IMG/VR virus record: IMGVR_UViG_3300036859_000726
Coordinates: 1-64,000 of that record
DNA length: 64,000 bases
Origin: a virus
Direction: 5' to 3' (one strand)
Shown: positions 1 to 64,000 of the stretch, piece after piece
Layout of the letters: each line of letters opens with the position of its first letter
Numbering within the stretch: position 1 is the stretch's first letter
Program-made: the position numbers and the translations under genes
Notes under the pieces: model-generated
The model's database searches: none
Told to the model about the DNA's origin: nothing
Seen by the model: the letters and a program-made list of their open reading frames with translations, nothing else

Positions 1-155
1 TTCAACTCCTGCACAGATCCAAAGATCTGCGGCCTAAACATGAACTCAGGATCGTCCAACTGGGCTCGAGCTGCCTGCGCTGCGCGCTGTGCCCGTTCCT
101 CAGCCTCTCGCTCCTCTCTCTCAGCGCATTGTCGCTCGCGCTCCCCTTCACTCAT
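1..155 (-). CDS. 5' part of an unknown gene running off the left edge
   Basis: ATG at 155 lies 5 bases after the stop of the primase-like gene, and the frame stays open for 51 codons to the edge. The first ~35 residues are nearly all Glu, Arg, Gln and Ala, suggesting a charged helix or coiled coil; LDDPEFMFRPQIFGS follows. Being next in the operon after a primase, it could be a replication protein such as the helicase, but no motif in the visible part shows this. Confidence 0.6.
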   Translation of the reverse strand, partial: MSEGERERQCAEREEREAEERAQRAAQAARAQLDDPEFMFRPQIFGSVQEL

Positions 156-160
156 TTCTG

Positions 161-1165
161 TCACGGAATAAGAGTCCTATGGATGTACGCTTCATTAGCG
201 TCCATCAAGTCCTCGGCGGCGAGGACGTCAAGATGATCTGTGAGTACGCGCCATCCACGCCCCTCGCAGTGCCCGTGGAAGCATTTGAAGCTCCCGGTGT
301 AGTCATTTTCGGGCGCAGGTTCTCGAATGTCTGCTCCATCATTCTTGCCGCCTGTATGGTTCGCATACCAAGGGCAAGTAACCTGTCGCCATCCGCCCGC
401 ATTCGGCTCAGCGTTGCGCGGCACAATTCCATACAACTTCGCCAATCGCATATATCGATTGAAGTCTAGGAGTCTTTGCTTGATCGCGTCTGCGTCTCCA
501 GAAACTGGAGGCGGGCGATATTCAAGTCTTGGAATGAGCTCGACCTTGTATGCTCTTGCGAGCTGGTCGATCGTCCAGAGCGGGCCTTCAGCCTTTGTCC
601 AAAGGACACGGAAGTCGCCGCCATACTTCTTCTTGCCGTTGATGAAGCCTGGAACCCGCATCACACGAGTCACGCCCTTCATGCCAGGATCAGCCTCATC
701 CTTGGGGAGCAGAGCCTCATCTACTAACGCATCGAGTAGAGCGTCGATCATAGATTTGCGCGGCTCACCATTCTTGAGCAGGTATATCCACTGCTCATTG
801 CCGGGCGACGTTTCGACGATCCATGTTGGCTCTGCCATTGCTGCGCGCTCTTTCGCAACCTTTGTGCCGACATCGTCGATCATGATGGCGCGGCCAGACT
901 TGAAGAGAACCTTCTGCCTTCTCCATGTATTGTCTGGTGCACGTCCGAATGTGCTAATTGCCACATATCCATTCGTGCGATTTGGGCTGCATGGAAGGTC
1001 GCCGCCAGGTCGCCAAGGTTTTGGTCGCCAAGCGATGTCCTTCGCGTCCGCAGGATCTCCTGGGACGGTTTGCAGGATGAAGCGCTCTTCAGAGGAGCAG
1101 CCGCCAGTAAGAGAGGCGAGCTGCTCGAAGAATCGTAGTGCCGTTTGTTCGTTATTCAATCCCAA
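161..1165 (-). CDS. DNA primase-like protein (AEP / RepB-primase type)
   Basis: Predicted primase-polymerase of the archaeo-eukaryotic (RepB-like) group, making primers for the phage polymerase encoded at 57-60 kb. Visible signs: WIVETSPGNEQWIYLL (a hallmark-like stretch of this group), RVMRVPGFING, and a C-terminal Cys/His segment (CPWYANH, FKCFHGHCEGRGW) like the zinc-binding tails of plasmid and phage primases. At 334 residues it has no helicase domain; the helicase may lie beyond the left edge. There is no ATG near the 5' end: the frame opens with TTG at 1165 or 1159 and the first Met is at about residue 94, so a TTG start is likely. The family call rests on motif reading only. Confidence 0.7.
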   Translation of the reverse strand: MGLNNEQTALRFFEQLASLTGGCSSEERFILQTVPGDPADAKDIAWRPKPWRPGGDLPCSPNRTNGYVAISTFGRAPDNTWRRQKVLFKSGRAIMIDDVGTKVAKERAAMAEPTWIVETSPGNEQWIYLLKNGEPRKSMIDALLDALVDEALLPKDEADPGMKGVTRVMRVPGFINGKKKYGGDFRVLWTKAEGPLWTIDQLARAYKVELIPRLEYRPPPVSGDADAIKQRLLDFNRYMRLAKLYGIVPRNAEPNAGGWRQVTCPWYANHTGGKNDGADIREPAPENDYTGSFKCFHGHCEGRGWRVLTDHLDVLAAEDLMDANEAYIHRTLIP

Positions 1166-1178
1166 CCCCGTTTAAGGC

Positions 1179-1203
1179 GCTCCGTTTGACCACACTACGG
1201 AGC
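1179..1203. repeat. 7-bp inverted repeat between SSB-like and primase-like genes
   Basis: GCTCCGT and ACGGAGC form a perfect 7-bp stem with an 11-nt loop in the 71-bp gap between two minus-strand genes. No T-run follows on the minus strand, so it is not a classic terminator; it may set relative expression or mRNA stability of the downstream primase gene. Confidence 0.4.
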
Positions 1204-1236
1204 AAGAGTGTTAACGCTGGGGACTAACCAGTGGTC

Positions 1237-2130
1237 TTAGAACTTGTCTTTGTCCTCGTCTGAAACGCCAGCAGGGGCGCTATCAGCAGCCTGGGCCAAG
1301 TCAACCTTGACCTCGTTGCTCTTGACTGCGGTGTAGAACGCAGCGCCCATGTCGAAGATGAACTTCGTTGGCACCCGCTCATTCAGCGCAATTGAGATTC
1401 CATACCAACTTCCCTGATCATTCGATTCCTTCACAGTCGTGAGGCGATAGGAGTATGCGAACGTCGGTGCTATGGCCAGAGTTCCACCTGGCATCGGAAT
1501 CGTGCGTTCACGCATCAAGGCGTTGAAGAGCTTCGACTTCTTGATCTGGGTAGAAGTCAACGACAGAAGCACGCGGCTGGGCAGGCTTCCATCATCCTTG
1601 AGGATCAGGCCATAGTGAAGCCGACTGTCAGAGAGGCGATCATTCCGTTTCGGATCGACGGTGCCGTCCTGCGTGAAGTAGTCGCGCCCCTCGAAATTCA
1701 CCAGAAGGTTCTTCTCGCGAGCCTGCGCCACTTCGACCTCGGACATCTCGCCCTTGAAACCGCCGCCACCTGCTCGAGCACCCCATCTCAGTTGCTTTCG
1801 CTCGTAATAGCAGGGCACAAAGAGCAAGCCCTCTCTGCCGCCATAACGCTGGCTGGTGACGCTATTTAGGAATTCGCCCTGCTTTGCGTCAGGAATGAAC
1901 TTCGCGTCGGATTCATCAAGTTCAGGTGACAGAGGCTGTAGCACCTTGAGGAATGGAATCGCGATGTCTTTCGCCGTTTGGGTCTCGGAACCCGCGCCAG
2001 CGTATGCGCTCATGTCGAACACTTCTGGGGCTGCTACTGCTTGTTCGGCTGGTGCTGCCTCCTCTGTCGCTGTCGATGCGACCTGAGCTGCTGGTTTTGC
2101 CGTTGTTGCTGGTTTTGCTGCTGTTGCCAT
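1237..2130 (-). CDS. Single-stranded DNA-binding-like protein (putative)
   Basis: 297 residues. The N-terminal ~35 are Ala/Pro/Thr-rich and probably disordered; the core starts around DIAIPFLKVLQPLSPELDES and continues with QGEFLNSVTSQRYGG. The protein ends DEDKDKF: an acidic tail with a terminal Phe, the type of tip SSB (DDDIPF) and T7 gp2.5 use to bind replication partners. Phage proteins of this general layout beside primase genes are often called ssDNA-binding. That role is inferred from the tail and context; no OB fold can be recognised by eye. It sits between an unknown gene and the primase-like gene on the same strand. Confidence 0.45.
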   Translation of the reverse strand: MATAAKPATTAKPAAQVASTATEEAAPAEQAVAAPEVFDMSAYAGAGSETQTAKDIAIPFLKVLQPLSPELDESDAKFIPDAKQGEFLNSVTSQRYGGREGLLFVPCYYERKQLRWGARAGGGGFKGEMSEVEVAQAREKNLLVNFEGRDYFTQDGTVDPKRNDRLSDSRLHYGLILKDDGSLPSRVLLSLTSTQIKKSKLFNALMRERTIPMPGGTLAIAPTFAYSYRLTTVKESNDQGSWYGISIALNERVPTKFIFDMGAAFYTAVKSNEVKVDLAQAADSAPAGVSDEDKDKF

Positions 2131-2185
2131 CTCATATCTCCTTGTTGACAGCTGATGGTAGCGGCGCTGTCTTCCCGCGAGAAAC

Positions 2186-2722
2186 TTACTTTGACTTCTT
2201 GATTCTTGTTATCTTGGCTGCGTCATAAACGTGGGTCGCGAACAATTCTGCAGGTGGAACGACACCTTTCGAGATGCTCTCTTTGGCCCAACTCTTGAGC
2301 GTGGACGGATGAACCGACATTTTGATTTCAGTCTCGAAGCCTTCATCTTCGAGAGCTTTCTTCGCCTTCTCTGCCAGTTCGTATTCACCGGCAGAGAACA
2401 AAGATTTGACCTCAGTCTTGACGATCTCCGCGGCGCCATTCTCTGCAAGCCAGGTATATGCGTCACCACGACGCTCTTCAGGGATGCTGATCGAGACGCC
2501 AGACTGCAGACTAACCTTGAGGTCGCCGCGAGTCACCTCGTTCAATCCGAGTTCGTGGAGGAGATTTGGAAGATCGGTCTGGAGGACCTTGATCTGGACG
2601 CTCTTCTGATGGTCGAGCTGTGCATTGAGATCGTCGATTCTTGACTGAAGTTCGTCAGCAAATTTGACGAGTTGGTCAAGACGTTGTCCAGGATTACTGG
2701 CGGTAGAAATTGATTCAGTCAT
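2186..2722 (-). CDS. Conserved-looking phage protein of unknown function, N-terminal coiled coil
   Basis: First gene of the leftward operon, start ATG at 2722, about 120 bp from the nearer minus-strand promoter. 178 residues: residues ~10-50 are heptad-like (RLDQLVKFADELQSRIDD), followed by an alpha/beta part and a basic C-terminus (ITRIKKSK). Its place before the SSB-like and primase-like genes suggests a replication accessory role; I do not recognise the family. Confidence 0.75.
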   Translation of the reverse strand: MTESISTASNPGQRLDQLVKFADELQSRIDDLNAQLDHQKSVQIKVLQTDLPNLLHELGLNEVTRGDLKVSLQSGVSISIPEERRGDAYTWLAENGAAEIVKTEVKSLFSAGEYELAEKAKKALEDEGFETEIKMSVHPSTLKSWAKESISKGVVPPAELFATHVYDAAKITRIKKSK

Positions 2723-2843
2723 CAGGCAGCCTCCTGGGCTATCTCGGTGTTGACCTTGTTAATTTACCTTAATATTGACGCAGACGGCTGCTGGTTTTTC
2801 AAATTCCATCAGTCTGACGTAGGCTTTAACTTTCGAGCGCGTA

Positions 2844-2872
2844 AGTATACGCCTACGCAGGCTTGACGTAAA
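2844..2872 (-). promoter_or_regulatory. Minus-strand sigma70-like promoter, inner copy
   Basis: On the minus strand TTTACG (2867-2872) and TATACT (2844-2849) are separated by exactly 17 bases. It points at the gene starting at 2722. The spacer ends GCGTAGGCG, almost the same as in the promoter at 16359-16387. Confidence 0.65.
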
Positions 2873-2932
2873 GCTGAGTTTTACGCGCCGGGACCCCTTA
2901 TAAAGGATCGCGCGCGCTCGCGTATACGCCTA
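2845..2932. repeat. 11-bp direct repeat GTATACGCCTA in the divergent control region
   Basis: GTATACGCCTA occurs at 2845-2855 and 2922-2932, 77 bp apart. Each copy covers the -10 box of one of the two minus-strand promoters, so it reflects a duplicated promoter or a shared regulator site. Confidence 0.6.
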
Positions 2933-2949
2933 TTCGGGCGCATAGTAAA
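2921..2949 (-). promoter_or_regulatory. Minus-strand sigma70-like promoter, outer copy
   Basis: On the minus strand TTTACT (2944-2949), 17-base spacer, TATACG (2921-2926). In tandem with the promoter at 2844-2872; both would drive the leftward replication genes. Confidence 0.6.
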
Positions 2950-2972
2950 GTAGTTTTGGCTGCAAGGGCGAT

Positions 2973-3001
2973 AGCTTTATGCGTCCGAGGCGGGCTATAG
3001 T
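2973..3001 (+). promoter_or_regulatory. Candidate plus-strand early promoter
   Basis: TATAGT at 2996-3001 with a weak -35 (AGCTTT, 2973-2978) 17 bases upstream. The GC-rich spacer ATGCGTCCGAGGCGGGC is close to the one before the promoter at 5717-5722. It lies 26 bp before the first early gene. The -35 match is poor. Confidence 0.45.
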
Positions 3002-3027
3002 TGGAGCATTAACGGAGGAGACTGACT

Positions 3028-3240
3028 ATGGCGTTTTGCTGCACACCGGAATGTGATACAGAAATCAAGCCTGGCTCAAAGCTGGACCATTGCACCAACT
3101 GTCGCGCGAGCATGGGTATGTGGAAACGTCGCGGCATCCGCGCGATCCTCGCTCGTCGTTCCAGGCTCAAGAAGTACGACAGTCGCATGGAGATGCTGGT
3201 CGGGCCAAAAGTCGTGAAGGCTAAGGCGAAGCAGGCATGA
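3028..3240 (+). CDS. Small zinc-finger-like basic protein
   Basis: First plus-strand early gene, with ribosome site GGAGGAG at 3014-3020. 70 residues: Cys pairs at the N-terminus (CCTPEC and CTNC, about 16 residues apart) suggest a zinc ribbon; the rest is very basic (WKRRGIRAILARRSRLKK), fitting nucleic-acid binding. The stop overlaps the next gene's start. No specific function is recognisable; a first-expressed small regulator or host-takeover protein is plausible. Confidence 0.75.
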   Translation: MAFCCTPECDTEIKPGSKLDHCTNCRASMGMWKRRGIRAILARRSRLKKYDSRMEMLVGPKVVKAKAKQA

Positions 3241-3488
3241 CCAAGAGCACAAAAGCCAAGATGCGCAAGGGTGCGTGGTCGCCTGAAGCCAGAGCCAAGG
3301 CTGCGGCAACTCGTGCTATCACAATGGCTCGGAAGGCAAACATGGTTCCGAACACGCAGGATGCGATGGCATACTTGCTGAAAGTCGAGTCGGCGATCAT
3401 CAAGAAATACGCAAAGGGCGCGAAACGCATTGAAGCCGCAGACACGCTGTCGATGCTCGCTCTCCACGCCCTGCGCGGCGAGATATGA
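3237..3488 (+). CDS. Small basic protein, unknown
   Basis: 83 residues, start overlapping the previous stop. Lys/Arg/Ala-rich N-terminal half (KMRKGAWSPEARAKAAATR, reminiscent of AT-hook-like or DNA-binding tails), then an amphipathic helical C-terminal half. No family recognised. Confidence 0.7.
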   Translation: MTKSTKAKMRKGAWSPEARAKAAATRAITMARKANMVPNTQDAMAYLLKVESAIIKKYAKGAKRIEAADTLSMLALHALRGEI

Positions 3489-3652
3489 TCGGCAAGCATT
3501 GCGGAGTGCGCCTCATTCGCACAACGACTGATTATGTCGGTCATGCAGGCAAACTTCACAAGTGGAAGTGCGGAGTCTGTGGCGCCAAATTCGAGCAAAA
3601 GACAAGGCGCAAAGGCATCAAGAATGTTCGAAAGGCGAAAACCTCATATTAG
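3485..3652 (+). CDS. 55-residue zinc-ribbon protein
   Basis: ATG at 3485 overlaps the previous TGA (ATGA), the usual coupling here. The protein has a CX2C pair in KWKCGVCGAKFEQKTRRKG and a basic tail; an earlier Cys and His (KHC) could complete a site. Small nucleic-acid-binding protein by composition; role unknown. Confidence 0.65.
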   Translation: MIGKHCGVRLIRTTTDYVGHAGKLHKWKCGVCGAKFEQKTRRKGIKNVRKAKTSY

Positions 3653-3797
3653 ATTGTTTCACAAACGACCCAACGGAGGCGCTTGGATCGCGATTATAAG
3701 TTGGGGAAAGAAACGCGAATGGTCATCAATACAGGTCACAGTTGGCCTGTATGCTGATATTCGAGATTTGTATTCTGCGGTTGAGAGACTACCATGA
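3624..3797 (+). CDS. Small hypothetical protein
   Basis: 57 residues from ATG 3624, starting inside the end of the zinc-ribbon gene (29-bp overlap), or fewer if TTG at 3654 is used. Contains GGAWIAIISWGKKREW followed by an acidic helix, the pattern of very small phage proteins with a single beta hairpin. The stop is shared with the next start (ATGA), which supports translation up to here. Confidence 0.55.
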   Translation: MFERRKPHIRLFHKRPNGGAWIAIISWGKKREWSSIQVTVGLYADIRDLYSAVERLP

Positions 3798-3958
3798 AAG
3801 ATGAGAAGCCCTGGCTGAACGGCAAACCCTACTATTGCGAGAGTTGCGGACTCGGTGGTGGAGAGGTGCAGGCTTGCGAGGATGGTCCTTGCGAAATGGA
3901 ATCTGAAGAAAAGGCAATGGCCAGGAAACTTGAACATGAAAGCAGGAAGCCGAGATGA
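3794..3958 (+). CDS. 54-residue zinc-finger protein
   Basis: ATGA overlap with the gene before and after. Cys pattern CX2C then CX4C (YYCESCG, ACEDGPC) makes a compact zinc site in the first 35 residues, followed by a charged helix (MESEEKAMARKLEHES). Unknown function; one of at least six Cys-pair proteins in this early region. Confidence 0.7.
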   Translation: MKDEKPWLNGKPYYCESCGLGGGEVQACEDGPCEMESEEKAMARKLEHESRKPR

Positions 3959-4467
3959 CTGAAGAGCTCGCTGAACCTCGAAAGGTTCGCCTCTCCCGTC
4001 AATCGATTAGCGGCATTCCTGCAGCTGCGTTGCTCGCTTGGTATAACAAGCATGCGGGCATGGGCTTCGATATTCCAGCTGGTCGTTGGACGCGCTCCGA
4101 GCTGCAATCCAGATGCATGAACCTCCTAGATGAGAACGGCTACTTGCGCTGGGCTACGCCAAACGGCGGGAAGCGCAAAGTCTTGCCAATGGTCACCATT
4201 CCTGACGATATGGAAATGGAGAGAATGTCAGACGCAGACGTTGCATTGGCTGCAACGGGGCGCGGCGTATATAAGGTCACGTTTGATGGTGCAACATACT
4301 CATCACCTCGCGCGGCACTGAACGCCGCGGGTCTGCTTGAGGTGAAGGGAGGCAAACTCCGCAGAGCAATGCGTGAGGCCAAAGGTGCACCATTTGTGTT
4401 CATGGGCAAGAACTTCAAGCAAGAAGACTATGACCCAGAGCTCCATCATACAAAGGAAGATGACTGA
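3955..4467 (+). CDS. Two-part protein with a C-terminal 'SPRxAL' domain (family member A)
   Basis: 170 residues. Residues ~1-100 are unique (LSRQSISGIPAAALLAWYN, WTRSELQSRCMNLLDENGY). Residues ~103-160 hold a domain also found alone at 4630-4989 and 18858-19148: Y-x-V-x-(Y/F)-x-G-x3-Y-x-SPR-x-AL-x-AAGL-x3-KG-x2-(L/V)R. Domain function is unknown; its small size and basic helix would suit DNA or protein binding. The N-terminal extension makes this copy a possible effector or regulator version. Start overlaps the previous stop (ATGA). Confidence 0.75.
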   Translation: MTEELAEPRKVRLSRQSISGIPAAALLAWYNKHAGMGFDIPAGRWTRSELQSRCMNLLDENGYLRWATPNGGKRKVLPMVTIPDDMEMERMSDADVALAATGRGVYKVTFDGATYSSPRAALNAAGLLEVKGGKLRRAMREAKGAPFVFMGKNFKQEDYDPELHHTKEDD

Positions 4468-4514
4468 TGCAGTTTGGCCCCTGCAAAACGGTGCCAACGC
4501 AGGTCAGAAACCGC

Positions 4515-4543
4515 TTTACCTGCGTCGTAGGCCAGGGTATAGT
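4515..4543 (+). promoter_or_regulatory. Promoter of family member B gene
   Basis: TTTACC (4515-4520), 17 bases, TATAGT (4538-4543), about 85 bp before the ATG at 4630. The 4468-4629 gap has no convincing gene of its own: the frame opening at 4467 runs on through the 4630 gene in another phase. Confidence 0.65.
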
Positions 4544-4629
4544 CAATCCACTGGTACGGCGAGCGGAGTTTAGGTCGCCAACCGGGATTGTCTCAACTAC
4601 CGAGTCAAACGACTCAAAGGAAGTGTATC

Positions 4630-4989
4630 ATGGCGAAGAAGAACAAGCCCCAGGCCGAAGCGCCTGTGGAAGCGGAAGTGGCCGAAACTGCACCGACCGA
4701 GGGTGTGGAAGTGCTGGACGACAAGGGCGAGAAGGCTCCCCGCGTCGTGACGCGCTACGGCGTCGAATACGACGGCAACGAGTACACCTCGCCGCGCAAG
4801 GCTCTGGATGCCGCCGGTCTGACCGCCGTCAAGGGCTCGCGTCTGCGTGCTCGCTTCAAGAAGGCCGGCAACGTGGTCGGCACCGAAGTCGAGTACGAGG
4901 GCAAGAAGTTCAAGTACATCGAGGTGCCTGCATCGGCCGAAGTCGACAACGACGAGACCGACGAGCCGGAGGAGACCAACGAAGACTGA
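4630..4989 (+). CDS. Highly expressed small 'SPRKALDAAGL' protein (family member B)
   Basis: 119 residues: acidic Ala/Pro/Glu-rich arm (1-38), conserved domain (~39-95, with YTSPRKALDAAGL and VGTEVEYEGKKFKY), acidic tail ending in Glu/Asp-rich residues. The third codon position is almost always G or C, unlike the genes around it, as expected of a very highly expressed gene (the capsid gene shows the same habit). It has its own promoter, good spacing from AAGGAAG to the ATG, and a strong terminator, so it forms a single-gene unit. An abundant nucleoid-type or sponge-like protein is one guess; the function is not known. Confidence 0.85.
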   Translation: MAKKNKPQAEAPVEAEVAETAPTEGVEVLDDKGEKAPRVVTRYGVEYDGNEYTSPRKALDAAGLTAVKGSRLRARFKKAGNVVGTEVEYEGKKFKYIEVPASAEVDNDETDEPEETNED

Positions 4990-5019
4990 GCGCACTGAGC
5001 TCAGCCCTTGTGGTACTGG

Positions 5020-5053
5020 AAGGGCGCGTCGGTATTGGCGCGCCCTTTCTTTT
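5020..5053 (+). terminator. Rho-independent terminator
   Basis: AAGGGCGCG (5020-5028) and CGCGCCCTT (5039-5047) make a perfect 9-bp stem with a 10-nt loop, followed by TCTTTT. It ends the highly expressed gene at 4630-4989; the next gene's ribosome site begins just after it. Confidence 0.85.
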
Positions 5054-5067
5054 GGACAGGAGTAATC

Positions 5068-5361
5068 ATGAACAAGTCAAGATCGAAATGGGAAATTGTC
5101 AGCGTCGGCCTGAACAACGGAGCTGATCTGGTCCTCATTCGTGACCTCGATCAAGGTCTGAGCGTCACTAATGACGCAGAGAATGTTGTTCAAGATTTGC
5201 TCGAATGGCGTAAGAGAGAGTTCACAGATCACGGCATGAACCTCGACCGCAGGATGGTGATTCACTACATCGACACGATGGGCGAGCGTGCTGAACTCAT
5301 GCATGACGGTGTTGCATTCATGGGCTTCAAGATGATTGACCAAGAACACGAGGAGGGGTGA
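5068..5361 (+). CDS. Hypothetical protein
   Basis: 97 residues; ATG 5068 chosen because AGGAG lies 7 bases upstream, just past the terminator. Mixed alpha/beta composition with an acidic end (MIDQEHEEG). No family recognised. Its stop overlaps the next start. Confidence 0.75.
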   Translation: MNKSRSKWEIVSVGLNNGADLVLIRDLDQGLSVTNDAENVVQDLLEWRKREFTDHGMNLDRRMVIHYIDTMGERAELMHDGVAFMGFKMIDQEHEEG

Positions 5362-5678
5362 TGGGCGGCAGAATACCGAAGAGAGCACAGCGAGAAATCG
5401 ACAAAGCAAACATAGCTTCAGCTGCGCGGCGCACTAAGCACCTGGATGCTATTGCCAACGTTCCTGTGCCGCGAGTGATGGACAGCAACACACCTCGCAA
5501 CATCATGAATCTGCATGAAGTCTACTTCAACGATGAATTGCAGATGCTGTGCACCGTTGCTGACGTGAATGCTGGTTGCATCATTCGCTGGAACAAGGGC
5601 AAGGGAAATCATCCTGCCAAGGATGCAGAGCTCGAGCGCCTGTTCGGCAAGGTGGAGATCAGGCGCAAACGTCTCTGA
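5361..5678 (+). CDS. Hypothetical protein
   Basis: 105 residues from ATG 5361 (TGATG overlap with the previous stop; AGGAGG upstream; GTG 5358 also possible). Basic at both ends (RIPKRAQREIDK, EIRRKRL), with a middle part EVYFNDELQMLCTVADVN. Nothing recognisable. Confidence 0.7.
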   Translation: MGGRIPKRAQREIDKANIASAARRTKHLDAIANVPVPRVMDSNTPRNIMNLHEVYFNDELQMLCTVADVNAGCIIRWNKGKGNHPAKDAELERLFGKVEIRRKRL

Positions 5679-5687
5679 CCCTCGAAA

Positions 5688-5722
5688 AGCGCCATACGTA
5701 TGCGCTCCGGGCGGGCGATACT
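5688..5722 (+). promoter_or_regulatory. Palindrome and candidate promoter
   Basis: CATACGTATG (5693-5702) is a perfect 10-bp palindrome, extended to AGCG...CGCT with a one-base bulge: operator-like. GATACT (5717-5722) could be a -10, with CATACG 18 bases upstream as a -35-like box; CATACG with TATAAT recurs at 10202-10230. The 65-bp gap is otherwise empty. Confidence 0.5.
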
Positions 5723-5746
5723 AGCTGCAGGTAACGGGAGACCTTG

Positions 5747-6208
5747 ATGCCAAAAGCAAAACTACCACCAGACGCATCGTTCCACGCCTTTCAAGAATTC
5801 GACATCAAGAGGCTAGAGCAGGCAGAAACCAACGATTGTGCAGTGCGCGCAGTCTCTGCGGCGACCAAGATCCCTTATGAAGAAGTGCTGCTATGCTTCA
5901 AGCTATGCGGCAGGCGCTCTCGAAAGAGCACGCAGACCAACATAACGTGGGCTGTCCTTCAGCAATTCGGCTACAGCTACACGGCTGTATGCCTATCTGA
6001 CTTCAACCCTCCGTCGAGGGCTGCTCGCGGCAAGCACGGCATAACAAGCCACCACCCTGATCGCTTCCCGCATATGTGGAAGGGCAAGGGCACATTCCTG
6101 TGCTTCAGCCAGGGGCACGTCTGGGCAGTTGTTGACGGCACCGTCATTGACTGGAGCCGCGGCAAGTCTCTGCGCGTCAGACACATCGCGAGGATCGAGA
6201 AGCTATGA
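5747..6208 (+). CDS. Papain/C39-like cysteine-protease-fold protein (putative)
   Basis: 153 residues from ATG 5747 (GGGAG 6 bases upstream; TTG 5744 less likely). NDCAVRAVSAAT near residue 31 places a Cys at the head of a helix, and SQGHVWAVVDGTVIDW near 118-133 places a His in a beta strand followed by an Asp. This is the Cys...His...Asp order of papain-like and C39-like peptidases and their relatives. Whether it cleaves anything is unknown; such proteins could process phage or host proteins early. First gene of an operon with the KOW-like protein and the GHKL ATPase. Confidence 0.5.
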   Translation: MPKAKLPPDASFHAFQEFDIKRLEQAETNDCAVRAVSAATKIPYEEVLLCFKLCGRRSRKSTQTNITWAVLQQFGYSYTAVCLSDFNPPSRAARGKHGITSHHPDRFPHMWKGKGTFLCFSQGHVWAVVDGTVIDWSRGKSLRVRHIARIEKL

Positions 6209-6402
6209 AAGAACACGATCGCGTTCGCATCAAGTCTGGCCGCCTCAAGGGTTGCAAGGGCGACATCCTCGAGATCGTTGCAGATGAAGACATGGAGGCA
6301 TATCGCGTTGCGCTCGTTGAAGTCACGCCTGAAGCCCACACCCGCGGATATCGCGTTGAGGACAGCGTCGACATGGATCGTCATGAACTGGAGCCAACGT
6401 GA
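6205..6402 (+). CDS. Small SH3/KOW-like protein
   Basis: 65 residues, ATGA-coupled on both sides. KEHDRVRIKSGRLKGCKGDILEI resembles a KOW/SH3-like barrel (basic strand, Gly-rich turn, hydrophobic strand), common in nucleic-acid or ribosome contacts. Tentative; sits between the protease-like and ATPase genes. Confidence 0.6.
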   Translation: MKEHDRVRIKSGRLKGCKGDILEIVADEDMEAYRVALVEVTPEAHTRGYRVEDSVDMDRHELEPT

Positions 6403-7475
6403 ACATCTTCAAGAAGGTGTATGAACTCCCGCTGGGTCGCCAGTATGTTCGACATTGGGGCATGACAGAGGCGATTCGAGAGATCCTTCAGAATGCCCTC
6501 GACAGTGAGTCACCCTTCGAATACGAGCTGACAGATGATACCCTCAAAGTGCACAGCAAGTACACTACGCTCACGCCAGCAACGCTTCTGCTGGGTCAGA
6601 CTACCAAAGCCGAAGCCACCGACAAGATCGGGTCATTTGGCGAGGGATACAAGATTGCACTACTGGTGCTCGCGCGATCTGAGTACAACGTTCGCGTCCT
6701 GAACGGCGACCGCATATGGACTCCCACATTCAAGATGAGCAGGCAGTTCGAAGCGGAAGTGCTCGTCATTGAGGACACATCATGCCCGGAGCTGCCCAAC
6801 GAGGGGCTCACCTTCGAAGTTCGAGGATTGAGTCCAGGTGATGTCGCGTCGATCCGCGAGAGCTGTTTGCAGATGCAGTCACATGTCGGCGAGTGCATGA
6901 AGACTCAGTATGGGCGCATTCTCCGAGAGCGTCCAGGGAAGCTCTATGTTGGCGGCCTGTATGTCTGCGACACAGAGCTCCAGTTCGGCTACGACATCTT
7001 GCCGCAATACTTGAAGCTCGAGCGCGATCGCCAGACGGTCAGCAACTGGGACCTCCAGGACCGCACCAAGGAGATGTGGTTCGACACAGAGCGATATGAA
7101 GAAATCGCTCAGCTCCTAGCCGACAAGTGCAAGGACCTTGACTATGCGGAGTATGGCGCACCTGACATGGTCAAGGAAGCCTGCTACAGACACTTCAAGG
7201 AGAAGCACCCTGGCGCTGTGGTAGCCAGAGATCAGGACGAGCTCGAGAAGTTCGTCAAGCAGGGCATGGAGCGCGTCGTCGTTGTCGGCGGCGCATATGG
7301 GTCTGCAGTCAGAGGCTCAGGATCATACAACTCAACTCACGTTCCGCGGCGCATACAAACGCCGCGTGAAGTCCTGGAGCTGTGGTACGAGGCGAATAAG
7401 AAGAGCATGCTTCGCCCAGCAAAGGACAGCTTCCAACACTTGCTTGAGAAGGCAGACAAATGGAAAGAAAGATGA
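6399..7475 (+). CDS. GHKL (HSP90/MutL/rIIA-like) ATPase-fold protein
   Basis: 358 residues. N-box EILQNALDS (Asn ~32, Asp ~35) and G-box IGSFGEGYKIAL (~77-88) are the ATP-binding motifs of the GHKL superfamily. Unlike T4 rIIA (~725 residues) or HSP90 it is short, with a C-terminal helical part (QTPREVLELWYEANKK). GHKL proteins act as ATP-driven clamps; phage members such as rIIA counter host exclusion. A role in blocking defence or remodelling host complexes is an inference. Translationally coupled to both neighbours. Confidence 0.75.
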   Translation: MNIFKKVYELPLGRQYVRHWGMTEAIREILQNALDSESPFEYELTDDTLKVHSKYTTLTPATLLLGQTTKAEATDKIGSFGEGYKIALLVLARSEYNVRVLNGDRIWTPTFKMSRQFEAEVLVIEDTSCPELPNEGLTFEVRGLSPGDVASIRESCLQMQSHVGECMKTQYGRILRERPGKLYVGGLYVCDTELQFGYDILPQYLKLERDRQTVSNWDLQDRTKEMWFDTERYEEIAQLLADKCKDLDYAEYGAPDMVKEACYRHFKEKHPGAVVARDQDELEKFVKQGMERVVVVGGAYGSAVRGSGSYNSTHVPRRIQTPREVLELWYEANKKSMLRPAKDSFQHLLEKADKWKER

Positions 7476-7732
7476 GGCTGTTCCACGAGAACTTCGGAGG
7501 CAACCTCCATGAGGTCTCCGAGATCATCAATAAGCACTGTCCAGAGATCATACCTGGCATCATCGTGATGGACTACGGCACCAACTACACTGTAGTTGTT
7601 TATCGAGCTAAGAAGCAGCACCCGTTCTTCGTGCGCAAACCGATTGACCCAAAGGATAGCTTCATCGGTCTCGGTCTGCCGCCTCTTGACTCAATCAGAA
7701 GCAACGACCCTGAGTCAGATGGATTCGGCTAA
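7472..7732 (+). CDS. Hypothetical protein
   Basis: 86 residues from ATG 7472 (ATGA overlap); ATG 7460 would add four residues. Contains EVSEIINKHCPEIIPGIIV and GTNYTVVVYRAKK. No family recognised; coupled to the GHKL gene. Confidence 0.7.
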   Translation: MRLFHENFGGNLHEVSEIINKHCPEIIPGIIVMDYGTNYTVVVYRAKKQHPFFVRKPIDPKDSFIGLGLPPLDSIRSNDPESDGFG

Positions 7733-8067
7733 TGAGAAAGAAGCAAGACATCGTCATTCGAGCTAATGACTTCTCTCGACTCGAGCCTGTAGTCACGAAT
7801 CAAAGAACCGGGGCAGCAAGGTGGCTACATCGCTGCGACGCCATTCGCGACATTGACTACAACAATGACTGCATTGAGGGTGCAAAGTCTCTGGAGTATT
7901 TCAGATGTCACCTACGAGCGAAGTTCAAGGTTGGTGCATACAAGCTGTGCGTGCGACACGCGGCGATCCTGGCTCTCGACAAGATGCTGGGTGAGAAACC
8001 TGAAATGACCTTCTGGCCGGATGGAGGCACGAAGGAAGCTCTGCAGAACAGATTGAGGAGAAGATGA
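7732..8067 (+). CDS. Hypothetical protein
   Basis: 111 residues; ATG shares a base with the previous TAA. Several Cys (HRCDAIRD, NNDCIEG, FRCHLR, KLCVRH) and Arg-rich ends hint at metal or nucleic-acid binding, but spacing does not match a known finger. Unknown. Confidence 0.7.
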   Translation: MRKKQDIVIRANDFSRLEPVVTNQRTGAARWLHRCDAIRDIDYNNDCIEGAKSLEYFRCHLRAKFKVGAYKLCVRHAAILALDKMLGEKPEMTFWPDGGTKEALQNRLRRR

Positions 8068-8246
8068 TGTTCAAGTTCATAGCCAAATTGTTCGCACCCA
8101 AGGCTCCTCGTGAGCTCATCTTCGTTTCATATTCGAAGGCCAACGACATGCTCCTCAAGAAAGAGGGGTGGCGCCTTGCTCCAGAAGAGGACAAGAATCG
8201 TGTGCCTGGTATGGTGTGGCTTGAAAGACCAGGCAAGAAAGACTAG
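8064..8246 (+). CDS. Small hypothetical protein
   Basis: 60 residues, start overlapping the previous stop (ATGATG, either Met possible). Hydrophobic/basic N-terminus (MFKFIAKLFAPK) could touch membranes; C-terminal half WRLAPEEDKNRVPGMVWLERP looks like a single beta hairpin. Confidence 0.65.
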   Translation: MMFKFIAKLFAPKAPRELIFVSYSKANDMLLKKEGWRLAPEEDKNRVPGMVWLERPGKKD

Positions 8247-8266
8247 CGCGGCAAATGTGAACGGGG

Positions 8267-8272
8267 TATAAT
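8267..8272 (+). promoter_or_regulatory. TATAAT box just before the membrane-protein gene
   Basis: Perfect -10 hexamer at 8267-8272, but no good -35 and only 3 bases before the ATG at 8276. A start point would fall inside the coding start, so either translation starts later or the match is chance. Confidence 0.3.
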
Positions 8273-8275
8273 AGG

Positions 8276-8602
8276 ATGGCTCTCCTCCTTCTATTTGTGA
8301 TTTGTATTATCTTTCCTGTAGCTGGGGTAGTGCTACTTCTTCTCTGGGCTTTTGCAGGAGTGATGTCGTTGTTGAGCGCAGTCGTTGAGTCAATCCTTCA
8401 CACTCGATTCCTCGTGGATGAGGCTAGGTCGCCGCGCATGGCACGTCGAGCAACGATCCGCGTTCCTTCGATCAAGGGCACAAAGCTGCAGCCCATACTT
8501 AATGTAGTCGTTCATGAGCTTGCGCGACTCATTATGATCTTGTGCGTTTGTTCCGTCATAGCGATCACCATCGCTATCGTCTACGTTCGCGTATTCTCGT
8601 AG
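8276..8602 (+). CDS. Small membrane protein, three predicted helices
   Basis: 108 residues. Hydrophobic stretches at ~2-30 (LLLLFVICIIFPVAGVVLLL, possibly two passes) and ~88-106 (LIMILCVCSVIAITIAIVYV) flank a soluble part of ~45 residues. Not in the lysis cluster, so more likely an early inner-membrane protein (superinfection exclusion or takeover) than the holin; that is inference. The start may be downstream if the TATAAT at 8267 is real. Confidence 0.6.
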   Translation: MALLLLFVICIIFPVAGVVLLLLWAFAGVMSLLSAVVESILHTRFLVDEARSPRMARRATIRVPSIKGTKLQPILNVVVHELARLIMILCVCSVIAITIAIVYVRVFS

Positions 8603-8609
8603 GTCACAT

Positions 8610-8882
8610 TTGATTACCAAGGACGACTTGGAGTACATGGCGCGCAATTTGCTGTCAAAAGCGAAAATGCAGCACAAGAAACTCACGCGTGTGCGCCCAT
8701 CCAGAGACAGACCGATCGAGCCAGGAATGCAAAGGCACATGGTTGAGGATATCGCACGCTGCAGAAGGCTCGCGGCGGAGCTGAGAAAGATTGCGCAGGT
8801 TTACCACATCATTCCGGGAGTGAAGTATGAAGAAAATCCTTTGGCTGGCCCTTCTGTTCGTCGCACAGGCACAGGCGGCTGA
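8610..8882 (+). CDS. Hypothetical basic protein
   Basis: 90 residues from TTG 8610, or 81 from ATG 8637; neither has a clear ribosome site. Helical and basic (MARNLLSKAKMQHKKL, HMVEDIARCRRLAAELRKIA). It overlaps the start of the secreted-protein gene by 56 bp, an unusually long overlap here. Confidence 0.5.
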   Translation: MITKDDLEYMARNLLSKAKMQHKKLTRVRPSRDRPIEPGMQRHMVEDIARCRRLAAELRKIAQVYHIIPGVKYEENPLAGPSVRRTGTGG

Positions 8883-9654
8883 GGTCTGGACCCGCACAGC
8901 TACTGAGGGTCAAGGGCTGACATTCAACAGATATCCTGTCACCATGCGCTATGGCGACATCGGAACGAACATCTGGGTGATCAAGACATTCACAGGTCCG
9001 CCGCCTGCCGGAACTGCATATGGCTGCAACAATGAAACCTTCACAGACCCGCTCATCGGGACGCAAAAGGCGTGCTGGGAGAAGGTCGTGTATGACGGCT
9101 TCGCATGCCTGCCGGATGTAGTTCTGCCGGCCAAGGTCAAGACGGTCGCTGTTCCGCCAGAGCAATGGAGCGGCTACAGCAATGTAAGCGCCTGGACTTG
9201 CGCGCTTCCATCTGGCGACTACAAGAACGAACGCTCTATTTGGAATCTGGATGAGATTCGCGTCTTCCTGGAACAGGCAATACGCAAGCAGTTTGACGAG
9301 GCAGGCGCAAAGGAGTGGTGTAAGACGCATTGTGAGCCGATGGGCCCAGACCTGACCGGAAGGGCTTCGACGCTTATGGATGCGTATGCAGCGAAGGCCA
9401 AGGTCACTGCATCAGGAACAGCGACGAGTCGCCCTGTGTATCCTCTCAATGCAGATGGTACAAGGAACACGACTGCTGTTGTTGGGCAGAGAGTCAAGGT
9501 TGGAGACTCCTGTGATATCGGAGCTCGCGTCGGCACTACCACATACTACAGTGTGAAGGGTTTGCCGAACATGGACACCAAGAAGACGCCAGCAATCCTC
9601 GGTGACGTCTACGCCGCATGCACATTCAGCGCACCAATCGGAGTCAACGAATGA
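8827..9654 (+). CDS. Exported protein with signal peptide, unknown
   Basis: 275 residues. Classic Sec signal: Met-Lys-Lys, hydrophobic core (ILWLALLFVAQ), AQA cleavage at about residue 18. The mature part has paired Cys (GCNN...KACWE, FACLP...WTCALP, WCKTHC, SCDIG...AACTF) that could form disulfides in the periplasm. It lies among early genes, far from lysis and tail genes, so it may act on the host envelope during infection. Coupled to the next exported protein by ATGA. Confidence 0.7.
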   Translation: MKKILWLALLFVAQAQAAEVWTRTATEGQGLTFNRYPVTMRYGDIGTNIWVIKTFTGPPPAGTAYGCNNETFTDPLIGTQKACWEKVVYDGFACLPDVVLPAKVKTVAVPPEQWSGYSNVSAWTCALPSGDYKNERSIWNLDEIRVFLEQAIRKQFDEAGAKEWCKTHCEPMGPDLTGRASTLMDAYAAKAKVTASGTATSRPVYPLNADGTRNTTAVVGQRVKVGDSCDIGARVGTTTYYSVKGLPNMDTKKTPAILGDVYAACTFSAPIGVNE

Positions 9655-10091
9655 AAGCTCTACTCGCCTCTCTTGCTCTGCTTGCGTTTGCAGCCTCGGC
9701 AGCGGAATACGTGCCGATCGGCGCATATGGCGATCCGCTCGCGCCGGGCACTGGACTCACAGTGGACAACACAGGAAAGACCACGCTACTGTGCGGCTTC
9801 ATCATGGTAGGCATGTCTGGGGTGTACAGCTTCGATGCTACGCCATCAGCAAAGGTATGGATTGACAGGGAGCTTGTCGTCCATTACGTCGAGATCACTA
9901 AGGGTCAGCACTCCATCATAGTGGAGATCCCGAAGACCAAGAAGGCGCTGACTCTCCAATGGCAAGTGCCTGCTTTGGTTACAGAGAATGTGCCGACAAA
10001 GTATCTGTATCCAAAGATGTCGTCGAATCTGCCTGGTTGTCAAAAGCCGGAAGTGCAGCCCGCGGCGCCCGTACTACGCGCCCCGCTATAG
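9651..10091 (+). CDS. Second exported protein, PA14-like beta domain (tentative)
   Basis: 146 residues from ATG 9651 (ATGA overlap; an upstream ATG in frame would spoil the signal). Signal peptide with core ALLASLALLAFAASA, likely cut near residue 17-18. The stretch GVYSFDATPSAKVWIDRELV followed by KGQHSIIVEI resembles the PA14/beta-sandwich pattern of glycan-binding domains, by eye only. Probably partners the 275-residue exported protein encoded just before it. Confidence 0.65.
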   Translation: MKALLASLALLAFAASAAEYVPIGAYGDPLAPGTGLTVDNTGKTTLLCGFIMVGMSGVYSFDATPSAKVWIDRELVVHYVEITKGQHSIIVEIPKTKKALTLQWQVPALVTENVPTKYLYPKMSSNLPGCQKPEVQPAAPVLRAPL

Positions 10092-10096
10092 CCTGT

Positions 10097-10187
10097 AAAC
10101 GCTGTAGGACGCTGAATAAGGCTGACTCAGCAGTTATTTCGTGAACAAGGTAGCTAGGTAAGGGGTAGACCGTCATTTGCTATTAGG
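10097..10187 (+). repeat. 91-nt intergenic element, copy A
   Basis: Aligns without gaps to 18587-18677 (same length, about 61 of 91 bases identical by hand count). Best blocks: AAACGCTGTA..ACGCTG, CTCAGCAG, AGGGGTAG and TCA.TTGCTA.TAGG. It lies in a gene-free gap, just upstream of a promoter-like site. Includes the palindrome GCTGACTCAGC (10121-10131). Could be a structured RNA leader or a protein-binding control element. Confidence 0.65.
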
Positions 10188-10201
10188 CTCTTAAAAACAG
10201 C

Positions 10202-10230
10202 CATACGACTGCCTCCTATCGGCCTATAAT
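10202..10230 (+). promoter_or_regulatory. Candidate promoter
   Basis: CATACG (10202-10207), 17 bases, perfect TATAAT (10225-10230), 35 bp before the GTG at 10265. The -35 is weak in sigma70 terms but matches the box at 5693. Confidence 0.5.
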
Positions 10231-10264
10231 AAAGCTACGCAGTAAGGCGTGCAGGGAGTTGGAA

Positions 10265-10471
10265 GTGGCGAAGTCTGAACAGGCCGATCCTATTTGCAAG
10301 CTGGTTAATGCCTTACGGCAAACTTTCAAATACGAAGGTGGAGTCATCTTCAGACCTTTATTTGACGGCAGAATTCAAGTGCTGCCGTCTTTTCACATCA
10401 CGCTATTCCCTGTGATGGAAGCTGAGAATGAGTTGATGAGTACCGGGTCTGCGCCTTTGGACCCAAAATGA
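10265..10471 (+). CDS. Small hypothetical protein
   Basis: 68 residues from GTG 10265, chosen because AGGGAG ends 6 bases upstream (TTG 10259 is too close). Contains CKLVNALRQTF and a beta-rich middle (GGVIFRPLFDGRIQVLPSFH). First gene after the 91-nt element; coupled to a 39-codon gene. Confidence 0.6.
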   Translation: MAKSEQADPICKLVNALRQTFKYEGGVIFRPLFDGRIQVLPSFHITLFPVMEAENELMSTGSAPLDPK

Positions 10472-10587
10472 TCGATACTGCCCGGAATAAGTTGCTCAGG
10501 CATAACCATCGAGTTGGCCTCACAGTTACAGGGACGGTATGCAGAGTGGCCCGCGCACAACCAGACTCGGTACTCATCTACTTATGA
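10468..10587 (+). CDS. 39-residue microprotein
   Basis: ATG 10468 overlaps the previous TGA, and its own TGA (10585-10587) overlaps the next ATG. This double stop-start coupling is the main reason to call it. Basic, ends in hydrophobic residues (SVLIYL). Function unknown. Confidence 0.45.
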   Translation: MIDTARNKLLRHNHRVGLTVTGTVCRVARAQPDSVLIYL

Positions 10588-10766
10588 ACTACAAATGTGT
10601 TCGCAGGAATTGCTTCATTCGCGTCGAGACAGAAGGCGATGCATGCTTCAGATGCAAAGAAGTGCAATCTCGAAGGCTGAATGAGCAAATGAGGATTGAG
10701 AAGGCACTTGGCAGAACGCTGCGAGAAGTTTCAGGATATGGCCCTCCAACAGGAAGACTCAAGTGA
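10584..10766 (+). CDS. 60-residue zinc-finger protein
   Basis: ATG 10584 (ATGA overlap with the microprotein). Cys arrangement CX4C (CVRRNC) then CX2C (CFRC) within 20 residues, followed by a basic helix (RRLNEQMRIEKALGRTLREV). A start at 10539 would add 15 residues and has AGGGA upstream; the overlap pattern favours 10584. Confidence 0.6.
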   Translation: MNYKCVRRNCFIRVETEGDACFRCKEVQSRRLNEQMRIEKALGRTLREVSGYGPPTGRLK

Positions 10767-10948
10767 GCTCCAAATTGTTCGCCATGAATGTATCCATCAT
10801 CAAAAAGGATATCGGGCCTGCCACACTTAATTGTGAAGTCGCTGCTCCTGATATGCTAACAGCAATCAACTACACGCTTCAGAGGCTCGCGGAAGAAACC
10901 GCTGTTGCTCTGTACTTTCATAGCGTGATTGAGAAGGTGCCGAGTTGA
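10763..10948 (+). CDS. Small hypothetical protein
   Basis: 61 residues, GTG start inside the previous stop (GTGA); ATG 10784 is an alternative. Looks like one small alpha/beta unit (NVSIIKKDIGPATLNCEV, then an amphipathic helix). Ends 5 bases before the tRNA-like gene. Confidence 0.6.
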   Translation: MSSKLFAMNVSIIKKDIGPATLNCEVAAPDMLTAINYTLQRLAEETAVALYFHSVIEKVPS

Positions 10949-10953
10949 TTTAT

Positions 10954-11148
10954 TGCGGAATAGCTCAGGGGTCAACTGCAGGCGCATCGACGGGTGCGCT
11001 GCTGCAGTGAGCGGGATCGAAAATCGTAGACCAGCTGGCGGGTGCATAGCCTGGGTGCAAACGCTTTGGACGAACCGAGAATCGTGAACGTGAGAGCGCC
11101 AGCCTGATAAGCTGGAGGTCGAGGGTTCGAGTCCTTCTTCCGCTACCA
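10954..11148 (+). tRNA. tRNA-Ile(GAT)-like gene with ~118-nt insertion in the D-loop
   Basis: Acceptor strands GCGGAA (10955-10960) and TTCCGC (11138-11143), T8-A9, D-stem GCTC (10963-10966)/GAGC (11094-11097), anticodon arm CCAGC-CTGATAA-GCTGG (11099-11115, anticodon GAT), T-arm GAGGG-TTCGAGT-CCTTC (11121-11137), then A and encoded CCA (11146-11148). All fits tRNA-Ile except a T:T mismatch at pair 1:72 and a D-loop of 127 nt (10967-11093) instead of 8-11. The insert starts with a 12-bp hairpin (10975-11008: ACTGCAG+GCGCA paired with TGCGC+CTGCAGT). No group I core is visible. It may be a removable intervening sequence or a dead tRNA. Confidence 0.7.
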
Positions 11149-11161
11149 TTGAGGAGTTGTC

Positions 11162-11815
11162 ATGTGGGTTGAGATTGTACCAAGACGAGCAGACTTCTGC
11201 GGAAGTCCACCTTGCCCCTATTGCTACAATTGGAAGGATGGTCCAGACTCGCAGGTCGTGCCTGGCATGTACAAGTTCACTCTTGATATGCTCAACTCGT
11301 CGCCCGAGTCTCTGAAGAAGGGCCAGCTGAAGGAGCTTGAAGCGCTCGCCAAGAAGGTTCACGACGACAAGGTGGCAGCCAAGTCGGCGCCAAAGGTTGA
11401 GCCGCCAGAACTTGACGCAGTTGATATCGGCATGAGCCTGTCAACGCGCATAAACCGCATGCTAAGCCTGAATCGTCCAGTGAAGAAGGTTGAGCCTCGT
11501 TTGCCGACTGTGGATGAGGTGTTCGCAAGGCAGGCAGAGCGAGAGGAAAAGCTGCAGGCTGAATCAAAGGTCAAACAAGAGCGCATAGAAGCTGCTCGTG
11601 AGATCGCTCAGGTGCTCGCGCAGGTCAATCAGGAGAGCAAAGCAAGAGAAGGGCGCTATCTCCTTAACGATATCCCTCCTGATTTCGTGCGCTACTGCCA
11701 ACGAGCCGGTATGGATGATCCAATAGAGATTGCGGAGCGCTGGCGCTACGAGAATGGACAGCGAGAAGCCTCTCGTTACATGGTTGGTTCCAGGGGTAAG
11801 GATCGATACTTCTAA
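11162..11815 (+). CDS. Hypothetical coiled-coil protein with N-terminal Cys pair
   Basis: 217 residues; GAGGAG 5 bases before the ATG, just after the tRNA-like gene. CGSPPCPYCYNW near the N-terminus may bind zinc. Residues ~125-165 are a charged coiled coil (RQAEREEKLQAESKVKQE), and the C-terminus has DFVRYCQRAGMDDPIEIAERW. CPYC matches the glutaredoxin motif, but nothing else does. Unknown. Confidence 0.7.
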   Translation: MWVEIVPRRADFCGSPPCPYCYNWKDGPDSQVVPGMYKFTLDMLNSSPESLKKGQLKELEALAKKVHDDKVAAKSAPKVEPPELDAVDIGMSLSTRINRMLSLNRPVKKVEPRLPTVDEVFARQAEREEKLQAESKVKQERIEAAREIAQVLAQVNQESKAREGRYLLNDIPPDFVRYCQRAGMDDPIEIAERWRYENGQREASRYMVGSRGKDRYF

Positions 11816-11828
11816 CAGCGAGGTTGAC

Positions 11829-12122
11829 ATGGCGATGACGAATATGGGGCTCTCGAAGCTCACCGAAGAGATGGGCGAGTGCGGCCAGATCATAGGCAAG
11901 ATGCTACAGTATCCTGACCTGATGATGGACAACGCAAAGAGTCACCCAGACGGAACGAACCTGCGGCGTCGGCTTGAGGAGGAAATGGCTGACACCCTCG
12001 CCGCCATCCGCTTCGCTTCTATGAAGATGGACCTTGACATCTCACGCATCTTCGCGAGGCAGGTTGAGAAGGAGCAGCTGTTCAATCAGTGGGACAGAGG
12101 CGACGATAAGGAGCCGACATGA
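11829..12122 (+). CDS. MazG-like nucleotide pyrophosphohydrolase
   Basis: 97 residues from ATG 11829 (GAGG upstream). All-alpha NTP-PPase signature: EEMGE near residue 13 (EExxE type) and LEEEMADTLAAI near 49 (ExxD), the Mg-binding acidic residues of MazG/dUTPase-like folds. Would hydrolyse a nucleoside triphosphate, or (p)ppGpp as proposed for some phage MazG proteins; substrate cannot be read here. A second, longer member is at 60248-60679. Confidence 0.7.
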   Translation: MAMTNMGLSKLTEEMGECGQIIGKMLQYPDLMMDNAKSHPDGTNLRRRLEEEMADTLAAIRFASMKMDLDISRIFARQVEKEQLFNQWDRGDDKEPT

Positions 12123-12217
12123 GGTTGCGCATATTCGATCAGGACACTCTGATCTGCATTCTCTGCGGCCTTTCGTTCAGCCAGTCGCTGACTCGCATCC
12201 TTGAGGCTCTCGGCTGA
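12119..12217 (+). CDS. 32-residue microprotein
   Basis: ATG overlaps the MazG-like stop (ATGA) and its TGA overlaps the next ATG (TGATG). Mostly hydrophobic with CX2C (ICILCGLSFSQSL). Called on coupling alone. Confidence 0.4.
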   Translation: MRLRIFDQDTLICILCGLSFSQSLTRILEALG

Positions 12218-12903
12218 TGGCTATCCCACAGTCTGGCCTGAACTACCATAAGCTTCTTGAGCAGGTCAGGGAGTCCTTCGCCAGGCATGAGCGAGAGGTG
12301 CTCTTTCCATCCATGATCAGGATGATAGGTATGGACCCTGCCATGGCGCGTGGAGACTCGTCAACTGTATTCATGTTCCCACGTCATATGGGCAAGACCT
12401 ATATGATGAACCAGCACCTGATGGATGAGCACGTCAGGTACACAATCAGCAACAAGTCGGTGATACAACAGGAGCTACTCGACCTCATGAAGAAGAAACC
12501 AAGCAAAGTAAAGCCCACTCCGATGGTGGCGGTCCTCAAGACTCGCGTAGAGTCGCTTGAAGGCCAGCTGAATGATGTGACCAAGTCAAGGTCTCTCCTC
12601 AGGGAGGAACTTGATGACACGAAGGGTGCGCTGACACGCAGCTGCAAGATGGTTGAGTCTCTGCAGAAAGATCTCGAGAGCGCTCGCTACGAGACTGCTA
12701 ATCTGCGACAGGACATGCAGCGTGCACTCGGCTACATTGACCGTGTGAACGAATGCGAGCCGCCGATTCCTCCTGTGGCAATGCCGCAGACGTACAGCAT
12801 GCCGATGCGCGGCCCTCGTCTGAACGGCGTGTCGCTTCATTCATCTGGTTGCGAGCAGAGCAACTTCGGCCTGAACGACATTCGCGGTCGCAGCCGGTAT
12901 TGA
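12217..12903 (+). CDS. Hypothetical coiled-coil protein
   Basis: 228 residues. STVFMFPRHMGKTYMMNQHL at ~49-68 looks like an ATPase P-loop end (GKT with upstream Arg, as in terminases), but no Walker B follows. Residues ~105-175 form a long coiled coil (RVESLEGQLNDVTKSRSLL). C-terminus is Pro/Ser-rich. Unknown. Confidence 0.7.
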   Translation: MAIPQSGLNYHKLLEQVRESFARHEREVLFPSMIRMIGMDPAMARGDSSTVFMFPRHMGKTYMMNQHLMDEHVRYTISNKSVIQQELLDLMKKKPSKVKPTPMVAVLKTRVESLEGQLNDVTKSRSLLREELDDTKGALTRSCKMVESLQKDLESARYETANLRQDMQRALGYIDRVNECEPPIPPVAMPQTYSMPMRGPRLNGVSLHSSGCEQSNFGLNDIRGRSRY

Positions 12904-12934
12904 GGGAGGGGGATTCAACCGAGGCGAGAAGGAA

Positions 12935-13201
12935 ATGGATGCGTTAATCCTCGGTGGCCTGTCAATGTGCAGACCAACCGCATCGGTCGGCGGCCAATCG
13001 GTCGCTCCGACAAGTGACTCCCTCAGTGACGACTGCAGGGAGTTGCGCCTACATTTCATAGGTAGATCAGATATTGTTGCATCCATCAGGGCAAACGTAT
13101 GGCCTGCAGTCAAAGTCGGTCACCTTAGTATAGCAGAGAATGATGCAAGGGTTGAGCGCGTTAATGCAATGCGTTGGGCGCTCGCGGAGAAGACTTGGTG
13201 A
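12935..13201 (+). CDS. Hypothetical protein
   Basis: 88 residues from ATG 12935 (GAAGGA very close, so ATG 12965 is possible). The second half (IRANVWPAVKVGHLSIAEND, RVNAMRWALAEKTW) looks coding; the first is less convincing. Its stop overlaps the next gene's GTG. Confidence 0.5.
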   Translation: MDALILGGLSMCRPTASVGGQSVAPTSDSLSDDCRELRLHFIGRSDIVASIRANVWPAVKVGHLSIAENDARVERVNAMRWALAEKTW

Positions 13202-13596
13202 GTAGATCACTTGGGATGGCTGGTCAAGTTGCGCGCGGCGCATTGAACAAGAATGCGGATGGGTCGCCAAAGATCGCGCGTCGAGAGCTGAACGGCATTC
13301 CTGTATATGAACCATTGAGCTGCAGGCTAGCAAAGCGATCCGACTCCAAGTCCGGCTTCTGCTATGACTGGCGCAGCTATCTGGTCAAGGTCAAGGTTGG
13401 CGAGAAGATCATCTTTGGGCCAATCAATGACTTCAAAACATATGAAGTGGGCGGGCGGCACTTCCAAGAGTCGCTGACCGTCAATGCTATTCGGCAGGCT
13501 ACACAGTGGCGCCGCATAAAGCACAAAGAGCGCTACAGAACAGGGCTGTTCGGCCAGGAAGACGGCTGCTACTTGCTCATCACGAGGGTTGCATAA
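13198..13596 (+). CDS. Hypothetical protein
   Basis: 132 residues from GTG 13198 (GTGA overlap) or 126 from ATG 13216. Contains a beta-rich segment (CYDWRSYLVKVKVGEKIIFG) and a helical, basic end (AIRQATQWRRIKHKERY). Unknown. Confidence 0.65.
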   Translation: MSRSLGMAGQVARGALNKNADGSPKIARRELNGIPVYEPLSCRLAKRSDSKSGFCYDWRSYLVKVKVGEKIIFGPINDFKTYEVGGRHFQESLTVNAIRQATQWRRIKHKERYRTGLFGQEDGCYLLITRVA

Positions 13597-13973
13597 TGTT
13601 TGATAAGCATACATATCACGCTGGTGATAGCCACATAACTCGCGTTGAAGTCAAGCAAGCGGGCCTTCACGACGCTACGAAGAACTACAAGGAGTTTCGT
13701 GACGATGCGGAGCGTGAGGCCGCCAAGCTTGAGATCAAGCGATTCGGCGCTGATAACGTCATTCGCTATCTCAAAAGCGAAGTACAGCGCAACATCATGA
13801 CCAATGATACCAACGTGCATGTTGTGTATGAGATCAACGGCAAGGTGTTCCAGATGAAGTCCGTTGTTCAAGATCGCCTTGGCAACCAGCAGGAAGAGCG
13901 TATGCGCATTGCGCAGCATATCGCCTCCGAGATCACAAATCAACTCCTAACGTGGGTGCCAGTAGCAAGGTGA
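13596..13973 (+). CDS. Hypothetical protein
   Basis: 125 residues; ATG shares a base with the previous TAA. Soluble, helical: EFRDDAEREAAKLEIKRFG, and a final helix ERMRIAQHIASEITNQLL. No family recognised. Confidence 0.7.
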   Translation: MFDKHTYHAGDSHITRVEVKQAGLHDATKNYKEFRDDAEREAAKLEIKRFGADNVIRYLKSEVQRNIMTNDTNVHVVYEINGKVFQMKSVVQDRLGNQQEERMRIAQHIASEITNQLLTWVPVAR

Positions 13974-14269
13974 TAACACTACTTAAAGAACAGGTCATTG
14001 AGATCATCTCAAAATGGCCGCCTGCGCCGCCAGATCGTAAGACTGCGATGGAGGTTGTTTGCTACGCGCTTGGAGACGTAAACATACATCTTCGCCGTCG
14101 TAATGAACAGACCAAGCTCCTTGCGCGATTGCTGCTGCAATATGGGCGCCCAAGGTACAGTTGTTTCCGAGGCATACTACCGAATGGTGGCCCTTGCACA
14201 TGCGCTGTATGCTATGCCATTGCTGAAATTGAGAAGGATATGCCGAAGTTACTGGCCGACATACTGTGA
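13970..14269 (+). CDS. Hypothetical protein
   Basis: 99 residues from GTG 13970 (GTGA overlap). Helical N-terminus (ITLLKEQVIEIISKWPPAP); C-terminal Cys in PCTCAVCYAIAEIE (CTCAVC) may bind metal. Unknown. Confidence 0.65.
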   Translation: MITLLKEQVIEIISKWPPAPPDRKTAMEVVCYALGDVNIHLRRRNEQTKLLARLLLQYGRPRYSCFRGILPNGGPCTCAVCYAIAEIEKDMPKLLADIL

Positions 14270-14276
14270 GGACGAC

Positions 14277-14540
14277 ATGAAACATATCAATAAGATCCGC
14301 TACCCCTCCCACATCCTTGAGGTGTACAGGAGTCCAGAGTCACAGGAGTGGTACTTCCGCTTCACGCATGTTAACCACAACATCACTGGTCGGCCAAGCG
14401 AGGGCTACAAGAAGCGCAGTATGGCATTGAGCAACCTCATGATCATGCATGGCGTTGTAGTGTCGCCGAAGTTGCTGCCCAAGCGCGGCGGATTCAGCGC
14501 GCAGGTAAACTTGCTCGGTAAGGTGCGCGTTACCATATGA
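14277..14540 (+). CDS. DUF1508/YegP-like small protein
   Basis: 87 residues from ATG 14277 (GAGGACG upstream). LEVYRSPESQEWYFRFTHVN and GRPSEGYKKRSMALSNL follow the YegP-like pattern: beta strand with Trp/Phe, Asn, then SEGYK and a helix. YegP-family proteins have no firmly known role. Assigned by eye. Confidence 0.5.
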   Translation: MKHINKIRYPSHILEVYRSPESQEWYFRFTHVNHNITGRPSEGYKKRSMALSNLMIMHGVVVSPKLLPKRGGFSAQVNLLGKVRVTI

Positions 14541-14552
14541 TCAAGGTGTGTG

Positions 14553-14735
14553 ATGGAAGCTCCTGGTAAGTACAGCAATGGGCTGATCCAGGCACGCTTC
14601 GTGAATACGATGCTGTGGATTGGCCTTCGCCAAGCGTGGCACAAAGCATATGGTAGCGCTGAAGGCTGCAAGCGCAAGCCTCGCAAGGACGGCAGAAGGG
14701 CATACTGGATGCGCGGCCCGAGCGGGTGCAACTGA
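14553..14735 (+). CDS. Small basic hypothetical protein
   Basis: 60 residues from ATG 14553 (GTG 14550 possible). SNGLIQARFVNTMLWIGLRQ then a very basic stretch (CKRKPRKDGRRAYWMR). Unknown; coupled by TGATG to the next gene. Confidence 0.55.
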   Translation: MEAPGKYSNGLIQARFVNTMLWIGLRQAWHKAYGSAEGCKRKPRKDGRRAYWMRGPSGCN

Positions 14736-14899
14736 TGGGTGCATTACAAATGGAGCGGAAGCACCAATGCAAACGATGCGGCAAGCGCTTCGTGTTTGAG
14801 GCAAACCTTGATCGCCATGAGGTTGGCGGCCTTTGGTGCTTGGCATGGCTACAGGATGAGCCAATCATTGATCTGACGAAGAGTAAGAAGCCTGACTGA
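14735..14899 (+). CDS. 54-residue zinc-finger protein
   Basis: TGATG overlap with the previous gene. HQCKRCGKRFVFEANLDRHE is a C2H2-type finger half: CX2C, Phe, Leu, His, with a Cys (LWCLAW) as probable fourth ligand. Likely a single nucleic-acid-binding finger. Confidence 0.65.
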   Translation: MGALQMERKHQCKRCGKRFVFEANLDRHEVGGLWCLAWLQDEPIIDLTKSKKPD

Positions 14900-15080
14900 T
14901 CGTCGCCCAAAGATTAAGTGCGTGCGAGGCAACTGGTTCGCCATATACCAGGACGGGCGTCTGCGCGACAGAACTGCACAAGAGAACATATGGAATGTGC
15001 AAGCAAATGGCTACTGTGACATGATGAACAACCGAGCAAAGATGCGGGTGGGTAGCCAGTCGTCGCGCGTCGAGATATGA
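14892..15080 (+). CDS. Small hypothetical protein with uncertain start
   Basis: Open frame whose stop overlaps the next ATG (ATGA). No ATG is available: CTG 14892 would overlap the previous stop and give a 62-residue protein beginning MTDRRPKIK; GTG 14922 gives 52. The stretch GNWFAIYQDGRLRDRTAQENIW looks like a real folded protein. Confidence 0.45.
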   Translation: MTDRRPKIKCVRGNWFAIYQDGRLRDRTAQENIWNVQANGYCDMMNNRAKMRVGSQSSRVEI

Positions 15081-15298
15081 GTGACATTCCTCCAACCAGC
15101 CCGGCGAACTATCTACAGCCTGGTGAATGGCGTTGGTATTGCCCTCATATGCGCGGCAGACTACCTTGCGGCTGGGCAGCTGAGATATGCGCATCTGGCG
15201 CTGCTGCAATGGGCTGCATGAGATGCGGAGGCCCACTCAGATGTGCAGCAGTCACGCTTGACGGCACGCGAAAAGATGAGCCATACGTTTCGAGCTGA
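15077..15298 (+). CDS. Cys-rich zinc-binding-like protein
   Basis: 73 residues, ATGA overlap. Six Cys with two clear pairs (CPHMRGRLPC and CMRCGGPLRC), plausibly one or two zinc sites. The middle is Ala/Gly-rich. Last gene before the promoter at 15309. Confidence 0.6.
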   Translation: MSDIPPTSPANYLQPGEWRWYCPHMRGRLPCGWAAEICASGAAAMGCMRCGGPLRCAAVTLDGTRKDEPYVSS

Positions 15299-15308
15299 CC
15301 GACGACGC

Positions 15309-15337
15309 TTTACTTGCCCTCGCGGCGCGGTCATAAT
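15309..15337 (+). promoter_or_regulatory. Sigma70-like promoter
   Basis: TTTACT (15309-15314), 17 bases, CATAAT (15332-15337), followed by AAGGAGA and ATG at 15364. Confidence 0.7.
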
Positions 15338-15363
15338 ATAGCGTAGTTCATAAGGAGAGCGCT

Positions 15364-15558
15364 ATGGCTGAGGAAACAACTGCTCCGAAGGCTGATCTCA
15401 ATGTGGGTGACCTGATCCGGGTCAACTGGTCCAATGGCCACGGCTATTCGATCTATGAGATCATTGATGATCCCAACGCAGGGCCGCACCATATCTCGCT
15501 CGTGGGCGAGTATGAAATGGGTGAGGCTGTGCCACAGTTCATGAGGCAACCAGGATGA
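15364..15558 (+). CDS. Small hypothetical protein
   Basis: 64 residues, own promoter and strong AAGGAGA. LNVGDLIRVNWSNGHGYSIY looks like a small SH3/beta-barrel opening. First gene of a short operon of five (15364-16256). Confidence 0.7.
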   Translation: MAEETTAPKADLNVGDLIRVNWSNGHGYSIYEIIDDPNAGPHHISLVGEYEMGEAVPQFMRQPG

Positions 15559-15767
15559 AGATCCGATTCGTCATCTTCGTCGAGGTGCCCGCGCCGCAGC
15601 GCTGGCCGGTGCTTGACGTTCAGGAATGGCCTTTGACGCGTATGAATGAGGCAGTCAAAGCGCTCATACGCACGCATGGGCTCACCAAGACCGCCAGTGG
15701 CATGACCAACTCTGAAGGTAAGCGAGTAAGGGTTGAGCTTGAACTTCCAGGAGATGGTGATGGCTAA
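15555..15767 (+). CDS. Small hypothetical protein
   Basis: 70 residues, ATGA overlap. Alternating hydrophobic beta start (KIRFVIFVEVPAP), helix, then KRVRVELELPGDGDG. Unknown. Confidence 0.65.
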   Translation: MKIRFVIFVEVPAPQRWPVLDVQEWPLTRMNEAVKALIRTHGLTKTASGMTNSEGKRVRVELELPGDGDG

Positions 15768-15948
15768 CAAGATACCTCAGATCATACAAACTCCTCGCGC
15801 TTCCATTAGCACAGAGCGCGCACTCAAGCAGATCAAAGAGCACCTGGAAACATTCCACGGCATAACGCACTTTGAATCATCGCGGGCTTCAGTTGAGGCG
15901 TCGATTGACGATGTTGATACAATGTTGGAGGCAATTGATCGTGGCTGA
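15760..15948 (+). CDS. Small hypothetical protein
   Basis: 62 residues from ATG 15760 (AGGAG 6-7 bases upstream; ATG 15754 possible). Helical (ALKQIKEHLETFHG) with an acidic end. Overlaps both neighbours by 8 bases. Confidence 0.6.
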   Translation: MANKIPQIIQTPRASISTERALKQIKEHLETFHGITHFESSRASVEASIDDVDTMLEAIDRG

Positions 15949-16063
15949 CAAAGTACTGCGTGCCTTGCTCAAAGAGGCGATCAAGATAATCCACTGCCAT
16001 TGCAGGAACCTACATAAGGACTGGTTAATGCGAGCGCGGGAGGCTTTGAAGAACGATGCGTGA
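15941..16063 (+). CDS. 40-residue microprotein
   Basis: GTG 15941 has GGAGG 9 bases upstream and overlaps the previous stop by 8 bases. One amphipathic basic helix with two Cys/His (IIHCHCRNLHKDWLM). Unknown. Confidence 0.5.
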   Translation: MADKVLRALLKEAIKIIHCHCRNLHKDWLMRAREALKNDA

Positions 16064-16256
16064 CTACACATTTAATGGCGTGCCAGTATCGCAGATGCCC
16101 ACAGTCAAGATCATTGAACTCATCAACGATGGCGGCGTCCACATAAACAATGATGGTGGCCTTGGCGCCAGGAAGGCGGAGGAGCTTGTAATGATCCGCT
16201 TGCGACTTGAACTAGCGATGAGGATGGGTGTCGGAGCATCGCACATCGAGAGCTGA
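16056..16256 (+). CDS. Small hypothetical protein
   Basis: 66 residues, ATG inside the end of the previous gene. GVPVSQMPTVKIIELINDG then a helical part ending GVGASHIES. Last gene of the operon from 15309. Confidence 0.6.
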   Translation: MRDYTFNGVPVSQMPTVKIIELINDGGVHINNDGGLGARKAEELVMIRLRLELAMRMGVGASHIES

Positions 16257-16297
16257 CCCAAGGGCCGCGTGTTTGCACCTATATACGCGCCTAACGC

Positions 16298-16312
16298 GCC
16301 CGGACTTCGGGC
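16298..16312 (+). other. Short GC hairpin after the 15.3-16.3 kb operon
   Basis: GCCCG (16298-16302), loop GACTT, CGGGC (16308-16312). No T-run; a weak terminator or mRNA end-stabilizer at most. Confidence 0.35.
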
Positions 16313-16358
16313 TGCAGCCTACAATTTCGTGTGGCTATTGACGGCAATCCAAAGGGCA

Positions 16359-16387
16359 TTTACTTACGGTGCGTAGGGGCGCATACT
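16359..16387 (+). promoter_or_regulatory. Sigma70-like promoter of the DUF932 gene
   Basis: TTTACT (16359-16364), 17 bases, CATACT (16382-16387). Spacer contains GCGTAGGGGCG, close to the minus-strand promoter spacer ending at 2850. ATG follows at 16438. Confidence 0.7.
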
Positions 16388-16437
16388 TGGGCTGTACTGT
16401 TAACTAACAACGCCCAATACCGGGCAAAGGACTGACT

Positions 16438-17385
16438 ATGACAAAGCAACTGATTGTTGGCGGCGCTTCCCTGATCGAACTGGCTATCGCGAACAAGCCA
16501 GTGGGTGGCGCAATGCCCGGCTCAAAGCCGATGGAAGGCGAGTTGATGTCGCGTGAGTCGCGCTATGAAGGCGAACTCGTGGGTATGACCGATGACGAGA
16601 TCAAGGCAAAGGCACCAGCTGTATTCGGCCGGCAGCACTCGTCGCTCAGTGACGCGTACGCATTCGTGAGGACAGGAAACATTGTCAGACAAATGAGGGC
16701 GCTGGGCTATGCGGTTCAATCGGTCAAGCAGACCAATCCGCGCAAGCGTGATGCCTCAACGGTGCGGCATTCGGTCACGATGTGCCTCGCTCGCGACCTG
16801 AGCAAGCTGGGCAAGGAGCTGATCGGAAGGCCCACTGTCACGCTGATCAATAGCAACAACGGGCGCAGCAAGTTCCGCTGGATGCAGGGATACTTCAGGC
16901 TCGCTTGCTCCAACGGCCTGATCATCGGCGAGATCACAGCGTCGGCGGCCCTGATCCATCGGGCTGGCGAGATCGCCCAGCTGAACGAGGTGCTAAAGCA
17001 GATCACCGAACGACAGCAGAAGGCGAATGAGGTCATCGGCCGATGGGGCCAGATCATACTGCCCAAGGCAAGCCAACACCACCTCGCCCTCGAGATGGCC
17101 AAGCTCCGCTTCGGTGTGACAGCGGGCAAGTATGACCTTGATTCCGCGCTGATCGTGCGTCGGCCCGAGGATGAAGGTGATGACCTCTGGACGGTGTTCA
17201 ACCGACTTCAGGAGTCGTATGTACGAGGTGGCGTCTCTTACATGGGCAATGGTGGGGACGTCAGGATGAGCCGCGCAATTGATGGCGTGGTAGCTGACAC
17301 GTCCTTCAACCTCGCAGCCTGGGGTGTTGCCGAGAAGGTGGCCAAAACGGTCACTGGTGAAGGCAACGCTGTGTCGGTGAACTAA
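16438..17385 (+). CDS. DUF932-family protein
   Basis: 315 residues. TLINSNNGRSKFRWMQGYFR and LACSNGLIIGE are characteristic of DUF932 phage/plasmid proteins, and LWTVFNRLQESYVRGG near the C-terminus matches the family's Asn-Leu-Gln-E region. DUF932 members are common in plasmids and phages, often expressed early; no activity is established. GC-rich codon use suggests good expression. Good AAAGGA upstream. Confidence 0.75.
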   Translation: MTKQLIVGGASLIELAIANKPVGGAMPGSKPMEGELMSRESRYEGELVGMTDDEIKAKAPAVFGRQHSSLSDAYAFVRTGNIVRQMRALGYAVQSVKQTNPRKRDASTVRHSVTMCLARDLSKLGKELIGRPTVTLINSNNGRSKFRWMQGYFRLACSNGLIIGEITASAALIHRAGEIAQLNEVLKQITERQQKANEVIGRWGQIILPKASQHHLALEMAKLRFGVTAGKYDLDSALIVRRPEDEGDDLWTVFNRLQESYVRGGVSYMGNGGDVRMSRAIDGVVADTSFNLAAWGVAEKVAKTVTGEGNAVSVN

Positions 17386-17877
17386 GTGGCTGGTGGTACC
17401 ACCGGAATCGAGAAGCTCATGGGCGCGATTGAGGTCATACAAGAAGGCTTGCGCGTCCTGGGCTATCCCGACCGGATCAGCGTTGATGAGGTCCTCGTGC
17501 CTGAGCAATGCGCTACTGTCACAATGGCTGGCGACATCTACCATGTACAAGTGACCAAGCTGGCCAAGGAGCTGACCGACTTGGGCAATGGGTGGAAAGG
17601 CAAGCCTGGTTCAACTGACGGCAATAAGGACGTGCTCGCGCTGTTGGATGAGAAACAGCGTGGTATGCCAATGTTCACCAGGCAGGGATGTGTGCAGAGA
17701 GCCGGTGATCGCGCGTCGAGACCTGATCCTGTCAATCTGCCCAGCTATCGTGACATCGCCAAGATGGGCTCGCTGGTTGGCGTGGGCGGCAAGGCTCTGA
17801 CTGAGATACTTGACGAGCTTGAATGGCTGCGTAGGCAGTATGTATTCATGAGCGGAAGAGAGTATCCAACCAGCTGA
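17386..17877 (+). CDS. Hypothetical protein
   Basis: 163 residues, GTG start directly after the DUF932 stop. N-terminal half helical (LMGAIEVIQEGLRVLGYPDR), with a second segment DIAKMGSLVGVGGKALTEILDELEW. No recognised family; co-transcribed with the DUF932 gene. Last early plus-strand gene before ~1 kb of non-coding DNA. Confidence 0.65.
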   Translation: MAGGTTGIEKLMGAIEVIQEGLRVLGYPDRISVDEVLVPEQCATVTMAGDIYHVQVTKLAKELTDLGNGWKGKPGSTDGNKDVLALLDEKQRGMPMFTRQGCVQRAGDRASRPDPVNLPSYRDIAKMGSLVGVGGKALTEILDELEWLRRQYVFMSGREYPTS

Positions 17878-17906
17878 GCCGCGTGATCCGAAGGCAGTTG
17901 GTGTAG

Positions 17907-17984
17907 ATGCCCTGGTGTGAACTGGGGCATTTGCACATTCAAGAGCTATCAGGAGCGTGGCGGAGCGGGGAGGTCAGCGCTCCT
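17907..17984 (+). other. Two inverted repeats after the early region
   Basis: ATGCCC (17907-17912)/GGGCAT (17925-17930), 12-nt loop, then AGGAGCG (17951-17957)/CGCTCCT (17978-17984). The first could be a weak terminator for the DUF932 operon; neither has a long T-run. Confidence 0.4.
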
Positions 17985-18027
17985 CATAGCTCGACGCTCG
18001 TTCACCAAGGAGGGGCAAGAGTGCTAA

Positions 18028-18316
18028 GAGGGCCGAGTTTAGACTTCATTTGAGAGCGGGGAGAGGTCTGGGAGGGCCGAGATTATGGCGGCAGTTGTCT
18101 CGCTAGGAGGGCTGAGTTTGTGTGGATGGGCGGCGCACGTCTATTGGCCCTCCGTTTCGGCCCTCTTGGGTGCCGCGGGTGTAAGTCCTTGATTTAATAG
18201 CCCTGATCTATGTCGTAGAGGGCCGAGAGGTCGAAGAGGTAGGAGGAAGACTAACCCACGGGCGGCGTAACAGGGGCCGGGCTAAAACCGTCGGCCCTCG
18301 GCCCTCCCCGGCCCTC
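18028..18316. repeat. Eight-copy 10-bp repeat array GAGGGCCGAG, both orientations
   Basis: Plus orientation: 18028-18037, 18072-18081, 18107-18116 (GAGGGCTGAG) and 18218-18227. Minus orientation (CTCGGCCCTC): 18156-18165, 18290-18299, 18297-18306 and 18307-18316, the last three nearly head to tail; three of these four have one mismatch. Further half matches occur (18146-18152). GAGCGGGGA..GGTC is also repeated, at 17963 and 18054. Iteron-like layout in a gene-free region between early and late genes: candidate replication origin, packaging site or regulator-binding array. Confidence 0.7.
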
Positions 18317-18586
18317 GGGTCAAAGCCACGTTGAACGGCTCGCAACCATCATCTTTCGTCGAAACAACCTCAGCCATAGACCATATTATACCCTGAACGC
18401 ACTGACGAACTTGCGGCATTTCCCGGGCAAGTGTGACCAGATGGCTCCGCAATCCCGGTGTGCGTTACGATTCAATTTGAGGCATTCAGCGACCATCCTC
18501 GATCATCGTTCGACGACCGACGAGCTTTGAGGTGCGCGCATTGGGCCACCATGGGCGGGCGCGGCCCTAGCTAGGCCATAGGCTTA
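18317..18586. other. Non-coding stretch, nothing specific seen
   Basis: No open frame with a credible start and no tRNA or strong hairpin. An AT-richer patch with ATATTATA at 18384-18391 is the only local feature; it would suit a melting region beside the repeat array, but that is speculation. Confidence 0.4.
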
Positions 18587-18677
18587 AAACGCTGTATAAC
18601 GCTGCCTCAGGTCGCCTCAGCAGGAAACGGCGCTACCTGGTACCCTAGGAAGGGGTAGGCTATCAGTTGCTAATAGG
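18587..18677 (+). repeat. 91-nt intergenic element, copy B
   Basis: Same length as copy A at 10097-10187 and about 67% identical without gaps. Here CTACC (18633-18637) can pair with GGTAG (18654-18658) within the conserved part. A further GCTGACTCAGCAG follows at 18724-18736, and GGCTAGGCGAAAGG / GGCTAGGCGATAGG recur at 18689 and 18744, so the region to 18760 is built of related short motifs. Confidence 0.6.
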
Positions 18678-18794
18678 TCGCCGGGCGCGGCTAGGCGAAA
18701 GGCGCCATAGTGCCCACGTATAGGCTGACTCAGCAGGGTTTATGGCTAGGCGATAGGGTAGTAGCGGGCGCAACGGCCCTGCTATTAAATGACG

Positions 18795-18807
18795 CGTTAA
18801 GTTAAAT
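18795..18807 (+). repeat. Left 13-bp inverted repeat of the 18.8-19.2 kb cassette
   Basis: CGTTAAGTTAAAT, the exact reverse complement of 19227-19239. The pair brackets the terminator, gene and promoter of the minus-strand gene 18858-19148. Confidence 0.55.
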
Positions 18808-18818
18808 GAGCGCGCACT

Positions 18819-18844
18819 AAAAAGGGGCGCCACGGGCACGCCCC
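18819..18844 (-). terminator. Rho-independent terminator of the minus-strand gene
   Basis: On the minus strand GGGGCG, 9-nt loop, CGCCCC (18824-18844), then TTTTT (18819-18823), 13 bases past the stop codon. Confidence 0.85.
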
Positions 18845-18857
18845 AAATCAGTTCGTT

Positions 18858-19148
18858 TTACTTAACGGGTGCGCCCTGATAAGTAAACTCATGGCCCTCA
18901 ATAACCAGCTTGGTACCGACGGCCGCACCCTTCAGTACGGTACGCACCTGGCTACCTTTGTAGCCTGCCAGACCTGCGGCGTCCAGCGCCTTGCGCGGGC
19001 TATCATAGGTCACGCCCTTATACGCCACCGTGTAGCGCGTAACCTGTCGCTTGGGCTTGAGGGTAATGACGGTTGGGGTAGCGTCAACGGGCGCGGCTTC
19101 AGGGGCCACGGACTCAGGGGCGGACCGGCCAGCTTTACGATTTTTCAT
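18858..19148 (-). CDS. Small 'SPRKALDAAGL' protein (family member C)
   Basis: 96 residues: basic/Ala-Pro-rich arm (1-33), then the same domain as the genes at 3955 and 4630 (YDSPRKALDAAGLAGYKG, VGTKLVIEG). It is the only minus-strand gene between 2.7 and 52.4 kb, with its own -10, palindrome and terminator, and is flanked by 13-bp inverted repeats. GC-rich codon use like member B. Its isolated antisense position suggests independent control or acquisition as a cassette. Function unknown. Confidence 0.85.
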   Translation of the reverse strand: MKNRKAGRSAPESVAPEAAPVDATPTVITLKPKRQVTRYTVAYKGVTYDSPRKALDAAGLAGYKGSQVRTVLKGAAVGTKLVIEGHEFTYQGAPVK

Positions 19149-19166
19149 AAGTCACCTTTACGTTAG

Positions 19167-19200
19167 GCTAGCTGGTATTAGCTAGCTGACCCCCATTATA
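19167..19200 (-). promoter_or_regulatory. Promoter -10 with operator-like palindrome
   Basis: On the minus strand TATAAT (19195-19200), followed downstream by GCTAGCT-ggtatt-AGCTAGC (19167-19186), a perfect 7+7 palindrome between start point and ATG. A repressor there would block the gene at 19148. No good -35 is seen. Confidence 0.55.
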
Positions 19201-19226
19201 CGCCGTTATGGCGGGTTAGGGCGATG

Positions 19227-19239
19227 ATTTAACTTAACG
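19227..19239 (-). repeat. Right 13-bp inverted repeat of the cassette
   Basis: ATTTAACTTAACG, reverse complement of 18795-18807. It lies upstream of the cassette promoter. Confidence 0.55.
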
Positions 19240-19269
19240 ACTCCAAATATATTTATTATTCAAAACCCC

Positions 19270-19298
19270 TTTACTTCAGCGCGTTAGTATAGTAGGCG
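19270..19298 (+). promoter_or_regulatory. Candidate late-type promoter
   Basis: CCTTTACTTC context as in the promoters at 19627, 26836 and 33660; TTTACT (19270-19275), 17 bases, TAGGCG (weak -10). It would transcribe the non-coding 19300-19650 leader into the terminase genes. Confidence 0.45.
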
Positions 19299-19329
19299 CG
19301 AGCGGGCGCGTACCTATTACGAAACGCAG

Positions 19330-19378
19330 CGTATCGTTATCGCCGTTCGTCGCTCCTGTTTCGATACGAGGCGTATCG
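19330..19378. promoter_or_regulatory. CGTATCG operator-like sites
   Basis: CGATACG-agg-CGTATCG (19362-19378) is a perfect 7-bp inverted repeat; a third CGTATCG lies at 19330-19336. Located just after the promoter at 19270, fitting a repressor or activator site for the late genes. Confidence 0.5.
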
Positions 19379-19561
19379 TATTGCAATGTGAAGGGCGCAT
19401 GTGTGGTCGGTGGAGGATGGTCGCCCCCTTTGAGATTCCAGCTGCGGGTCCCTTTTGGATCTCGTCCTACGAGGACACACTCCACACTGTCAAAGTCCGA
19501 TTCACTTCTAGAGAATACACACAACCATCAATCGCCGGCATGCCAGTCTGCATTCACCATT

Positions 19562-19587
19562 CTGGATCGATCTTCCTGTCGATCCAG
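19562..19587. other. 9-bp stem hairpin in the late leader
   Basis: CTGGATCGA, 8-nt loop, TCGATCCAG. No T-run. The 19300-19626 stretch has no convincing gene: the overlapping frames there have biased, unstructured translations. The hairpin may act in the RNA leader. Confidence 0.5.
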
Positions 19588-19626
19588 TCCGATAGGTTCC
19601 ATCATCGCTCCGCGACCATGAACCCC

Positions 19627-19656
19627 TTTACTTCTGCATCCGCCCCACTTTATACT
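19627..19656 (+). promoter_or_regulatory. Late promoter candidate before the terminase genes
   Basis: CCTTTACTTC context; TTTACT (19627-19632), 18 bases, TATACT (19651-19656). The -10 ends 2 bases before ATG 19659, so if this promoter is used the first gene must start further in (GTG 19710). Confidence 0.55.
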
Positions 19657-19658
19657 CA

Positions 19659-19973
19659 ATGTCTAGACGACTCATAATCCAAGTTTCCACCTTCAGAGAA
19701 TATGCTGATGTGAACCAGAGACCTAGTTCGATTGATACGCTCACACAGGACGAAGTAGCGCAGCTGGCATATGCCGCCGACGTGACTCCTGATGAAGTGC
19801 GGGCTTTCGAAGCGGCAGTCAAGGACAAGATGATCAGGTGCGGCTTCTCACGAATTGAGCGCACTGAGCTGTACCTCAAGGTGCAGCGGGCTGTTCGAGA
19901 CTTTCAGAAGGAGATGGCCGTTCAAGCGGCTGTCGCGGCATTTCAGAGGAGCCAGGCTCCAGGAGCAGGTTAA
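19659..19973 (+). CDS. Small helical protein at the start of the late genes
   Basis: 104 residues from ATG 19659, or 87 from GTG 19710 if the promoter at 19627 is real. Contains LTQDEVAQLAYAADVTPDEV, which resembles helix-turn-helix spacing, then an amphipathic helix to the end. Lies two genes before terminase, so a packaging or regulatory role is possible. Stop overlaps the next ATG. Confidence 0.65.
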   Translation: MSRRLIIQVSTFREYADVNQRPSSIDTLTQDEVAQLAYAADVTPDEVRAFEAAVKDKMIRCGFSRIERTELYLKVQRAVRDFQKEMAVQAAVAAFQRSQAPGAG

Positions 19974-20332
19974 TGGCCCGACCAGGTGGTCCAGCCAGAC
20001 GAGCAGGCGGCGCCATGAGAGCTGCTGCCAAGGCAAACCTGCCGAACTCGTCAGCCAAAGAGATTTCAGAAGTCCTCCAGGCTGCTTCGCTCCGCATCCT
20101 TCCGCAAGTCGCAGGATGGCTTGAGGCTGGTGCAGAGGCAGATCCAATTCGTGCGGCATCGGTCGCTCTCCAACTCGCAGAGTTCCATGTGCCAAAGCTA
20201 TCCCGGTCAGAGGTTGGCTTGGACGATCCCACTCGACAGGCGTTGGACGTAGAGTCTCGACGCGCATTGCTTGCACAGGTACTTTCATCCATCTCGCCGG
20301 CACCTACACCAACCGCAGCACAGAAGGCTTAA
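19973..20332 (+). CDS. Putative small terminase subunit
   Basis: 119 residues. Basic, Gly/Arg-rich N-terminus (ARPGGPARRAGGAMRAAAKA) followed by helices of the type AASLRILPQVAGWLEAGAEAD and AASVALQLAEFHVPKL, a pattern often seen in small DNA-packaging proteins. Called mainly on location upstream of the large terminase; the gene before or after it could be the true small subunit instead. Confidence 0.45.
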   Translation: MARPGGPARRAGGAMRAAAKANLPNSSAKEISEVLQAASLRILPQVAGWLEAGAEADPIRAASVALQLAEFHVPKLSRSEVGLDDPTRQALDVESRRALLAQVLSSISPAPTPTAAQKA

Positions 20333-20336
20333 TGAT

Positions 20337-20516
20337 GTGCTCCTATCTCCTGAAGCACTTGAGCTCCTCGATAAGAGGATCAGGCACGCTCAGCAGATCG
20401 CGAAGGACGACATCCTATGCCAGGCTGCGCGTGAGGCTGGTGTGACGATGAGAATGATGGAAGAGGAATTTCTGATATGGAAAGCCGACCGGCTTTTCTC
20501 GCACAAGGAGCTATGA
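20337..20516 (+). CDS. Small hypothetical helical protein
   Basis: 59 residues from GTG 20337 (AGAAGG upstream). All helical: ALELLDKRIRHAQQIAKDD, then AAREAGVTMRMMEEEFLIW. Within the packaging cluster; unknown. Confidence 0.55.
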   Translation: MLLSPEALELLDKRIRHAQQIAKDDILCQAAREAGVTMRMMEEEFLIWKADRLFSHKEL

Positions 20517-20665
20517 CAATGAGCCCATTTCCATTCAAGATCATCCTGCTTGTCGCAGCTTTGATCTTCTTCTTCCTCGAGACGATCAAGACGCCCAGCA
20601 CGAAGTTCCAGCTTGGCTGGGCCGGAATGCTGTGCCTGACCGCCGCATTCTTCTTCGTCAAGTAG
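20513..20665 (+). CDS. Small membrane protein
   Basis: 50 residues from ATG 20513 (ATGA overlap) or 48 from ATG 20519 (AAGGAG 8 bases upstream). Two hydrophobic stretches (FKIILLVAALIFFFLETI and LGWAGMLCLTAAFFFV) form a helical hairpin. Unknown; too short for a standard holin but the topology allows it. Confidence 0.55.
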   Translation: MTMSPFPFKIILLVAALIFFFLETIKTPSTKFQLGWAGMLCLTAAFFFVK

Positions 20666-20666
20666 T

Positions 20667-20936
20667 GTGCAGTGGTCTGACTTCACGCAGCTGCTCACGG
20701 CGGTTGCGGCGCTGACTGCCGCGATCGGGACTGCCATCAATGGATACAATGGCCGGAGCAGCAGGAAGCGGATCGAGGACAAGATGGAGGTCGTGCACCA
20801 GGCGACAAACGGAATGTCCGAGAAGCTTCAGACCATCTCCAAGGCACAGGGTTTTGCCGAAGGAACTGCAGTCGGCAAGATTGAGGGAAGGGCCAGCGAA
20901 GTTGCAGATGAGAAGGCCCGCAAAGATTCACTTTAG
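20667..20936 (+). CDS. Membrane-anchored small protein
   Basis: 89 residues, GTG start just after the previous stop. One N-terminal transmembrane stretch (LLTAVAALTAAIGTAINGY) and a charged soluble tail (SRKRIEDKMEVVHQATNGM). Unknown; phage proteins of this plan are sometimes holin-like. Confidence 0.55.
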   Translation: MQWSDFTQLLTAVAALTAAIGTAINGYNGRSSRKRIEDKMEVVHQATNGMSEKLQTISKAQGFAEGTAVGKIEGRASEVADEKARKDSL

Positions 20937-20953
20937 TAACCAAAGGATTCGCC

Positions 20954-21169
20954 ATGACCGCCAAGATCCAGACCACCAAGTTCTTCTCCAGCCAAGAGCC
21001 GAGAGTCTATCCCGCACCTGCACGCCAGTTGCAGGTTGGCGACGAGTGGATCAACGGTGACGTGACCAAGACCTGGAACGGGACCGCATGGGCCGAGAAG
21101 TCCGCTGAGAAGCAGGACGACAAGAAGGAAGCTGCAACGAAGCTCGGCATCGGCAAGAAGTTAAGCTGA
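20954..21169 (+). CDS. Small hypothetical protein
   Basis: 71 residues; AAAGGA 9 bases upstream. DEWINGDVTKTWNGTAWAEK is a short beta-hairpin repeat as in phage structural add-ons, and the tail is Lys-rich. Immediately upstream of the terminase gene. Confidence 0.65.
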   Translation: MTAKIQTTKFFSSQEPRVYPAPARQLQVGDEWINGDVTKTWNGTAWAEKSAEKQDDKKEAATKLGIGKKLS

Positions 21170-21175
21170 CGATGG

Positions 21176-22720
21176 ATGTCGGCCAGTGAAGACGAGATCC
21201 GGCAGACACTCGAGCAGCTCGACGAGTATGAACTCGCACTGCTCGAGGCGCGCATTGCATGGAAGCGCACAGCACGCGTCAAGCAGCTCCCACCAGACCA
21301 GTGGCCAGTAGACTTCCTCTTCAATGGAGTCAAAGGGCCGCGCGACTGGCGCGTCTGGGGAATAAGATCTGGTCGTGGCTTCGGGAAAACACGCAGTGCC
21401 GCTGAGTGGCTCTGGCCCGAAGCATGCAACGATCCAGGCTCCTACAGCTTTGTCATTGCACCGACATTCTCTGACGTACAACACACATGCTTTGAGGGCG
21501 ACTCCGGGCTGCTGCGATGCATTCCTGAAGAGCTGATCCTCGACTACAACAAGACGAACACGATCGCTCTGGTGTGGACCGGTGAGGAGCCGTCACAGAT
21601 CCGCGGCTTTGCCGCAGACAGCCCAGAGCGTCTTCGTGGTCCAAACAGCCACAGGGTCTGGGCCGACGAGGTCGCATCATGGACCTATCCGGAAGACACA
21701 TGGTCGAATATGCAATTCGGATTGCGCCTCGGTCGTGGACCAAAGATCTGTTGGACAGGAACACTCAAGCCCAAAGCATTCGTGCGTCGTCTGGTTGAAG
21801 ACAAGTCGCCGATGACGTATGTTGTGCAGGGATCGACGGATGACAACGTCGAGAACCTTGCACCTGAGTTCTACGAGAACATCGCGAAGTATCGCGGAAC
21901 TGCGTTGGGCCGCCAGGAGCTTGAGGGCGAGCTGCTCAATCCAGAAGAAGCTGGCATCGTCAAGCGATCGCAGTTCCAGATCTGGCCGATCGGAAAGCGC
22001 ATCCCTCAGTTCGACTTCATCGTCTACTCTCTTGACACAGCATACACAGAGAAGACCTTCGACAAGAAGGAGATGAAGGCCGATCCTACAGCATGTTCCG
22101 TGTGGGGTCTGTTCAGGCAGGAAGAGCGCGGCATCTACACGCAGAACGTCATGCTGCTCGACTCATGGGACGACCACCTTGGTATTCCGCAGCTGATTGC
22201 GAAGGTGATCAAGGAGAAGTCGTTCCATTATGGTGCCTCGACGCGCATGGATGGATACGGGACGATCCTCCAACCTTCACGCGCACTACCAGGCACAGGA
22301 CGCAAGTCCGACATAATCATCATCGAGGAGAAGGGATCAGGAATCAGCCTCCGCCAGGCATTGGCTGCATCCCAGATCCTAACCCACCCTTATAACCCGA
22401 AGCGTGCAGACAAACTGGCGCGCTTGCACGCTGTGACGCCCATGTTCGCGCATGGTCGTGTGTATGTGCCGGAGTCTGAAGCCAACAGAGGACACCCGAA
22501 GAGCTGGGCCGATCCGCTGATCACTCAGGTATGTTCGTACGTTGGTCCTGGATCGACGGACCATGACGACTATGTTGACTCCACTTCCCAGGCGCTGCGA
22601 TACTTCATGGATAACCTGCGAATGGACTTCAGCCCGAAGCAGATCAAGAGCTACACTGATCGTGAACGCGACGACAAGCTTGAGGAAGTCAAGAACAGAA
22701 GCAGCAATCCATATGGTTGA
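21176..22720 (+). CDS. terL: Terminase large subunit (DNA-packaging ATPase/nuclease)
   Basis: 514 residues. Walker A SGRGFGKT at ~65-72, Walker B RVWADE at ~160-165, and a C-terminal RNase H-like nuclease with Asp in VYSLDTAY (~287) and late Asp residues in HDDYVDSTSQAL. Length and motif order fit the Terminase_6-type large subunits. It pumps DNA into the prohead through the portal encoded next but one. The type of ends (cos or headful) cannot be read. Confidence 0.95.
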   Translation: MSASEDEIRQTLEQLDEYELALLEARIAWKRTARVKQLPPDQWPVDFLFNGVKGPRDWRVWGIRSGRGFGKTRSAAEWLWPEACNDPGSYSFVIAPTFSDVQHTCFEGDSGLLRCIPEELILDYNKTNTIALVWTGEEPSQIRGFAADSPERLRGPNSHRVWADEVASWTYPEDTWSNMQFGLRLGRGPKICWTGTLKPKAFVRRLVEDKSPMTYVVQGSTDDNVENLAPEFYENIAKYRGTALGRQELEGELLNPEEAGIVKRSQFQIWPIGKRIPQFDFIVYSLDTAYTEKTFDKKEMKADPTACSVWGLFRQEERGIYTQNVMLLDSWDDHLGIPQLIAKVIKEKSFHYGASTRMDGYGTILQPSRALPGTGRKSDIIIIEEKGSGISLRQALAASQILTHPYNPKRADKLARLHAVTPMFAHGRVYVPESEANRGHPKSWADPLITQVCSYVGPGSTDHDDYVDSTSQALRYFMDNLRMDFSPKQIKSYTDRERDDKLEEVKNRSSNPYG

Positions 22721-22748
22721 CTGTGCTGACGAGCTCGATAAATTCCTC

Positions 22749-22777
22749 TTTACCTATCATTTGTTACGAGGTAGGAT
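22749..22777 (+). promoter_or_regulatory. Late-type promoter candidate
   Basis: TTTACC (22749-22754), 17 bases, TAGGAT (22772-22777), with GAGGTAGG just before the -10 as at 26836. Part of the -10 (AGGA) could instead be the ribosome site of the gene at 22785. Confidence 0.5.
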
Positions 22778-22784
22778 TACGAAT

Positions 22785-23102
22785 ATGGCATCAGACACAC
22801 GACTCTCGGCAGGCCGCTATCCACCTGGCCAAGCCCCTCGGATCACACCTGAGATGATCCGCCAAGAAATTGCCGGCACTGAGTTCATCGTACGTGGCAA
22901 ATACACTCTGTGTTTGCTGACCTTGCGTAATGGTACGATCGTTTCTGGCGAATCTTCATGCGTCTACCCTGAGAATTACGATCAGGCGAAGGGCGAGGAG
23001 ATTGCGTACAAGAACGCAGAGAACAAGGTGTATTCGCTTGAGGGCTATGCCCTTGCAGAGAAGAGATACACAGAAGAAAAGCGCAGCGAAGACGAAACCT
23101 GA
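22785..23102 (+). CDS. N4 gp49 / Sf6 gp66-family protein
   Basis: 105 residues from ATG 22785. The core CLLTLRNGTIVSGESSCV with YPENYDQAKGEEIAY and YSLEGYAL matches the phage gp49/gp66 family: a small conserved protein found in many podo- and siphoviruses, function unproven. Start chosen because AGGA lies 8 bases upstream and it begins at the usual family N-terminus. Between terminase and portal. Confidence 0.8.
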   Translation: MASDTRLSAGRYPPGQAPRITPEMIRQEIAGTEFIVRGKYTLCLLTLRNGTIVSGESSCVYPENYDQAKGEEIAYKNAENKVYSLEGYALAEKRYTEEKRSEDET

Positions 23103-23116
23103 GCAGGTAGCCTATC

Positions 23117-25603
23117 GTGCCAATCACAGACCTTCCAGGTGCTCCAGATGATCCGCGCAAGGCCGAGGCCGAAGCAGCTGGTGCAGAAGATGCTGGCGTG
23201 GTCGAGGAGCTTGAGCCTGTATCACCAACTCCTGGTGATGCTGTTGACACCGACGATGGCGGCGCGATCATCACTCTGTCAGAGGATGATGCAAATCAGC
23301 AGCCGAAGCCTGACTTCTATGCCAACTTGCTTGGCACTGATCTTCTGCCGCTCACTGATGCAAAGGCCATCACCGTTGAACTTATCGATCTCCTACATGA
23401 CGACAAGGAGTCACGGAAAGAGTTCGACAACATGTATGCTGACGGCATCAAGCGAACCGGCCTCGGCAAGGATGCGCCTGGTGGAGCCGAGTTTGATGGT
23501 GCATCGAAAGTTGTGCACCCAATGCTGTCGAAGGCCGCGATCGAGTATGCATCGCGCGCAATGGGAGAGCTGTTCCCCGGTGGTGGACAAGTCGTTCGCG
23601 ATTATGTGCCTGAGGGCGATGATGGCGATGTAGATGCGAAGAGAATTGAGAAGGCTGCGCGCCTCACTCGATTCTACAACTGGCAGCTCGTTCACTATGT
23701 GCCTGAGTTCCGCCTCGAAATGGAGAAGCTGCTTACACAGACGCCGCTCTCCGGTTCGCAGTTCCTGTTCTGGTGTTGGGACCCCAGGCTTGCTCGCCCA
23801 AAGCCCACCTATTGGCCAACTGACAATGTCTGGTTCCCATATGGCGCAGCCTCCGCGAACACAGCAGAGCGTCTGACGCTGGTCGAGGAGATCAGCGACA
23901 CTGAATTCAAGCGACGAGTGCGCTCCGGCGAGTACTCTGCTGAAGCGCCGCTGACCGGCGACATGATCAACACAGAGCAGTCGGAGGCCTCGAAAGCCAC
24001 TGACAAGGCTCAGGGTGTCGAGAAGGCATTCATGGCCACCAGGATGGGGTACCACCTCATCGCTCGCACCTATTGCAACCTCGAGTTCGAGAACGGGGAA
24101 GAGCTGCCATACTGCATCGTCACTGACCTGACGAATGACGTGCCGCTATCAGTTGTTCGAAACTGGGAGCAGAACGACCCCAAGAAATTGAAGATGGACT
24201 GGACCAACGAGATCCCGTTCCTGCCATGGCGCGGCGCGTTGACACTGGGTCTTGTGCAGTTCATCTCGAGTCTGGCTGGCGGCGCCACCGGAGCGATCCG
24301 TGCACTGCTGGATTCTGCACACATCAACAATTTCCCCGCCCTGATGAAGCTGAAGGGCGCAAATTTCCCAGGTCAGACGCAATCTGTGGGTGCAACAGGC
24401 ATCACCGACATCGAGGGTGGTGTTGCTGGCAACGACGACATCAGAAAACTCGTCATGCCGTTCCCGTACAACCCACCGTCGAACACTTTGGTCACCCTGC
24501 TGGGCATTCTCAACGAGTATGGCTCAGATTTCGTCCAGACGAGCATCAAAAATCTCGCAGATGGCCATCGAGACATGCCGGTTGGCACGACTCTGGCGCT
24601 GATCGAGCAGGGACTCAAGACTCTTTCTGGAATTCATGGCCGTTTGCACGCTGCGATGGCCAACGTCCTCAAGACTGTACACCGAATCAACCGGATGTAC
24701 ATCGAAGACGACGAAATCAAGAACGAAGTTGGCGTTTTGCTGGCTCGCCGCGACGACTTCCAGGGTCCGATGGACGTCATTCCGGTCAGCGACCCGGAGG
24801 TTTTCAGCGACATTCAGCGTTTTGCGCAGATGCAGCTGATTGCAGATCGTGCGGCTGTCAAGCCCGACCTGTACAACCAGCGCAAAGTCGAGGAAATGAT
24901 CCTCAAGCGCAGCAAAATCCCGAATGCCGACAAACTTCTCGTCGCAGATCCAGAGCCGACGGAGCAGAATGCAGTCACCGAGAACATCCGGATGTCGATG
25001 GGACAGCCTGCTGCTGTTTATCCACATCAAGATCATCTTGCGCACATCCAAGTGGTCATGGACTTTCTTAGAGACCCGAATCTTGGCAGCAATCCGCTGA
25101 TTGCGCCGAAGTTTCTGCCACTCGCTTTCCAGCATTTGGCTGATCACATCGTTATGTGGTATGCCTCCGAATTTGAGAAGGTCATGGCACCTTCCCTTCA
25201 GGATCAGGATGGTGTCATCAACATTCAGGACGCATGGGAAGAGAAGGACGCTGCTGTTCGTGCCGAGCTCGACAAGATGTTCGCGAACGCCTCTGGAAGA
25301 ATCGTCGCCAAGACGAACTCAATGTTTGCCCAGATTCCGCCAATCATCCAAGTCGCTCAGCAACTTTTGTCTCAGGTTATGCCGCAGCCGCAGGCAACGC
25401 CAGACAAGATGGTCGATGCGAACATGGAAAAGCAGAAGATGGAGTTCGAGAAGCAGATGACGCAGATCAAGGAGGCCAACAAGGCTCAGATCGCGGAAGC
25501 TCAGAATCAGACCAAGCTGATGATCGCCAATATGGAGGCTCAGCTGACTGCTTTGACCGATCGATATACTGCGATGAACAATGGCAATCTGAAAGGTGGG
25601 TGA
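23117..25603 (+). CDS. Portal protein
   Basis: 828 residues, GTG start. Acidic N-terminal ~75, then a long portal-type body (RKEFDNMYADGIKRTG, NAAG-like RAMGELFPGGG, FYNWQL) and a C-terminal coiled coil (~750-820, QKMEFEKQMTQIKEANKAQI). Size fits the large portals of P22-like and related podoviruses, whose extra C-terminal part forms a barrel. Forms the dodecameric DNA channel at one capsid vertex and docks the terminase. Confidence 0.85.
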   Translation: MPITDLPGAPDDPRKAEAEAAGAEDAGVVEELEPVSPTPGDAVDTDDGGAIITLSEDDANQQPKPDFYANLLGTDLLPLTDAKAITVELIDLLHDDKESRKEFDNMYADGIKRTGLGKDAPGGAEFDGASKVVHPMLSKAAIEYASRAMGELFPGGGQVVRDYVPEGDDGDVDAKRIEKAARLTRFYNWQLVHYVPEFRLEMEKLLTQTPLSGSQFLFWCWDPRLARPKPTYWPTDNVWFPYGAASANTAERLTLVEEISDTEFKRRVRSGEYSAEAPLTGDMINTEQSEASKATDKAQGVEKAFMATRMGYHLIARTYCNLEFENGEELPYCIVTDLTNDVPLSVVRNWEQNDPKKLKMDWTNEIPFLPWRGALTLGLVQFISSLAGGATGAIRALLDSAHINNFPALMKLKGANFPGQTQSVGATGITDIEGGVAGNDDIRKLVMPFPYNPPSNTLVTLLGILNEYGSDFVQTSIKNLADGHRDMPVGTTLALIEQGLKTLSGIHGRLHAAMANVLKTVHRINRMYIEDDEIKNEVGVLLARRDDFQGPMDVIPVSDPEVFSDIQRFAQMQLIADRAAVKPDLYNQRKVEEMILKRSKIPNADKLLVADPEPTEQNAVTENIRMSMGQPAAVYPHQDHLAHIQVVMDFLRDPNLGSNPLIAPKFLPLAFQHLADHIVMWYASEFEKVMAPSLQDQDGVINIQDAWEEKDAAVRAELDKMFANASGRIVAKTNSMFAQIPPIIQVAQQLLSQVMPQPQATPDKMVDANMEKQKMEFEKQMTQIKEANKAQIAEAQNQTKLMIANMEAQLTALTDRYTAMNNGNLKGG

Positions 25604-25606
25604 CAA

Positions 25607-25900
25607 GTGAGCGAACAGGTGCAAATGGACTTCAGCGACGCCCTCCGGAGCCTCAAGCTTGGTGCGCGCATCGCCCGTTCCGGTTGGAATAGCAAAGGAA
25701 TGTGGCTCACACTGTCGCCTGGTGGCGAAGTGGACTCCGACAAGCTCTGGGCTCCAGCGAACAAGGCGTTTGCCATCCAGAATGGCGGCTCAGCCAGAGT
25801 TCTGCCATACATCACCATGAAGACCGCAGATAACTGCATCGTGCCGTGGCTTGCGTCGCAGACTGACGTTCTCGCCGCCGACTGGGTCATCGTAGAATGA
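25607..25900 (+). CDS. Tad2-like (DUF2829) anti-Thoeris protein
   Basis: 97 residues, GTG start 3 bases after the portal stop. DFSDALRSLKLGARIARSGW, then SKGMWL, PYITMKTAD and VPWLASQTDVLAADW are the hallmarks of DUF2829. The founding phage member, Tad2, sequesters the Thoeris signal molecule so the host effector stays off. Same length as the family norm. Lying inside the head-gene operon, it would be made late unless other promoters serve it. Binding specificity cannot be read from sequence. Confidence 0.8.
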   Translation: MSEQVQMDFSDALRSLKLGARIARSGWNSKGMWLTLSPGGEVDSDKLWAPANKAFAIQNGGSARVLPYITMKTADNCIVPWLASQTDVLAADWVIVE

Positions 25901-26031
25901 GCGACCGTCGCCTGCCTGGCAAGATTGACCACACATTCGTTCAACGGATGGCAATTCGTTTCGCTGTGTATCATTCATTGCGCAGCGGACTTTGGTGGGA
26001 ATGTCGGAAACAGATCAACGGAGGACAGTGA
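25897..26031 (+). CDS. 44-residue hypothetical protein
   Basis: ATG overlaps the Tad2-like stop (ATGA) and the frame ends 1 base before the next ATG. Basic with aromatic centre (FAVYHSLRSGLWWECRKQ). Resembles very small phage proteins; unknown. Confidence 0.5.
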   Translation: MSDRRLPGKIDHTFVQRMAIRFAVYHSLRSGLWWECRKQINGGQ

Positions 26032-26032
26032 C

Positions 26033-26185
26033 ATGGCAAACAAAGACAAGGGTGGCGGAAACAACCTGACGCGCCAGCACCATCAGATGGCAACCGGCAA
26101 CATGCATGTCGGCTTTGCCAAGGGTGGAGCAGTCAAATCCGGTTCATTCCCGAAGGGAGCCAAGGTGGCTCCAAAGCGCAAGTGA
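26033..26185 (+). CDS. 50-residue protein with FAxGGxV motif
   Basis: ATG 26033 with GGAGG upstream. Gly/Lys-rich; GFAKGGAVKSGSFPKGAKV carries the FA-(K/E/T)-GG-x-V motif that recurs in at least four other late proteins of this phage. Likely a minor virion component. Confidence 0.65.
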   Translation: MANKDKGGGNNLTRQHHQMATGNMHVGFAKGGAVKSGSFPKGAKVAPKRK

Positions 26186-26186
26186 G

Positions 26187-26426
26187 GTGAGGCTCATTTC
26201 GGTCGAGAAGCTTCTGGCTCGACTTCAGAAGCAGCGACTAGAATTTGACTCCAATGCGCTTGGCACTGCAGACGCTCAAAATGCAGCTTTCGAGTACGGT
26301 TTGAAGGTCGGACAACATCGCGGCATGCTTGCCGCAGAACAGCAGCTTGAACAGTTGCTAAAGGAAGAAGATGATGGAAAGCGTTCAGAGAGGCCAGATC
26401 CTGGTCCCACTCGCGCCTATGGGTAG
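26187..26426 (+). CDS. Small helical protein
   Basis: 79 residues from GTG 26187. Coiled-coil-like (SVEKLLARLQKQRLEFDSN, LAAEQQLEQLLKEEDD). It overlaps the start of the co-chaperonin-like gene by 56 bp. Unknown. Confidence 0.55.
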   Translation: MRLISVEKLLARLQKQRLEFDSNALGTADAQNAAFEYGLKVGQHRGMLAAEQQLEQLLKEEDDGKRSERPDPGPTRAYG

Positions 26427-26832
26427 TGGTTACAACTCGATCGAGGAGGCATTTCCTCCTGCAGATCCAAACTACAAGCCAGTCGGTGCCAAGGTTCTGG
26501 TTCAGATTCGCACGCCGAAGAAGAAGTCTGCCGGCGGCATCGTCCTGCTCGAAGAGACGCAGGAAACTGACAAGTGGAACACGCAGGTCGGCAAGGTCAT
26601 CGCGATCGGACCTGTTGCGTTCAAGAATCGTGTCACCCTCGAGTCGTGGCCCGAAGGTGATTGGGTCAAGCCAGGCCAGTTCGCTCGCGTGCCCAAATAT
26701 GGCGGCGACCGTTGGCACATCCCTCTGAATCCTGGTGACCCGAACACAGAGTATGCCCTGTTCGCCGTTTGGCGAGATCTGGACATCTGTGGTGAAGTAC
26801 CAGACCCTCTGGCCGTTATTGCATATATCTAG
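26371..26832 (+). CDS. GroES-like co-chaperonin
   Basis: 153 residues (ATG 26371 or 26374). KKSAGGIVLLEETQ repeats the KSAGGIVL segment of the GroES mobile loop that docks onto GroEL; flanking VGAKVLVQIRTP and VGKVIAIGP with VKPGQFARVPKYGG match the GroES barrel. Longer than GroES (97) because of ~30 extra N-terminal residues and inserts in the roof region. T4 gp31 is the known precedent: a phage GroES substitute needed to fold the capsid protein. Its place before scaffold and capsid genes fits that job. Confidence 0.8.
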   Translation: MMESVQRGQILVPLAPMGSGYNSIEEAFPPADPNYKPVGAKVLVQIRTPKKKSAGGIVLLEETQETDKWNTQVGKVIAIGPVAFKNRVTLESWPEGDWVKPGQFARVPKYGGDRWHIPLNPGDPNTEYALFAVWRDLDICGEVPDPLAVIAYI

Positions 26833-26835
26833 TCC

Positions 26836-26864
26836 TTTACTTCACATCTGAGGTAGGTTAGGAT
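26836..26864 (+). promoter_or_regulatory. Late promoter before the scaffold-like gene
   Basis: TTTACT (26836-26841), 17 bases, TAGGAT (26859-26864). Context CCTTTACTTCACATCTG is nearly the same as at 33660. Confidence 0.6.
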
Positions 26865-26906
26865 ACGAGTAATCAGAGCCGACCAACAGTTGGCAAAGGT
26901 GGTTTT

Positions 26907-28040
26907 GTGGCGGATACCAAAGACAAGGCGGATGACCAGGAAGAACTGGTTGCAGTAGAAGGCGCAGAAGACGCCGACGCTGTCGCGCCTGGCGAAGAAA
27001 CGGCCGACTCAAAAGGTGAGTCGAAGGACAAGAAGGGCGAGAAGGATGACTCGAATGAGGAGTCCGACGAGCCTGATGATCCTGATGAACCTGATGAGCC
27101 TGAAGAGGCTGCCGCCAAAGACGGCGATGCCCGCGTCGCAACTGACGAAGACGCCGACAACACCGACGCCAGATCAAAGCGCAAGGAGACTGCCAAAGAG
27201 CGTCGACAGCGCCAAAAGAAGCGTATTGAAGCTCGCGAGAGAGAACTCAATCTCTACAAGGCTCGGAACGAAGAGCTCGAGCGCCGCTTCTCCACTCTCG
27301 AGGCCCGACAGTCTCGTGGAGAGCAGATCACAATTGGTCAGGCCATCACCACTGTTGAGGGTCAGATCGCCGAGGCGAGGCGCCTCGAGGCTGAGGCCAT
27401 CAAGGCCCAGGACGGCGAGACTGCCGTTGAAGCTCGCGAAGTTCGCGAAGCCCTCGAAGGAAAGCGTGATCGTCTTGTCGCAGCCAAGGAGCGGGTTGCA
27501 AAGACCACCAGCGGAACCCGCACTCCTCCCCCAGAGATGCGTCAAGCCCTGAGCTGGATTGACAAGAACAAGGACTGGTACGATCCGAAAGGAGGCAATG
27601 AAGAGAGCGCCATCGCCTCGGCGATCGAAGACCGCTTGACTCGCGAAGGCAAGCTTGATCCGGCCAGCGCTGAATTCTGGCAAGAGCTCGATCGTCGCCT
27701 CATCAAGCGCGGCATCAAGAAGGGCAAAGTCTCAGACGAAGAGTCTGAGGAAGGCGAGTTCGAGGAGCTCGACGAGAAGGACGAGAAGCCAGGCAAGGGC
27801 GCGAAGTCCAATGGAAATGGCCATGACAAGTCCAACGGCAAATCCAATGGGAAGGGCAATGGAGGCCCCAAAGTCACAGTCGGCGGCGAGAAACGCTCCT
27901 TGAAGGCCAACGAGGTCTACATTGACCCAGGCCGCAAGCAAGCGATGATCGAAGCTGGCGTCTGGGACGACCCGAAGCAGCGACAGGAAATGCTCCGTCG
28001 CTACCACCAATTTGATCGTGACGCTCGTGCGTCGCGCTAA
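26907..28040 (+). CDS. Scaffolding-like protein
   Basis: 377 residues, GTG start with AAAGG upstream. Very acidic, repetitive first ~95 residues (DEPDDPDEPDEPEEA), a long coiled coil (~95-200, KKRIEARERELNLYKARNEE), and Lys/Gly/Asn low-complexity near 295-325. This charge-rich, helical make-up and the place between portal and capsid genes fit an internal scaffold; no sequence family is recognised. Confidence 0.6.
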   Translation: MADTKDKADDQEELVAVEGAEDADAVAPGEETADSKGESKDKKGEKDDSNEESDEPDDPDEPDEPEEAAAKDGDARVATDEDADNTDARSKRKETAKERRQRQKKRIEARERELNLYKARNEELERRFSTLEARQSRGEQITIGQAITTVEGQIAEARRLEAEAIKAQDGETAVEAREVREALEGKRDRLVAAKERVAKTTSGTRTPPPEMRQALSWIDKNKDWYDPKGGNEESAIASAIEDRLTREGKLDPASAEFWQELDRRLIKRGIKKGKVSDEESEEGEFEELDEKDEKPGKGAKSNGNGHDKSNGKSNGKGNGGPKVTVGGEKRSLKANEVYIDPGRKQAMIEAGVWDDPKQRQEMLRRYHQFDRDARASR

Positions 28041-28063
28041 CTGACGTCTGTAAGGAGACGACA

Positions 28064-28651
28064 ATGACAGCTGTAAAAACCCCTTCCCAGCCAGTGTCAA
28101 AGCAGGCTGAACTCCGTGGCGACGAGAAAGACGTCCGTAGCGAGTCTGGAGATGTGCGTGCTGACCGAGAGGACAGCGATCGGCCAATCTCAGAGGACCC
28201 CGAGCTATCGGACTCTGTGCGCCTGGAAATGCTTCGCGGAGGCGGACAAGCAATCCTTCCTGACATCCCGCAGATCGACGGCTACCATGTTTGCTGGCTA
28301 TCGACCACCAACGGAAGCGACCCGATTCATCGGCGCATGCAGCTGGGTTACTCGCCTATTAAGGCAAGTGACATCCCCGGCTTCGCACACGCAGGTTTGA
28401 AGTCTGGCGAATTCCAAGGGTGCGTCTCAGTCAACGAGATGATCGCCTTCAAGATTCCGCTGCGCCTTTACAACGAATACATGAAGGAGATGCATTACCG
28501 CGCTCCGAATCGTGAAGAGGAAGCAGTGAATTCGATCTACGACGATGCAATAGCACAGGCAGCGCGGATCAATGATCGCGCGCAGACTCTGCTCACCGAG
28601 GAAGGTCGCGTTCGCCAGAATATGAATATTCCCGAACCAAACTTCGTGTAG
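28064..28651 (+). CDS. Head-region structural protein, unknown
   Basis: 195 residues. Charged disordered N-terminus (KDVRSESGDVRADREDSDR), then a folded part (YHVCWLSTTNGSDPIHRRM, VNEMIAFKIPLRLYNEYMKE) and a final helix. Sequences of this plan sit beside capsid genes in other podoviruses; role not known. Confidence 0.65.
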   Translation: MTAVKTPSQPVSKQAELRGDEKDVRSESGDVRADREDSDRPISEDPELSDSVRLEMLRGGGQAILPDIPQIDGYHVCWLSTTNGSDPIHRRMQLGYSPIKASDIPGFAHAGLKSGEFQGCVSVNEMIAFKIPLRLYNEYMKEMHYRAPNREEEAVNSIYDDAIAQAARINDRAQTLLTEEGRVRQNMNIPEPNFV

Positions 28652-28718
28652 CACGCAGCCAACAGCGCGTGCCCGAGACTGGTGAGGGCGTGACAACTTT
28701 GGGATTCAGGAGAATGAC

Positions 28719-29288
28719 ATGAGTGCAACTGCAGCACCATTCGGCCTGCAACCTGCCTATCATCCGTCCGGTGTGATCCGTCCGGACAAGGGCACGATTG
28801 CCAGCGCCTACGGTGCGAACATCTACCAGGGCTCACCTGTTGCCTATGTGGCCACAGGCGGCATCGCTCTCGCTGCGGCGGGTGCGAAGGCTGCCGGTGT
28901 GTTCCAGGGCTGCGAGTATCAGCCCGGCGGCCAGCTGCCGCGTGTGGTATCGAACTACTGGCCGAGTGGCACGGTTGCGACGAAGATCGTCGCGTACCTC
29001 ACCACGGATCCGGAGATCGTGTACCAGGTCCAGGCGAATGCGACCATGGCGGTTACCACCGTCGGACGCACCTACGACTGGTCCACGAACGCGACCGGCA
29101 ACGGCGACACTGCCACAGGAAACAGCACCGTCTCACTGGACGTGGCTTCTCTTTCCGCTGGTGGTGCGGGTCTCATTGTTCTCGGCGTCCTCGAAGGGCC
29201 GGACAATGATTGGGGCGACACCTATCCTGTCGTGTTGGTGAAGATTGCTGAGCCGCAGTTTGGCGCGGCCATCATTCCTGTTTACTAA
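28719..29288 (+). CDS. Capsid decoration/cement-like protein
   Basis: 189 residues. Starts AAPFGLQPAYHPSGVIRP, beta-rich, Gly/Ala/Thr-rich throughout, with strongly GC-biased third positions like the capsid gene after it: a highly expressed virion protein. GGAG before the ATG. Directly upstream of the capsid gene, as decoration proteins usually are. Confidence 0.65.
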   Translation: MSATAAPFGLQPAYHPSGVIRPDKGTIASAYGANIYQGSPVAYVATGGIALAAAGAKAAGVFQGCEYQPGGQLPRVVSNYWPSGTVATKIVAYLTTDPEIVYQVQANATMAVTTVGRTYDWSTNATGNGDTATGNSTVSLDVASLSAGGAGLIVLGVLEGPDNDWGDTYPVVLVKIAEPQFGAAIIPVY

Positions 29289-29302
29289 GGGAGACAGCGA
29301 AC

Positions 29303-30217
29303 ATGGCAGTCCCAATGCGTTCTACGCAATTCCGCTCGATCGTTGAGCCAATTCTCAATCACGTCTTCGACGGCGTGTACGAGCAGCGCAAAGACGAGTG
29401 GAAGCAGCTCTTCAAGCAGATCCAGGGCACTCCTCGGAACTATCACGAGGTTCCGGTCCTGGCAGGCTTCGGCGCTGCACCGCGCATCCCCGACGGCAAG
29501 CCCGTTACCTACCAACAGTCGCAGACGCTCTTCATCAAGCGTTTCGTATACGAGGTGTATGGCACGGCATTCGCCATGACCAAGATCCTCGTGGACGACG
29601 GCGACCACATCAAGATCGGCTCCATCTACTCGAAGCAGCTGGCACAGGCGCTGGTCGAGACGAAGGAAACGCTGACTGCAAACGTCCTGAATCGCGCATT
29701 CACCGCTGGCTATGAAGGCGGCGACGGCGTGACCCTGGGCAGTGCAGTTCACCCGATCGTCGGCGGAACCTTCAGCAATATCCTGGCAACGCCCGCGGCA
29801 CTGTCGCAGACGAGCTTGGAGCAGATGCTGACGCAGATCACGCTGGCCGTTGACAACAACGGCAAGAAGATCCGCCTGGAGAAGGAGAAGCTCTTCGTTG
29901 CAGCGTCCAATGAGCTGCAGGCCGAAGTGCTCCTGAAGTCCGTGCTCCGGACTGGTGTCGCGAACAACGACATCAACCCGATCAAGAGCAAGGGCCTCCT
30001 GAGTGGTGGCGCCGCGCTGATCTCGCGTATCACCTCCCAGACGCTCTGGGGCGTGCAGACCTCCGCAATGGAAGGCCTGCAGCTGGTGATGCGTACGGCC
30101 CTGGCAAAGCGAATGGAGGGTGACTTCGAAACCAACTCCATGCGCTACGCCGCCGATGAGCGCTACGATGTGGGCTGGGTTGATCCGCGCTGCGTGTGGA
30201 TCACCCCCGGTCTGTGA
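29303..30217 (+). CDS. Major capsid protein
   Basis: 304 residues, GGGAGA upstream, very GC-biased third positions (high expression). Features of an HK97-fold capsid: helical N-terminal region (NHVFDGVYEQRKDEWKQLFK), a long spine-like helix, NELQAEVLLKSVLRT, and a C-terminal beta strand region (RYDVGWVDPRCVW). Followed by two hairpins that may limit read-through. No protease is seen nearby. Confidence 0.8.
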   Translation: MAVPMRSTQFRSIVEPILNHVFDGVYEQRKDEWKQLFKQIQGTPRNYHEVPVLAGFGAAPRIPDGKPVTYQQSQTLFIKRFVYEVYGTAFAMTKILVDDGDHIKIGSIYSKQLAQALVETKETLTANVLNRAFTAGYEGGDGVTLGSAVHPIVGGTFSNILATPAALSQTSLEQMLTQITLAVDNNGKKIRLEKEKLFVAASNELQAEVLLKSVLRTGVANNDINPIKSKGLLSGGAALISRITSQTLWGVQTSAMEGLQLVMRTALAKRMEGDFETNSMRYAADERYDVGWVDPRCVWITPGL

Positions 30218-30226
30218 CCTGACAAG

Positions 30227-30285
30227 CCTACTGACCTGATTTATCAGTAGGAACTCCCGCCCCTCCGGGATGAAAACCGGAGGGG
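30227..30285 (+). terminator. Double hairpin after the capsid gene
   Basis: CCTACTGA/TCAGTAGG (30227-30251, 9-nt loop) and CCCCTCCGG/CCGGAGGGG (30260-30285, 8-nt loop). Both stems are perfect. No T-run follows, so partial termination or mRNA stabilisation is more likely than full termination. Confidence 0.55.
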
Positions 30286-30330
30286 TTGGAATCGGATGAA
30301 AACGATTGACATCAACAGGAGTAAATGACC

Positions 30331-31044
30331 ATGGCTCTCAATTCCACTTCCGTGAATCGCTATCCTGCTGGTCTTAGTGACCAGGCCGAGGACACGATCT
30401 TCAGTTCAGCGCCCTTCCCAACCAAGGGGCTCGTGAACTTCTACCAGTACTACAACGACTTCATGGCCTATCTGGCCGGTGACTGGACCATCACGAATGC
30501 CAACGGCGGCACCCTCGCACTGCGAGACGAAGCCGGTGGTGTGTTGCGCGTCACGAATGGCGCGACTGCTGCATGGCTCGTCTCTGCGCAGAAGGTCGGA
30601 AACGCATTCCTTCCTGTCGTCGGCAAGCGATTCTTCGGTCGAATCAAGATCCGCACCGACGACGTCATCAATGGCGCGATCCTGGCCGGTCTGGCACTGA
30701 CGGACACCACGCCGTTGGACGCAACCGATGGCATCTTCATCATCAAGGCTGACGCCGCAGCTGCTGTCCTCCTCACCGTAGCGAATGCCGCGACGGCGGG
30801 CAATCGCGAGACTCTGGCGCTCGGCAGCATGGTTAACGACACGTTCTTCACCGTGGACCTGTTCTACGATGGAGGCGATCGCCTGTATGCAGCAGTCAAC
30901 GGCGCCATGATCGGCTATCTGACCTACAGCACGACTTATGTGCCTGACGTCGCCGTGACGCCAACGTTCTTCCGCAGCAACGGCGCTGCTGGAGCCTCTG
31001 AAATTCTGGACATCGACACCCTCTGGTTCGCCCAGGAGCGGTAA
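30331..31044 (+). CDS. Virion protein with lectin-like beta sandwich (putative)
   Basis: 237 residues from ATG 30331 (AGGAG 9 bases upstream; ATG 30325 possible). GLVNFYQYYNDFMAY, then alternating beta strands, FGRIKIRTDDVINGAILAGL and DRLYAAVNGAMIGYL resemble concanavalin/LamG-type folds. First gene after the capsid; surface decoration or appendage is a guess. Confidence 0.6.
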   Translation: MALNSTSVNRYPAGLSDQAEDTIFSSAPFPTKGLVNFYQYYNDFMAYLAGDWTITNANGGTLALRDEAGGVLRVTNGATAAWLVSAQKVGNAFLPVVGKRFFGRIKIRTDDVINGAILAGLALTDTTPLDATDGIFIIKADAAAAVLLTVANAATAGNRETLALGSMVNDTFFTVDLFYDGGDRLYAAVNGAMIGYLTYSTTYVPDVAVTPTFFRSNGAAGASEILDIDTLWFAQER

Positions 31045-31062
31045 ACATCTGGCGCTAGGATC

Positions 31063-31081
31063 GCCCGGTTGTGAGCCGGGC
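31063..31081 (+). other. 6-bp hairpin between structural genes
   Basis: GCCCGG, loop TTGTGAG, CCGGGC, then ATTCT. Weak terminator or processing signal in the 55-bp gap. Confidence 0.4.
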
Positions 31082-31099
31082 ATTCTATGGAGTACTGAC

Positions 31100-31729
31100 A
31101 TGCGACCAATTCGAATCTCTCGAGCCCTCCTTGCTGCAGATCCAGACGGCATTGCTCTTGCACAGCAGCTCGTCGGCGCAGGAAACCTCACGCTGAACGG
31201 CGCATTCGTGGCCGGCGGCACCGCGTATCTCACTGCGCAGCGAAGGGTTGGCTTGACTTCCGCAGGCAATCTGTCTGCAGTCAACTACACGGTGTATGGC
31301 ACGAATGAAGCCGGCATCGTCATCAGCGAGACGCTCGCAGGACCGAATGCGAATACAGTCTCGACGACGCTTGACTTCTTCACTGTCACGCGTATCGCTG
31401 CTTCCGCAGCCAATGCCACCGACATCACTGCAGGAACCACTGACGTTGGCGCTTCTCTGCCGATTCCTCTGGATTACCTGATCTCTCCTTTCCAGGTAAC
31501 TGCAGCACTCGAAATCCAGTCCGGAGCTGTGAATGCTACACTGCAGTACACACTGGACAACATCTTTGAGCCAGGACCCATCGTCTGGTTCAATGACACG
31601 ATCCTTGTCGGTGTCGCTGTCAACACTGTGACGTCCTATGTCTCGCCAGTTCGCGCTTGCCGCCTGGTGACCAATAGCGGCACAGGCGCTGCAGTCCTTC
31701 AACTCATCCAGGCAGGTACAGGACTATGA
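31100..31729 (+). CDS. Virion structural protein, unknown
   Basis: 209 residues. Beta-rich with many Thr, Ala and Asn ([38 protein letters not shown]); looks like a beta-sandwich appendage or decoration protein. Stop overlaps the next ATG. Confidence 0.65.
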
Positions 31730-33171
31730 AGCATCTGATCGCAAAACTTTCGCTCATAACGCTTGGAGTTATTGGCGCGATTGCCATTACAAGCTATGCG
31801 CAGGTGAATCCACCGACGCAAGTTCAGCCTGGTGGATCTGCATTCTCAACGCAGTACAAGAATGGCACGTCCTTCGGCGGCACTGGACCAGGCACTTCTG
31901 GTCATGTTCTCACATCAAATGGCGCCGCGTCGGCTCCGACATTCCAGGCGCTGCCGGCAAGCGGCGTCACGAGCGTCGGCTTGACAATGCCAACTGGCTT
32001 CTCGGTTTCCAATTCGCCGATTACCTCAAGTGGCACTTTGGCGGTTACGACAACTCTGAACGGCCCATTGCGAGGAAACGGCTCGGCATTTACCACCGGC
32101 AATCTCAATCTCGCTTCTGAAGTCACCGGCAATCTCTCGCCAAACAATCTCAACTCTGGCACTTCGGCCAGCAGCAGTACCTTCTGGCGCGGCGACGGGA
32201 CGTGGGCAGCTCCAACTGCTTCGCTGGGTAATACCACCACTGTCGGTGATGGAACAGCTAATACCATCATCCGAGGTCCGCAGTCTTATGCCACAGCAGG
32301 TGGTTTGACTATCCAAGGTGGCGTCTCCTCTGGCGGACAGGGCGCATTCGCTCGCTTGCAGGGTGCCAACTCAACTTCTGGCAATTTGGCCGGTGGTGAT
32401 GCTTCTATGTTGGGTGGTGCTGGATTCGGCACTGGAACAGGCGGCGTTGTCTCTCTGACAGCAGGGAATAGTGGCTCTGCATCCACATATGAGTCCATCA
32501 TACTTCAGGGTGCGACCAACACAGGCGCTGCGCCAGGCGGTTCCATTGTATTCAACTCTGGTTCCTCAGCCTCGGGCAGCGGCTCTGGCGGATACATCGC
32601 TTTCACAAGTGGCGGCGCATCCTTCGCTCAGACCGAGCGGTTTCGAATTCTGGCGAATGGTGCTTGGTCAGTCGGATCCGCAGGAACCAACACCGGAAGC
32701 AGCACGCAAGTTCTTACTTCCAATGGTTCCGGCAGTCCTCCAACTTGGCAGTCAGCAGCGGGCATAACACAAACTCTCAGTAACTTTACCTCGACTCTGT
32801 CAACTGGTTGCAGTTCAACTTCGCCGACCATCGGTTTCAACTACTCTGTGACTGGGGATGTGATCGTGCTTAGCATGAAAACGTCCGCCAATCTTCCATG
32901 CACGTCGAATGCTACGACATGGAAGTCTGCGTCTGGTTCTGTCCCTGTCGCTGCAAGGCCGACCGGAAGCAACGTCGTTCTCTGGGGCATGAGCGGATTC
33001 AACAATGGCGGCGCCACTGAAGCATTCTGCTTGCGCATAGACACTGACGGAACACTGAACCTGTTCCGCAACACGGCGAACGACTGCAGCGGCACCTGGA
33101 CTGCCAGTGGTAGCAAGAGCTTCAACGTTCCTGGTGTCACGAATACCTGGTCATACAACCTCACGAACTGA
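31726..33171 (+). CDS. Fibre-like protein with N-terminal signal peptide
   Basis: 481 residues. Starts like a secreted protein: [20 protein letters not shown], then TSYAQ (possible cleavage after ~26). The rest is fibre-type low complexity, Gly/Ser/Thr/Asn-rich, with segments such as [20 protein letters not shown] and [14 protein letters not shown] typical of tail-fibre repeats, and a compact C-terminal domain with two Cys (GCSSTSP, LPCTSN). A Sec signal on a virion fibre is unexpected; either it is exported, or the hydrophobic end inserts in the particle. Confidence 0.65.
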
Positions 33172-33184
33172 TCAGGAGTAAAGC

Positions 33185-33655
33185 ATGAAAGGCTACTCAA
33201 AAGGCTGCGGATTCAAGACTTCTGCTGACAAGCACTTCGCCGAAGGCGGAAAGGTGCGAGCACCGATCGTGCGCAAGAAGGCCGCCACTCAGTCAAAGAA
33301 CGATTTCGTGCCTGGCGGAAACAAAGAGGCGAACATTCGCGATGGATTCTCTCCGAATCTGCCCAAGGCCGCTCGCGATGATATCGAGAAGCGATTCGGC
33401 AAGAATCCGCCAGTCAAGAAAGCGATGGGTGGCATGATCGGAAAGGTGAATGGCGACCAGGGCACGATGTCCCCGAACCCGCGAGGAGGCGGCATCCTTG
33501 GTCGAGTGGCCGCAAAGCTGCATCCGCTGGGTACTTCACCAAAGGCACCTACTGCAGATCCACGCGCCTCCTTACCTCGTCCCGCTCCGGCTGCAAATGC
33601 TCGTAGTGTTCCTGGTCGTGATGCGAAGCCAATGTTCGGTCGCGGCGCCAGGTGA
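33185..33655 (+). CDS. Basic virion protein with FAEGGKV motif
   Basis: 156 residues; AGGAG upstream. Lys/Arg/Pro/Gly-rich, little predicted fold; HFAEGGKVRAPIVRKK near residue 18 contains the recurrent FAxGGxV motif. Probably a minor or DNA-associated virion protein. Confidence 0.6.
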   Translation: MKGYSKGCGFKTSADKHFAEGGKVRAPIVRKKAATQSKNDFVPGGNKEANIRDGFSPNLPKAARDDIEKRFGKNPPVKKAMGGMIGKVNGDQGTMSPNPRGGGILGRVAAKLHPLGTSPKAPTADPRASLPRPAPAANARSVPGRDAKPMFGRGAR

Positions 33656-33659
33656 AGCC

Positions 33660-33688
33660 TTTACTTCTCATCTGAATACAGTTAAACT
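33660..33688 (+). promoter_or_regulatory. Late promoter before the head-tail gene set
   Basis: TTTACT (33660-33665), 17 bases, TAAACT (33683-33688), CCTTTACTTCTCATCTG context. About 58 bp before the TTG start at 33746. Confidence 0.6.
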
Positions 33689-33745
33689 TACTGCACAATC
33701 CGGCCGACCTTGAGGATGGCCAGCGCAGTCTAGAAGGAGACACGC

Positions 33746-34801
33746 TTGGCCGTTTCAGGAACTGTCGCGACGACGACGATCAATACTCGGCAGGTTTATG
33801 ACCATGCCTTCCGCAGGGCAAAGGTCCCTCCACCAAAGATAACTCGCGAATATCTCGCGACAGCTGCAGAACTTCTGCACATGATTCTGACGTCTCTGTC
33901 TAACAGAGGCATCGCACTGTGGGCCATTCAGACTCACATCCTTCCGATGTATGAGGGTCGCCAGACTCTTCCGTGCCCAGCAGGCACTATCGACACTCTG
34001 AATACGAACATTCGCCAGGTGACTCGCCTCACTGGCACATACACCTCATCTGAGGGTGATGCAGAGCTAGCTTTTGACGGAGACATTGATACTGCTTGCA
34101 CGCAGACAACGCCAGCAGGCTATATTGCGATGGCGCTATCAGAAGCTGCAACACCAGTCAATTTCGGAATTCTGTTCGCCTCAACTGGCACCGTGTCGTT
34201 CAAGATTCAGTCTTCAGATGATGGCGGCGCCACCTGGACGGATCGTCACACAGTCACAGACTATGCAGCTGTTGCGCGCGCATGGTATTGGTTTGATGTC
34301 GAGGGGCTGCCTGAGGCTGCTGACTGGCGCATCTTGGCTGTCACACCAACCATCCTTGATGTCTATGAGTTCGTGATCGCGAACAATGGACTTGAGATTC
34401 CGGTCGCCAAGATCAATCGTGATGACTATATGAACATGCCGGACAAGTCCTTCAATGGACAGCCGACGATGTTCTACTACGACAAGCAGGTCAGCATTCC
34501 GAATCTCGTGCTATGGCCTGCACCAGGCGACGAATACACATTCTGGCAGATAGTTGCGACCACGCAGCGCCAGATAATGGATGTCGGCTCAATGACGCAG
34601 GATCTCGAGCTTCCTGCGGGCGGCTTCCTGTTCGTTGTCACACTGCTCGCATGGCACTTATCAATGACGATTGATGAGGCGAAGGGTAATCCCGTTTTGC
34701 TGAAGGAAGTCTCTGACGAGGCTGCAAGAGACTTCTGGGCCGGGCAGACAGACAGTTCTCCGACAAGGTTGGCGCCGCGGATTGGTGTGTATACCAAGTG
34801 A
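33746..34801 (+). CDS. Head-tail/tail component with inserted discoidin-like domain
   Basis: 351 residues from TTG 33746, chosen because AGAAGGAGA lies 8 bases upstream and no ATG fits. The N-terminal ~90 (TRQVYDHAFRRAKVPPPKIT, SNRGIALWAIQ, PAGTIDTLN) and C-terminal ~130 (IANNGLEIPVAKINRDDYMN, LVLWPAPGDEYTFW) look like halves of one tail-component fold. Between them (~95-205) lies a beta-sandwich stretch (AELAFDGDIDTACTQTTPAG, VSFKIQSSDDGGATWTD) like F5/8 type C domains, which often bind sugars. So a neck protein carrying a possible carbohydrate-binding insert. Confidence 0.65.
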   Translation: MAVSGTVATTTINTRQVYDHAFRRAKVPPPKITREYLATAAELLHMILTSLSNRGIALWAIQTHILPMYEGRQTLPCPAGTIDTLNTNIRQVTRLTGTYTSSEGDAELAFDGDIDTACTQTTPAGYIAMALSEAATPVNFGILFASTGTVSFKIQSSDDGGATWTDRHTVTDYAAVARAWYWFDVEGLPEAADWRILAVTPTILDVYEFVIANNGLEIPVAKINRDDYMNMPDKSFNGQPTMFYYDKQVSIPNLVLWPAPGDEYTFWQIVATTQRQIMDVGSMTQDLELPAGGFLFVVTLLAWHLSMTIDEAKGNPVLLKEVSDEAARDFWAGQTDSSPTRLAPRIGVYTK

Positions 34802-35574
34802 GCATCTGGCTCGACACGCGAGGAAAGAGCACTCTTGGAATTGGATGGTGCGATAGATGCAAGTTCAAGTTCTCGCTCGACGATCTTCAATCGGACAGGA
34901 ACAATCCAGGTCTGAAGGTCTGCAGCAGGTGCAACGATGAACTTGATCCTTATCGCCTTCCTCCTCGTGCTCCTGACGATCTCACTTTGCCGTTCTATCG
35001 CACTCAAGAGCCTCTCATCATTCCTGATGATCCTCCTGAGGCATCATTTGATGCTTTGGCTACAGAACTTGATGAGCCCATTCTTGCTGAGAATGGTGTC
35101 GAAGCATTGGAGCCGCAAACCGGGCCAGGGCCAGACGGACCCATACTTGTCACAGAAGAGAGTGAGCCGATCCTCACAGAGGGTCGTCGCTATCTGCTGC
35201 AACAGTTCGTCACTGGCCCAACCATTACGGCAGGAATCGGCTGCGCTGGATACTGCGTTGGATACAACGTCAGCGAAGGTGAAGGTACTATTGACAATGA
35301 GGCATACTATCCAGGTTATTTGGTTAGGGTCGTCAAAGATCTCGGTGAGATTTTCTCTCCTGCGGGTCTTCAGGTTTATATCTCATTTGACCCGTTGTCT
35401 GTTCCTGCGCCACCAGCTGACGTCATTAGTTCAGTCACGATCAATGGAATCACATTCCTTGTTGCAGATGCAGTTGTGAACATAGAGTCAACATATGATC
35501 GCGTATACACCTGGGGAACGCCTGCCGGCATTGTTGACGGCGAGCAATACGTAGTGGACTTGGAGTTTACATGA
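34798..35574 (+). CDS. Virion protein with N-terminal zinc ribbon
   Basis: 258 residues, GTG inside the previous stop. N-terminal zinc ribbon WCDRCKFKFSLDDLQSD...VCSRCNDELDP (two CX2C, ~22 apart), an arrangement seen in neck-region proteins of related phages. Then an acidic linker and a beta-rich C-terminal part. Function unknown, coupled to the neck gene before it. Confidence 0.65.
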   Translation: MSIWLDTRGKSTLGIGWCDRCKFKFSLDDLQSDRNNPGLKVCSRCNDELDPYRLPPRAPDDLTLPFYRTQEPLIIPDDPPEASFDALATELDEPILAENGVEALEPQTGPGPDGPILVTEESEPILTEGRRYLLQQFVTGPTITAGIGCAGYCVGYNVSEGEGTIDNEAYYPGYLVRVVKDLGEIFSPAGLQVYISFDPLSVPAPPADVISSVTINGITFLVADAVVNIESTYDRVYTWGTPAGIVDGEQYVVDLEFT

Positions 35575-36137
35575 CACTTGAAGTTAAGATCAGCGAGCTC
35601 CCTGCAGCCAGTGCGCTCACAGGGGCTGAGCTTGTACCAATTGTGCAAGGTGGTGCAACGAAGCGGACAACCACGCAAGATATCGCCAACCTTGCAGGCG
35701 GCGCTGTGATTGCGCCATCCGATCTGGATATCACGAATAACTTCGGGCCGCAGAGCTCGAGTTACGGCTACATCTCCTCAGAGGCTGTCTCGAATGAGAT
35801 AGCAGCAGTCTTTCCTGATGACTGGTTTGCTATGGCAGGAATCTTCGGAGGAGACCTTGCTGGATCATCCAATGGCCGACCAGTCAATTCGATTGTGGTT
35901 CGTGATAACACAAATTTGCTCATTGGTCTGTCTGGTGCGATTCCAGTCACGAACGTCCCATACTCTGTTGAGGTTTCTACCATCGGCGGGAATCAGACCC
36001 TGTATTTCGCGGACATCGTTCGGCAAGCTGTTGGCGTAGATGGCAATCGCTATTTCTGGTGGGATTCACTCAATGCTGCAGTCGGCGTTGAATTCACAGG
36101 CGACCAGTCCCTGGTCTTCAACTTCCAAGAGGCTTAA
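35571..36137 (+). CDS. Appendage protein with conserved attachment head (1)
   Basis: 188 residues. N-terminal ~45: VKISELPAASALTGAELVPI, VQGGATKRTTTQDIANL, also at the start of the next gene. This head is probably the virion-binding part; the remainder (~45-188) is a distinct beta-rich domain. ATGA overlap with the previous gene. Confidence 0.7.
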   Translation: MTLEVKISELPAASALTGAELVPIVQGGATKRTTTQDIANLAGGAVIAPSDLDITNNFGPQSSSYGYISSEAVSNEIAAVFPDDWFAMAGIFGGDLAGSSNGRPVNSIVVRDNTNLLIGLSGAIPVTNVPYSVEVSTIGGNQTLYFADIVRQAVGVDGNRYFWWDSLNAAVGVEFTGDQSLVFNFQEA

Positions 36138-36752
36138 ATGTCCATAACACCAGTCAAGATCAGTGCGCTGCCAGAAGCAGCAGACCTCGACGGAACCGAG
36201 CTGGTTCCTGTTGTTCAGGCAGGGACGACCAAAAAGACGACAGCCCAGGACATCGCTGATCTCGGCGGCGGAGGAGGCGGATCAGTTTTCGTCGCGAATC
36301 TAATTGGTCTTGGCTCGCAAACGATGGACGACAATCCATACTACTATCTTGCTGCATCCGAAGTTCTTCTTGCAAGTGATGATGTTGAATATGTCGATGG
36401 TGTTGATGGTGTAAGCTCAGGATTCCTTCAATTCAACAATGATGGAACGTATGAGATTCAGATTAGAGTGCAGCTGAGTGGCGACTGGCCGAACAAGGGC
36501 CAAAGTGGCGAGCCTGCATTCTATGGCCTTGTTGCTGGCGGCCAGGACGTCGCAAAGTTCTCGCGCTCTGTTTATCTTGGTGCTGCTAACGATGGCACAG
36601 TTGGATGGAGCTCTCAGCTTGTAAGGCAGATGGCTGCAACCGACACGCTATTCATTGGACCAAAAGTTGCTTGCTACAACTTCACATCCAGGACCGTGAT
36701 CATCACAGCGATGCAGGTGACAGTCAAGAAAATCGGTGACTACACGCCGTGA
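36138..36752 (+). CDS. Appendage protein with conserved attachment head (2)
   Basis: 204 residues, starting one base after the previous stop. Head VKISALPEAADLDGTELVPV, VQAGTTKKTTAQDIADL, then a Gly linker (GGGGGGS) and a C-terminal TNF/C1q-like beta domain by eye (YEIQIRVQLSGDWPNKG). Paralogous head plus new tip points to exchangeable receptor-binding or decoration modules. Confidence 0.7.
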   Translation: MSITPVKISALPEAADLDGTELVPVVQAGTTKKTTAQDIADLGGGGGGSVFVANLIGLGSQTMDDNPYYYLAASEVLLASDDVEYVDGVDGVSSGFLQFNNDGTYEIQIRVQLSGDWPNKGQSGEPAFYGLVAGGQDVAKFSRSVYLGAANDGTVGWSSQLVRQMAATDTLFIGPKVACYNFTSRTVIITAMQVTVKKIGDYTP

Positions 36753-37384
36753 TCAAGATCGTCACACATACCCGCGGCACCGGACTCTGGATTGACCAAT
36801 GCGTCAAGTCTGTTGAAGCTGCGCGTGTGCCGAACATGTCTCATGACATTTTGATGCTCACTGATCCTAGTTCTCACGCATATGCAAGGTGGGCAGCTTT
36901 GCAGAGTGCAGATTTTGTTGGCTTTGTTGACGATGATGATGTTATCATTCCTGGTGCTATTGAGAGATGCATGTCTGCTCTTCAAGCCACAGGTGCTGGC
37001 GTTGCATTCACAGGCCAGCTCGGGGTTGACGCAAATGGTGCTGTTGTGTCTGAGTATCACAGAGCAAGATTCCTGAAAGATGCTGCTTTGAATCCTCAAG
37101 CCATTCACCATTTCTCTCTCATTCGAAGGGATGCCCTCTGTGCACAGGCGATCGCAGCAGCAGTCAGAATTGGCGTCGGAGTCGACTGGCTCTGCAAAGC
37201 AAATGCTGCAATGCGGATGGGCGCTGTCCACGTTCCGATGATTGGCTATCATTGGAGAATTCATCAAAATCAGGAGTCTGTAAGAACTGCAAAGCTGTTT
37301 GAAGATGCTTCAGATGAACTCACAGATGTGATATTCAGCTGGATGAAGAAGGACGCTCCGATTCCGGTGTACCGAGCATGCTGA
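36749..37384 (+). CDS. Family 2-type glycosyltransferase
   Basis: 211 residues, GTG start coupled to the appendage gene. GT-A layout: KIVTHTRGTGLWIDQCVKSV, ILMLTDPSSHAYARWAAL and DXD region FVGFVDDDDVIIPGAIERC (~60-78), then a C-terminal acceptor part (FSLIRRDALCAQ, GVDWLCKANAAM). Would transfer a sugar from a nucleotide-sugar to an unknown acceptor: virion protein, host surface glycan or DNA. Sitting between appendage and fibre genes suggests it modifies these proteins or the host receptor. Confidence 0.7.
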   Translation: MIKIVTHTRGTGLWIDQCVKSVEAARVPNMSHDILMLTDPSSHAYARWAALQSADFVGFVDDDDVIIPGAIERCMSALQATGAGVAFTGQLGVDANGAVVSEYHRARFLKDAALNPQAIHHFSLIRRDALCAQAIAAAVRIGVGVDWLCKANAAMRMGAVHVPMIGYHWRIHQNQESVRTAKLFEDASDELTDVIFSWMKKDAPIPVYRAC

Positions 37385-38946
37385 TCCCTGTCATTCAAAA
37401 TGGCACTGATCTGTTCATCGACTCTGCACAGATCGCGATTCCATGGTCAAGCGTCTTCGGGCGGCCAACACAGATCAACAACTTCTCTTCGTTGCCTAAT
37501 GGATCTGGCGTTCTAGTCAATGATGGAGCTGGCAATCTGTCATGGGCATCCATTGGCGGCGGAAGCGTCACCTCTGTCGGTCTCGCCGCTCCTGCAAGCT
37601 TCACCGTAACCGGAAGTCCAGTCACCGGTGCAGGCACTCTGACTTTCGCATATGCTCCTGGGTATGTGCCTTACACGTCGATGGAATCCTCGAAGCTCGC
37701 TACGATCGCCACCGGAGCAACGGTCGGAGCAACCTGGACCGGCAATCTCTCAGGCATCCCAGCGATTATCAACTCTCTTGGCGTCCTTGCCAATTCGCCA
37801 GGATTTCTGCTGAACAACGGCGTTGGTGGCCTGTCATGGTTCGCCCCATCTGGATTCGGCACTGTTACACAGGTGGACACAGGCGGCGGCACGACTGGTG
37901 GTCCAATCACGAATATGGGCACAGTCTCAGTTGACCAGAACTTCAGTTTTGACTGGACTGGTAATCATCGCTTCGCCGGTGCATTCAATGTGGGATATCC
38001 TGGCGCGAGCATATCGACCACGCTGGTCAACACAGTTGCCACAACCTATCAGGCTGGAATCAATCAGCTTGCTGACAGCGCTATCATGCAGCTACTGCTT
38101 CGTAAGCATGATGCGACTGCAAATAACGCTCCAGAAGCTCTGTTTGTTCGCGCTCGTGACACAGGTGTGGACTCTGTTGTTGATGGAGATGCACTTGGTC
38201 GAATACAGTTTGGTGGTTGGCACACAGACAGTTACTATCTCGGCGCATCAATTCACGCAGAGGTTGATGGGGTTCCAGGCGCTGCAGACATGCCGACTCG
38301 TGTCGTCATCAAAACGTCTGCGAATGCAAGTGCAACTCCTGCAGAGAGATTCGGCGTCAACTCCTTCGGCGCCATCAGTCTAGACGCAGAGACTTACGGC
38401 GCTGCTGGAGACTGGATGAAGTCTGGCGGAGCAGGCGCACCAACTGCCTGGACTTCTCCTGCTGCGCTGACGAAAACAGACGACACGAATGTGACGCTCA
38501 CACTCGGCGGCGCTGCCGCAACCGCATTGCTGAATGCTGCTTCGCTCACACTTGGTTGGACTGGCACTCTTGCAAAGGATCGAGGCGGATTCGGCCTTGA
38601 CACAACGACGCTCACAGGATACGTCAAAGCTGCAGGCGCAGGCGCTATCACAGCCTCTGCGACGATCCCTTATGCTGATTTGACGGGAACACCAGCAATC
38701 CCTGTTGGAGCAAATCCTTCTGCTTTGGTGGGTCTTGCTGCAGTCAACGGGGCTGCTGCATCATTCATGAGAAGCGACGGAGCTCCAGCACTTGACCAGG
38801 CAATCGTTCCTACTTGGACTGGAGCACACGTGTTCAGCAGCTCAGTTGAATTGTCTGGTGCCATCACCATAGGTGGTCTTGCAGTTTCAATCGGTGTCGC
38901 CGATTCTGGCGGCGTCGGGTTTCGTTTGCTCAGAGTACCCAACTAA
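37378..38946 (+). CDS. Tail fibre-like protein
   Basis: 522 residues. Fibre repeats (GVLVNDGAGNLSWASIGGG, SVTSVGLAAPASFTVTGSPV, related to those of the 31726 gene), then a globular-looking middle (AIMQLLLRKHDATANNAPEA, FGGWHTDSYYLGASIHAEVD) typical of trimeric fibre shafts, and a repeat-like C-terminus. Overlaps the glycosyltransferase gene by 7 bases. Likely host-recognition fibre. Confidence 0.75.
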   Translation: MLIPVIQNGTDLFIDSAQIAIPWSSVFGRPTQINNFSSLPNGSGVLVNDGAGNLSWASIGGGSVTSVGLAAPASFTVTGSPVTGAGTLTFAYAPGYVPYTSMESSKLATIATGATVGATWTGNLSGIPAIINSLGVLANSPGFLLNNGVGGLSWFAPSGFGTVTQVDTGGGTTGGPITNMGTVSVDQNFSFDWTGNHRFAGAFNVGYPGASISTTLVNTVATTYQAGINQLADSAIMQLLLRKHDATANNAPEALFVRARDTGVDSVVDGDALGRIQFGGWHTDSYYLGASIHAEVDGVPGAADMPTRVVIKTSANASATPAERFGVNSFGAISLDAETYGAAGDWMKSGGAGAPTAWTSPAALTKTDDTNVTLTLGGAAATALLNAASLTLGWTGTLAKDRGGFGLDTTTLTGYVKAAGAGAITASATIPYADLTGTPAIPVGANPSALVGLAAVNGAAASFMRSDGAPALDQAIVPTWTGAHVFSSSVELSGAITIGGLAVSIGVADSGGVGFRLLRVPN

Positions 38947-38957
38947 AAGGATCTTGT

Positions 38958-39293
38958 ATGAAGTTCGATCTTACAACGGAAGTATTCAACGAACAGCTGC
39001 TGAAGCTCGTTGCTCTGGCGAAGGTTGCTGTGCCTCCTCCAACCCCTCTGTCTCAGCTTCTTTCCTCATTGCTGATGTCAGGCATTAATGAAGAGCGTGC
39101 ATCGCCGGATCTCAAAGCAAGGAGATTCGCGCTTCTGTGCAAGGTTGGTGCAGCAGTCGACACAGGCGGCATGCTTGACCTCACAGCAGATGAACTGGCC
39201 TTGATTGTTCCATTGGTTGATGCCAACTGCCCAACGCTTGTGCATGGACGCGTCAAGGAGATCCTCAACTCTCCGATCGGGAAGGCTAACTGA
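38958..39293 (+). CDS. Small hypothetical protein between fibre and lysis genes
   Basis: 111 residues, helical (EVFNEQLLKLVALAKVAV, LVDANCPTLVHGRVKEIL). TGATG-coupled to the endolysin gene. Unknown; could be a fibre chaperone or lysis regulator. Confidence 0.65.
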   Translation: MKFDLTTEVFNEQLLKLVALAKVAVPPPTPLSQLLSSLLMSGINEERASPDLKARRFALLCKVGAAVDTGGMLDLTADELALIVPLVDANCPTLVHGRVKEILNSPIGKAN

Positions 39294-39814
39294 TGGACGA
39301 TCGCTTCGAAGACTTCATCGAAAGGATCCTCTCTCATGAGGGGAATTACAGCGATGACCCAAAGGATCCAGGGAACTGGACCAGTGGAATCGTTGGAATC
39401 GGTGAACTCAAAGGGACGAAGTTCGGAATAGCAGCCAACAGCTTTCCTCACTTGAGCATTAAAGATCTGACTCGCTCTCAAGCAATCATGATCTACAAAG
39501 ATGCATTCTGGCTTCGCGCTCGCTGCATTTTGATGCCGCCGATGGTCGGATTTCAGCTTCTAGATGGCGCAGTCAACTCTGGCATCCCTCAGGCGATTCG
39601 CTGGATGCAGCGTGCAGTCGGCGTTGCAGATGACGGTAAAATTGGAGAGATCACCGTTGCCGCAATAACTGCTGCAGACCCGAATGATGTGGCATTCAAG
39701 TTTCTGTCTTACAGACTTGATTATATGACTAGACTCAAGAACTGGCCAGAAGCAGGCCGAGGCTGGGCTCGTCGCATAGCTGCAAACCTACTCTATGCTT
39801 CTGCTGATAACTAG
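39293..39814 (+). CDS. Endolysin, glycoside hydrolase 108-type muramidase
   Basis: 173 residues. FIERILSHEGNYSDDPKDPG has the catalytic Glu of GH108 in the HEG motif at ~residue 15; a C-terminal peptidoglycan-binding-3-like part (GVADDGKIGEITVAAI) follows. No signal peptide, so it depends on the holin encoded next. Degrades peptidoglycan at lysis. Confidence 0.85.
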   Translation: MDDRFEDFIERILSHEGNYSDDPKDPGNWTSGIVGIGELKGTKFGIAANSFPHLSIKDLTRSQAIMIYKDAFWLRARCILMPPMVGFQLLDGAVNSGIPQAIRWMQRAVGVADDGKIGEITVAAITAADPNDVAFKFLSYRLDYMTRLKNWPEAGRGWARRIAANLLYASADN

Positions 39815-39823
39815 GAGATGCTG

Positions 39824-40147
39824 ATGGATGCTGCAAGCCTGAAACTTATGCTCTCGACCCCTCTCGCCTTGTTCATTCTTATGCTGTTCGGCACCGTTAT
39901 TGGTATGCTCAAGCAATATGTCGATGCACGAAACAACGGCTCTGGAATCACATTCGGGTCGTATTTCGCCAAGGTTGAGACAGTGATCGCAGTCGGCGCG
40001 AACATTATAGCATTCGTCGCACTCATCATGACCGACACTTTGAACTGGACTGGTGCACTAGCGATCGGCTATGTAATCAATAGCGCAGCAGACTTGGTTC
40101 GACCCGGAAACGGGCGATCGATGGACATCGTCAACAAAACGGAGTAA
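39824..40147 (+). CDS. Holin, three predicted transmembrane helices
   Basis: 107 residues from ATG 39824 (AGGAG 6 bases upstream). Hydrophobic helices at ~10-28 (LSTPLALFILMLFGTVIGML), ~48-68 (VETVIAVGANIIAFVALI) and ~73-90 (WTGALAIGYVINSAADL), charged C-terminus. Class and position (after endolysin, before spanin-like genes) fit a holin that opens the inner membrane. Confidence 0.75.
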   Translation: MDAASLKLMLSTPLALFILMLFGTVIGMLKQYVDARNNGSGITFGSYFAKVETVIAVGANIIAFVALIMTDTLNWTGALAIGYVINSAADLVRPGNGRSMDIVNKTE

Positions 40148-40154
40148 TTTGCCA

Positions 40155-40496
40155 ATGAAAACTGCAGTTCGAATGTTTACACTGGGCCTAGCGATCATGC
40201 TGTTGCAGGCATGCGCGGCGCTCGGAGTGCCCAAGCCGGAGTCGTTTCCTGAGCGACTCGCAGCAGGATATGTCACTGTGACTGCCAATCGCCAGCTGAA
40301 CACAGCTCTGCTAGGTGCTGGTATCTTGTCTGCTCGCGACGGCAAGAATGTGCAAGACCAAAACGACAACGCCAGAGCCGGCCTTGACGTTGCAGCAACC
40401 CTCGGCGGCGCGGCGGCAGAGGACAAGTTGGCCTCTACCCTCCGCATCGTTGATGAACTCAAGAAGTATCTCGAAGCGAAGCAGGTGAAGAAATGA
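40155..40496 (+). CDS. Outer-membrane lipoprotein, spanin-like
   Basis: 113 residues from ATG 40155. Signal with lipobox LLQAC (Cys ~20), then a helical periplasmic part (ERLAAGYVTVTANRQLN, ASTLRIVDELKKYLEAKQ). In a lysis cassette such lipoproteins are usually o-spanins, working with an inner-membrane partner (probably 40735-41256). Larger than typical Rz1. Confidence 0.65.
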   Translation: MKTAVRMFTLGLAIMLLQACAALGVPKPESFPERLAAGYVTVTANRQLNTALLGAGILSARDGKNVQDQNDNARAGLDVAATLGGAAAEDKLASTLRIVDELKKYLEAKQVKK

Positions 40497-40735
40497 AGGC
40501 AACAGACGCACTGAACACAATCGCTGCGCTCGAGGCGATTCTTCGCCTTGGGTCTCAGTTGCAGGCTTACACATCTCTGGTGCTGAAGGCCAGATCCGAA
40601 GGTCGTGAAGTCTCTCTGGCTGAGCTGCAGGAACTGCGCAATCAGGATGATGCCGCACGAGCAGAAGAATCAGCAGCGATCGAAGCAGCCGAGCTTCGCG
40701 AGACTCATGCTCCGACACCGGAGGAAGAGGGCTGA
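40493..40735 (+). CDS. Small acidic helical protein
   Basis: 80 residues, ATGA/TGATG coupled on both sides. All helical (LNTIAALEAILRLGSQLQAY, EVSLAELQELRNQDD). No signal or membrane segment. Unknown lysis-cassette member. Confidence 0.65.
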   Translation: MKATDALNTIAALEAILRLGSQLQAYTSLVLKARSEGREVSLAELQELRNQDDAARAEESAAIEAAELRETHAPTPEEEG

Positions 40736-41256
40736 TGGTCAGGGGGGTCATACTAGGAGTCCTGGATTTCTTTCGACCCCCTGATCCGCCGATGACAGAT
40801 TTCTTTGGTCCTGAAGCATCAATGGCACGGATTGAATTTCATATGAAAGCTCTTCATATCTGGCGAACAAAAGTGACATACACTCTGGCAGCTGGAGCGC
40901 TTTTCCTTTTGGTCTCCTTTTTCACCTCTTTGGGTCTTGTGTTCTCTAAAGACCTTCCTGTGAAAGTTGACGGGGCTGTTAAGAACAGCAGCCTGGCAAA
41001 GTCTGTTGAGGAGATCAGAGTCGAGCAGCAGCTCTCGAAGACAGAGCAGACAGCAATGAAGGCCGATATCAGCCAAGTCAAGCAGCAGCTGGACACGATG
41101 ACTCCTGTTATCAAAGAGATATACAAGGGTTCAATAGCATCCACGATCTGCAGACTTCTTGCCAGCAATCTCCGAAAGGAAGCTGACACGGAGCAAACGA
41201 AATACAAGTCAGTGGACGGGGACTACTATCCCGAGTCTCGCTGCGGAGGTAAGTAA
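40735..41256 (+). CDS. Inner-membrane spanin-like protein
   Basis: 173 residues (ATG 40735; ATG 40792 possible). Cytoplasmic N-terminal ~45, one transmembrane helix (VTYTLAAGALFLLVSFFTSL), then a periplasmic coiled coil (AKSVEEIRVEQQLSKTEQ, DISQVKQQLDTMTPV). This is the plan of i-spanins, which bridge to an outer-membrane lipoprotein to fuse membranes at lysis. Three Cys in the C-terminal part. Confidence 0.6.
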   Translation: MVRGVILGVLDFFRPPDPPMTDFFGPEASMARIEFHMKALHIWRTKVTYTLAAGALFLLVSFFTSLGLVFSKDLPVKVDGAVKNSSLAKSVEEIRVEQQLSKTEQTAMKADISQVKQQLDTMTPVIKEIYKGSIASTICRLLASNLRKEADTEQTKYKSVDGDYYPESRCGGK

Positions 41257-41907
41257 GTGGCTACTGCTATGACATTCAACAGCCTCAAGGCTGACGTCAA
41301 GAAGTATCTGGAAAGAGGAAGCATCGCAGACACCCAGGTCTATGACGAGATTCCGACCCTGATCAACCTTGCAGAGCGCAATCTCGCTCGAGCACTGAAG
41401 GTCACCGGAACCATGAATGTCGTGACGACTGCGCTGGTTGCTGGAACTAGCACCTATGCGAAGCCTGATCGCTGGCGCAGAAACGTGAGCATGGAGTATG
41501 CTGTCGGCAATTCGCCACTTCAGACTCGCCAGGCGATCTACGCCAGAAGCTATGAGTACTGCCGCGAATACTGGCCGAATGCAGAACTGCGCGGCGCTCC
41601 TCTGTTCTATGCAGACTATGACTATGCGAACTGGCTTGTTGTCCCGACGCCAGACGCCGCGTATCCTCTGCAGATCATCTACTATCAGCAGCCTCCTCTG
41701 CTCGACGACACTCAGCAAACGAATTGGCTGACCGAGTACGCTCCGAGCGCCCTGCTGTATCGCACACTACTCGAGGCCGAGCCATTCCTCAAGAACGACA
41801 CTCGCATGCAGACGTGGCGCGGCCTGTATGATGAGGCCATTGACCAGGTGGTTGTTGAGGACCTTCAGAAGATGACCGACCGATCTTCTGACAGGACCGG
41901 AGACTGA
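41257..41907 (+). CDS. Head-tail adaptor/neck protein
   Basis: 216 residues, GTG start. FNSLKADVKKYLERGSIADT, TLINLAERNLARALKVTGTM and SYEYCREYWPNAELRGAPLF match the adaptor proteins of podoviruses of this gene order (gp4-like). Binds below the portal and connects to the tail. Confidence 0.7.
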   Translation: MATAMTFNSLKADVKKYLERGSIADTQVYDEIPTLINLAERNLARALKVTGTMNVVTTALVAGTSTYAKPDRWRRNVSMEYAVGNSPLQTRQAIYARSYEYCREYWPNAELRGAPLFYADYDYANWLVVPTPDAAYPLQIIYYQQPPLLDDTQQTNWLTEYAPSALLYRTLLEAEPFLKNDTRMQTWRGLYDEAIDQVVVEDLQKMTDRSSDRTGD

Positions 41908-41909
41908 TA

Positions 41910-43739
41910 ATGCCGTTTACTGACCTCTTTGGTGGACAACTCATCTATCCTAGCCAGCTCTCGTATTTGGGGCTGTCTATTGTTGAAGACGTCCAACTGC
42001 TCTGGCCTACGGAGCAGGCAATACCTGACGCAGATGTTGTATCAGACATCATAGAGGTAGTCGCGATTGACCCAGGCCTGTCTGTGCTGATGCCATCCGC
42101 AGCACTGGTGACGCCTGGCATGGCCGTTCTGTTCTACAACTCTGGCGCAGAGACCTTTACGGTCAAAGACTTCGATGGCAACACTCTTCTGGCGGTTGCA
42201 TCTGGAGAGGCCTGGCAGCTCTATCTTCGCATCAACACGACTTCTGCAGGGACTTGGAGAGCATTCCAGTTCGGAGCTGGCGTGTCACCCACCAACGCTG
42301 CATCGCTAGCTGGCGCAGGCATCAAGGCAATCAGCACCACGCTGAATCAGATGATGGCTGTCATAGACACGAGCGTCAACTATGCAGTCCTCAATGACGA
42401 TAGAGCCAAGATCATCAACTGGACGGGCGGCGCAGGCACGATCACGCTTCCTGATCCAACCATCGTCGGCTCGGACTGGTTTGCTGTGCTTCGAAACAGC
42501 GGAACTGGCACTCTTGTCATCAATGTGACTGCTGGCGAGATAAACGGCAATTCTAGCTTGAACATGCGAATCGGAGACTCCTGCTTCGTCGTGACTGACG
42601 GAGTGGCATTCTACACGGTTGGTCTCGGTCCTAACATCATCTCTGTGTTCGACTACGACAGCATCAACGTCGCTGGTTCTGGCGACTATGTTCTGGCTGG
42701 AGCCCACCTCAATCGTGTTGCGTACAATCTGACAGGTCTGTTGACTGGTAATCGAAATATCATCGTTCCAGACGAGGTTCAGCAGTATTGGATACAGAAC
42801 AATACGACTGGCGCGTTCACGCTGACCGTCAAGACTGCTGGCGGCACCGGTGTTCCGATCAACACTGGAAACCACAACATCGTATTCAGCAATGGCGTTA
42901 ATGTCATCAATGCTGTTAGCACGTCTGGCTCTCTCACGAATGGCGTGACATTCCAAGCTTCTGGTGGAGTGCCTCCAGGGACTGTTTATAACGGCTCTGT
43001 TGCTCGGATTGTAGACTATCAAAGTGTTGGGGCGCCAAAGGCTGATGGTACTGGCGCAACTGGTACATGGCCAATTGACATCGCTGGCAATGCAGCCACA
43101 GCCACGAATGCTGCGATGGCAGCGATCGCTGCAGCTCTTGCTAATGCAGTCACCTTCGCGATCAGCGGCGGCGCGGTTGCCGGAACGACCTTTGACGGTT
43201 CCGCACCAAGAACGATTGATCACAGCTCTGTTGGCGCAGTTCCTCTGACTCGCACAGTGGGTCCTGGCACAGGACTTACTGGCGGCGGCGCATTGTCTGC
43301 AGACTTGATCCTTGCTCTAGCGAACACTGCTGTGACTCCAGGCTCTTATGTAGCGCCGACGATCACGATCGATGCTCAGGGCCGCATCACTTCCGCAGCG
43401 AATGGTGCATCTGCTTCAGGTCTAATCGTGCTGTCGTCATCGATAGCTGGTAATGGCTACATCGAGTTTGCCGCTGCGTCCGCACCTGCAGTTCGATTGT
43501 TCATCATACAGTGGGGACAATCGACCATCGCTGGCAACGCTACCGCCACTGTTAACTTCCCAACTCCATTCACGTCATTTGGTCGTGTAGCTTTGTCGGG
43601 GGCGGAGGCTACATTTGGTGCAAATGCACAAGACAACTACGTGTATCTGCGACCACTAGTCAACACGCTCAATTTGTTTGGTGTCGGTAATTCCAATGGG
43701 AATATCAATACCTTCCAGTGGATAGCGATAGGGGTATAA
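41910..43739 (+). CDS. Tail fibre/appendage protein
   Basis: 609 residues. N-terminal ~110 unique (PFTDLFGGQLIYPSQLSYLG), a middle of related beta repeats (INWTGGAGTITLPDPTIVGS, NVINAVSTSGSLTNGVTF) and a C-terminal region with fibre repeats (VGPGTGLTGGGALSADLILA) and an IDAQGRIT motif common in tail fibres. Lies between adaptor and stabilization genes, so it may be the central or neck-attached fibre. Confidence 0.7.
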   Translation: MPFTDLFGGQLIYPSQLSYLGLSIVEDVQLLWPTEQAIPDADVVSDIIEVVAIDPGLSVLMPSAALVTPGMAVLFYNSGAETFTVKDFDGNTLLAVASGEAWQLYLRINTTSAGTWRAFQFGAGVSPTNAASLAGAGIKAISTTLNQMMAVIDTSVNYAVLNDDRAKIINWTGGAGTITLPDPTIVGSDWFAVLRNSGTGTLVINVTAGEINGNSSLNMRIGDSCFVVTDGVAFYTVGLGPNIISVFDYDSINVAGSGDYVLAGAHLNRVAYNLTGLLTGNRNIIVPDEVQQYWIQNNTTGAFTLTVKTAGGTGVPINTGNHNIVFSNGVNVINAVSTSGSLTNGVTFQASGGVPPGTVYNGSVARIVDYQSVGAPKADGTGATGTWPIDIAGNAATATNAAMAAIAAALANAVTFAISGGAVAGTTFDGSAPRTIDHSSVGAVPLTRTVGPGTGLTGGGALSADLILALANTAVTPGSYVAPTITIDAQGRITSAANGASASGLIVLSSSIAGNGYIEFAAASAPAVRLFIIQWGQSTIAGNATATVNFPTPFTSFGRVALSGAEATFGANAQDNYVYLRPLVNTLNLFGVGNSNGNINTFQWIAIGV

Positions 43740-45269
43740 GTGGCAACTTCACCAGTCAAACCGATTGTTGTTCGCGGACAAGCAGGAATCCAGCGAGACG
43801 GCACGCTGATGGACGCGACTGGATATGTAGAGGGGCGCTGGTGCAGATTCCAGAGAAGTCTGCCGCGCAAGATGGGCGGATACACTCGTGTAGTGAAGAC
43901 CATCCCAGACAAGATCTACGGCATGCGTGTCGACGGAATCGACAACGAGATCCTTGTACACGCTGGATCAGCCAATTCTCTGCTTCAAATGCTTCTGACC
44001 ACTTCTGGCGCATTCGTCACGCAGAGCGACAGAACGCCAGCCGGATTTGCTGCCTCACCAAACAACGTCTGGCAGATGGACAGCTTCTATGACTCTGCTG
44101 ACGGCTCGCAGCAGCTTATCGCTCACGCAGGTCAGAGTCTTGCGGATATCACAGACGAGACGGAGCTTCCGATTTATGCTGGCCCACTCACGGCAAACAC
44201 ACCACTTGTTGCTACCGGAATGGATCCTGTGTCTGGCGGCGTCCTTGCCTGCGGACCGTATCTGCTCGCGTATGGAAACAACGGACGAGTCGACGTTAGT
44301 CCTGCCAATGCATTCAACGTCACAGCGTCGTCCTCTTTCGTTACCGGCAGCAAAATTGTCAAAGGGATCGCAACTCGCGGCACTGGTGCTGGCCCTGGAG
44401 CGATCCTGTGGTCTCTCGACTCGATCATACGGGCTCAGTTCAACGATCCGGTACAAGCGACGTTCGCCTTCGACACGCTGACAACTGAGAGCTCAGTGTT
44501 GTCGTCACAGGGATTCGTAGACTATGATGGCATATTCTTCTGGGCTGGGATGGATCGATTCCTGTACTTCAACGGCTCTGTGAATGAGCTTGAGAACACG
44601 TACAACGTCAATTGGTTCTACGACAACATCAACTTTGAGCATCGCAACAAATGCTTTGCTTATAAGGTGCCGCGATTCGGAGAGATCTGGTGGTGCTTCC
44701 CATTTGGAGATGCCACTGAGTGCACGCATGCTGTTGTATTCAACGTGCGAGAGAAGTACTGGTACGACACAGAGCTCCCGAGCACAATGCGTACAGCGGG
44801 TGCATTCGCCAAGGTTTACCAGAAGCCTTTCATGTGCGACGCAACTGCTGACATTACGTCTTCTGGATTCAGCATGTGGAAGCATGAAGAGGGTGTCAAT
44901 GAGGTTCGCGAGGACGAGGTTCTTGCGATCGACTCTTACTTCAGGACGCAGGAATTCTCGCCGATCTTGAATGGCGGAGATCAAGGGCTGAGGATTGCAA
45001 GAACAGAGCCAGACTTCATTCAGACTGGACCTTTGACTGTTCGGGTCTTTGGGCGTGCGAATGCAAGATGCGAGCCGGAAGGAGGCGAAACCTTCACTGT
45101 GCAGGACACAGTTGATCTTGCAGAGCCGCAGACCCAGGTCGTGAACATGAAGGAAGGGCATCGCTTGATGGCCTTGGAGTTCCGCTCCAATGTTGCTGGC
45201 GGCGACTTCCAGCTTGGAAAAACACTTGCATTTGTTGAACCTATCGACTCTAGATTCACAGGACAATAA
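43740..45269 (+). CDS. P22 gp10-like packaged-DNA stabilization/tail hub protein
   Basis: 509 residues, GTG start. GQAGIQRDGTLMDATGYVEG with RWCRFQRSLPRKMGGYTRV begins a propeller-like protein; IIRAQFNDP, GFVDYDGIFFWAGMDRFLYF and WYDTELPS.MRTAGAF are features of the gp10-type plug family. Seals the portal after packaging and forms the tail hub. Confidence 0.75.
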   Translation: MATSPVKPIVVRGQAGIQRDGTLMDATGYVEGRWCRFQRSLPRKMGGYTRVVKTIPDKIYGMRVDGIDNEILVHAGSANSLLQMLLTTSGAFVTQSDRTPAGFAASPNNVWQMDSFYDSADGSQQLIAHAGQSLADITDETELPIYAGPLTANTPLVATGMDPVSGGVLACGPYLLAYGNNGRVDVSPANAFNVTASSSFVTGSKIVKGIATRGTGAGPGAILWSLDSIIRAQFNDPVQATFAFDTLTTESSVLSSQGFVDYDGIFFWAGMDRFLYFNGSVNELENTYNVNWFYDNINFEHRNKCFAYKVPRFGEIWWCFPFGDATECTHAVVFNVREKYWYDTELPSTMRTAGAFAKVYQKPFMCDATADITSSGFSMWKHEEGVNEVREDEVLAIDSYFRTQEFSPILNGGDQGLRIARTEPDFIQTGPLTVRVFGRANARCEPEGGETFTVQDTVDLAEPQTQVVNMKEGHRLMALEFRSNVAGGDFQLGKTLAFVEPIDSRFTGQ

Positions 45270-45829
45270 TGGGCATCCTAAACAACATGGCTCCTGAGCC
45301 TCTTTACTCTTCAGAGCCTCCATATTATACTTACGGAGCGCCGCAGGGTTCGCTGCAGCCAGCACAGCCTCCACAGGGGACAACGTTGGCGCCACAGCAG
45401 CAACCAGTGCAGAAGTTCGCGAAAGGCGGTCAAGGATCGCCAGCCAGGCAGAACCTGGAGAAGCTGAGGACTGCTGCAGGTCTTCAGGAAGAAGATATAA
45501 TCAACCCAGACCGTTTGCAGGACCTAGCCGCGCCGGAAGGCCCGCTAGACGACGCTGCAGGACCCGAGGAAGTTGATGGTGAATCCTTCTATGTGGAAGG
45601 GCCTGGGACAGGGCGAAGCGATGAAATTGACGCGAAGCTCTCTGACGGAGAATATGTGTTTGACGCCGAGACTGTTGCTCTGCTCGGCGACGGCTCAAGC
45701 AAAGCTGGTGCTGCACAGCTTGACGCTCTCAGAGAGCGGATCAGAGCTCACAAGGGTGCTGCGCTTGCCAAAGGCAAAATCTCTCCTGACGCGAAGCCCG
45801 CAGAGCAATATCTCAAGGGAGCGAAATAA
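45269..45829 (+). CDS. Conserved virion protein with FAKGG motif
   Basis: 186 residues. Pro/Gln-rich N-terminus, KFAKGGQGS, then GPGTGRSDEIDAKLSDGEYV, FDAETVALLGDGSSKAG and HKGAALAKGKISPDAKP. The GRSDEI-SDGEYV-AETVALLGDG string is a strongly conserved signature I know from podovirus virion clusters, with no assigned function. Next to ejection-protein genes. Confidence 0.7.
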   Translation: MGILNNMAPEPLYSSEPPYYTYGAPQGSLQPAQPPQGTTLAPQQQPVQKFAKGGQGSPARQNLEKLRTAAGLQEEDIINPDRLQDLAAPEGPLDDAAGPEEVDGESFYVEGPGTGRSDEIDAKLSDGEYVFDAETVALLGDGSSKAGAAQLDALRERIRAHKGAALAKGKISPDAKPAEQYLKGAK

Positions 45830-45831
45830 CC

Positions 45832-47013
45832 ATGGGCTGGCTTGATGCTATAGTCGAAGGCGGGAAGTCCCTCATCAAGAACAATGCTGGCCAAATCGCC
45901 AGCGGCGTGGCCGGTGCAGTTCTTGGCAACAAGGGTGGTGGTAGCACGAAGTCTGGGACGACTGTTGAGACGATGCCGGCATGGATGACTGAAGCAGCTC
46001 AACAGATGCTGCAGCAGAGCACGCAGCTCGCCAGTCAGCCATATCAGCAGTACGGAGGTCCTCGCGTCGCAGGGCTGAACCAGGACCAGCAGGATGCGGC
46101 GAACATCGTCCGCGGCAATGTTGGTCAAGCCTCTGGTGTAATGGCGAATGCGATGGGCACTCTCAACCCGAACGCAGGCCAAGGCATGCTCGCGAGGGCT
46201 GGCCAGTTCCTGAACAGCGCAGACGGATCGTACACAGATCCTGGTGTCGCAGAGAAATTCATCAATCCGTATACGCAGAACGTGATAGACAAGAGTCGAA
46301 ACGAGGCGATGCGAACGTGGAATGATGAGATCATGCCCGGTATGGAAGGCATGTTTGTCCGCAATGGCAACTATGGCTCCTCTGCTATGGCTCGCACAAT
46401 GGGCAGGAATGCCGCCGATCTTACCAGTCGTGTTCAGGATAATGCTGGTGCTATGCTGTCTGATGCATATCAGGCTGGTGCAGGCCAGTTCAATACCGAG
46501 CAAGGCCAGAAGGGGCAGCTGTCTCAGATCGCATCTGGTTTGGGTCAGACTGAGCAGAACATGAATGAGTCTGGCGCCAGAACGATGACAGACCTTGCCA
46601 GCCAGTGGTCCGACCAGAGCGGCAGGGAAGTCAACGCACTCTCGAATGTCGGAGAGCAGCAAAGGCAGATCGATCAGGCTGCGATGGACGCCGACTTCCA
46701 GAACTGGGGTGCAGCGCAGGGCTACTCACAAGAGCAGCTCCAGCAAATGCTCAATACTCTTCAGGGTGTTCAGGGCACAGGAGGCCGAACGACCAGCACC
46801 ACTGGAACCGAGAAGGACAACAACTCGCCGCTCAAGAATGCCGCAACCGGCGTTGCCTTGTGGAACTCTGTCATGGGAACAGGATCCGGACCGAAGCTGG
46901 ACCCCAAAGTTACGACTGCTGATCAGGCAGTCAACTACACAGGTCCTGGCGATGTCAGACAAGTCGCGAGAGGTGGCCTGCTCCGTCAGATCGCGCATCG
47001 GAGGGCTGCGTAA
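45832..47013 (+). CDS. DNA ejection/pilot-like virion protein
   Basis: 393 residues. Gly-rich hydrophobic N-terminus (IASGVAGAVLGNKGGGS), then Gln/Asn/Ala-rich helices (AAQQMLQQSTQLASQ, FINPYTQNVIDKSRNEAMR, GYSQEQLQQMLNTLQG), ending VARGGLLRQIAHRRAA, a variant of the GG motif. Typical of pilot/ejection proteins injected with the DNA. Confidence 0.65.
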   Translation: MGWLDAIVEGGKSLIKNNAGQIASGVAGAVLGNKGGGSTKSGTTVETMPAWMTEAAQQMLQQSTQLASQPYQQYGGPRVAGLNQDQQDAANIVRGNVGQASGVMANAMGTLNPNAGQGMLARAGQFLNSADGSYTDPGVAEKFINPYTQNVIDKSRNEAMRTWNDEIMPGMEGMFVRNGNYGSSAMARTMGRNAADLTSRVQDNAGAMLSDAYQAGAGQFNTEQGQKGQLSQIASGLGQTEQNMNESGARTMTDLASQWSDQSGREVNALSNVGEQQRQIDQAAMDADFQNWGAAQGYSQEQLQQMLNTLQGVQGTGGRTTSTTGTEKDNNSPLKNAATGVALWNSVMGTGSGPKLDPKVTTADQAVNYTGPGDVRQVARGGLLRQIAHRRAA

Positions 47014-50000
47014 TGGCTGACCTGTACGACGATGACGAAGATGCAGGCAACGATGACTTCGCGTCTCTGAATGAGAGCATTCAGGGTCTTCCAGACAAGA
47101 TCTCGCGCGGCGTGGTTGAAGGACTCAATCCTCCTTCTACACCTGAGCAGATCAATTGGGCGAATGACATCCTGAGTGATGCAGACACTCTTGATTCAGA
47201 GATGGAGGACTTGCTTTCGAAGCGGTCTGCCGCAACCTCTGGCCCGCAAGGAACACTTGAGCGCCTTCGAGCAGCTCGTGAAAGACTTGCGAATCAATCA
47301 TACGACACTGACAATCGTCGCATGTGGGGCGCAGTTGCTGCTGCTCTTGGACAGAATGGAAGCATCGGCGAAGCGATGGGCCGGAGTGCGGGCGCGATCA
47401 ATCAGGAACGCACGGCACGTGATAAGTTTGACCAGAATCAGCAGTCTGGCTTGACCGAGTATGATCAGGCGATTGGCGAGGCGATGACTGGCGACTACGA
47501 CTCGCAGATGAAGGCTCTGCAGCATCGTATTGACGCAAGAAATGCTGAGCGTCTGAAGGCTCTTCAAGTTCTCGGAAAGGGCAAGTCTGCCAATGCACCA
47601 GGCGTCGCTCCAACTGCTGCGCGCTCCAACGTGCTGAAGATGGCGGACGACTGGTTCGCCAACCAGCGATCAGGTGTTGTGCTGAACGCCAAGATCATGG
47701 ACGAGGCGGCGAAGCGTGCTGGCGAGGCCAAGACTGGACCTGGATATGGCCTGATCTCTGCACTCGCCAAGTCTGAGCATGAGCTTCCTGCCATGATCGG
47801 CGAGTTCATGAAGGCAGTCAACAATCCGGACATCAAGGAACTGGAGCGCGATGTTCGCTCCGTCATCTTCCCGACCGTTCGCCAGGTGCTCGGTGCTCAG
47901 TTCACAGCGAAGGAAAACTTCACGTTGCTGGAGACTGCATTCGACCCGAGCGCTCCGCCGCCAGTCAATCGTCGCCGCCTCGAACTAATCCTTTCAGGTC
48001 TGAAGGACGCTCAACACGTCAAGGATGCATACTTCTCATACGCACGCGAGCATGGCGGCGACATGAGCGGCTATGGCGGACCAGATCTAACTGAAGTTGA
48101 GCGGATCGGTGATCGCATACTTGAGTATGCAGCATCCTCAGGCGCTGGCGAAGGCGCGGAGCAGGCTCGTCCTGCAATTGAGCGAAAGACTCGCCCTGGC
48201 CAGCCAAACAGCACTGATGAGTTCATTTCTGATCCTCGTGATCGCAATCGTATCATAAGGAATCCAAACTTCAAGCCGCAGGTTGTCCCTGGTGCCAGGG
48301 TTGTTGCGCCTCGCGCCGGAGCTGAAGCCGCACCAGCAGAGAAGCCTGCAGGCCTTTGGGACAACATCAAGCGCAAGGTCGGCGAGAAATTCGCAGAGGG
48401 CGGCGAGGTCGAGGGAGATCAAGACACAGAGGAGGTGACGATTGGAGATCGCACTCTGACTGTCCCTAAAGGAATGACTGATGAGCAGATCTATGCATTC
48501 CTTGATGCACAGGAGGCTGCAGAGAAGGCTACAGCAGCAGAGACGGATGCTAACAGCACTGAGGCTATTGCAGAGCTTGCTGTTGACGGAACTGCAGCTG
48601 CAGCAGGATATGGCGGCGCGAACGCTCTTCAGCGACTTGCTGATGCAGCGAACGAACGCTCTCCTCATGAAGTCGCATGGGGAACTGAAGAGTATGGCTT
48701 GAGGCCAAATGAGAATTATCTGTCTCCTGGACAGAGACGGTTTGCGGATCGATTCGCAACGGCAGAGACGCCGCCAGAGCAACGTTTGGACGCTCTGATT
48801 GAGCGCCACAAGGAGCTTCAGACCCAGAGAGGTCTGCCGAGAGCGACTGCTGCGGAGGCAATGACCCCGGAGCAGATCAGCCTTGTGAATGAATCGATCC
48901 GCTCCCCCAACTCGAGTGGTGTTGGCGCCGCAGAGCTTCGCCAGAATCTCGGCGAGAACCAGGCGTCAATGCTTGCTGGCGATCCGATGGACGTCGATCG
49001 AAATGGACGCGCAATGTCTGAGGGTCACACACTCGACACGCTTCAGGCAGATCTGCAATCTAATCGTCCATACAAGGACGTCATTGAAGAACTCGAGAGA
49101 GTTCGCAAGGAAGCATACGATCCGCTTCGCCAGGCTGCATATGCAGACCAGTGGGTCCCTGTCAACAAGTTCAATCCTGAGCTGATTGCCGACACGGATG
49201 TTGGTCGTACCGCTATTGAGCGGGCGCAGCAGTCATGGATGAACAATATGGACACGAACGGCCGTCCGATGCTGCAGGGTCGGCGAATCAACCCAGGCAA
49301 CCCTGCTGTCACACCAAGCGCATATGATGTCGAGTTCCTTGACAGCGTGCGTCGTGCTCTTAATGACATGCATGTTGAGTCTGTTCAAGGCAAAGGAACA
49401 TTCAATACTCGCGACATCAATGCCTGGCGTCGCCGATTCACTGATGCTCTGTATGGCGCTCGTCCTGACCTGCAAGCTGCGAACTCTGAATATGAGACCC
49501 GCAGCAGACCGATTGATGCCGCTAGAGTTGGTCGCGGCGACAAGGATGCGAGTCGTGTGCTTTGGAAGGACCAGACCGGCAACTACAAGGATGCGACCTC
49601 ATTCGACAATATGCCGACAGAGGAGCTGAGAGACTATCTGGCTTCCCTTGATCCTGACTCAAAGGCTGCGTTGCGAAGCGGACTCTACGAGAACTATCGC
49701 AATGCCATACAGGACACTTCTGCGAAGCGGAATCCTATCGAGGCGATCTTCGGATCAGATGAACGTCCAAGCGAGAACATGTCTCGCCTCAAGCTCCTGT
49801 TTGAGGATGATCCTGAAGGTCTCCAGACGATGCTGGATGACATCAAGGCTCATTCCAACTCCTACGACATCGCCCACTCAATGGGTGCGAAGAGCGAGTC
49901 TGCAAGAGGACGTCCACGCGGCGCTCCAGTCAGCAAGGCTGCGGATGTAGGTGGTAGGACTGCTGATGCCCTCACAAAGCCTGCGCGCCGTCTTATGCAA

Positions 50001-50246
50001 GGTCCTGATGGCGACAAGGCCCGGAAGTTCACAACGGAGGAGATTGACGACATCGCCCGCATCGCTTCCGAACATCGCCTTCAGTCATTGGAGCGCCTAC
50101 GGAGGGCTGCAACAAACCGCGCTGGCCGAAAGGGCCGCGCCCGACGTGCAGGGCTTCTGGGTGCTGGCGCTGCCACCCTCTTTACCTTGAGGGACAAGCT
50201 GAAGCAGCTCGCAGAAGATGCATTTGAACCTGACGAGGCGAAGTGA
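47013..50246 (+). CDS. Large internal virion (ejection) protein
   Basis: 1077 residues, TAATG-coupled. Alternating coiled-coil and disordered segments (~45-105 coiled coil; ~430-445 AEAAPAEKPAG linker), KFAEGGEVEGDQDTEEVTIG near 470, and PKGMTDEQIYAFLDAQEAAE. The last ~60 residues are very basic then hydrophobic (RLRRAATNRAGRKGRARRAG, LLGAGAATLFTL). No enzyme motif recognised. Size and place fit the ejection proteins of P22-like and T7-like phages. Confidence 0.65.
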   Translation: MADLYDDDEDAGNDDFASLNESIQGLPDKISRGVVEGLNPPSTPEQINWANDILSDADTLDSEMEDLLSKRSAATSGPQGTLERLRAARERLANQSYDTDNRRMWGAVAAALGQNGSIGEAMGRSAGAINQERTARDKFDQNQQSGLTEYDQAIGEAMTGDYDSQMKALQHRIDARNAERLKALQVLGKGKSANAPGVAPTAARSNVLKMADDWFANQRSGVVLNAKIMDEAAKRAGEAKTGPGYGLISALAKSEHELPAMIGEFMKAVNNPDIKELERDVRSVIFPTVRQVLGAQFTAKENFTLLETAFDPSAPPPVNRRRLELILSGLKDAQHVKDAYFSYAREHGGDMSGYGGPDLTEVERIGDRILEYAASSGAGEGAEQARPAIERKTRPGQPNSTDEFISDPRDRNRIIRNPNFKPQVVPGARVVAPRAGAEAAPAEKPAGLWDNIKRKVGEKFAEGGEVEGDQDTEEVTIGDRTLTVPKGMTDEQIYAFLDAQEAAEKATAAETDANSTEAIAELAVDGTAAAAGYGGANALQRLADAANERSPHEVAWGTEEYGLRPNENYLSPGQRRFADRFATAETPPEQRLDALIERHKELQTQRGLPRATAAEAMTPEQISLVNESIRSPNSSGVGAAELRQNLGENQASMLAGDPMDVDRNGRAMSEGHTLDTLQADLQSNRPYKDVIEELERVRKEAYDPLRQAAYADQWVPVNKFNPELIADTDVGRTAIERAQQSWMNNMDTNGRPMLQGRRINPGNPAVTPSAYDVEFLDSVRRALNDMHVESVQGKGTFNTRDINAWRRRFTDALYGARPDLQAANSEYETRSRPIDAARVGRGDKDASRVLWKDQTGNYKDATSFDNMPTEELRDYLASLDPDSKAALRSGLYENYRNAIQDTSAKRNPIEAIFGSDERPSENMSRLKLLFEDDPEGLQTMLDDIKAHSNSYDIAHSMGAKSESARGRPRGAPVSKAADVGGRTADALTKPARRLMQGPDGDKARKFTTEEIDDIARIASEHRLQSLERLRRAATNRAGRKGRARRAGLLGAGAATLFTLRDKLKQLAEDAFEPDEAK

Positions 50247-50983
50247 TGGCAAAGCCAGCTCCAAAGGCTTCTCCTGGTAAGCTGTCTGTGATTGAACAGG
50301 CGCTGCAAGCATCAGATATGATGGCTCAAACAGACCCTCGTGCTGCTGTAGCAAGACCGATCCTGAAGACAATCGCCAGCATGCTTGGCACATACAACCC
50401 AGACTCTGACAGGATTGAGTTCGGTCTTCGTCCTGGCATCATTGATGACATCATCGGCATCCCTTCCTCGATTGATGACATCTCTGCACTCCTCGGACAT
50501 GGCACGCACATGTCTGGTGACATATCAAAGACAGCCGCGGCGCTCTCTGATGCATCAGCTCGAAGGCGCAATTTCGTGTCACCCTCCAGAGGAAAGGTTG
50601 ATTCGGCAATTCAAGGTGTCTCTGATGTCATGGTGTCAGTGCCAGGCTCTCAGCCTGCAAAGATGGGCAAGATTGCTCGTGTCGCCACTGCAATTCCAAG
50701 AGCGATATACGACACTGTTGTGCCTGTGATGGACATGTCAACGAAGGTCGGAAAGGGTGTCGCGGTCGGATCATCCGGACTTGGTGCAGGCCTTGGTGTG
50801 ATGGGATACGATCCTGAAGGAGAGGAAGAGTCTCCAGACTTCTATGCGTCGCTCGCAGACAAGCTGAATCCGAAACCTCAAGAAGATTATGCTATGGTTG
50901 ACACTTTGATTGCCAGAGCGCAGGCAGGCGATCGTTCAGCATATGAACAGCTCAAGATTATGTTTCCTGGGGAGATGAAGTAA
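50243..50983 (+). CDS. Virion-associated hypothetical protein
   Basis: 246 residues, ATGA-coupled to the large ejection protein. Helical first half (LSVIEQALQASDMMAQTD), a hydrophobic Gly-rich stretch (KGVAVGSSGLGAGLGVMGYD) that could enter membrane, and an acidic C-terminus. Probably part of the ejection set. Confidence 0.6.
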   Translation: MMAKPAPKASPGKLSVIEQALQASDMMAQTDPRAAVARPILKTIASMLGTYNPDSDRIEFGLRPGIIDDIIGIPSSIDDISALLGHGTHMSGDISKTAAALSDASARRRNFVSPSRGKVDSAIQGVSDVMVSVPGSQPAKMGKIARVATAIPRAIYDTVVPVMDMSTKVGKGVAVGSSGLGAGLGVMGYDPEGEEESPDFYASLADKLNPKPQEDYAMVDTLIARAQAGDRSAYEQLKIMFPGEMK

Positions 50984-52594
50984 ATGGGCAAGCTTTCTGG
51001 AATCTCCAAAGCTCTGCAAAGGGTCTCTGAACAACCTGTCGGCTCCGGCAGGCAAGCAGCCACAAGAGCTCGTGCAGCAGAGCGTGAGTGGACTGGCAAC
51101 ACACGCAAGGGGCAGCTGAAAGGTCTGCAAGACTATTTCGAGCATGCAGACCCGACCGCAGTGCGGACATCTGCTCCGTCGCCTGATGTGATCGAGCCAA
51201 CGCCTGAGTTGCTTGCCAAACCAGAGCGTCGCGAGGGAATCACACCGAAGCTTGATCTTCGTCGTCGTGCGCAGGACGCAGAAGAGCTGGCCAGCGGCTA
51301 CCACTCATTCGCCAACGAGATGGATCGTGATCCTCGTGAAATGAATTACTTCGTCGACGCGAACAAGCTCAAAGCCCTAAACGACAACTATGGCTTCAGT
51401 GTCGGCGATCGGCTAATCGAGCTTCAGAACCAGTATCTGCGCGATGAACTCGCAGGACTCGACCCTAGAGTCAAGGCGATCATGGCCCGCGGCCCTGGTG
51501 ATGAAGTGTTCCTCGCAGGCAATGATGATGCTGTCATGCGAGAAGCGATCGAGAGGGCGAACCACAAGTTGATCACCGAAGGCGTCCACATGGATTTGCC
51601 GGGCGGCGCCAAGCGCACTATCTCAGGTGTTGCAAGCCTCAAGTATGGCGCCGGCAAAACTCTGGATGACGCCGAGCTGGACATGATGGCTCGAAAGGCT
51701 GCAGGACTTGATGACAGAGCTGATGCATCTGAGGCCATTGAAGTCATCGAAGAGCCTCGTGTTCGTGATGGATCTCTCAGCCAGATTCGCAAGTTCCTCA
51801 ATCGCTACGAGGGTGGCCTTGTTGGCATGGGTGCGAAGTATCCTGATGCCGTTGAAGGCGAATATGAAGATGGCGACGAATATCTTGGCGAGGATGATGA
51901 ATTCGAGTACTATGCCACTGGCGGCCAGGTCCAGGGCTATTTCCTTGGCGGGCTCAAGAAGGCTGTGAAGAAAGGATTCAAGAAAGTCTCGAAGGTCGCC
52001 AACCTGCCTGCAAAGCTACTCAGCAAGGTTCCAGGTGTCAAATCAATCGCGAAGGTCGTGGCGAAAGCTGCGCCTGCGCTTGGATTCATTCCTGGCGTAG
52101 GAACTCTCGCAGGAGGCCTGATTGGTGGTGTTGCAGGCAACATTGCCTCTGGAGGCAAGACGAGCGGCTTCCTGAAGGGTGCACTAGCAGGCGCAAGTGG
52201 CGGCATCGGAGGCGGCATAGCCAAGGGTGTTGCAGGAAAACTCGGCAGCGGACTTCTGGCGAAAGCTGCAGGAAAGGTGACTGGAGAGGTCGCGACCGGT
52301 CTGATGGGATCAGCGATGAAGAAGCTGACTAGTGATCCATCCGGCAAGTCTCTCACCAAGGAAGAGAGGGTTGCTCTTCAGCAAGGAGGCGGACAGCCTA
52401 GTCAGCCTGCGGTCGACCTCGCCGCCCTGCGTCAGTCAGCAATGGCAACAAATGCCGCGGCACCGACTCAGCTATCAATGGTTCAGCCTCAAGTTCCGCG
52501 AGTGGCTCCTCAAATTCCAATGGCTGGCAGCCAGGGACTACTTCAGCAGATTCAGGCTCAACAGGCGCAGAATTTCCCGAGACAGGTCGCATAG
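50984..52594 (+). CDS. Ejection-type protein with GGDEF-like domain
   Basis: 536 residues. Residues ~118-245 resemble a diguanylate cyclase domain: MNYFVDANKLKALNDNYGFS with VGDRLI (family: D-I-D-x-F-K-x-I-N-D-x-Y-G-H-x-x-G-D), GPGDEVF at ~170-176 in place of GGDEF, and ISGVASL...LDDAELDMMARKAAG. First Gly is Pro and final Phe is Val, so catalysis is uncertain; a nucleotide-binding role is possible. An acidic linker, YYATGGQVQGYFLGG motif (~309-323) and a long Gly/Ala-rich membrane-active C-terminal region (GFIPGVGTLAGGLIGGVAGN) follow. Its end overlaps the minus-strand gene at 52398. Confidence 0.65.
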   Translation: MGKLSGISKALQRVSEQPVGSGRQAATRARAAEREWTGNTRKGQLKGLQDYFEHADPTAVRTSAPSPDVIEPTPELLAKPERREGITPKLDLRRRAQDAEELASGYHSFANEMDRDPREMNYFVDANKLKALNDNYGFSVGDRLIELQNQYLRDELAGLDPRVKAIMARGPGDEVFLAGNDDAVMREAIERANHKLITEGVHMDLPGGAKRTISGVASLKYGAGKTLDDAELDMMARKAAGLDDRADASEAIEVIEEPRVRDGSLSQIRKFLNRYEGGLVGMGAKYPDAVEGEYEDGDEYLGEDDEFEYYATGGQVQGYFLGGLKKAVKKGFKKVSKVANLPAKLLSKVPGVKSIAKVVAKAAPALGFIPGVGTLAGGLIGGVAGNIASGGKTSGFLKGALAGASGGIGGGIAKGVAGKLGSGLLAKAAGKVTGEVATGLMGSAMKKLTSDPSGKSLTKEERVALQQGGGQPSQPAVDLAALRQSAMATNAAAPTQLSMVQPQVPRVAPQIPMAGSQGLLQQIQAQQAQNFPRQVA

Positions 52595-52787
52595 ATATCA
52601 AAGGCTTCTGATACGAAGGATCGACTTCGACGTGGTACTTGCAGATGTATAGTCTGCCACGCCACATATAGCCTTCCATGATGAAGACTTGGCCATCTTC
52701 AACATGGTCGACGCCTATGCGCTTCTTACCGAACAGCCTGGCAAGCATGAACTTCCACCAAGGCTCTCTTGTGTGTGGTATGCCCAT
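52398..52787 (-). CDS. Hypothetical protein, last gene of the leftward operon
   Basis: 129 residues from ATG 52787 (TGATG overlap with the gene before). WWKFMLARLFGKKRIGVDHV, then EGYMWRGRLYICKYHVEVDP is clearly coding-like up to about 52600. The last ~65 residues overlap the converging late gene by 197 bp and are Pro/Glu-rich, so the natural end may be read differently. Confidence 0.6.
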   Translation of the reverse strand: MGIPHTREPWWKFMLARLFGKKRIGVDHVEDGQVFIMEGYMWRGRLYICKYHVEVDPSYQKPLISMRPVSGNSAPVEPESAEVVPGCQPLEFEEPLAELEAEPLIAESVPRHLLPLLTDAGRRGRPQAD

Positions 52788-52984
52788 CAGTGACTCTTGT
52801 TGCATGTCCTGCATGTGATGTCTACACATTCCATCCAGTCAAGACGAACGAACTTCCCGTCCCTCTGACTGACGCTATTGTTGTTCGAAAGGAAGTGCAT
52901 GACGTCCTCTGGAGTGTTGAAGTCTGGCAAGTCCTCTCGTCTGACTTTGCCTCCCAGTTGCAGAATTTCAAATGCGTGGAACAT
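52787..52984 (-). CDS. Small hypothetical protein with C-terminal CX2C
   Basis: 65 residues from ATG 52984 (TGATG overlap, GAGGAGG upstream). FHAFEILQLGGKVRREDLPD, a helix, and CVDITCRTCNKSH at the end. Unknown. Confidence 0.65.
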   Translation of the reverse strand: MFHAFEILQLGGKVRREDLPDFNTPEDVMHFLSNNNSVSQRDGKFVRLDWMECVDITCRTCNKSH

Positions 52985-53169
52985 CAATCCTCCTCATACT
53001 TGTGTGGCTCTGAATGTCCGTCACCGAGTCTGCATCTTGCAGTTCCCGGCCAATCTCCTTTGACCCAATCACAGCGCAAGTAGTGCGGCAACACGCCTTT
53101 TGGCCTTGGATCTCTTTGCGCGCACTTTGCTGCTAGAGCAGGATCGGCCCTGCCCTTATCATCCTTCAT
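52984..53169 (-). CDS. Small hypothetical protein
   Basis: 61 residues from ATG 53169, which overlaps the previous gene's end by 11 bases. Two Cys and two His (LRCDWVKG, ARCRLGDGHSEPHKYEED) could bind metal; C-SxP-H-K pattern is seen in small phage proteins. Unknown. Confidence 0.6.
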   Translation of the reverse strand: MKDDKGRADPALAAKCAQRDPRPKGVLPHYLRCDWVKGDWPGTARCRLGDGHSEPHKYEED

Positions 53170-53479
53170 AATAGAACTCCCTCTGGCCGCGGCGCTTTGG
53201 TGTTGGCGCAGCGGAAAGATGTCTGTTAAGCCTTGTGATAAAATGCTGAACCATTGAGTGGTTGGACCACTTAACAAGTGCAGCATCGAAGGCGACTCTG
53301 CCGCCCTCTGTTATTGCGATCTGCAGATCCTTTCGCATCTGCCGAACTTCATTTGACAGGGCCTCTCGAAACTCCAGAGTCCCTTTATGAAACATGACTA
53401 TGAAAGACTGCGTGTCTTGAGATGCCTTAGTCACACAGTTCCATGCGGAAGCGTCATCACGGAATGGCCTGATGTTCAT
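53159..53479 (-). CDS. Hypothetical protein
   Basis: 106 residues from ATG 53479 (TAATG overlap). Helical middle (FREALSNEVRQMRKDLQIAI) and basic C-terminus (APTPKRRGQREFYYEG). Unknown. Confidence 0.65.
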   Translation of the reverse strand: MNIRPFRDDASAWNCVTKASQDTQSFIVMFHKGTLEFREALSNEVRQMRKDLQIAITEGGRVAFDAALVKWSNHSMVQHFITRLNRHLSAAPTPKRRGQREFYYEG

Positions 53480-53805
53480 TAGTTTGGCTTCCCTGATGTT
53501 TGTTGCGAACGAAGTGATCTTTGATGAACACACTTTGGGCATTCACAGCCGGTGTCTACCCAGGCCTCTATCAGCCCATGCTGAACATTCACAAGCTCAA
53601 GCTGGAGCTCTGATTGTCCTTGCATGTACCCATTCAGTGTGAGAGCGATGAGGAGTGGAACGAGATCATCAATAGCCATGTCTTTATATCCAAAGACAAC
53701 GCGATCAATTATCTCTGCATTCGTGATGCTCGTCATAGCGAGGTCAGATCCAGCCCTGAAGACTGTGTCGCTCGGTATGTATTTTGGTTTGTATTCTTCA
53801 GTCAT
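53479..53805 (-). CDS. Hypothetical protein
   Basis: 108 residues, ATGA overlap with the ligase stop. Helical (NAEIIDRVVFGYKDMAIDDL, GYMQGQSELQLELVNVQHGL); C-terminal CECPKCVHQ could bind zinc. Unknown. Confidence 0.65.
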   Translation of the reverse strand: MTEEYKPKYIPSDTVFRAGSDLAMTSITNAEIIDRVVFGYKDMAIDDLVPLLIALTLNGYMQGQSELQLELVNVQHGLIEAWVDTGCECPKCVHQRSLRSQQTSGKPN

Positions 53806-54758
53806 AGAGCCCTCTTATCTTCTCGCAGTCTCAAGAACACATACGCTCCTTGCTCAGACTTCTCTCCAGAGAGAGTCTCCCTGACATGCTCATGCCTCTT
53901 AAGCTCGATACCGCAGCCGCGAATCGTCTCTCGACGAGCCCACATATCTGCAGCCTTCTCCATATCGAATCCTGTACCGACAACGACCTCCTTTCCGTTT
54001 GGAAGGATCACGTTGATTGACCCAACCAATCCTGTCGGCTTCAGATTGGCTTTGAATGAGTGTCGCCTCAATTTGCCGTCATGCGTGTCCTTCGCTTCAT
54101 TCGCATTGTGAAGGCGTTCGCTAACAGACAGGATGACTCCGTCTATGGTCTCTTCGCCTTTGATTCGCATGAAGAACGGGCGAGTCGCTGTTGATCTCGT
54201 TGGAAAATAGGGCATCTTGGCCGGGCGAAGTATGACCCCTTCAACCGTCTCACCCTGCGCGGCGCGAGGTTTGCAAGTCATAGGGTCATAGACGATCACG
54301 CCCTTGATCACCTCAATGACGTCAATAGTTTCAATTAGGATGCAACAAGGAAGGTCTTGCGCCTTCAACCTGGCATATCTACTCGAGAAGCCGCCCTCCG
54401 TTGCATAATCGAACATATGAAGATTGGCGAAGCATGGACCCTCTTTTCTGTTGACGTCACTAACAGTCTTTGCCCATGAGTCGCTAGCGAGGCGATTACC
54501 AACAATCAGCTCGCCGCAGATTCCATCAGGAACATACTTGAACTTGTCCTGCAGCTCTTTGCGGAATGGAGCCATAGTTCGAGTTCGAAGGACGCCGCCC
54601 TTCTTTATTGCGTACACGCCATCAAGCTTCGGGAGGACATAGACATGGTCGCTAAATGAAAGCATCCTCTCCTTGTTCTTGCCTATTGCGACTATCCTCA
54701 TGTCAGAGTTGACAGAGACTGACAATGCTTTTGAAGGTGCTATTTCAATAATAGTCAT
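53802..54758 (-). CDS. ATP-dependent DNA ligase
   Basis: 318 residues from ATG 54758 (GAGG upstream; ATG 54761 possible). Motif I KLDGVY at ~44-49 with the adenylated Lys, motif III-like DGICGELIVG (~78), motif IV EGVILRP, motif V FFMRIKGEE with catalytic Lys. A C-terminal OB-type part (GLVGSINVILPNGKEVVVGT) follows. Size fits minimal viral ligases. Seals nicks, probably for lagging-strand replication and repair with the other operon enzymes. Confidence 0.85.
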   Translation of the reverse strand: MTIIEIAPSKALSVSVNSDMRIVAIGKNKERMLSFSDHVYVLPKLDGVYAIKKGGVLRTRTMAPFRKELQDKFKYVPDGICGELIVGNRLASDSWAKTVSDVNRKEGPCFANLHMFDYATEGGFSSRYARLKAQDLPCCILIETIDVIEVIKGVIVYDPMTCKPRAAQGETVEGVILRPAKMPYFPTRSTATRPFFMRIKGEETIDGVILSVSERLHNANEAKDTHDGKLRRHSFKANLKPTGLVGSINVILPNGKEVVVGTGFDMEKAADMWARRETIRGCGIELKRHEHVRETLSGEKSEQGAYVFLRLREDKRAL

Positions 54759-55038
54759 CATCGCCTCGCTCGGGTTCTGGTTCAGAGCTGCAAGAAGCTT
54801 CATGCCATTCTATCGCAGCCCAAATTCTTTCTTGAGCATATCCGCTCAGTTGATCAAAGTCAATTTTCTCGCCACCATCGATTTTGGTGATCGACTCAAT
54901 GTCTATCTCAGGCGGATCGCCAGGATACCAGGCTCCGTCTGAGAAGTAGTCAGAGCTTCCTGCTGTGTATGAGTACTCGACTTCGCAGTCAAATGAGTTC
55001 TCATCATCCAATACCACGAGCGTTGTTACCGTTCCCAT
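54745..55038 (-). CDS. Acidic hypothetical protein
   Basis: 97 residues. Beta-rich start (TVTTLVVLDDENSFDCEVEY) then DPPEIDIESITKIDGGEKID and a helix (AQERIWAAIEWHEA), ending in Glu/Asp-rich residues. Such acidic small proteins next to replication enzymes occur widely; unknown. Overlaps the ligase start by 14 bases. Confidence 0.7.
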   Translation of the reverse strand: MGTVTTLVVLDDENSFDCEVEYSYTAGSSDYFSDGAWYPGDPPEIDIESITKIDGGEKIDFDQLSGYAQERIWAAIEWHEASCSSEPEPERGDDDYY

Positions 55039-55041
55039 AGC

Positions 55042-56595
55042 TTATTCTACCGCTGGAATGGCGCAGTAAGGGACTGGCCTGTCATCGCCAAGTACAGTGC
55101 TCGCAGTCTCACCCTTCCACTCGAGGGCGATAGCGATCTCTTCATCAACAGTATCCTCTGCCACCAAATTGATATACAGCACAGACTTCTCCGTGCCGAT
55201 GCGATGATTTCGATCTTCGGACTGAGATCTTGATCCCCAGTTGTAGCTTTGGCTGAAGTAGATAGCGCGCTCGGCAGCCGTCAATGTGAGGCCAACGCCG
55301 CCACTCGCAGCCTGCCCTATGAACACACGGAACTTTCCTGCCTGGAATCCGTCAACAGCGATCTCTCGCTCACTCTTGCTGATATCACCGTGGTACTGGC
55401 AGCTTGTGATGCCCATCTCTGTTAGCATCGCGTGGATCGCCCTTATCTCCTCCTTGAAGTGCGCCCACACTATGAACTGGCCCTGCTGATCTTCAATCAG
55501 ATTCTTGAGCGCCTCGAGACGCGGATTGTCAGTAGCGATGTACTCAGCGCGGCCATCAGGGAACAGCACGAATCCTGATGTGATCTGCTGCATCTTAATG
55601 CGAGAAGTTAGCGCTGTTGCCTCAAGCAGGTCGCCGCCGACCTCCAAGAAGTGTTGTCGCTTGATCTGCTCGTACGCAGCTCTCTGTGCAGGACTCAATT
55701 CAAACGTGATCGTCCTGTAGATCTTGTCTGGCAGATCAAGGCAGTCCTTCTTGAGCACTCGGAATGTGACTGCCTCAGTAATGGAGCGAAGCTCTTCTAG
55801 ATTGCGCCATTGCGGGCGACCATCAGCATCCTTCTGCACCATCTGCGGCCCATGCCACTTGGCAGTCTCAGGTGTCCACGTTCCAGCCTTCTTGGCTGCT
55901 TTGTCGAGCTCCTGCGCCTTCTTCGCCCATGGATTAGACCTGGCTGCCCTTTCCGCAATGTGTCGCATGATGCCGGTGTGATCAGGCATGAGCTTCGCAT
56001 AGCGAGCAACGAAGTTTCGATAGTCCTTATTCCAGAACCCAGGCTTCATGAACTCGAATTGACTGTACAAGTCTGGCGGCGAGTTCGTGAGCGGCGTACC
56101 AGTCGAAATCCTCCGGCATGTCGCTACCAGCCCAAGCTTCTGAACACGCTTCGTCACAGTGGCGGTCGGGGATTTGATGCGATGGGACTCATCAATGATG
56201 AGCATCACCTTTCGACCCTTCATGAAGTTAGACACGACAAGGAATCCTTCCTTGTGGCACAGAGCCTCTAGATTGATGCACAGGATCTTCAGACTCTTCG
56301 TCGCGTCCTTCATCAGCATCTTATAGCCTTCCATGGAGCGACCAGCACGATATGCCCAGACCTTGACTGGACCAGTCATATGCTTTGGGATCTCGCGCCG
56401 CGACCAGTTGGTGTGAACGCCGTTCGGCGCAACAACGACGACTGCATCGATCTTATCAGCCTGGTAGCACCGCTCTGCGTCAGCAAGTAGGACCCACGTC
56501 TTTCCTGTGCCCTGCTCCATGAACAGAGCACCCCAGCGCCTGGAATCAAGATAGTTGAGCGCATCAGTTTGATGCGACATCGCTGTTGTCTTCAT
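55042..56595 (-). CDS. SNF2-family DNA helicase/translocase
   Basis: 517 residues. Motif I EQGTGKTWV (~27-35), motif Ia VVVAPNGVHTNW, motif II IIDESH (~133-138), STGTPLTN (III), then C-terminal QFIVWAHFKEEIRAI, ASGGVGLTLTAAERAIYFSQ (V) and QSEDRNHRIG (VI). Length is close to other compact phage SNF2-like helicases. ATGA-coupled to the nuclease gene, so likely acts with it on replication forks or recombination intermediates. Confidence 0.9.
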   Translation of the reverse strand: MKTTAMSHQTDALNYLDSRRWGALFMEQGTGKTWVLLADAERCYQADKIDAVVVVAPNGVHTNWSRREIPKHMTGPVKVWAYRAGRSMEGYKMLMKDATKSLKILCINLEALCHKEGFLVVSNFMKGRKVMLIIDESHRIKSPTATVTKRVQKLGLVATCRRISTGTPLTNSPPDLYSQFEFMKPGFWNKDYRNFVARYAKLMPDHTGIMRHIAERAARSNPWAKKAQELDKAAKKAGTWTPETAKWHGPQMVQKDADGRPQWRNLEELRSITEAVTFRVLKKDCLDLPDKIYRTITFELSPAQRAAYEQIKRQHFLEVGGDLLEATALTSRIKMQQITSGFVLFPDGRAEYIATDNPRLEALKNLIEDQQGQFIVWAHFKEEIRAIHAMLTEMGITSCQYHGDISKSEREIAVDGFQAGKFRVFIGQAASGGVGLTLTAAERAIYFSQSYNWGSRSQSEDRNHRIGTEKSVLYINLVAEDTVDEEIAIALEWKGETASTVLGDDRPVPYCAIPAVE

Positions 56596-57050
56596 TCTTT
56601 GAACCCGAATGCCTTCATGAACAGGTATTGCCAGTCAGGAACGCCATAAAGGCGCTTCAAGACCACGTGAGTATACGCCTGCAGCCTAGTCCGGGGCGCG
56701 TTAGCCGAGGGAGTTAGCTGCAAATTAGGAGGGATGTCGCGGCCAGGAATGAGATACAACTGCATCTGGTTATCACGCGCAATAGCGAAGGAAATGCCGC
56801 CATGATGCGAATAAGAGCGATGCCATTTGACCTGATCTACCTCAAACGTGTCTGTTTTCACGATAGGCGTGGACGGCATCTTGGGAACTTGGAGGACTTT
56901 CAGCTCGAACCAAATCGTCTTTCCTTCAAGCAATGCATGAACGTCAGGTATGCCAGCCGCAAGCCCGTTCTCAACGCGCTCTAAGCGTAGGCGGTCCGGC
57001 GCGTGGCGCTTCATCGCCTCGTAAACCAGCTGTTCTGCCTTCTTAGCCAA
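56592..57050 (-). CDS. VRR-NUC-type nuclease
   Basis: 152 residues. PD-(D/E)xK core: ERVENGLAAGIPDVHALLEG with TIWFELKV (D ~36, E ~49, K ~51). Single-domain VRR-NUC phage proteins may act as junction or flap nucleases. Stop and start overlap the helicase gene (ATGA) and the end of the polymerase gene. Confidence 0.8.
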   Translation of the reverse strand: MAKKAEQLVYEAMKRHAPDRLRLERVENGLAAGIPDVHALLEGKTIWFELKVLQVPKMPSTPIVKTDTFEVDQVKWHRSYSHHGGISFAIARDNQMQLYLIPGRDIPPNLQLTPSANAPRTRLQAYTHVVLKRLYGVPDWQYLFMKAFGFKE

Positions 57051-59832
57051 ATACGATCTCCGGGCGCGTCAGACAGCGCATCTTGTCGATTGATATCATG
57101 GAGAAGCCTTTGAGCCAGCGACCCCTGATCAGCACCCAGTCCTTGTTATCCAGTAAAGTGTCTGCTGCAAACTTGCCCATCTTCTCCCAATCTCGAGGTT
57201 TGATTCGAGCGAGGACTGGCTGGGATACGGAGTCGTCGACGATGAACATATCCAGGAAGAGTGACTGAGCGTCCTTGTAAAGTTTGTTACCTCGACGCTG
57301 GAAGCGGACCGCCTCGTTCTCGTCTCGTCGCTCGCGCCGCACGATCTTGGCGATGATACACGCATCTTCTCTGTCCTCCAACTGACCGATCAGCTTGACC
57401 TTTCCTCGTATGCCGTGCATAGCAGGATTGTCATATAAGTCACCCCACAGAGTTCGGCCCTCGGTAAGATCCTTAAACTTGACTGTGGAAGCAAGCAGCT
57501 TCGCTTTTGCCTCCTTGGTTAGCGTGCCAGCCTTGCGCTTCGCCAGGTACTGCCCTGCCTTCGCCGGTCCGATGCCGACGATGTTCATGTACCCACCATA
57601 TAGCACACCGTCCTGCACACTCCAATTCGCCTCGCTCTTATCCGGATCAAATGGGATGTAGTCAATGCCTTCGTCGCGCAACTCGCGTAGCATCTCCACG
57701 ACCTGTTCATCGCCTTTGTTCGATCGGAGCAGAGCTGCAGCGAACTTCATTGGATAGTGAGCCTTCACATAGGCCGTCCAGAATGTCACGATTCCGTATG
57801 AAACACTGTGCGACGCATTGAACGCCCAGGATCCCATATGAACCATCACACGCCACATTTCTACAGCGTCCTCTGCGGACACCCCGTGCTTGGCTGAACC
57901 GACGACGAACTTGTCGCGCATCTGGTTGAAGAACTCAACTCCGCGGCGACCAGACATTGACTTGCGAATCAATGAGACCTCTGCCCAGGTGAAGTCACCG
58001 ATCTCGCGACAGACGCGCATGATGCTCTCTTGGAACACCATAACACCCTGTGTGGCGGCGAGGATGTCCTTCAGCAGCGGATGGCAAGTGACTGGTTCAG
58101 AGCCATTCTTGCGCTTGATGTACGAATTGGTGCCGCCGCCCGCCAGTGGTCCAGGCCTCGCTAACGCGCCGAGATGGTTGATCTCCAAGAAGGAGGTCAC
58201 ATGAACCTGGGTCGCCACTCGGCGGGCAGCCGCACCTTCGAGCTGAAACAGACCGCTGAACTTCTTGTCATTGATGACATCAAAAGCAGCCTGGTCGTGC
58301 AGCTTCAAGTCATAGAACTCTTGGTTCGTCAGCGCTTCGGCGTCTTCCAGCACACCCAGCGTGCGGAGTCCAAGCGCGTCGATCTTCAACAGTCCCAGAT
58401 ACTCGGCATCCTTCTTGTCGACGCAAGCGACGCCTTCGTCGGTCACGGTGCAGAAGTCATGTATTGGCTGGTTGTTCACAATGACACCAGCGGCGTGCAC
58501 TGATGTTGTGAACGGGGTCTGCTCTGCCTTTCCTGCGAGCGCCATTTCAGGATAGTCCGCCGCGAACTTCTTGCCCTCGGCAGTCTGAATCATCGTGTCT
58601 TCAAGCGAGTGTCCGTAGCGCGAGTCGCCGGAGCTGTACTCGATGAGTTGATTGATCAGGTTGAATGTTGTACCCTTTGGCACACCCATTCGTTTGCCGC
58701 ATTCAAGCAGCACCGATTTGGGTTGCATCGATACAACGTTACCGACTCTAGCGACCTGTGCCTCTCCATACTTCTTCTTGAGGTAGTCGAACACGAGCTC
58801 TCGCTTAACATCCGAGAGATCGACGTCGATATCTGGCCAGTCGCTACGATTGACGTCGATAAACCTTTCGAAGAGGAGGTCGTGCTCAAGAGGATCCACT
58901 TCTGTGATTTGAAGCAGATAACAAACGAGAGATCCGGCGGAGGACCCGCGTCCTGGGCCAACGAGCATATGTTGCTTCGCAAATCGAACCATGTCTCCGA
59001 CAACGAGGAAGTAGGATTGATATCCTTTCTCGTAGATGAGCTCACGCTCTCTCTTGAGGCGTTGTTCATGCTTCTCGTCCCAGACAATATGGCCCTTACC
59101 GACTCGATAACGGATCCCTTCTGCGATCTCGGCGTCAAGATCTCCTTCAGTTTGGACCAGGGCAGCTTTCGCAAGTTTGACTCCTTGGAGGCGTTCAGCA
59201 GCCTCGTATGTACCCTTGATCGCCTTCTCAAGGATGTCGTCTGGGATATGGTTCATCACACCACGCAGCTCGTCGAGAGTCAGGATGTGAAGCGGGGTCG
59301 TGCGTTTCTGATCGACGAGCGCGAGATACACATCCCAGTCCGTTGCTCGCGCATAGGCGTTGTCACTGGTCAGCACTAGCGGCTTGCCTGTCCTCGTGTG
59401 AAGCTCAAGCTGACGCTTCGCAGCGATCAGTGAGCGAGGATTAAGGTCGATGTAGTCAAAACACATCGGATCGTCAAGGAGGGCGCCAGAGAATCGTATG
59501 GCACAATTGCCCAGCTCCCAGGTGTCCTTCAACTTGATCTCTGCATAGTGCTTGCTGGTCCAGTTGTAGAATTTTCGAATGTCCGTAGCCAGAGCCCATG
59601 CACCAGCGGCATTTCCGTCTGCCATCTTGACGGAGAATTCTAGGCCAAAGGCGGGTGCGACCTTTGTCTCTTTGAGAGCTTTCTCAAAGCGAACATGGCC
59701 CCAAGTGCCGGTGTCAACGATCCCTGCGATCGGCGTCTCCAGATCCTGAAGCCGCGAGGCGACGTCGTTGATCGGCGCGAATGCTCGCTTGATCGAGAAG
59801 CTGGTACGGACTCTGAGCTGCGGGAATGTCAT
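57043..59832 (-). CDS. DNA polymerase III alpha-like (family C) replicative polymerase
   Basis: 929 residues versus ~1160 in E. coli DnaE. Has GPGRGSSAGS (~292-301), PDIDVD (~333-338) with the catalytic Asp residues, and FTTSVHAAGVIVN, GLLKIDALGLRTL, VMVFQESIM, FNASHSVSYGIVTFW of the palm/fingers. The N-terminal PHP region is degenerate: QLRVRTSFS replaces the metal-binding HLRVHSDYS-type motif (both His lost), so proofreading probably comes from the separate DnaQ-like gene at 60676. The C-terminus is shortened, with a remnant OB-like part (GKVKLIGQLEDREDACIIAK). Confidence 0.9.
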   Translation of the reverse strand: MTFPQLRVRTSFSIKRAFAPINDVASRLQDLETPIAGIVDTGTWGHVRFEKALKETKVAPAFGLEFSVKMADGNAAGAWALATDIRKFYNWTSKHYAEIKLKDTWELGNCAIRFSGALLDDPMCFDYIDLNPRSLIAAKRQLELHTRTGKPLVLTSDNAYARATDWDVYLALVDQKRTTPLHILTLDELRGVMNHIPDDILEKAIKGTYEAAERLQGVKLAKAALVQTEGDLDAEIAEGIRYRVGKGHIVWDEKHEQRLKRERELIYEKGYQSYFLVVGDMVRFAKQHMLVGPGRGSSAGSLVCYLLQITEVDPLEHDLLFERFIDVNRSDWPDIDVDLSDVKRELVFDYLKKKYGEAQVARVGNVVSMQPKSVLLECGKRMGVPKGTTFNLINQLIEYSSGDSRYGHSLEDTMIQTAEGKKFAADYPEMALAGKAEQTPFTTSVHAAGVIVNNQPIHDFCTVTDEGVACVDKKDAEYLGLLKIDALGLRTLGVLEDAEALTNQEFYDLKLHDQAAFDVINDKKFSGLFQLEGAAARRVATQVHVTSFLEINHLGALARPGPLAGGGTNSYIKRKNGSEPVTCHPLLKDILAATQGVMVFQESIMRVCREIGDFTWAEVSLIRKSMSGRRGVEFFNQMRDKFVVGSAKHGVSAEDAVEMWRVMVHMGSWAFNASHSVSYGIVTFWTAYVKAHYPMKFAAALLRSNKGDEQVVEMLRELRDEGIDYIPFDPDKSEANWSVQDGVLYGGYMNIVGIGPAKAGQYLAKRKAGTLTKEAKAKLLASTVKFKDLTEGRTLWGDLYDNPAMHGIRGKVKLIGQLEDREDACIIAKIVRRERRDENEAVRFQRRGNKLYKDAQSLFLDMFIVDDSVSQPVLARIKPRDWEKMGKFAADTLLDNKDWVLIRGRWLKGFSMISIDKMRCLTRPEIVFG

Positions 59833-60248
59833 CGTGGCATATTCCTGAGTGCTTCCATCATAGAGAACTGAAACTGGCTCATAGTACTGCTCATCATATT
59901 GTCGAACGCACCAGTCACTGCGCGAACAATGCCTTGGTCAAGACGATCTTTCAAAATCTTGAATACATCATCCTTGTGCACATCAAGCCAGTTCTTGACC
60001 ATCTCTTTGACTTGCTCTTCAAGAAGCTCCTTCATGAGAGAGACGATCGGAATCGGACCTTCCTCCTTGCGCTCGTTGTAACTGCCTGGGTTGGTGATCT
60101 TGACGGAAGGCTTGAAGAATGCAGCCTGCACTGCGACATCAACGATTTTCTTGAGCTCCTCGTCAGTCATGAGATCGCCCATCGACTCTCTGATCCGAGC
60201 GAACATCCTGCTCTGGAAGTCCGTCGCAGCCTGCACTTCGGTGCCCAT
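59829..60248 (-). CDS. Hypothetical helical protein
   Basis: 139 residues, overlapping neighbours by 1-4 bases. Helical throughout (MTDEELKKIVDVAVQAAFF, SLMKELLEEQVKEMVKNWLD), ending Met-rich (MMSSTMSQFQFSMMEALRN). Between polymerase and MazG-like genes; could be a polymerase partner, unproven. Confidence 0.7.
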   Translation of the reverse strand: MGTEVQAATDFQSRMFARIRESMGDLMTDEELKKIVDVAVQAAFFKPSVKITNPGSYNERKEEGPIPIVSLMKELLEEQVKEMVKNWLDVHKDDVFKILKDRLDQGIVRAVTGAFDNMMSSTMSQFQFSMMEALRNMPR

Positions 60249-60679
60249 CAGAATGACTTCCCGCCAGGAGCGAGGCGAGCCTCCGGCTTATGGTCAGCAC
60301 GACCGATGTTGTAGATCAGCTTCTCGCGCATTGCTCCGGAGAGATCATATCCGGCGGCGCCAGCATAGTCAAAGATGCGAATCAGGGCGTCGGCGAGTTC
60401 AACCTCTGCCATCTTGCGGTGCGGCAGGTGGGTGTCCATCACACCCTTGCGCTCCCCCTCCATCGACTCGGCGACCTCGCTAACGATGAGCATTAAAAGC
60501 TCACCCTTGTTGCGATCCAGCGGCTCGCCTTCCTTGAGGCCGTGCCACCATTGGTAGTTGTTCAGATGGATGAACTTTGCCATCTCATTCAGACCATTGA
60601 TTGCAGCCTCATTATCTGAGACGCGATTGATCTGGGACGCTGCGCTGTGATCGCCGAAGTCTGATACGACTGTTCTCAT
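60248..60679 (-). CDS. MazG-like / all-alpha NTP pyrophosphohydrolase
   Basis: 143 residues. LLMLIVSEVAESMEGERKG (ExxE type) and KMAEVELADALIRIFDYAG (ExxD type) are the metal-binding helices of this fold; KGVMDTHLPHRK lies between. Would cleave an NTP or dNTP; with polymerase and exonuclease genes beside it, control of the dNTP pool is likely. Confidence 0.75.
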   Translation of the reverse strand: MRTVVSDFGDHSAASQINRVSDNEAAINGLNEMAKFIHLNNYQWWHGLKEGEPLDRNKGELLMLIVSEVAESMEGERKGVMDTHLPHRKMAEVELADALIRIFDYAGAAGYDLSGAMREKLIYNIGRADHKPEARLAPGGKSF

Positions 60680-61332
60680 GATATGCTTGTCCTTACCTTG
60701 TTGTCGTCGGAGATAGGGTCGAAGCCGCGGATGACGACTTCTTCCTCGAATCCTGTTGGAAATCTGAATTCTGCAGGCCGAGTCGTTGGCGGCACCAGAC
60801 TTATCAGGTTGTGGTGTATAACGATCTCGGCTAGAGCTCTGACGTCATCAAGAGCTCTGTGGGTCTGTTTATATGGCTTGCCCATCGTGTGCTCATACAG
60901 CTCGATCAGCCGCATGCGGCGACCCCATATCGGTTCGAATTCCTGGACGGTGCACATATTGTGGCGCGGCCAAGGGAAGTCCTTGATGGCTCCGGCGATG
61001 CGCAGCTCGTTGCTCAGCAGGGCGTGATCGAACGGTTGATTGTGGGCTATCAAACAGTCTGCCTGAGAGAGGAATTCCTTGACTGCTGGAATATATGCCG
61101 CAAAAGATGGTGCGCTTTTCAGATCCTCGTTCTTCAAGCCTGTTATCCTGGTGATCTCAGGAGTGATCTGCTGATCCGGATGGCATAAGAACACAAGAGA
61201 GTCAAGCTCCTTGCCTGTGTGGTCAATAAGAACTGCAGCGAACTCAATGATTCGCGGTTGCAGCTTCGGCTTCGCATGTGGATGTAGCGTCAACCCAGTC
61301 GTTTCCGTATCAAACACAGCGCCGATGGTCAT
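60676..61332 (-). CDS. DnaQ-like 3'-5' exonuclease
   Basis: 218 residues. Exo I FDTETTGL (D8, E10), Exo II HNQPFDHALL, Exo III HRALDDVRAL: complete DEDDh set. Probably the proofreading partner of the family C polymerase encoded ~0.8 kb downstream, whose own PHP site looks inactive. Confidence 0.9.
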   Translation of the reverse strand: MTIGAVFDTETTGLTLHPHAKPKLQPRIIEFAAVLIDHTGKELDSLVFLCHPDQQITPEITRITGLKNEDLKSAPSFAAYIPAVKEFLSQADCLIAHNQPFDHALLSNELRIAGAIKDFPWPRHNMCTVQEFEPIWGRRMRLIELYEHTMGKPYKQTHRALDDVRALAEIVIHHNLISLVPPTTRPAEFRFPTGFEEEVVIRGFDPISDDNKVRTSIS

Positions 61333-61514
61333 GATCTATCTTCCTCAATGGGTGGCTCCGCAGCCGTCTTGTCGAGTCGTTTGTCGTACACAGGGTTGTA
61401 GTGAGGGCCGGGCGCGCGACAAGTGCAACGTTCGCCACATGACACGAAGCAGAACTTCGTGCGAGTCCAGTAGCCTTCTTCGTTGTAATAGCCATCGCGC
61501 CTTCCGAACGTCAT
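61329..61514 (-). CDS. Small Cys-rich hypothetical protein
   Basis: 61 residues, ATGA overlap on both sides. GYYNEEGYWTRTKFCFVSCG then ERCTCRAPGP: four Cys in about 15 residues, probable zinc site. Unknown. Confidence 0.65.
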   Translation of the reverse strand: MTFGRRDGYYNEEGYWTRTKFCFVSCGERCTCRAPGPHYNPVYDKRLDKTAAEPPIEEDRS

Positions 61515-61681
61515 TCTGTGAATACCTCTGGCTTAATCCGCAGAACCCAATGTCCATCAGAGCGTTGTATCCACTCTCCTGCATTGATGCTGAAGCCATT
61601 GTGATCTTCAACCTCTATGAGGCCAGGACGATCATGGTCTGGAGGACCATCAAATACGACATCTATGAACGTCCTTGCCAT
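61511..61681 (-). CDS. 56-residue hypothetical protein
   Basis: ATG at 61681 lies 1 base past the SDR stop and the stop overlaps the next ATG (ATGA). Beta-rich, acidic (RTFIDVVFDGPPDHD, GEWIQRSDGHWVLRIKPE). Coupled position supports it; unknown. Confidence 0.6.
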   Translation of the reverse strand: MARTFIDVVFDGPPDHDRPGLIEVEDHNGFSINAGEWIQRSDGHWVLRIKPEVFTE

Positions 61682-61682
61682 G

Positions 61683-62357
61683 CTACACTCCGTATGGGAT
61701 GTCGCATCCCGTCAGATACTTATGATGCGCTTTCGTGGTCAACAGATACGCTATCAGCCCTGCAACCTGGTCGGGCGGCGTTTCCTCGCCTATAAGGGAT
61801 GCAGCGAGCTGACGATTTGCAACTGTCGTGGCGTCCCAGCCGCGGAGATCTGATGCCTGCCGATCAACGGTATCAGACATTCTCGTGTCCTTCAGCCTGT
61901 TCGGGCTGATTGAGAACACGGTCACATCCGGAGCCCACTCTCGAGCCATCACGCGTGTAAGCATCAAGGCCGCTGACTTGCTGGAGCAATATGCAGCACT
62001 TGTCCTCATCGGCATATCAGCAGCTGAACTCACGATGTTCAGGATCGTGCCCTTGCTTGAGCGGAGGTCGTGAAGAAGATGCTGAGACATCTTCAGAATG
62101 CCCTTCACATTCACATCCATAACCTGGTCCCACTCCTTGGATGACACATTCTCGAGCCAGTTCAGCCTAACGATCCCTGCGCAGTTGATGAGCACATCAA
62201 TTCCGCCATCTCTGAACTCACGATTGACGCTCGGATTGCGAACGTCCCCTCCGTGGGCTATGTCGAACGAAAGGACGGAATGCCCCGACCCGACAAGATG
62301 CTGGGCTATGCAAGCTCCAAGGCCGCTCGACGATCCTGTGACCACGATGCGACTCAC
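61683..62357 (-). CDS. Short-chain dehydrogenase/reductase (SDR)
   Basis: 224 residues. TGSSSGLGACIA (~7-18, NAD(P)-binding), NCAGIV (~58), catalytic Ser ~110 and YCSSK (Tyr 123, Lys 127) are the classical SDR set. The acidic Asp after beta-2 (SFDIAHGGD) suggests NAD(H) rather than NADP(H). A metabolic enzyme is unusual in a replication operon; it is ATGA-coupled to the class II aldolase gene, so both probably act on one substrate path. Substrate unknown. Confidence 0.85.
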   Translation of the reverse strand: MSRIVVTGSSSGLGACIAQHLVGSGHSVLSFDIAHGGDVRNPSVNREFRDGGIDVLINCAGIVRLNWLENVSSKEWDQVMDVNVKGILKMSQHLLHDLRSSKGTILNIVSSAADMPMRTSAAYCSSKSAALMLTRVMAREWAPDVTVFSISPNRLKDTRMSDTVDRQASDLRGWDATTVANRQLAASLIGEETPPDQVAGLIAYLLTTKAHHKYLTGCDIPYGV

Positions 62358-63064
62358 AGAGCCTCTCCTGATCGTTTGATGGATTCATAGAGCGCATCAC
62401 GCTCCGCAGGCCAGGAGTGAGCGCCAAACGGGCGGCCACCCCGGATCCATTCCGCATGGGTAGTGTCAACCATTTTCTGGTTGAACACGCAGATGTCCAT
62501 TGGAATGATGGACTCCTTGATGCAGGCGTCTTGAAGGTTGATCAAGATTTCGAACGCCTCTCCAGGCGTGCGACCCCCGACCATCGCTCCGTGGCCCTCC
62601 ATCAACACAGCATATCGCATGTGCCCGAAGGCTTCGACCAGGCCATCATAGCGATTGAGTCCCTTGTATGGCATGAAACCAAGGAACTGCTCTGTGAAGA
62701 GCGCAGCGCCTTGATGAACCTGCCTGAGAATCCCAATCGCTGCGGCGGCGATGGTGTCCGGCGTATGCACATGAAGGATACAGTTGAACTCAGGCCGAGA
62801 CTTGTAGATGTCGCGATGGATCCAGAATTGCGCGTTCGGCTTGATGCCGGCGCTGGTGGCGTCCACCCCATCCTCGTCTACCACAACGGAGTCAAGACTC
62901 GTCGTTGCCCAGAACGGACGCGGCCTTGCGATGTTGATAAGCAGATGCTTGTTCTTCACGAGCATCGGCGACCGCATTGAACAGTGCAGGAACACTGAGT
63001 CGTCAAGACCCCGTGCCGCCATCGCTCGCATCATGAGCGCGAATTCAAGGTCTAACGCCATCAT
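62354..63064 (-). CDS. Class II aldolase/adducin-family protein
   Basis: 236 residues (ATG 63064 or 63061; GGAGAAGGA upstream). Zinc ligands in ILHVHTPD (His 98, His 100) and EGHGAMVGGRTPGEAF (His ~157), plus WIHRDIYKSRPEFN, mark the fuculose-aldolase/adducin fold. These enzymes cleave or form sugar-phosphate C-C bonds, or act as epimerases or decarboxylases. With the SDR beside it, a small sugar- or nucleotide-modifying path is possible. Confidence 0.8.
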   Translation of the reverse strand: MMALDLEFALMMRAMAARGLDDSVFLHCSMRSPMLVKNKHLLINIARPRPFWATTSLDSVVVDEDGVDATSAGIKPNAQFWIHRDIYKSRPEFNCILHVHTPDTIAAAAIGILRQVHQGAALFTEQFLGFMPYKGLNRYDGLVEAFGHMRYAVLMEGHGAMVGGRTPGEAFEILINLQDACIKESIIPMDICVFNQKMVDTTHAEWIRGGRPFGAHSWPAERDALYESIKRSGEAL

Positions 63065-63389
63065 CTTCCTTCTCCTTTGTTGCTTCTCGTAGCATGGCAG
63101 CGTAAACCATCAAGTCTTCTGCAGAGTCGACATGCCCTTCAACGATGTTTTGCGCATATCGCTTCATCTTGATAAGGCACATGACCATCAAATACAGATG
63201 CTGGGCAGCCTCTGGCGTTGTGATCTCCGGTATCTTGCCGCCGAACAGAGCGAGCAGAGCAGGACCTGTTGTCCGATAGGATGCGCCATATGCAGCATTC
63301 CTTTTGGAGAAAAGGCCTGCAGCCTCGTCCAGAAAGTCTGGAGCAGTGCGCTTCTTGATTAAGCTCGGGACATCATTTTCCGGTGGCAT
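63045..63389 (-). CDS. DUF6378-like hypothetical protein
   Basis: 114 residues from ATG 63389, overlapping the HAD gene's end by 17 bases. FLDEAAGLFSKRNAAYGASY, LALFGGKIPEITTPEAAQHL, MCLIKMKRYAQN and HVDSAEDLMVYAAMLREA follow the DUF6378 pattern common in phages; no known activity. Overlaps the aldolase start by 20 bases. Confidence 0.65.
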   Translation of the reverse strand: MPPENDVPSLIKKRTAPDFLDEAAGLFSKRNAAYGASYRTTGPALLALFGGKIPEITTPEAAQHLYLMVMCLIKMKRYAQNIVEGHVDSAEDLMVYAAMLREATKEKEDDGVRP

Positions 63390-63858
63390 GGTACAGGAAC
63401 TCCTCGTCGTGGATTGCGCGATGGACGCCCGGAAGCCCGAGGTCGTTGTACATCTGAACGATTTCCCTTCTGTCGTCGTAGCAGGCATGCACATCCTCTG
63501 GATTGAACAGTCGTGTCAGAAGGTCGATCATCACAGCGCGCTTGAATTCTACAGCAGGCCGATAGTCGTTGAATGTTGGGCGCAAGTGCAAGAGATTCTC
63601 GCCGGGCTTTCTGCCATGCTTCATGAACCACTTCAGACGAATTGCGCGATACTCGTCAGGCATGCCAGAGATGAAGTGGATCTGGAATGATCTCGGATAT
63701 TGCATTTCCTTGATGAAGTCCGCCTTGTCCTGAATGCAGGCCTTGTGATACATGTGATACCTTGCCCAGCGAATCCCGCTCGGATGGTCCTGTATCAGAT
63801 GAAGGCGATGATAGTCATCAGAGATGCAGTTGTCGATGTCGCAAATGATGAACTTCAT
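63373..63858 (-). CDS. HAD-like phosphatase (polynucleotide 3'-phosphatase-like)
   Basis: 161 residues. Motif I ICDIDNCISDD (Asp 7, Asp 9), SGMPDEYRAIRLKWF (Ser/Thr motif II region), and YDDRREIVQMYNDLGL, the end signature of T4 Pnkp-type 3'-phosphatases (DDR..V..M). Could remove 3' phosphates at nucleic-acid ends for repair with the ligase, or dephosphorylate nucleotides. No kinase half is fused. Confidence 0.7.
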   Translation of the reverse strand: MKFIICDIDNCISDDYHRLHLIQDHPSGIRWARYHMYHKACIQDKADFIKEMQYPRSFQIHFISGMPDEYRAIRLKWFMKHGRKPGENLLHLRPTFNDYRPAVEFKRAVMIDLLTRLFNPEDVHACYDDRREIVQMYNDLGLPGVHRAIHDEEFLYHATGK

Positions 63859-64000
63859 TTGACCTCCACGCCAGCAGCGAAGAGCGCAGCGGTTGCCTTG
63901 CCTTGCGCAGCCATTCGCTCTTCAGGAGTCACTGCGGCGAGCAGAGCCTTCAGCGCTCTAGCCATCGCAGGAGCCGCGGCAAGTCCGAGGATCTGTTCCT
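63855..64000 (-). CDS. 3' part of an unknown gene entering from the right edge
   Basis: Open for 48 codons from the right edge to TGA 63855-63857, overlapping the HAD start (ATGA). Ala-rich helices (LGLAAAPAMARALKALLAAV, ERMAAQGKATAALFAAGVEV). Nothing recognisable in the visible part. Confidence 0.6.
   Translation of the reverse strand, partial: EQILGLAAAPAMARALKALLAAVTPEERMAAQGKATAALFAAGVEVK

Follow-up and report, generated by a model that had tools for sequence, protein, structure and literature searches.

A tRNA-Ile(GAT) gene whose D-loop carries an insert of about 120 nt lies at positions 10954-11148 of the window, the whole 64,000-nt stretch of DNA that was analyzed, which comes from a 67.5-kb virus record where this split gene is the sole tRNA signal. 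With somewhat less than even confidence, we favor as the best reading that its RNA is tRNA-like and retains the insert as an extra domain of the D-arm. In favor of a retained domain, the joined halves make up a complete tRNA-Ile in which the main tertiary positions are kept.

The split tRNA-Ile gene and its locus

The preliminary description had placed both halves of a tRNA-Ile(GAT), in order, around a 127-nt D-loop, and a feature-by-feature check of the sequence bore this out (Table 1); the split tRNA pattern has a single match in the window and none in 100 shuffles of it. Joining 10954-10972 to 11093-11148 gave a cloverleaf of 75 nt, which is also the best fold of the joined sequence, with U8, A14, G15, G18-G19, A21, C48, the T-loop, A73, A37, and A38 kept in the sequence. 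The tRNA-Ile identity features A73, GAU, A37, and A38 are all present, as are the acceptor, anticodon, and T helices, the invariant bases, and the CCA expected of a tRNA-Ile(GAT), position 1-72 excepted. Indeed, the sole defect of the joined tRNA is a U1-U72 mismatch, which leaves the acceptor with six pairs; in the gene itself, the D-loop is not of normal length.

ARAGORN found 0 tRNA genes in the uncut window and called a tRNA-Ile for 66 of the 70 alternative joins of the halves. The Rfam tRNA model (RF00005) matched the 3′ half only (31 bits). A tmRNA was ruled out, as the anticodon arm is complete and no tmRNA match appeared in the ARAGORN and Rfam searches, and so was an attP site, which was rejected because the 5′ half pairs too.

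Table 1 Features of the split tRNA-Ile gene and its flanks, in window coordinates.
Feature	Position	Strand	Description
Upstream ORF	10763-10948	+	61 aa; GTG start overlaps the stop of the preceding ORF; 5 nt between its end and the tRNA
5′ part of tRNA-Ile	10954-10972	+	TGCGGAATAGCTCAGGGGT; acceptor 5′ strand, U8-A9, D-stem GCTC, A14-G15, G18-G19, U20; acceptor pairs with 11138-11144 (6/7)
Acceptor 5′ strand	10954-10960	+	TGCGGAA, then T8-A9
D-stem 5′ strand	10963-10966	+	GCTC
D-loop	10967-11093	+	127 nt
Insert	10973-11092	+	120 nt, separating tRNA positions 20 and 21; limits approximate to within a few nt
Long hairpin opening the insert	10975-11008	+	14 bp with a 2-nt bulge; in both free and cloverleaf-forced folds
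3′ part of tRNA-Ile	11093-11148	+	A21, D-stem GAGC, anticodon arm, variable loop, T-arm, acceptor 3′ strand, A73, encoded CCA
D-stem 3′ strand	11094-11097	+	GAGC
Anticodon arm	11099-11115	+	GAT at 11106-11108
Variable loop	11116-11120	+	AGGTC
T-arm	11121-11137	+	
Acceptor 3′ strand	11138-11144	+	then A73 (11145) and CCA (11146-11148)
Downstream ORF	11162-11815	+	217 aa; without known family; GAGGAG (ribosome-site-like) ahead of the ATG

The gene occupies the gap between the two flanking ORFs, of which the upstream one is probably translated. No promoter or terminator was found at 10954-11148, so the split tRNA RNA presumably belongs to a longer transcript. The kin of the window phage are phages that infect bacteria, Caulobacter phage RW having 41% identity in the portal and 50% in the terminase. 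Relatives were reached through a neighboring 315-aa protein (~25-47% identity) and the terminase (~50%), and the split tRNA is absent from them; the 217-aa ORF, used as another route, yielded no relatives. Most of the terminase kin are without tRNA genes, and none has the tRNA-Ile of the window.

Two further observations were made in the window and its kin. An imperfect direct repeat of ~50 nt (GATGCGGGTGGGT...TCGCGCGTCGAGA) has copies at window positions 13245, 15034, 16210, and 17677, which lie in differing reading frames or span ORF starts. In a terminase relative (L156, 1501-1574), ARAGORN calls a tRNA whose anticodon loop (ttca) has eight bases and which might decode four-base codons.

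The insert and D-loop inserts in other viral tRNA genes

The limits given for the insert are those of the most economical exon join (GGGT/AGAGC), the exact join being ambiguous by a few nucleotides. Positions 20 and 21 of a tRNA mark a D-loop site where length varies naturally. The hairpin that opens the insert, first described as 12 bp, is in fact longer (Table 1), and the insert alone folds slightly better than its shuffles (z = -1.5). The near-duplicate CGA(A/G)AATCGT noticed earlier was not significant, as 342/1000 shuffles score as high, and neither was a tandem duplication within the insert. A second, decayed tRNA inside it gave no Rfam signal.

A search for relatives with the same insert, as suggested in the preliminary description, found none in phage or plasmid records, nor in 30 terminase-related records; hence, the insert of the window is without covariation of its own. 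Rfam searches of the insert up to E = 10 returned no relevant family and no group I or group II intron, in agreement with the earlier remark that a group I core is absent. No bulge-helix-bulge across the junctions was seen in a strict-form scan, a motif found by chance in 31/500 shuffles.

Pattern scans for long-D-loop tRNAs in 2.9 million viral contigs returned 31 raw matches at gaps of 20-50 nt and 63 at 51-81 nt. Once tandem tRNAs had been taken out, 21 distinct viral tRNA genes remained, their D-loop inserts measuring 20-71 nt. The acceptor has 7/7 pairs in 20 of these 21 genes, the isotypes comprise Ile, Lys, Glu, Arg, and Gly (the anticodons AUU, CUA, and UGA occur too), and each of the 21 is either missed or misread by ARAGORN. 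Scanning for gaps of 110-140 nt added one probable case, L335 (acceptor 6/7). With their tRNA form and short variable loop, L335 (UAA anticodon, 129-nt insert), L277 (UGA, 71 nt), and L255 (CUA, 58 nt) are possible suppressors or noncanonical tRNAs. The window shares the architecture of the viral set, with an acceptor of 6/7 pairs, GGGT kept, one 5′ half only, and G18-G19 and A21 kept.

The strongest example is a tRNA-Ile(GAT) whose insert is 63 nt long, found in Lactobacillus phage Lb (L262), in a Lactiplantibacillus pentosus plasmid, and in contig L268. Between Lb and L268, 6 of the 22 insert pairs vary, none is broken, and 2 are changed on both sides; one anticodon-stem pair is also changed on both sides, and one of the two versions has a broken acceptor pair. 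Although it is based on two sequence versions, this comparison is direct evidence, in this family, for selection for structure on insert and tRNA alike. No further copies of this gene were found in 398 Bacillota genomes.

Judging from the 21 genes across several isotypes and from the pairing kept in the Lactobacillus phage family, retained D-loop domains appear to be a recurrent viral tRNA variant, with the window among the largest. D-loop inserts were seen in 0/299 Bacillota genomes, where the corresponding normal-loop pattern catches only ~4-5 tRNAs per genome, too few to establish an enrichment in viruses over cells. Matches to Ile(GAT) in genome contigs were set aside because they have another architecture with their own complete tRNA (one cut by the contig end). 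In these, a complete tRNA-Ile(GAT) is preceded upstream by its own 5′ half in one or two partial copies, which lead into a structured element, in a first group of mostly Gastranaerophilales (L190, L177, L182, L204, L220, L222, L173, and L175) and in a second of Patescibacteria and relatives (L178, L189, L205, and L215). In the first group, the element contains a GCTCAGG/CCTGAGC stem as well as hairpins that show compensatory changes. The upstream arrangement could be a tRNA-regulating leader or a tRNA-derived repeat.

Cloverleaf cost and competing readings

When the insert is left in, folding the window RNA into the cloverleaf takes 5.5 kcal/mol more than its best fold, the worst value of the set, versus 0-3.2 kcal/mol in the 21 viral genes and 2.4 in L335 by this crude measure. 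Since the energy model omits tertiary contacts, modifications, and proteins, this value is to be taken as a hint. Shuffled versions of the window insert matched or beat the real one in 74% of cases, in a test that has low power for short inserts. In the predicted fold of the uncut RNA, the anticodon arm and the acceptor helix form regardless, and the D and T stems do not. The proposal that CCAGCTGG (11031-11038) competes with the anticodon stem did not hold up, as it is not predicted to win and the pair probability of the stem is 0.80-0.97. Together, the modeled cost and the U1-U72 mismatch hint at reduced odds of normal tRNA function for the window RNA, which makes this copy less convincing as a working tRNA.

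The preliminary description had left three options, of which the disabled tRNA stands as a strong rival on account of U1-U72 and the poor compatibility of insert and cloverleaf, and the removable insert gained no positive support. We consider it quite possible, though short of probable, that a recent insertion broke a phage tRNA-Ile gene whose decay has just begun, as the mismatch would suggest, and whose RNA has no role. The insert is indeed no better than shuffled sequence at permitting the cloverleaf, its folding energy is ordinary, codon use is mainly ATC and so implies no obvious need for a tRNA-Ile(GAT), and the kin do without the tRNA. However, all other paired or invariant tRNA positions are intact, the gene persists in a tightly packed block, and the insert has landed exactly where D-loop length is tolerated, sparing G18-G19 and A21, which would be rare for a random insertion; moreover, another phage family maintains such an insert with conserved pairing.

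That the 120 nt are excised and the halves ligated into a normal 75-nt tRNA-Ile would fit the well-formed joined tRNA, which is its own best fold, and the uncut RNA, in which no D and T stems are predicted. Archaeal introns are also known at positions 20/21 (PMC4090602). The lack of any group I, group II, or bulge-helix-bulge signature nevertheless makes a removable intron unlikely. The kin of the window phage infect bacteria, which are not known to have the splicing endonuclease of bulge-helix-bulge introns, and we count this against removal as well. An assembly or recombination artefact in a metagenome contig would account for the single record, no second copy having been seen, but is highly improbable: the tRNA exactly fills the space between two ORFs and breaks no reading frame, its halves match one another in the acceptor and D-stem, and finished genomes contain similar genes (Lactobacillus phage Lb and the L. 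pentosus plasmid).

For a retained domain, which we prefer, the points on the other side are the insert without relatives, the 5.5 kcal/mol cost, U1-U72, and the terminase kin without this tRNA. In such a scheme, a phage tRNA-Ile(GAT) gene would have gained an RNA domain of ~120 nt at positions 20/21, within the variable stretch of the D-loop. The gene would be transcribed within its compact block and the ends matured in tRNA style, by way of an RNase P site and the encoded CCA. Since the domain would stay in the RNA, the product would be tRNA-like and ~195 nt long, its acceptor end and anticodon arm intact. The window would then be an extreme case of the viral tRNA genes with D-loop extension domains.

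As to its role, we can only guess at a spare tRNA, at a decoy that diverts tRNA-cutting host defences, which can be countered by phage tRNAs (PMC10264068, PMC11555353), or at a tRNA-Ile with a blocked corner, as the insert sits at the IleRS editing determinants, which in the D-loop are G16, D20, and D21 (PMC9976931). Less assured is the broader proposal, possible but on the unlikely side in our view, of an unannotated class of bacterial-virus tRNAs with a selected, function-changing D-loop domain, of which the window would hold one of the two largest members seen. Such a domain would alter tRNA action, for instance by blocking IleRS editing at the corner or by turning the RNA into a decoy for defence nucleases. 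If the domains are retained and functional, the tRNA corner can bear a sizeable RNA domain, and these genes would open a direct route to the purpose of phage tRNAs. The tRNA-Ile cases would lend themselves especially well to testing, as the positions read in IleRS editing are the very ones disturbed by the insert.

Comparison with known systems

We found no published description of viral tRNA genes with D-loop inserts in the open-licence papers searched, and the accessible text of a review of non-canonical tRNAs (PMC7609411) mentions neither phages nor an enlarged D-loop. tRNA finders assume a short D-loop, so annotation passes over insert-bearing genes, in finished phage genomes too. Bacterial and phage tRNA genes can likewise be interrupted by group I introns, but these lie in the anticodon loop or arm and have a catalytic core, whereas the insert of the window has no Rfam intron match. 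Archaeal non-canonical introns at 20/21 share the insertion point of the window; they carry bulge-helix-bulge sites according to a review (PMC4090602) and have a splicing endonuclease, while the window shows no such motif.

Ordinary phage tRNAs (RF00005), including those that evade host defences (PMC10264068, PMC11555353), resemble the window in their phage gene block, their acceptor, anticodon, and T arms, and their encoded CCA. Their D-loop is 4-12 nt long (PMC5733544) versus 127 nt in the window, which ARAGORN missed. The viral insert tRNAs (Lb/L262, L268, L237, L255, L273, L277, L335, and others) differ from the window in that their inserts are mostly 20-71 nt long and most are compatible with the cloverleaf, and no sequence shared with its insert was seen. 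They have in common with it an insert at the variable sites of the D-loop, G18-G19 and A21 kept, and a complete 3′ half, and with many such genes in viruses, a retained extra domain is the natural comparison for the window.

Follow-up and report, generated by a model that had tools for sequence, protein, structure and literature searches.

A repeat array upstream of the terminase genes as a candidate replication origin in a group of phages

A cluster of short, nearly identical repeats in both orientations is located in a gene-free region of the phage DNA analyzed here. We propose that this array is probably a cluster of initiator-binding boxes of the phage replication origin. In related phages, arrays with other motifs occur at the same address upstream of the large terminase gene (TerL), and in seven of these phages the motif matches the C-terminal domain of a primase-helicase.

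Clustered repeats in a gene-free region

The analyzed DNA (the window) covers positions 1-64,000 of a viral record of 67,549 bp. The ends of this record overlap by 186 bp with one mismatch, and thus it behaves like a near-complete circular map. A sequence-only reading had reported eight copies of a 10-mer at positions 18028-18316, four per strand and four of them exact. A motif scan of the window reproduced these eight copies of GAGGGCCGAG (at most one mismatch) and revealed a weak ninth site. The sites found in the scan are as follows.

18028..18316: whole array of GAGGGCCGAG sites, both orientations
18028..18037, plus: site 1, exact
18072..18081, plus: site 2, exact
18107..18116, plus: site 3, one mismatch
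18143..18152, minus: ninth site, weak, two mismatches
18156..18165, minus: site 4, one mismatch
18218..18227, plus: site 5, exact
18290..18299, minus: site 6, one mismatch; overlaps site 7 (7-bp period)
18297..18306, minus: site 7, exact
18307..18316, minus: site 8, one mismatch

Sites 6 and 7 start 7 bp apart and have a terminal GAG in common, and site 8 starts 10 bp later, confirming the nearly head-to-tail layout of the three minus copies at the right end. A genome-wide motif count, which had been proposed as a check, showed that the 10-mer is not present at similar density elsewhere: no exact copy was found outside the array in the whole 67,549-bp genome, and copies with one mismatch were detected only at 12808, 57453, and 61403. 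One 8-mer occurs seven times within 300 bp, compared to a maximum of five and usually three in shuffled genomes (100 order-2 shuffles in 1-kb blocks), and no other cluster of this kind in the window is as strong as the array. When two mismatches were allowed, the motif was not enriched in the whole window (84 sites observed, 76 expected). The array is genuine, and its unusual feature is the clustering of GAGGGCCGAG, not the window-wide abundance of the motif.

The earlier description of approximately 980 bp without genes also held, since 17878-18857 contains only spurious ORFs, all shorter than 60 aa. The surrounding features and the replication and terminase genes of this phage are listed below.

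161..1165, minus: RepB-type DNA primase
16438..17385, plus: DUF932 protein, second gene upstream of the array
17386..17877, plus: orphan protein of 163 aa, gene immediately upstream of the array (KilAC (ANT) is the only match, below threshold)
17878..18857: gene-free region, 980 bp, between the early plus-strand genes and the terminase side
17943..17992: imperfect inverted repeat beside the array, 15-nt arms and 20-nt loop (fold modestly beats shuffles, z -1.9)
18858..19148, minus: 96-aa ORF on the far side of the gene-free region
19973..20332, plus: small terminase (TerS) candidate, 119 aa (blastp link to TerS family)
21176..22720, plus: TerL, the anchor for finding relatives
66031-67527 of the genome, minus: DUF5906 helicase, beyond the window; neighbor of the primase across the end of the record

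The TerS candidate of the window starts 1.7 kb downstream of the array. A terminator-like hairpin (18824-18844) follows the 96-aa minus-strand ORF. To the right of the array, at 18570-18760, there is a second, weaker direct-repeat family, GCTAGGCNAWAGG, with three copies in plus orientation only.

The array is GC-rich and has no strong AT-rich stretch inside; an AT content of 0.56 is found just to the right, at 18350. Cumulative GC skew, another check that had been suggested, did not point to the array: its minimum in the window lies approximately 16 kb away. GC skew was also inconsistent at the arrays of the relatives and was therefore dropped as an origin marker. The RNA structure of the array barely beats shuffles (z -1.4), and no Rfam family was found at this position. 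Elsewhere in the window, 11087-11145 gives a weak Rfam tRNA match (31 bits, threshold 29) that was not called by ARAGORN.

The late module resembles that of Caulobacter phage RW (TerL 46% identical), and the polymerase is of the DNA polymerase III alpha type, with its closest matches in Luteibacter phage Pluto and in a Pseudomonas phage group with genomes of ~66 kb. The replication genes differ in ancestry from the Caulobacter-phage-like late module, and the genome is a mosaic. The polymerase III-type replication module was absent from the 18 related records searched (a search without a positive control). In the phage collection, no DNA-level relative of the array region and no close DNA relative of this phage were found.

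Arrays at a conserved address in related phages

Relatives were fetched from viral contigs via TerL and reduced to 182 non-redundant loci. The strict scan required an 8-mer at least four times within 400 bp, either in both orientations or palindromic, and left out clusters in which every spacing was a multiple of three. Strict clusters were present in 51 of 543 one-kb bins located 0-5 kb upstream of TerL and in 3 of 1137 bins in the 10 kb downstream. This corresponds to a ~36-fold enrichment per kb in the 182 loci, which shows a conserved address and not many independent origins, because related phages are not independent observations. A sensitive scan (background ~2% per kb) detected an array in 50 of the 103 loci having at least 3 kb of upstream sequence; in the rest of this set, about half, no array was detectable. 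In the larger contigs with an array, this was usually the strongest cluster, and the motif was nearly confined to it. TerS candidates were found in 49 of the 50 array loci, with the TerS start at a median of 225 bp downstream of the array. Approximately half of the copies point each way, and the array regions of the relatives are AT-rich on average.

The motifs are diverse. The large clade has GTGTTGCA/ATGCTGCA/GTGCTGCA, and elsewhere TACGGCGTAC, TAGGGTCA, CCTAACAA, CACCGTGG, GTACGTAC, AGGGGCCA, CGTATC, and others were found. The suggestion that a palindromic core suits a dimeric protein does not generalize, since CGTATC, TAGGGTCA, and GTGTTGCA are non-palindromic. According to our reading of the scan output, L081 and L086 have a palindromic motif differing mainly by transitions. 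In L308 and L200, homologous DNA is present on both sides of the arrays, and the motifs are different. The array region of L236 and L240 contains a hairpin, GGCCTCTAGAACTACGTTCTAGGCC, in which pairing is kept in L240 despite changes on both sides.

Some regions were set aside by eye. What first seemed to be a gap without genes in MW202545 looks like coding DNA that was left unannotated. Tandem coding repeats in L107, L111 (5744-6119), L129, and L136 were likewise excluded from the arrays, although the repeats of the last two, at -7 to -8 kb, satisfy the automatic filter. Caulobacter phage RW has no clear array, and its weak AAGCCT cluster straddles the end of a terminal repeat.

In seven relatives, the motif matches the C-terminal domain of a primase-helicase

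We compared motif similarity with the similarity of 35 gene families encoded near the arrays. Once TerL relatedness was accounted for, the best agreement was found for the replicative primase-helicase. Its partial rank correlation with the motif is 0.66 (n = 11), compared to 0.34 for the next family and 0.08 for TerS. The protein contains Toprim_3 or PriCT_2 together with AAA_25, and its helicase part matches RSF1010 RepA in the PDB. In seven relatives, three C-terminal types correspond to three motifs with zero exceptions, a match that rests on few independent events, given three types. Two of these relatives, L244 and L245, were outside the scan that first revealed the link.

First C-terminal type (L229, L247): motif AGGGGCCA
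Second C-terminal type (L233, L232, L244, L245): motif CGTATC
Third C-terminal type (L113): motif TAGGGTCA

In L229, L232, L233, L244, L245, and L247, the 3' end of the primase-helicase gene abuts the array. The L229 and L233 proteins are almost identical over approximately the first 550 residues and then diverge. At the DNA level, the identity of the two loci is mostly 93% or higher as far as position -1300; the sequences diverge from about -1300 to -750 and then regain 97-99% identity through most of TerS. The divergent block covers the array and the coding sequence for the final ~100 aa of the primase-helicase. Between these two phages, the C-terminal domain and the array have been swapped as a single ~550-bp cassette.

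The C-terminal domains are homologous, and their putative recognition helix reads AERTLRN in L229, AERTVRN in L113, and SEAYAQQ in L233 and L232. L229 and L113, which are similar in this helix, are also similar in the motif (tAGGGGCCA and TAGGGTCA, respectively). In a structural model of modest confidence (pLDDT 62), the domain shows the topology of a winged helix. Fold searches returned mostly winged-helix proteins with weak scores (best Z 5.3), and these matches are therefore not proof of the fold.

L207 encodes, at -1749..-1135 relative to TerL, a separate small protein with the primase-helicase C-terminal domain, 24 bp from the array. The last 78 residues of this protein are 72% identical to the C-terminus of the phage's own primase-helicase. 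Its middle part is cysteine-rich and zinc-finger-like. In the large clade, the primase-helicase gene is located several kb off the array, and phages of the same motif class have a C-terminus KRDxRRQ... in common; this is consistent with the domain/motif link and has no discriminating power.

Where the array directly borders the gene of the C-terminal domain, as in the clearest cases, a single recombination event carries both, and linkage could produce the match without binding. The limitation of the swap to the C-terminal domain and the array, with TerS unaffected, and the helix likeness that tracks motif likeness argue for matched parts, without being proof.

Origin model and comparison with known systems

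In the proposed mechanism, a phage replication protein would bind the repeats via a small sequence-specific DNA-binding domain. The initiator would assemble at the array, the helicase would be loaded, and the primase would start synthesis. The primase-helicase is the candidate initiator in the relatives; for the window, the DUF5906 helicase acting with the RepB-type primase is the more likely choice. If the protein domain and the array are matched, they would change or be exchanged together, so that each lineage would have its own motif at the same address. We infer that binding to the array takes place and that replication starts there. The sequence-only reading had suggested origin iterons or a multi-site regulator array. 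The origin part of this suggestion is backed in the relatives by the initiator C-terminal domain matching the motif. The term iteron does not fit: classical iterons are direct repeats, plasmid-type ones being regularly spaced, whereas the window has four plus and four minus copies with irregular spacing.

The array of the window may function likewise, though with another initiator; in its case, the origin interpretation is drawn from analogous architecture and position. The DUF5906 helicase and the 163-aa protein beside the array are candidate partners; no relatives of either were found in viral contigs. The nearest solved structures of the DUF5906 helicase carry the name "Primase" (6k9c, 6k9e), and the protein is probably of a general type related to P4 alpha. 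Its structure prediction from the single sequence was uninformative (pLDDT 37). Several observations count against an origin in the window: no AAA_25 primase-helicase was found in its genome by tblastn, the candidate initiator (DUF5906 helicase) is encoded ~18 kb from the array, the array is GC-rich, and GC skew does not mark it.

The P4 origin repeats are decamers in both orientations. Origin repeats of P4 are bound by the C-terminal winged helix of the alpha primase-helicase (PMC4234260). The likeness to P4 ori1/crr and alpha thus lies in the initiator type, a primase-helicase with a C-terminal winged helix acting on repeats. In contrast to P4, the phages studied here have larger genomes and an array near the terminase genes, the helicase part of the relatives is AAA_25/RepA-like, and the motifs vary from phage to phage. 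In SaPI Rep, origin specificity is controlled by the C-terminus. PICI origins are located immediately 3' of rep and contain iterons, and Pri-Rep occurs in allelic variants (PMC6092414). The arrays abutting the 3' end of the primase-helicase gene in six relatives resemble this arrangement. However, in PICIs an AT-rich region lies between two sets of iterons, whereas here there is one irregular, mixed-orientation cluster, and the window has neither an obvious AT-rich core nor an adjacent initiator. At RSF1010 oriV, iterons are recognized, and a RepA-type helicase and a primase are at work (PMC4234260). Its likeness to the present phages consists in the RepB-type primase of the window and the RepA-like helicase of the relatives. 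RSF1010 uses three proteins and direct-repeat iterons, whereas the relatives fuse primase, helicase, and the candidate DNA-binding domain.

We conclude that the arrays are probably parts of origins that work like those of P4 and the satellites, but are rewritten unusually fast. We tentatively put forward, as a possibility short of an even chance, that in this large, mostly uncultured phage group the origin address is fixed and the recognition sequence is repeatedly rewritten by swapping a cassette of initiator winged helix and repeat array. Specificity would then outpace the neighboring genes, perhaps dodging parasitism or interference by satellites or co-infecting relatives. If the origin interpretation is correct, it would provide a candidate origin of replication for a phage group that is widespread and for which we found none described, and would account for a hypervariable non-coding site at a conserved address. 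It would also provide natural matched domain/site pairs from which to read how an initiator winged helix picks its sequence, and would make testable why origin specificity changes so fast.

Alternative explanations for the array

Given its location at the border of early and late genes, before the terminase operon, the array could be a multi-site region for a phage regulator of the early-to-late transcription switch. Random site orientation suits a regulator, and in the large clade the genes upstream of the array are on the minus strand and the TerS operon beyond it is on the plus strand. In addition, a promoter-like element (CTTGYC-N17-TATCT) and a leader between array and TerS are conserved regardless of the array motif. 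However, the distance between array and TerS ranges from about zero to 5 kb, and in L189 a whole gene is inserted between them, which argues against dependence on the late promoter. The sites are also not scattered over other promoters, as dispersed operators or stoperators would be; the exact sites of the window are in the array only. Moreover, the motif tracks the C-terminal domain of the replication protein and not any regulator found. A conserved YdaS/Cro-like protein was rejected as the motif determinant, because its recognition helix is constant while the motifs vary. We consider a transcription switch rather unlikely, and less likely than an origin. A protein combining an HTH with sigma region 4, encoded beside the array of L311, was also dismissed, being present in three loci only. 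L316 (2010-2588, minus) encodes a protein in which a Cro-like HTH (sub-threshold) is joined to sigma-70 region 4, at a distance of ~1 kb from the array of L311.

Short repeats near the small-terminase gene are a feature of both P1 pac and lambda cosB. The short median distance of the array upstream of TerS and the Sf6-like TerS of the clade would suit a packaging-initiation (pac) site read by the small terminase. In addition, the deposited record of phage RW (MK929790.1), a relative, has an exact 2940-bp direct terminal repeat (1-2940, 59423-62362), which includes TerS and has its two ends 0.9 and 3.8 kb upstream of TerL. A site read by TerS, as in pac or cosB, should co-vary with TerS, but TerS had no advantage over TerL in tracking motif similarity (partial rank correlations of 0.15 and 0.18). 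L311, L251, L257, and L194 have the same motif and nearly unrelated TerS proteins, whereas the pairs L183/L196 and L308/L200 have similar TerS proteins and different motifs. In L229 and L233, with nearly identical TerS DNA over most of its length, the motifs are unrelated. The co-variation tests and this pair rule out TerS as the motif determinant, and the array motif thus differs from P1 pac and lambda cosB in its lack of TerS dependence. That the motif does not follow TerS weighs against a TerS-read packaging site, an explanation that we regard as very unlikely. A functionless repeat expansion or low-complexity accident is even more improbable. Tandem coding repeats do occur in some relatives, but the arrays are non-coding, irregularly spaced, in both orientations, and at the same address in many phages; their copies stay nearly identical within an array while the motif changes between lineages.

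In L236, L240, L230, L239, L191, L308, L200, L135, and others, CTTGYC-N17-TATCT is followed by a leader with CTGGTAGTCCTGCC..GCGGAGCA..GCAG just before TerS. This conserved leader is possibly an unrecognized leader RNA.
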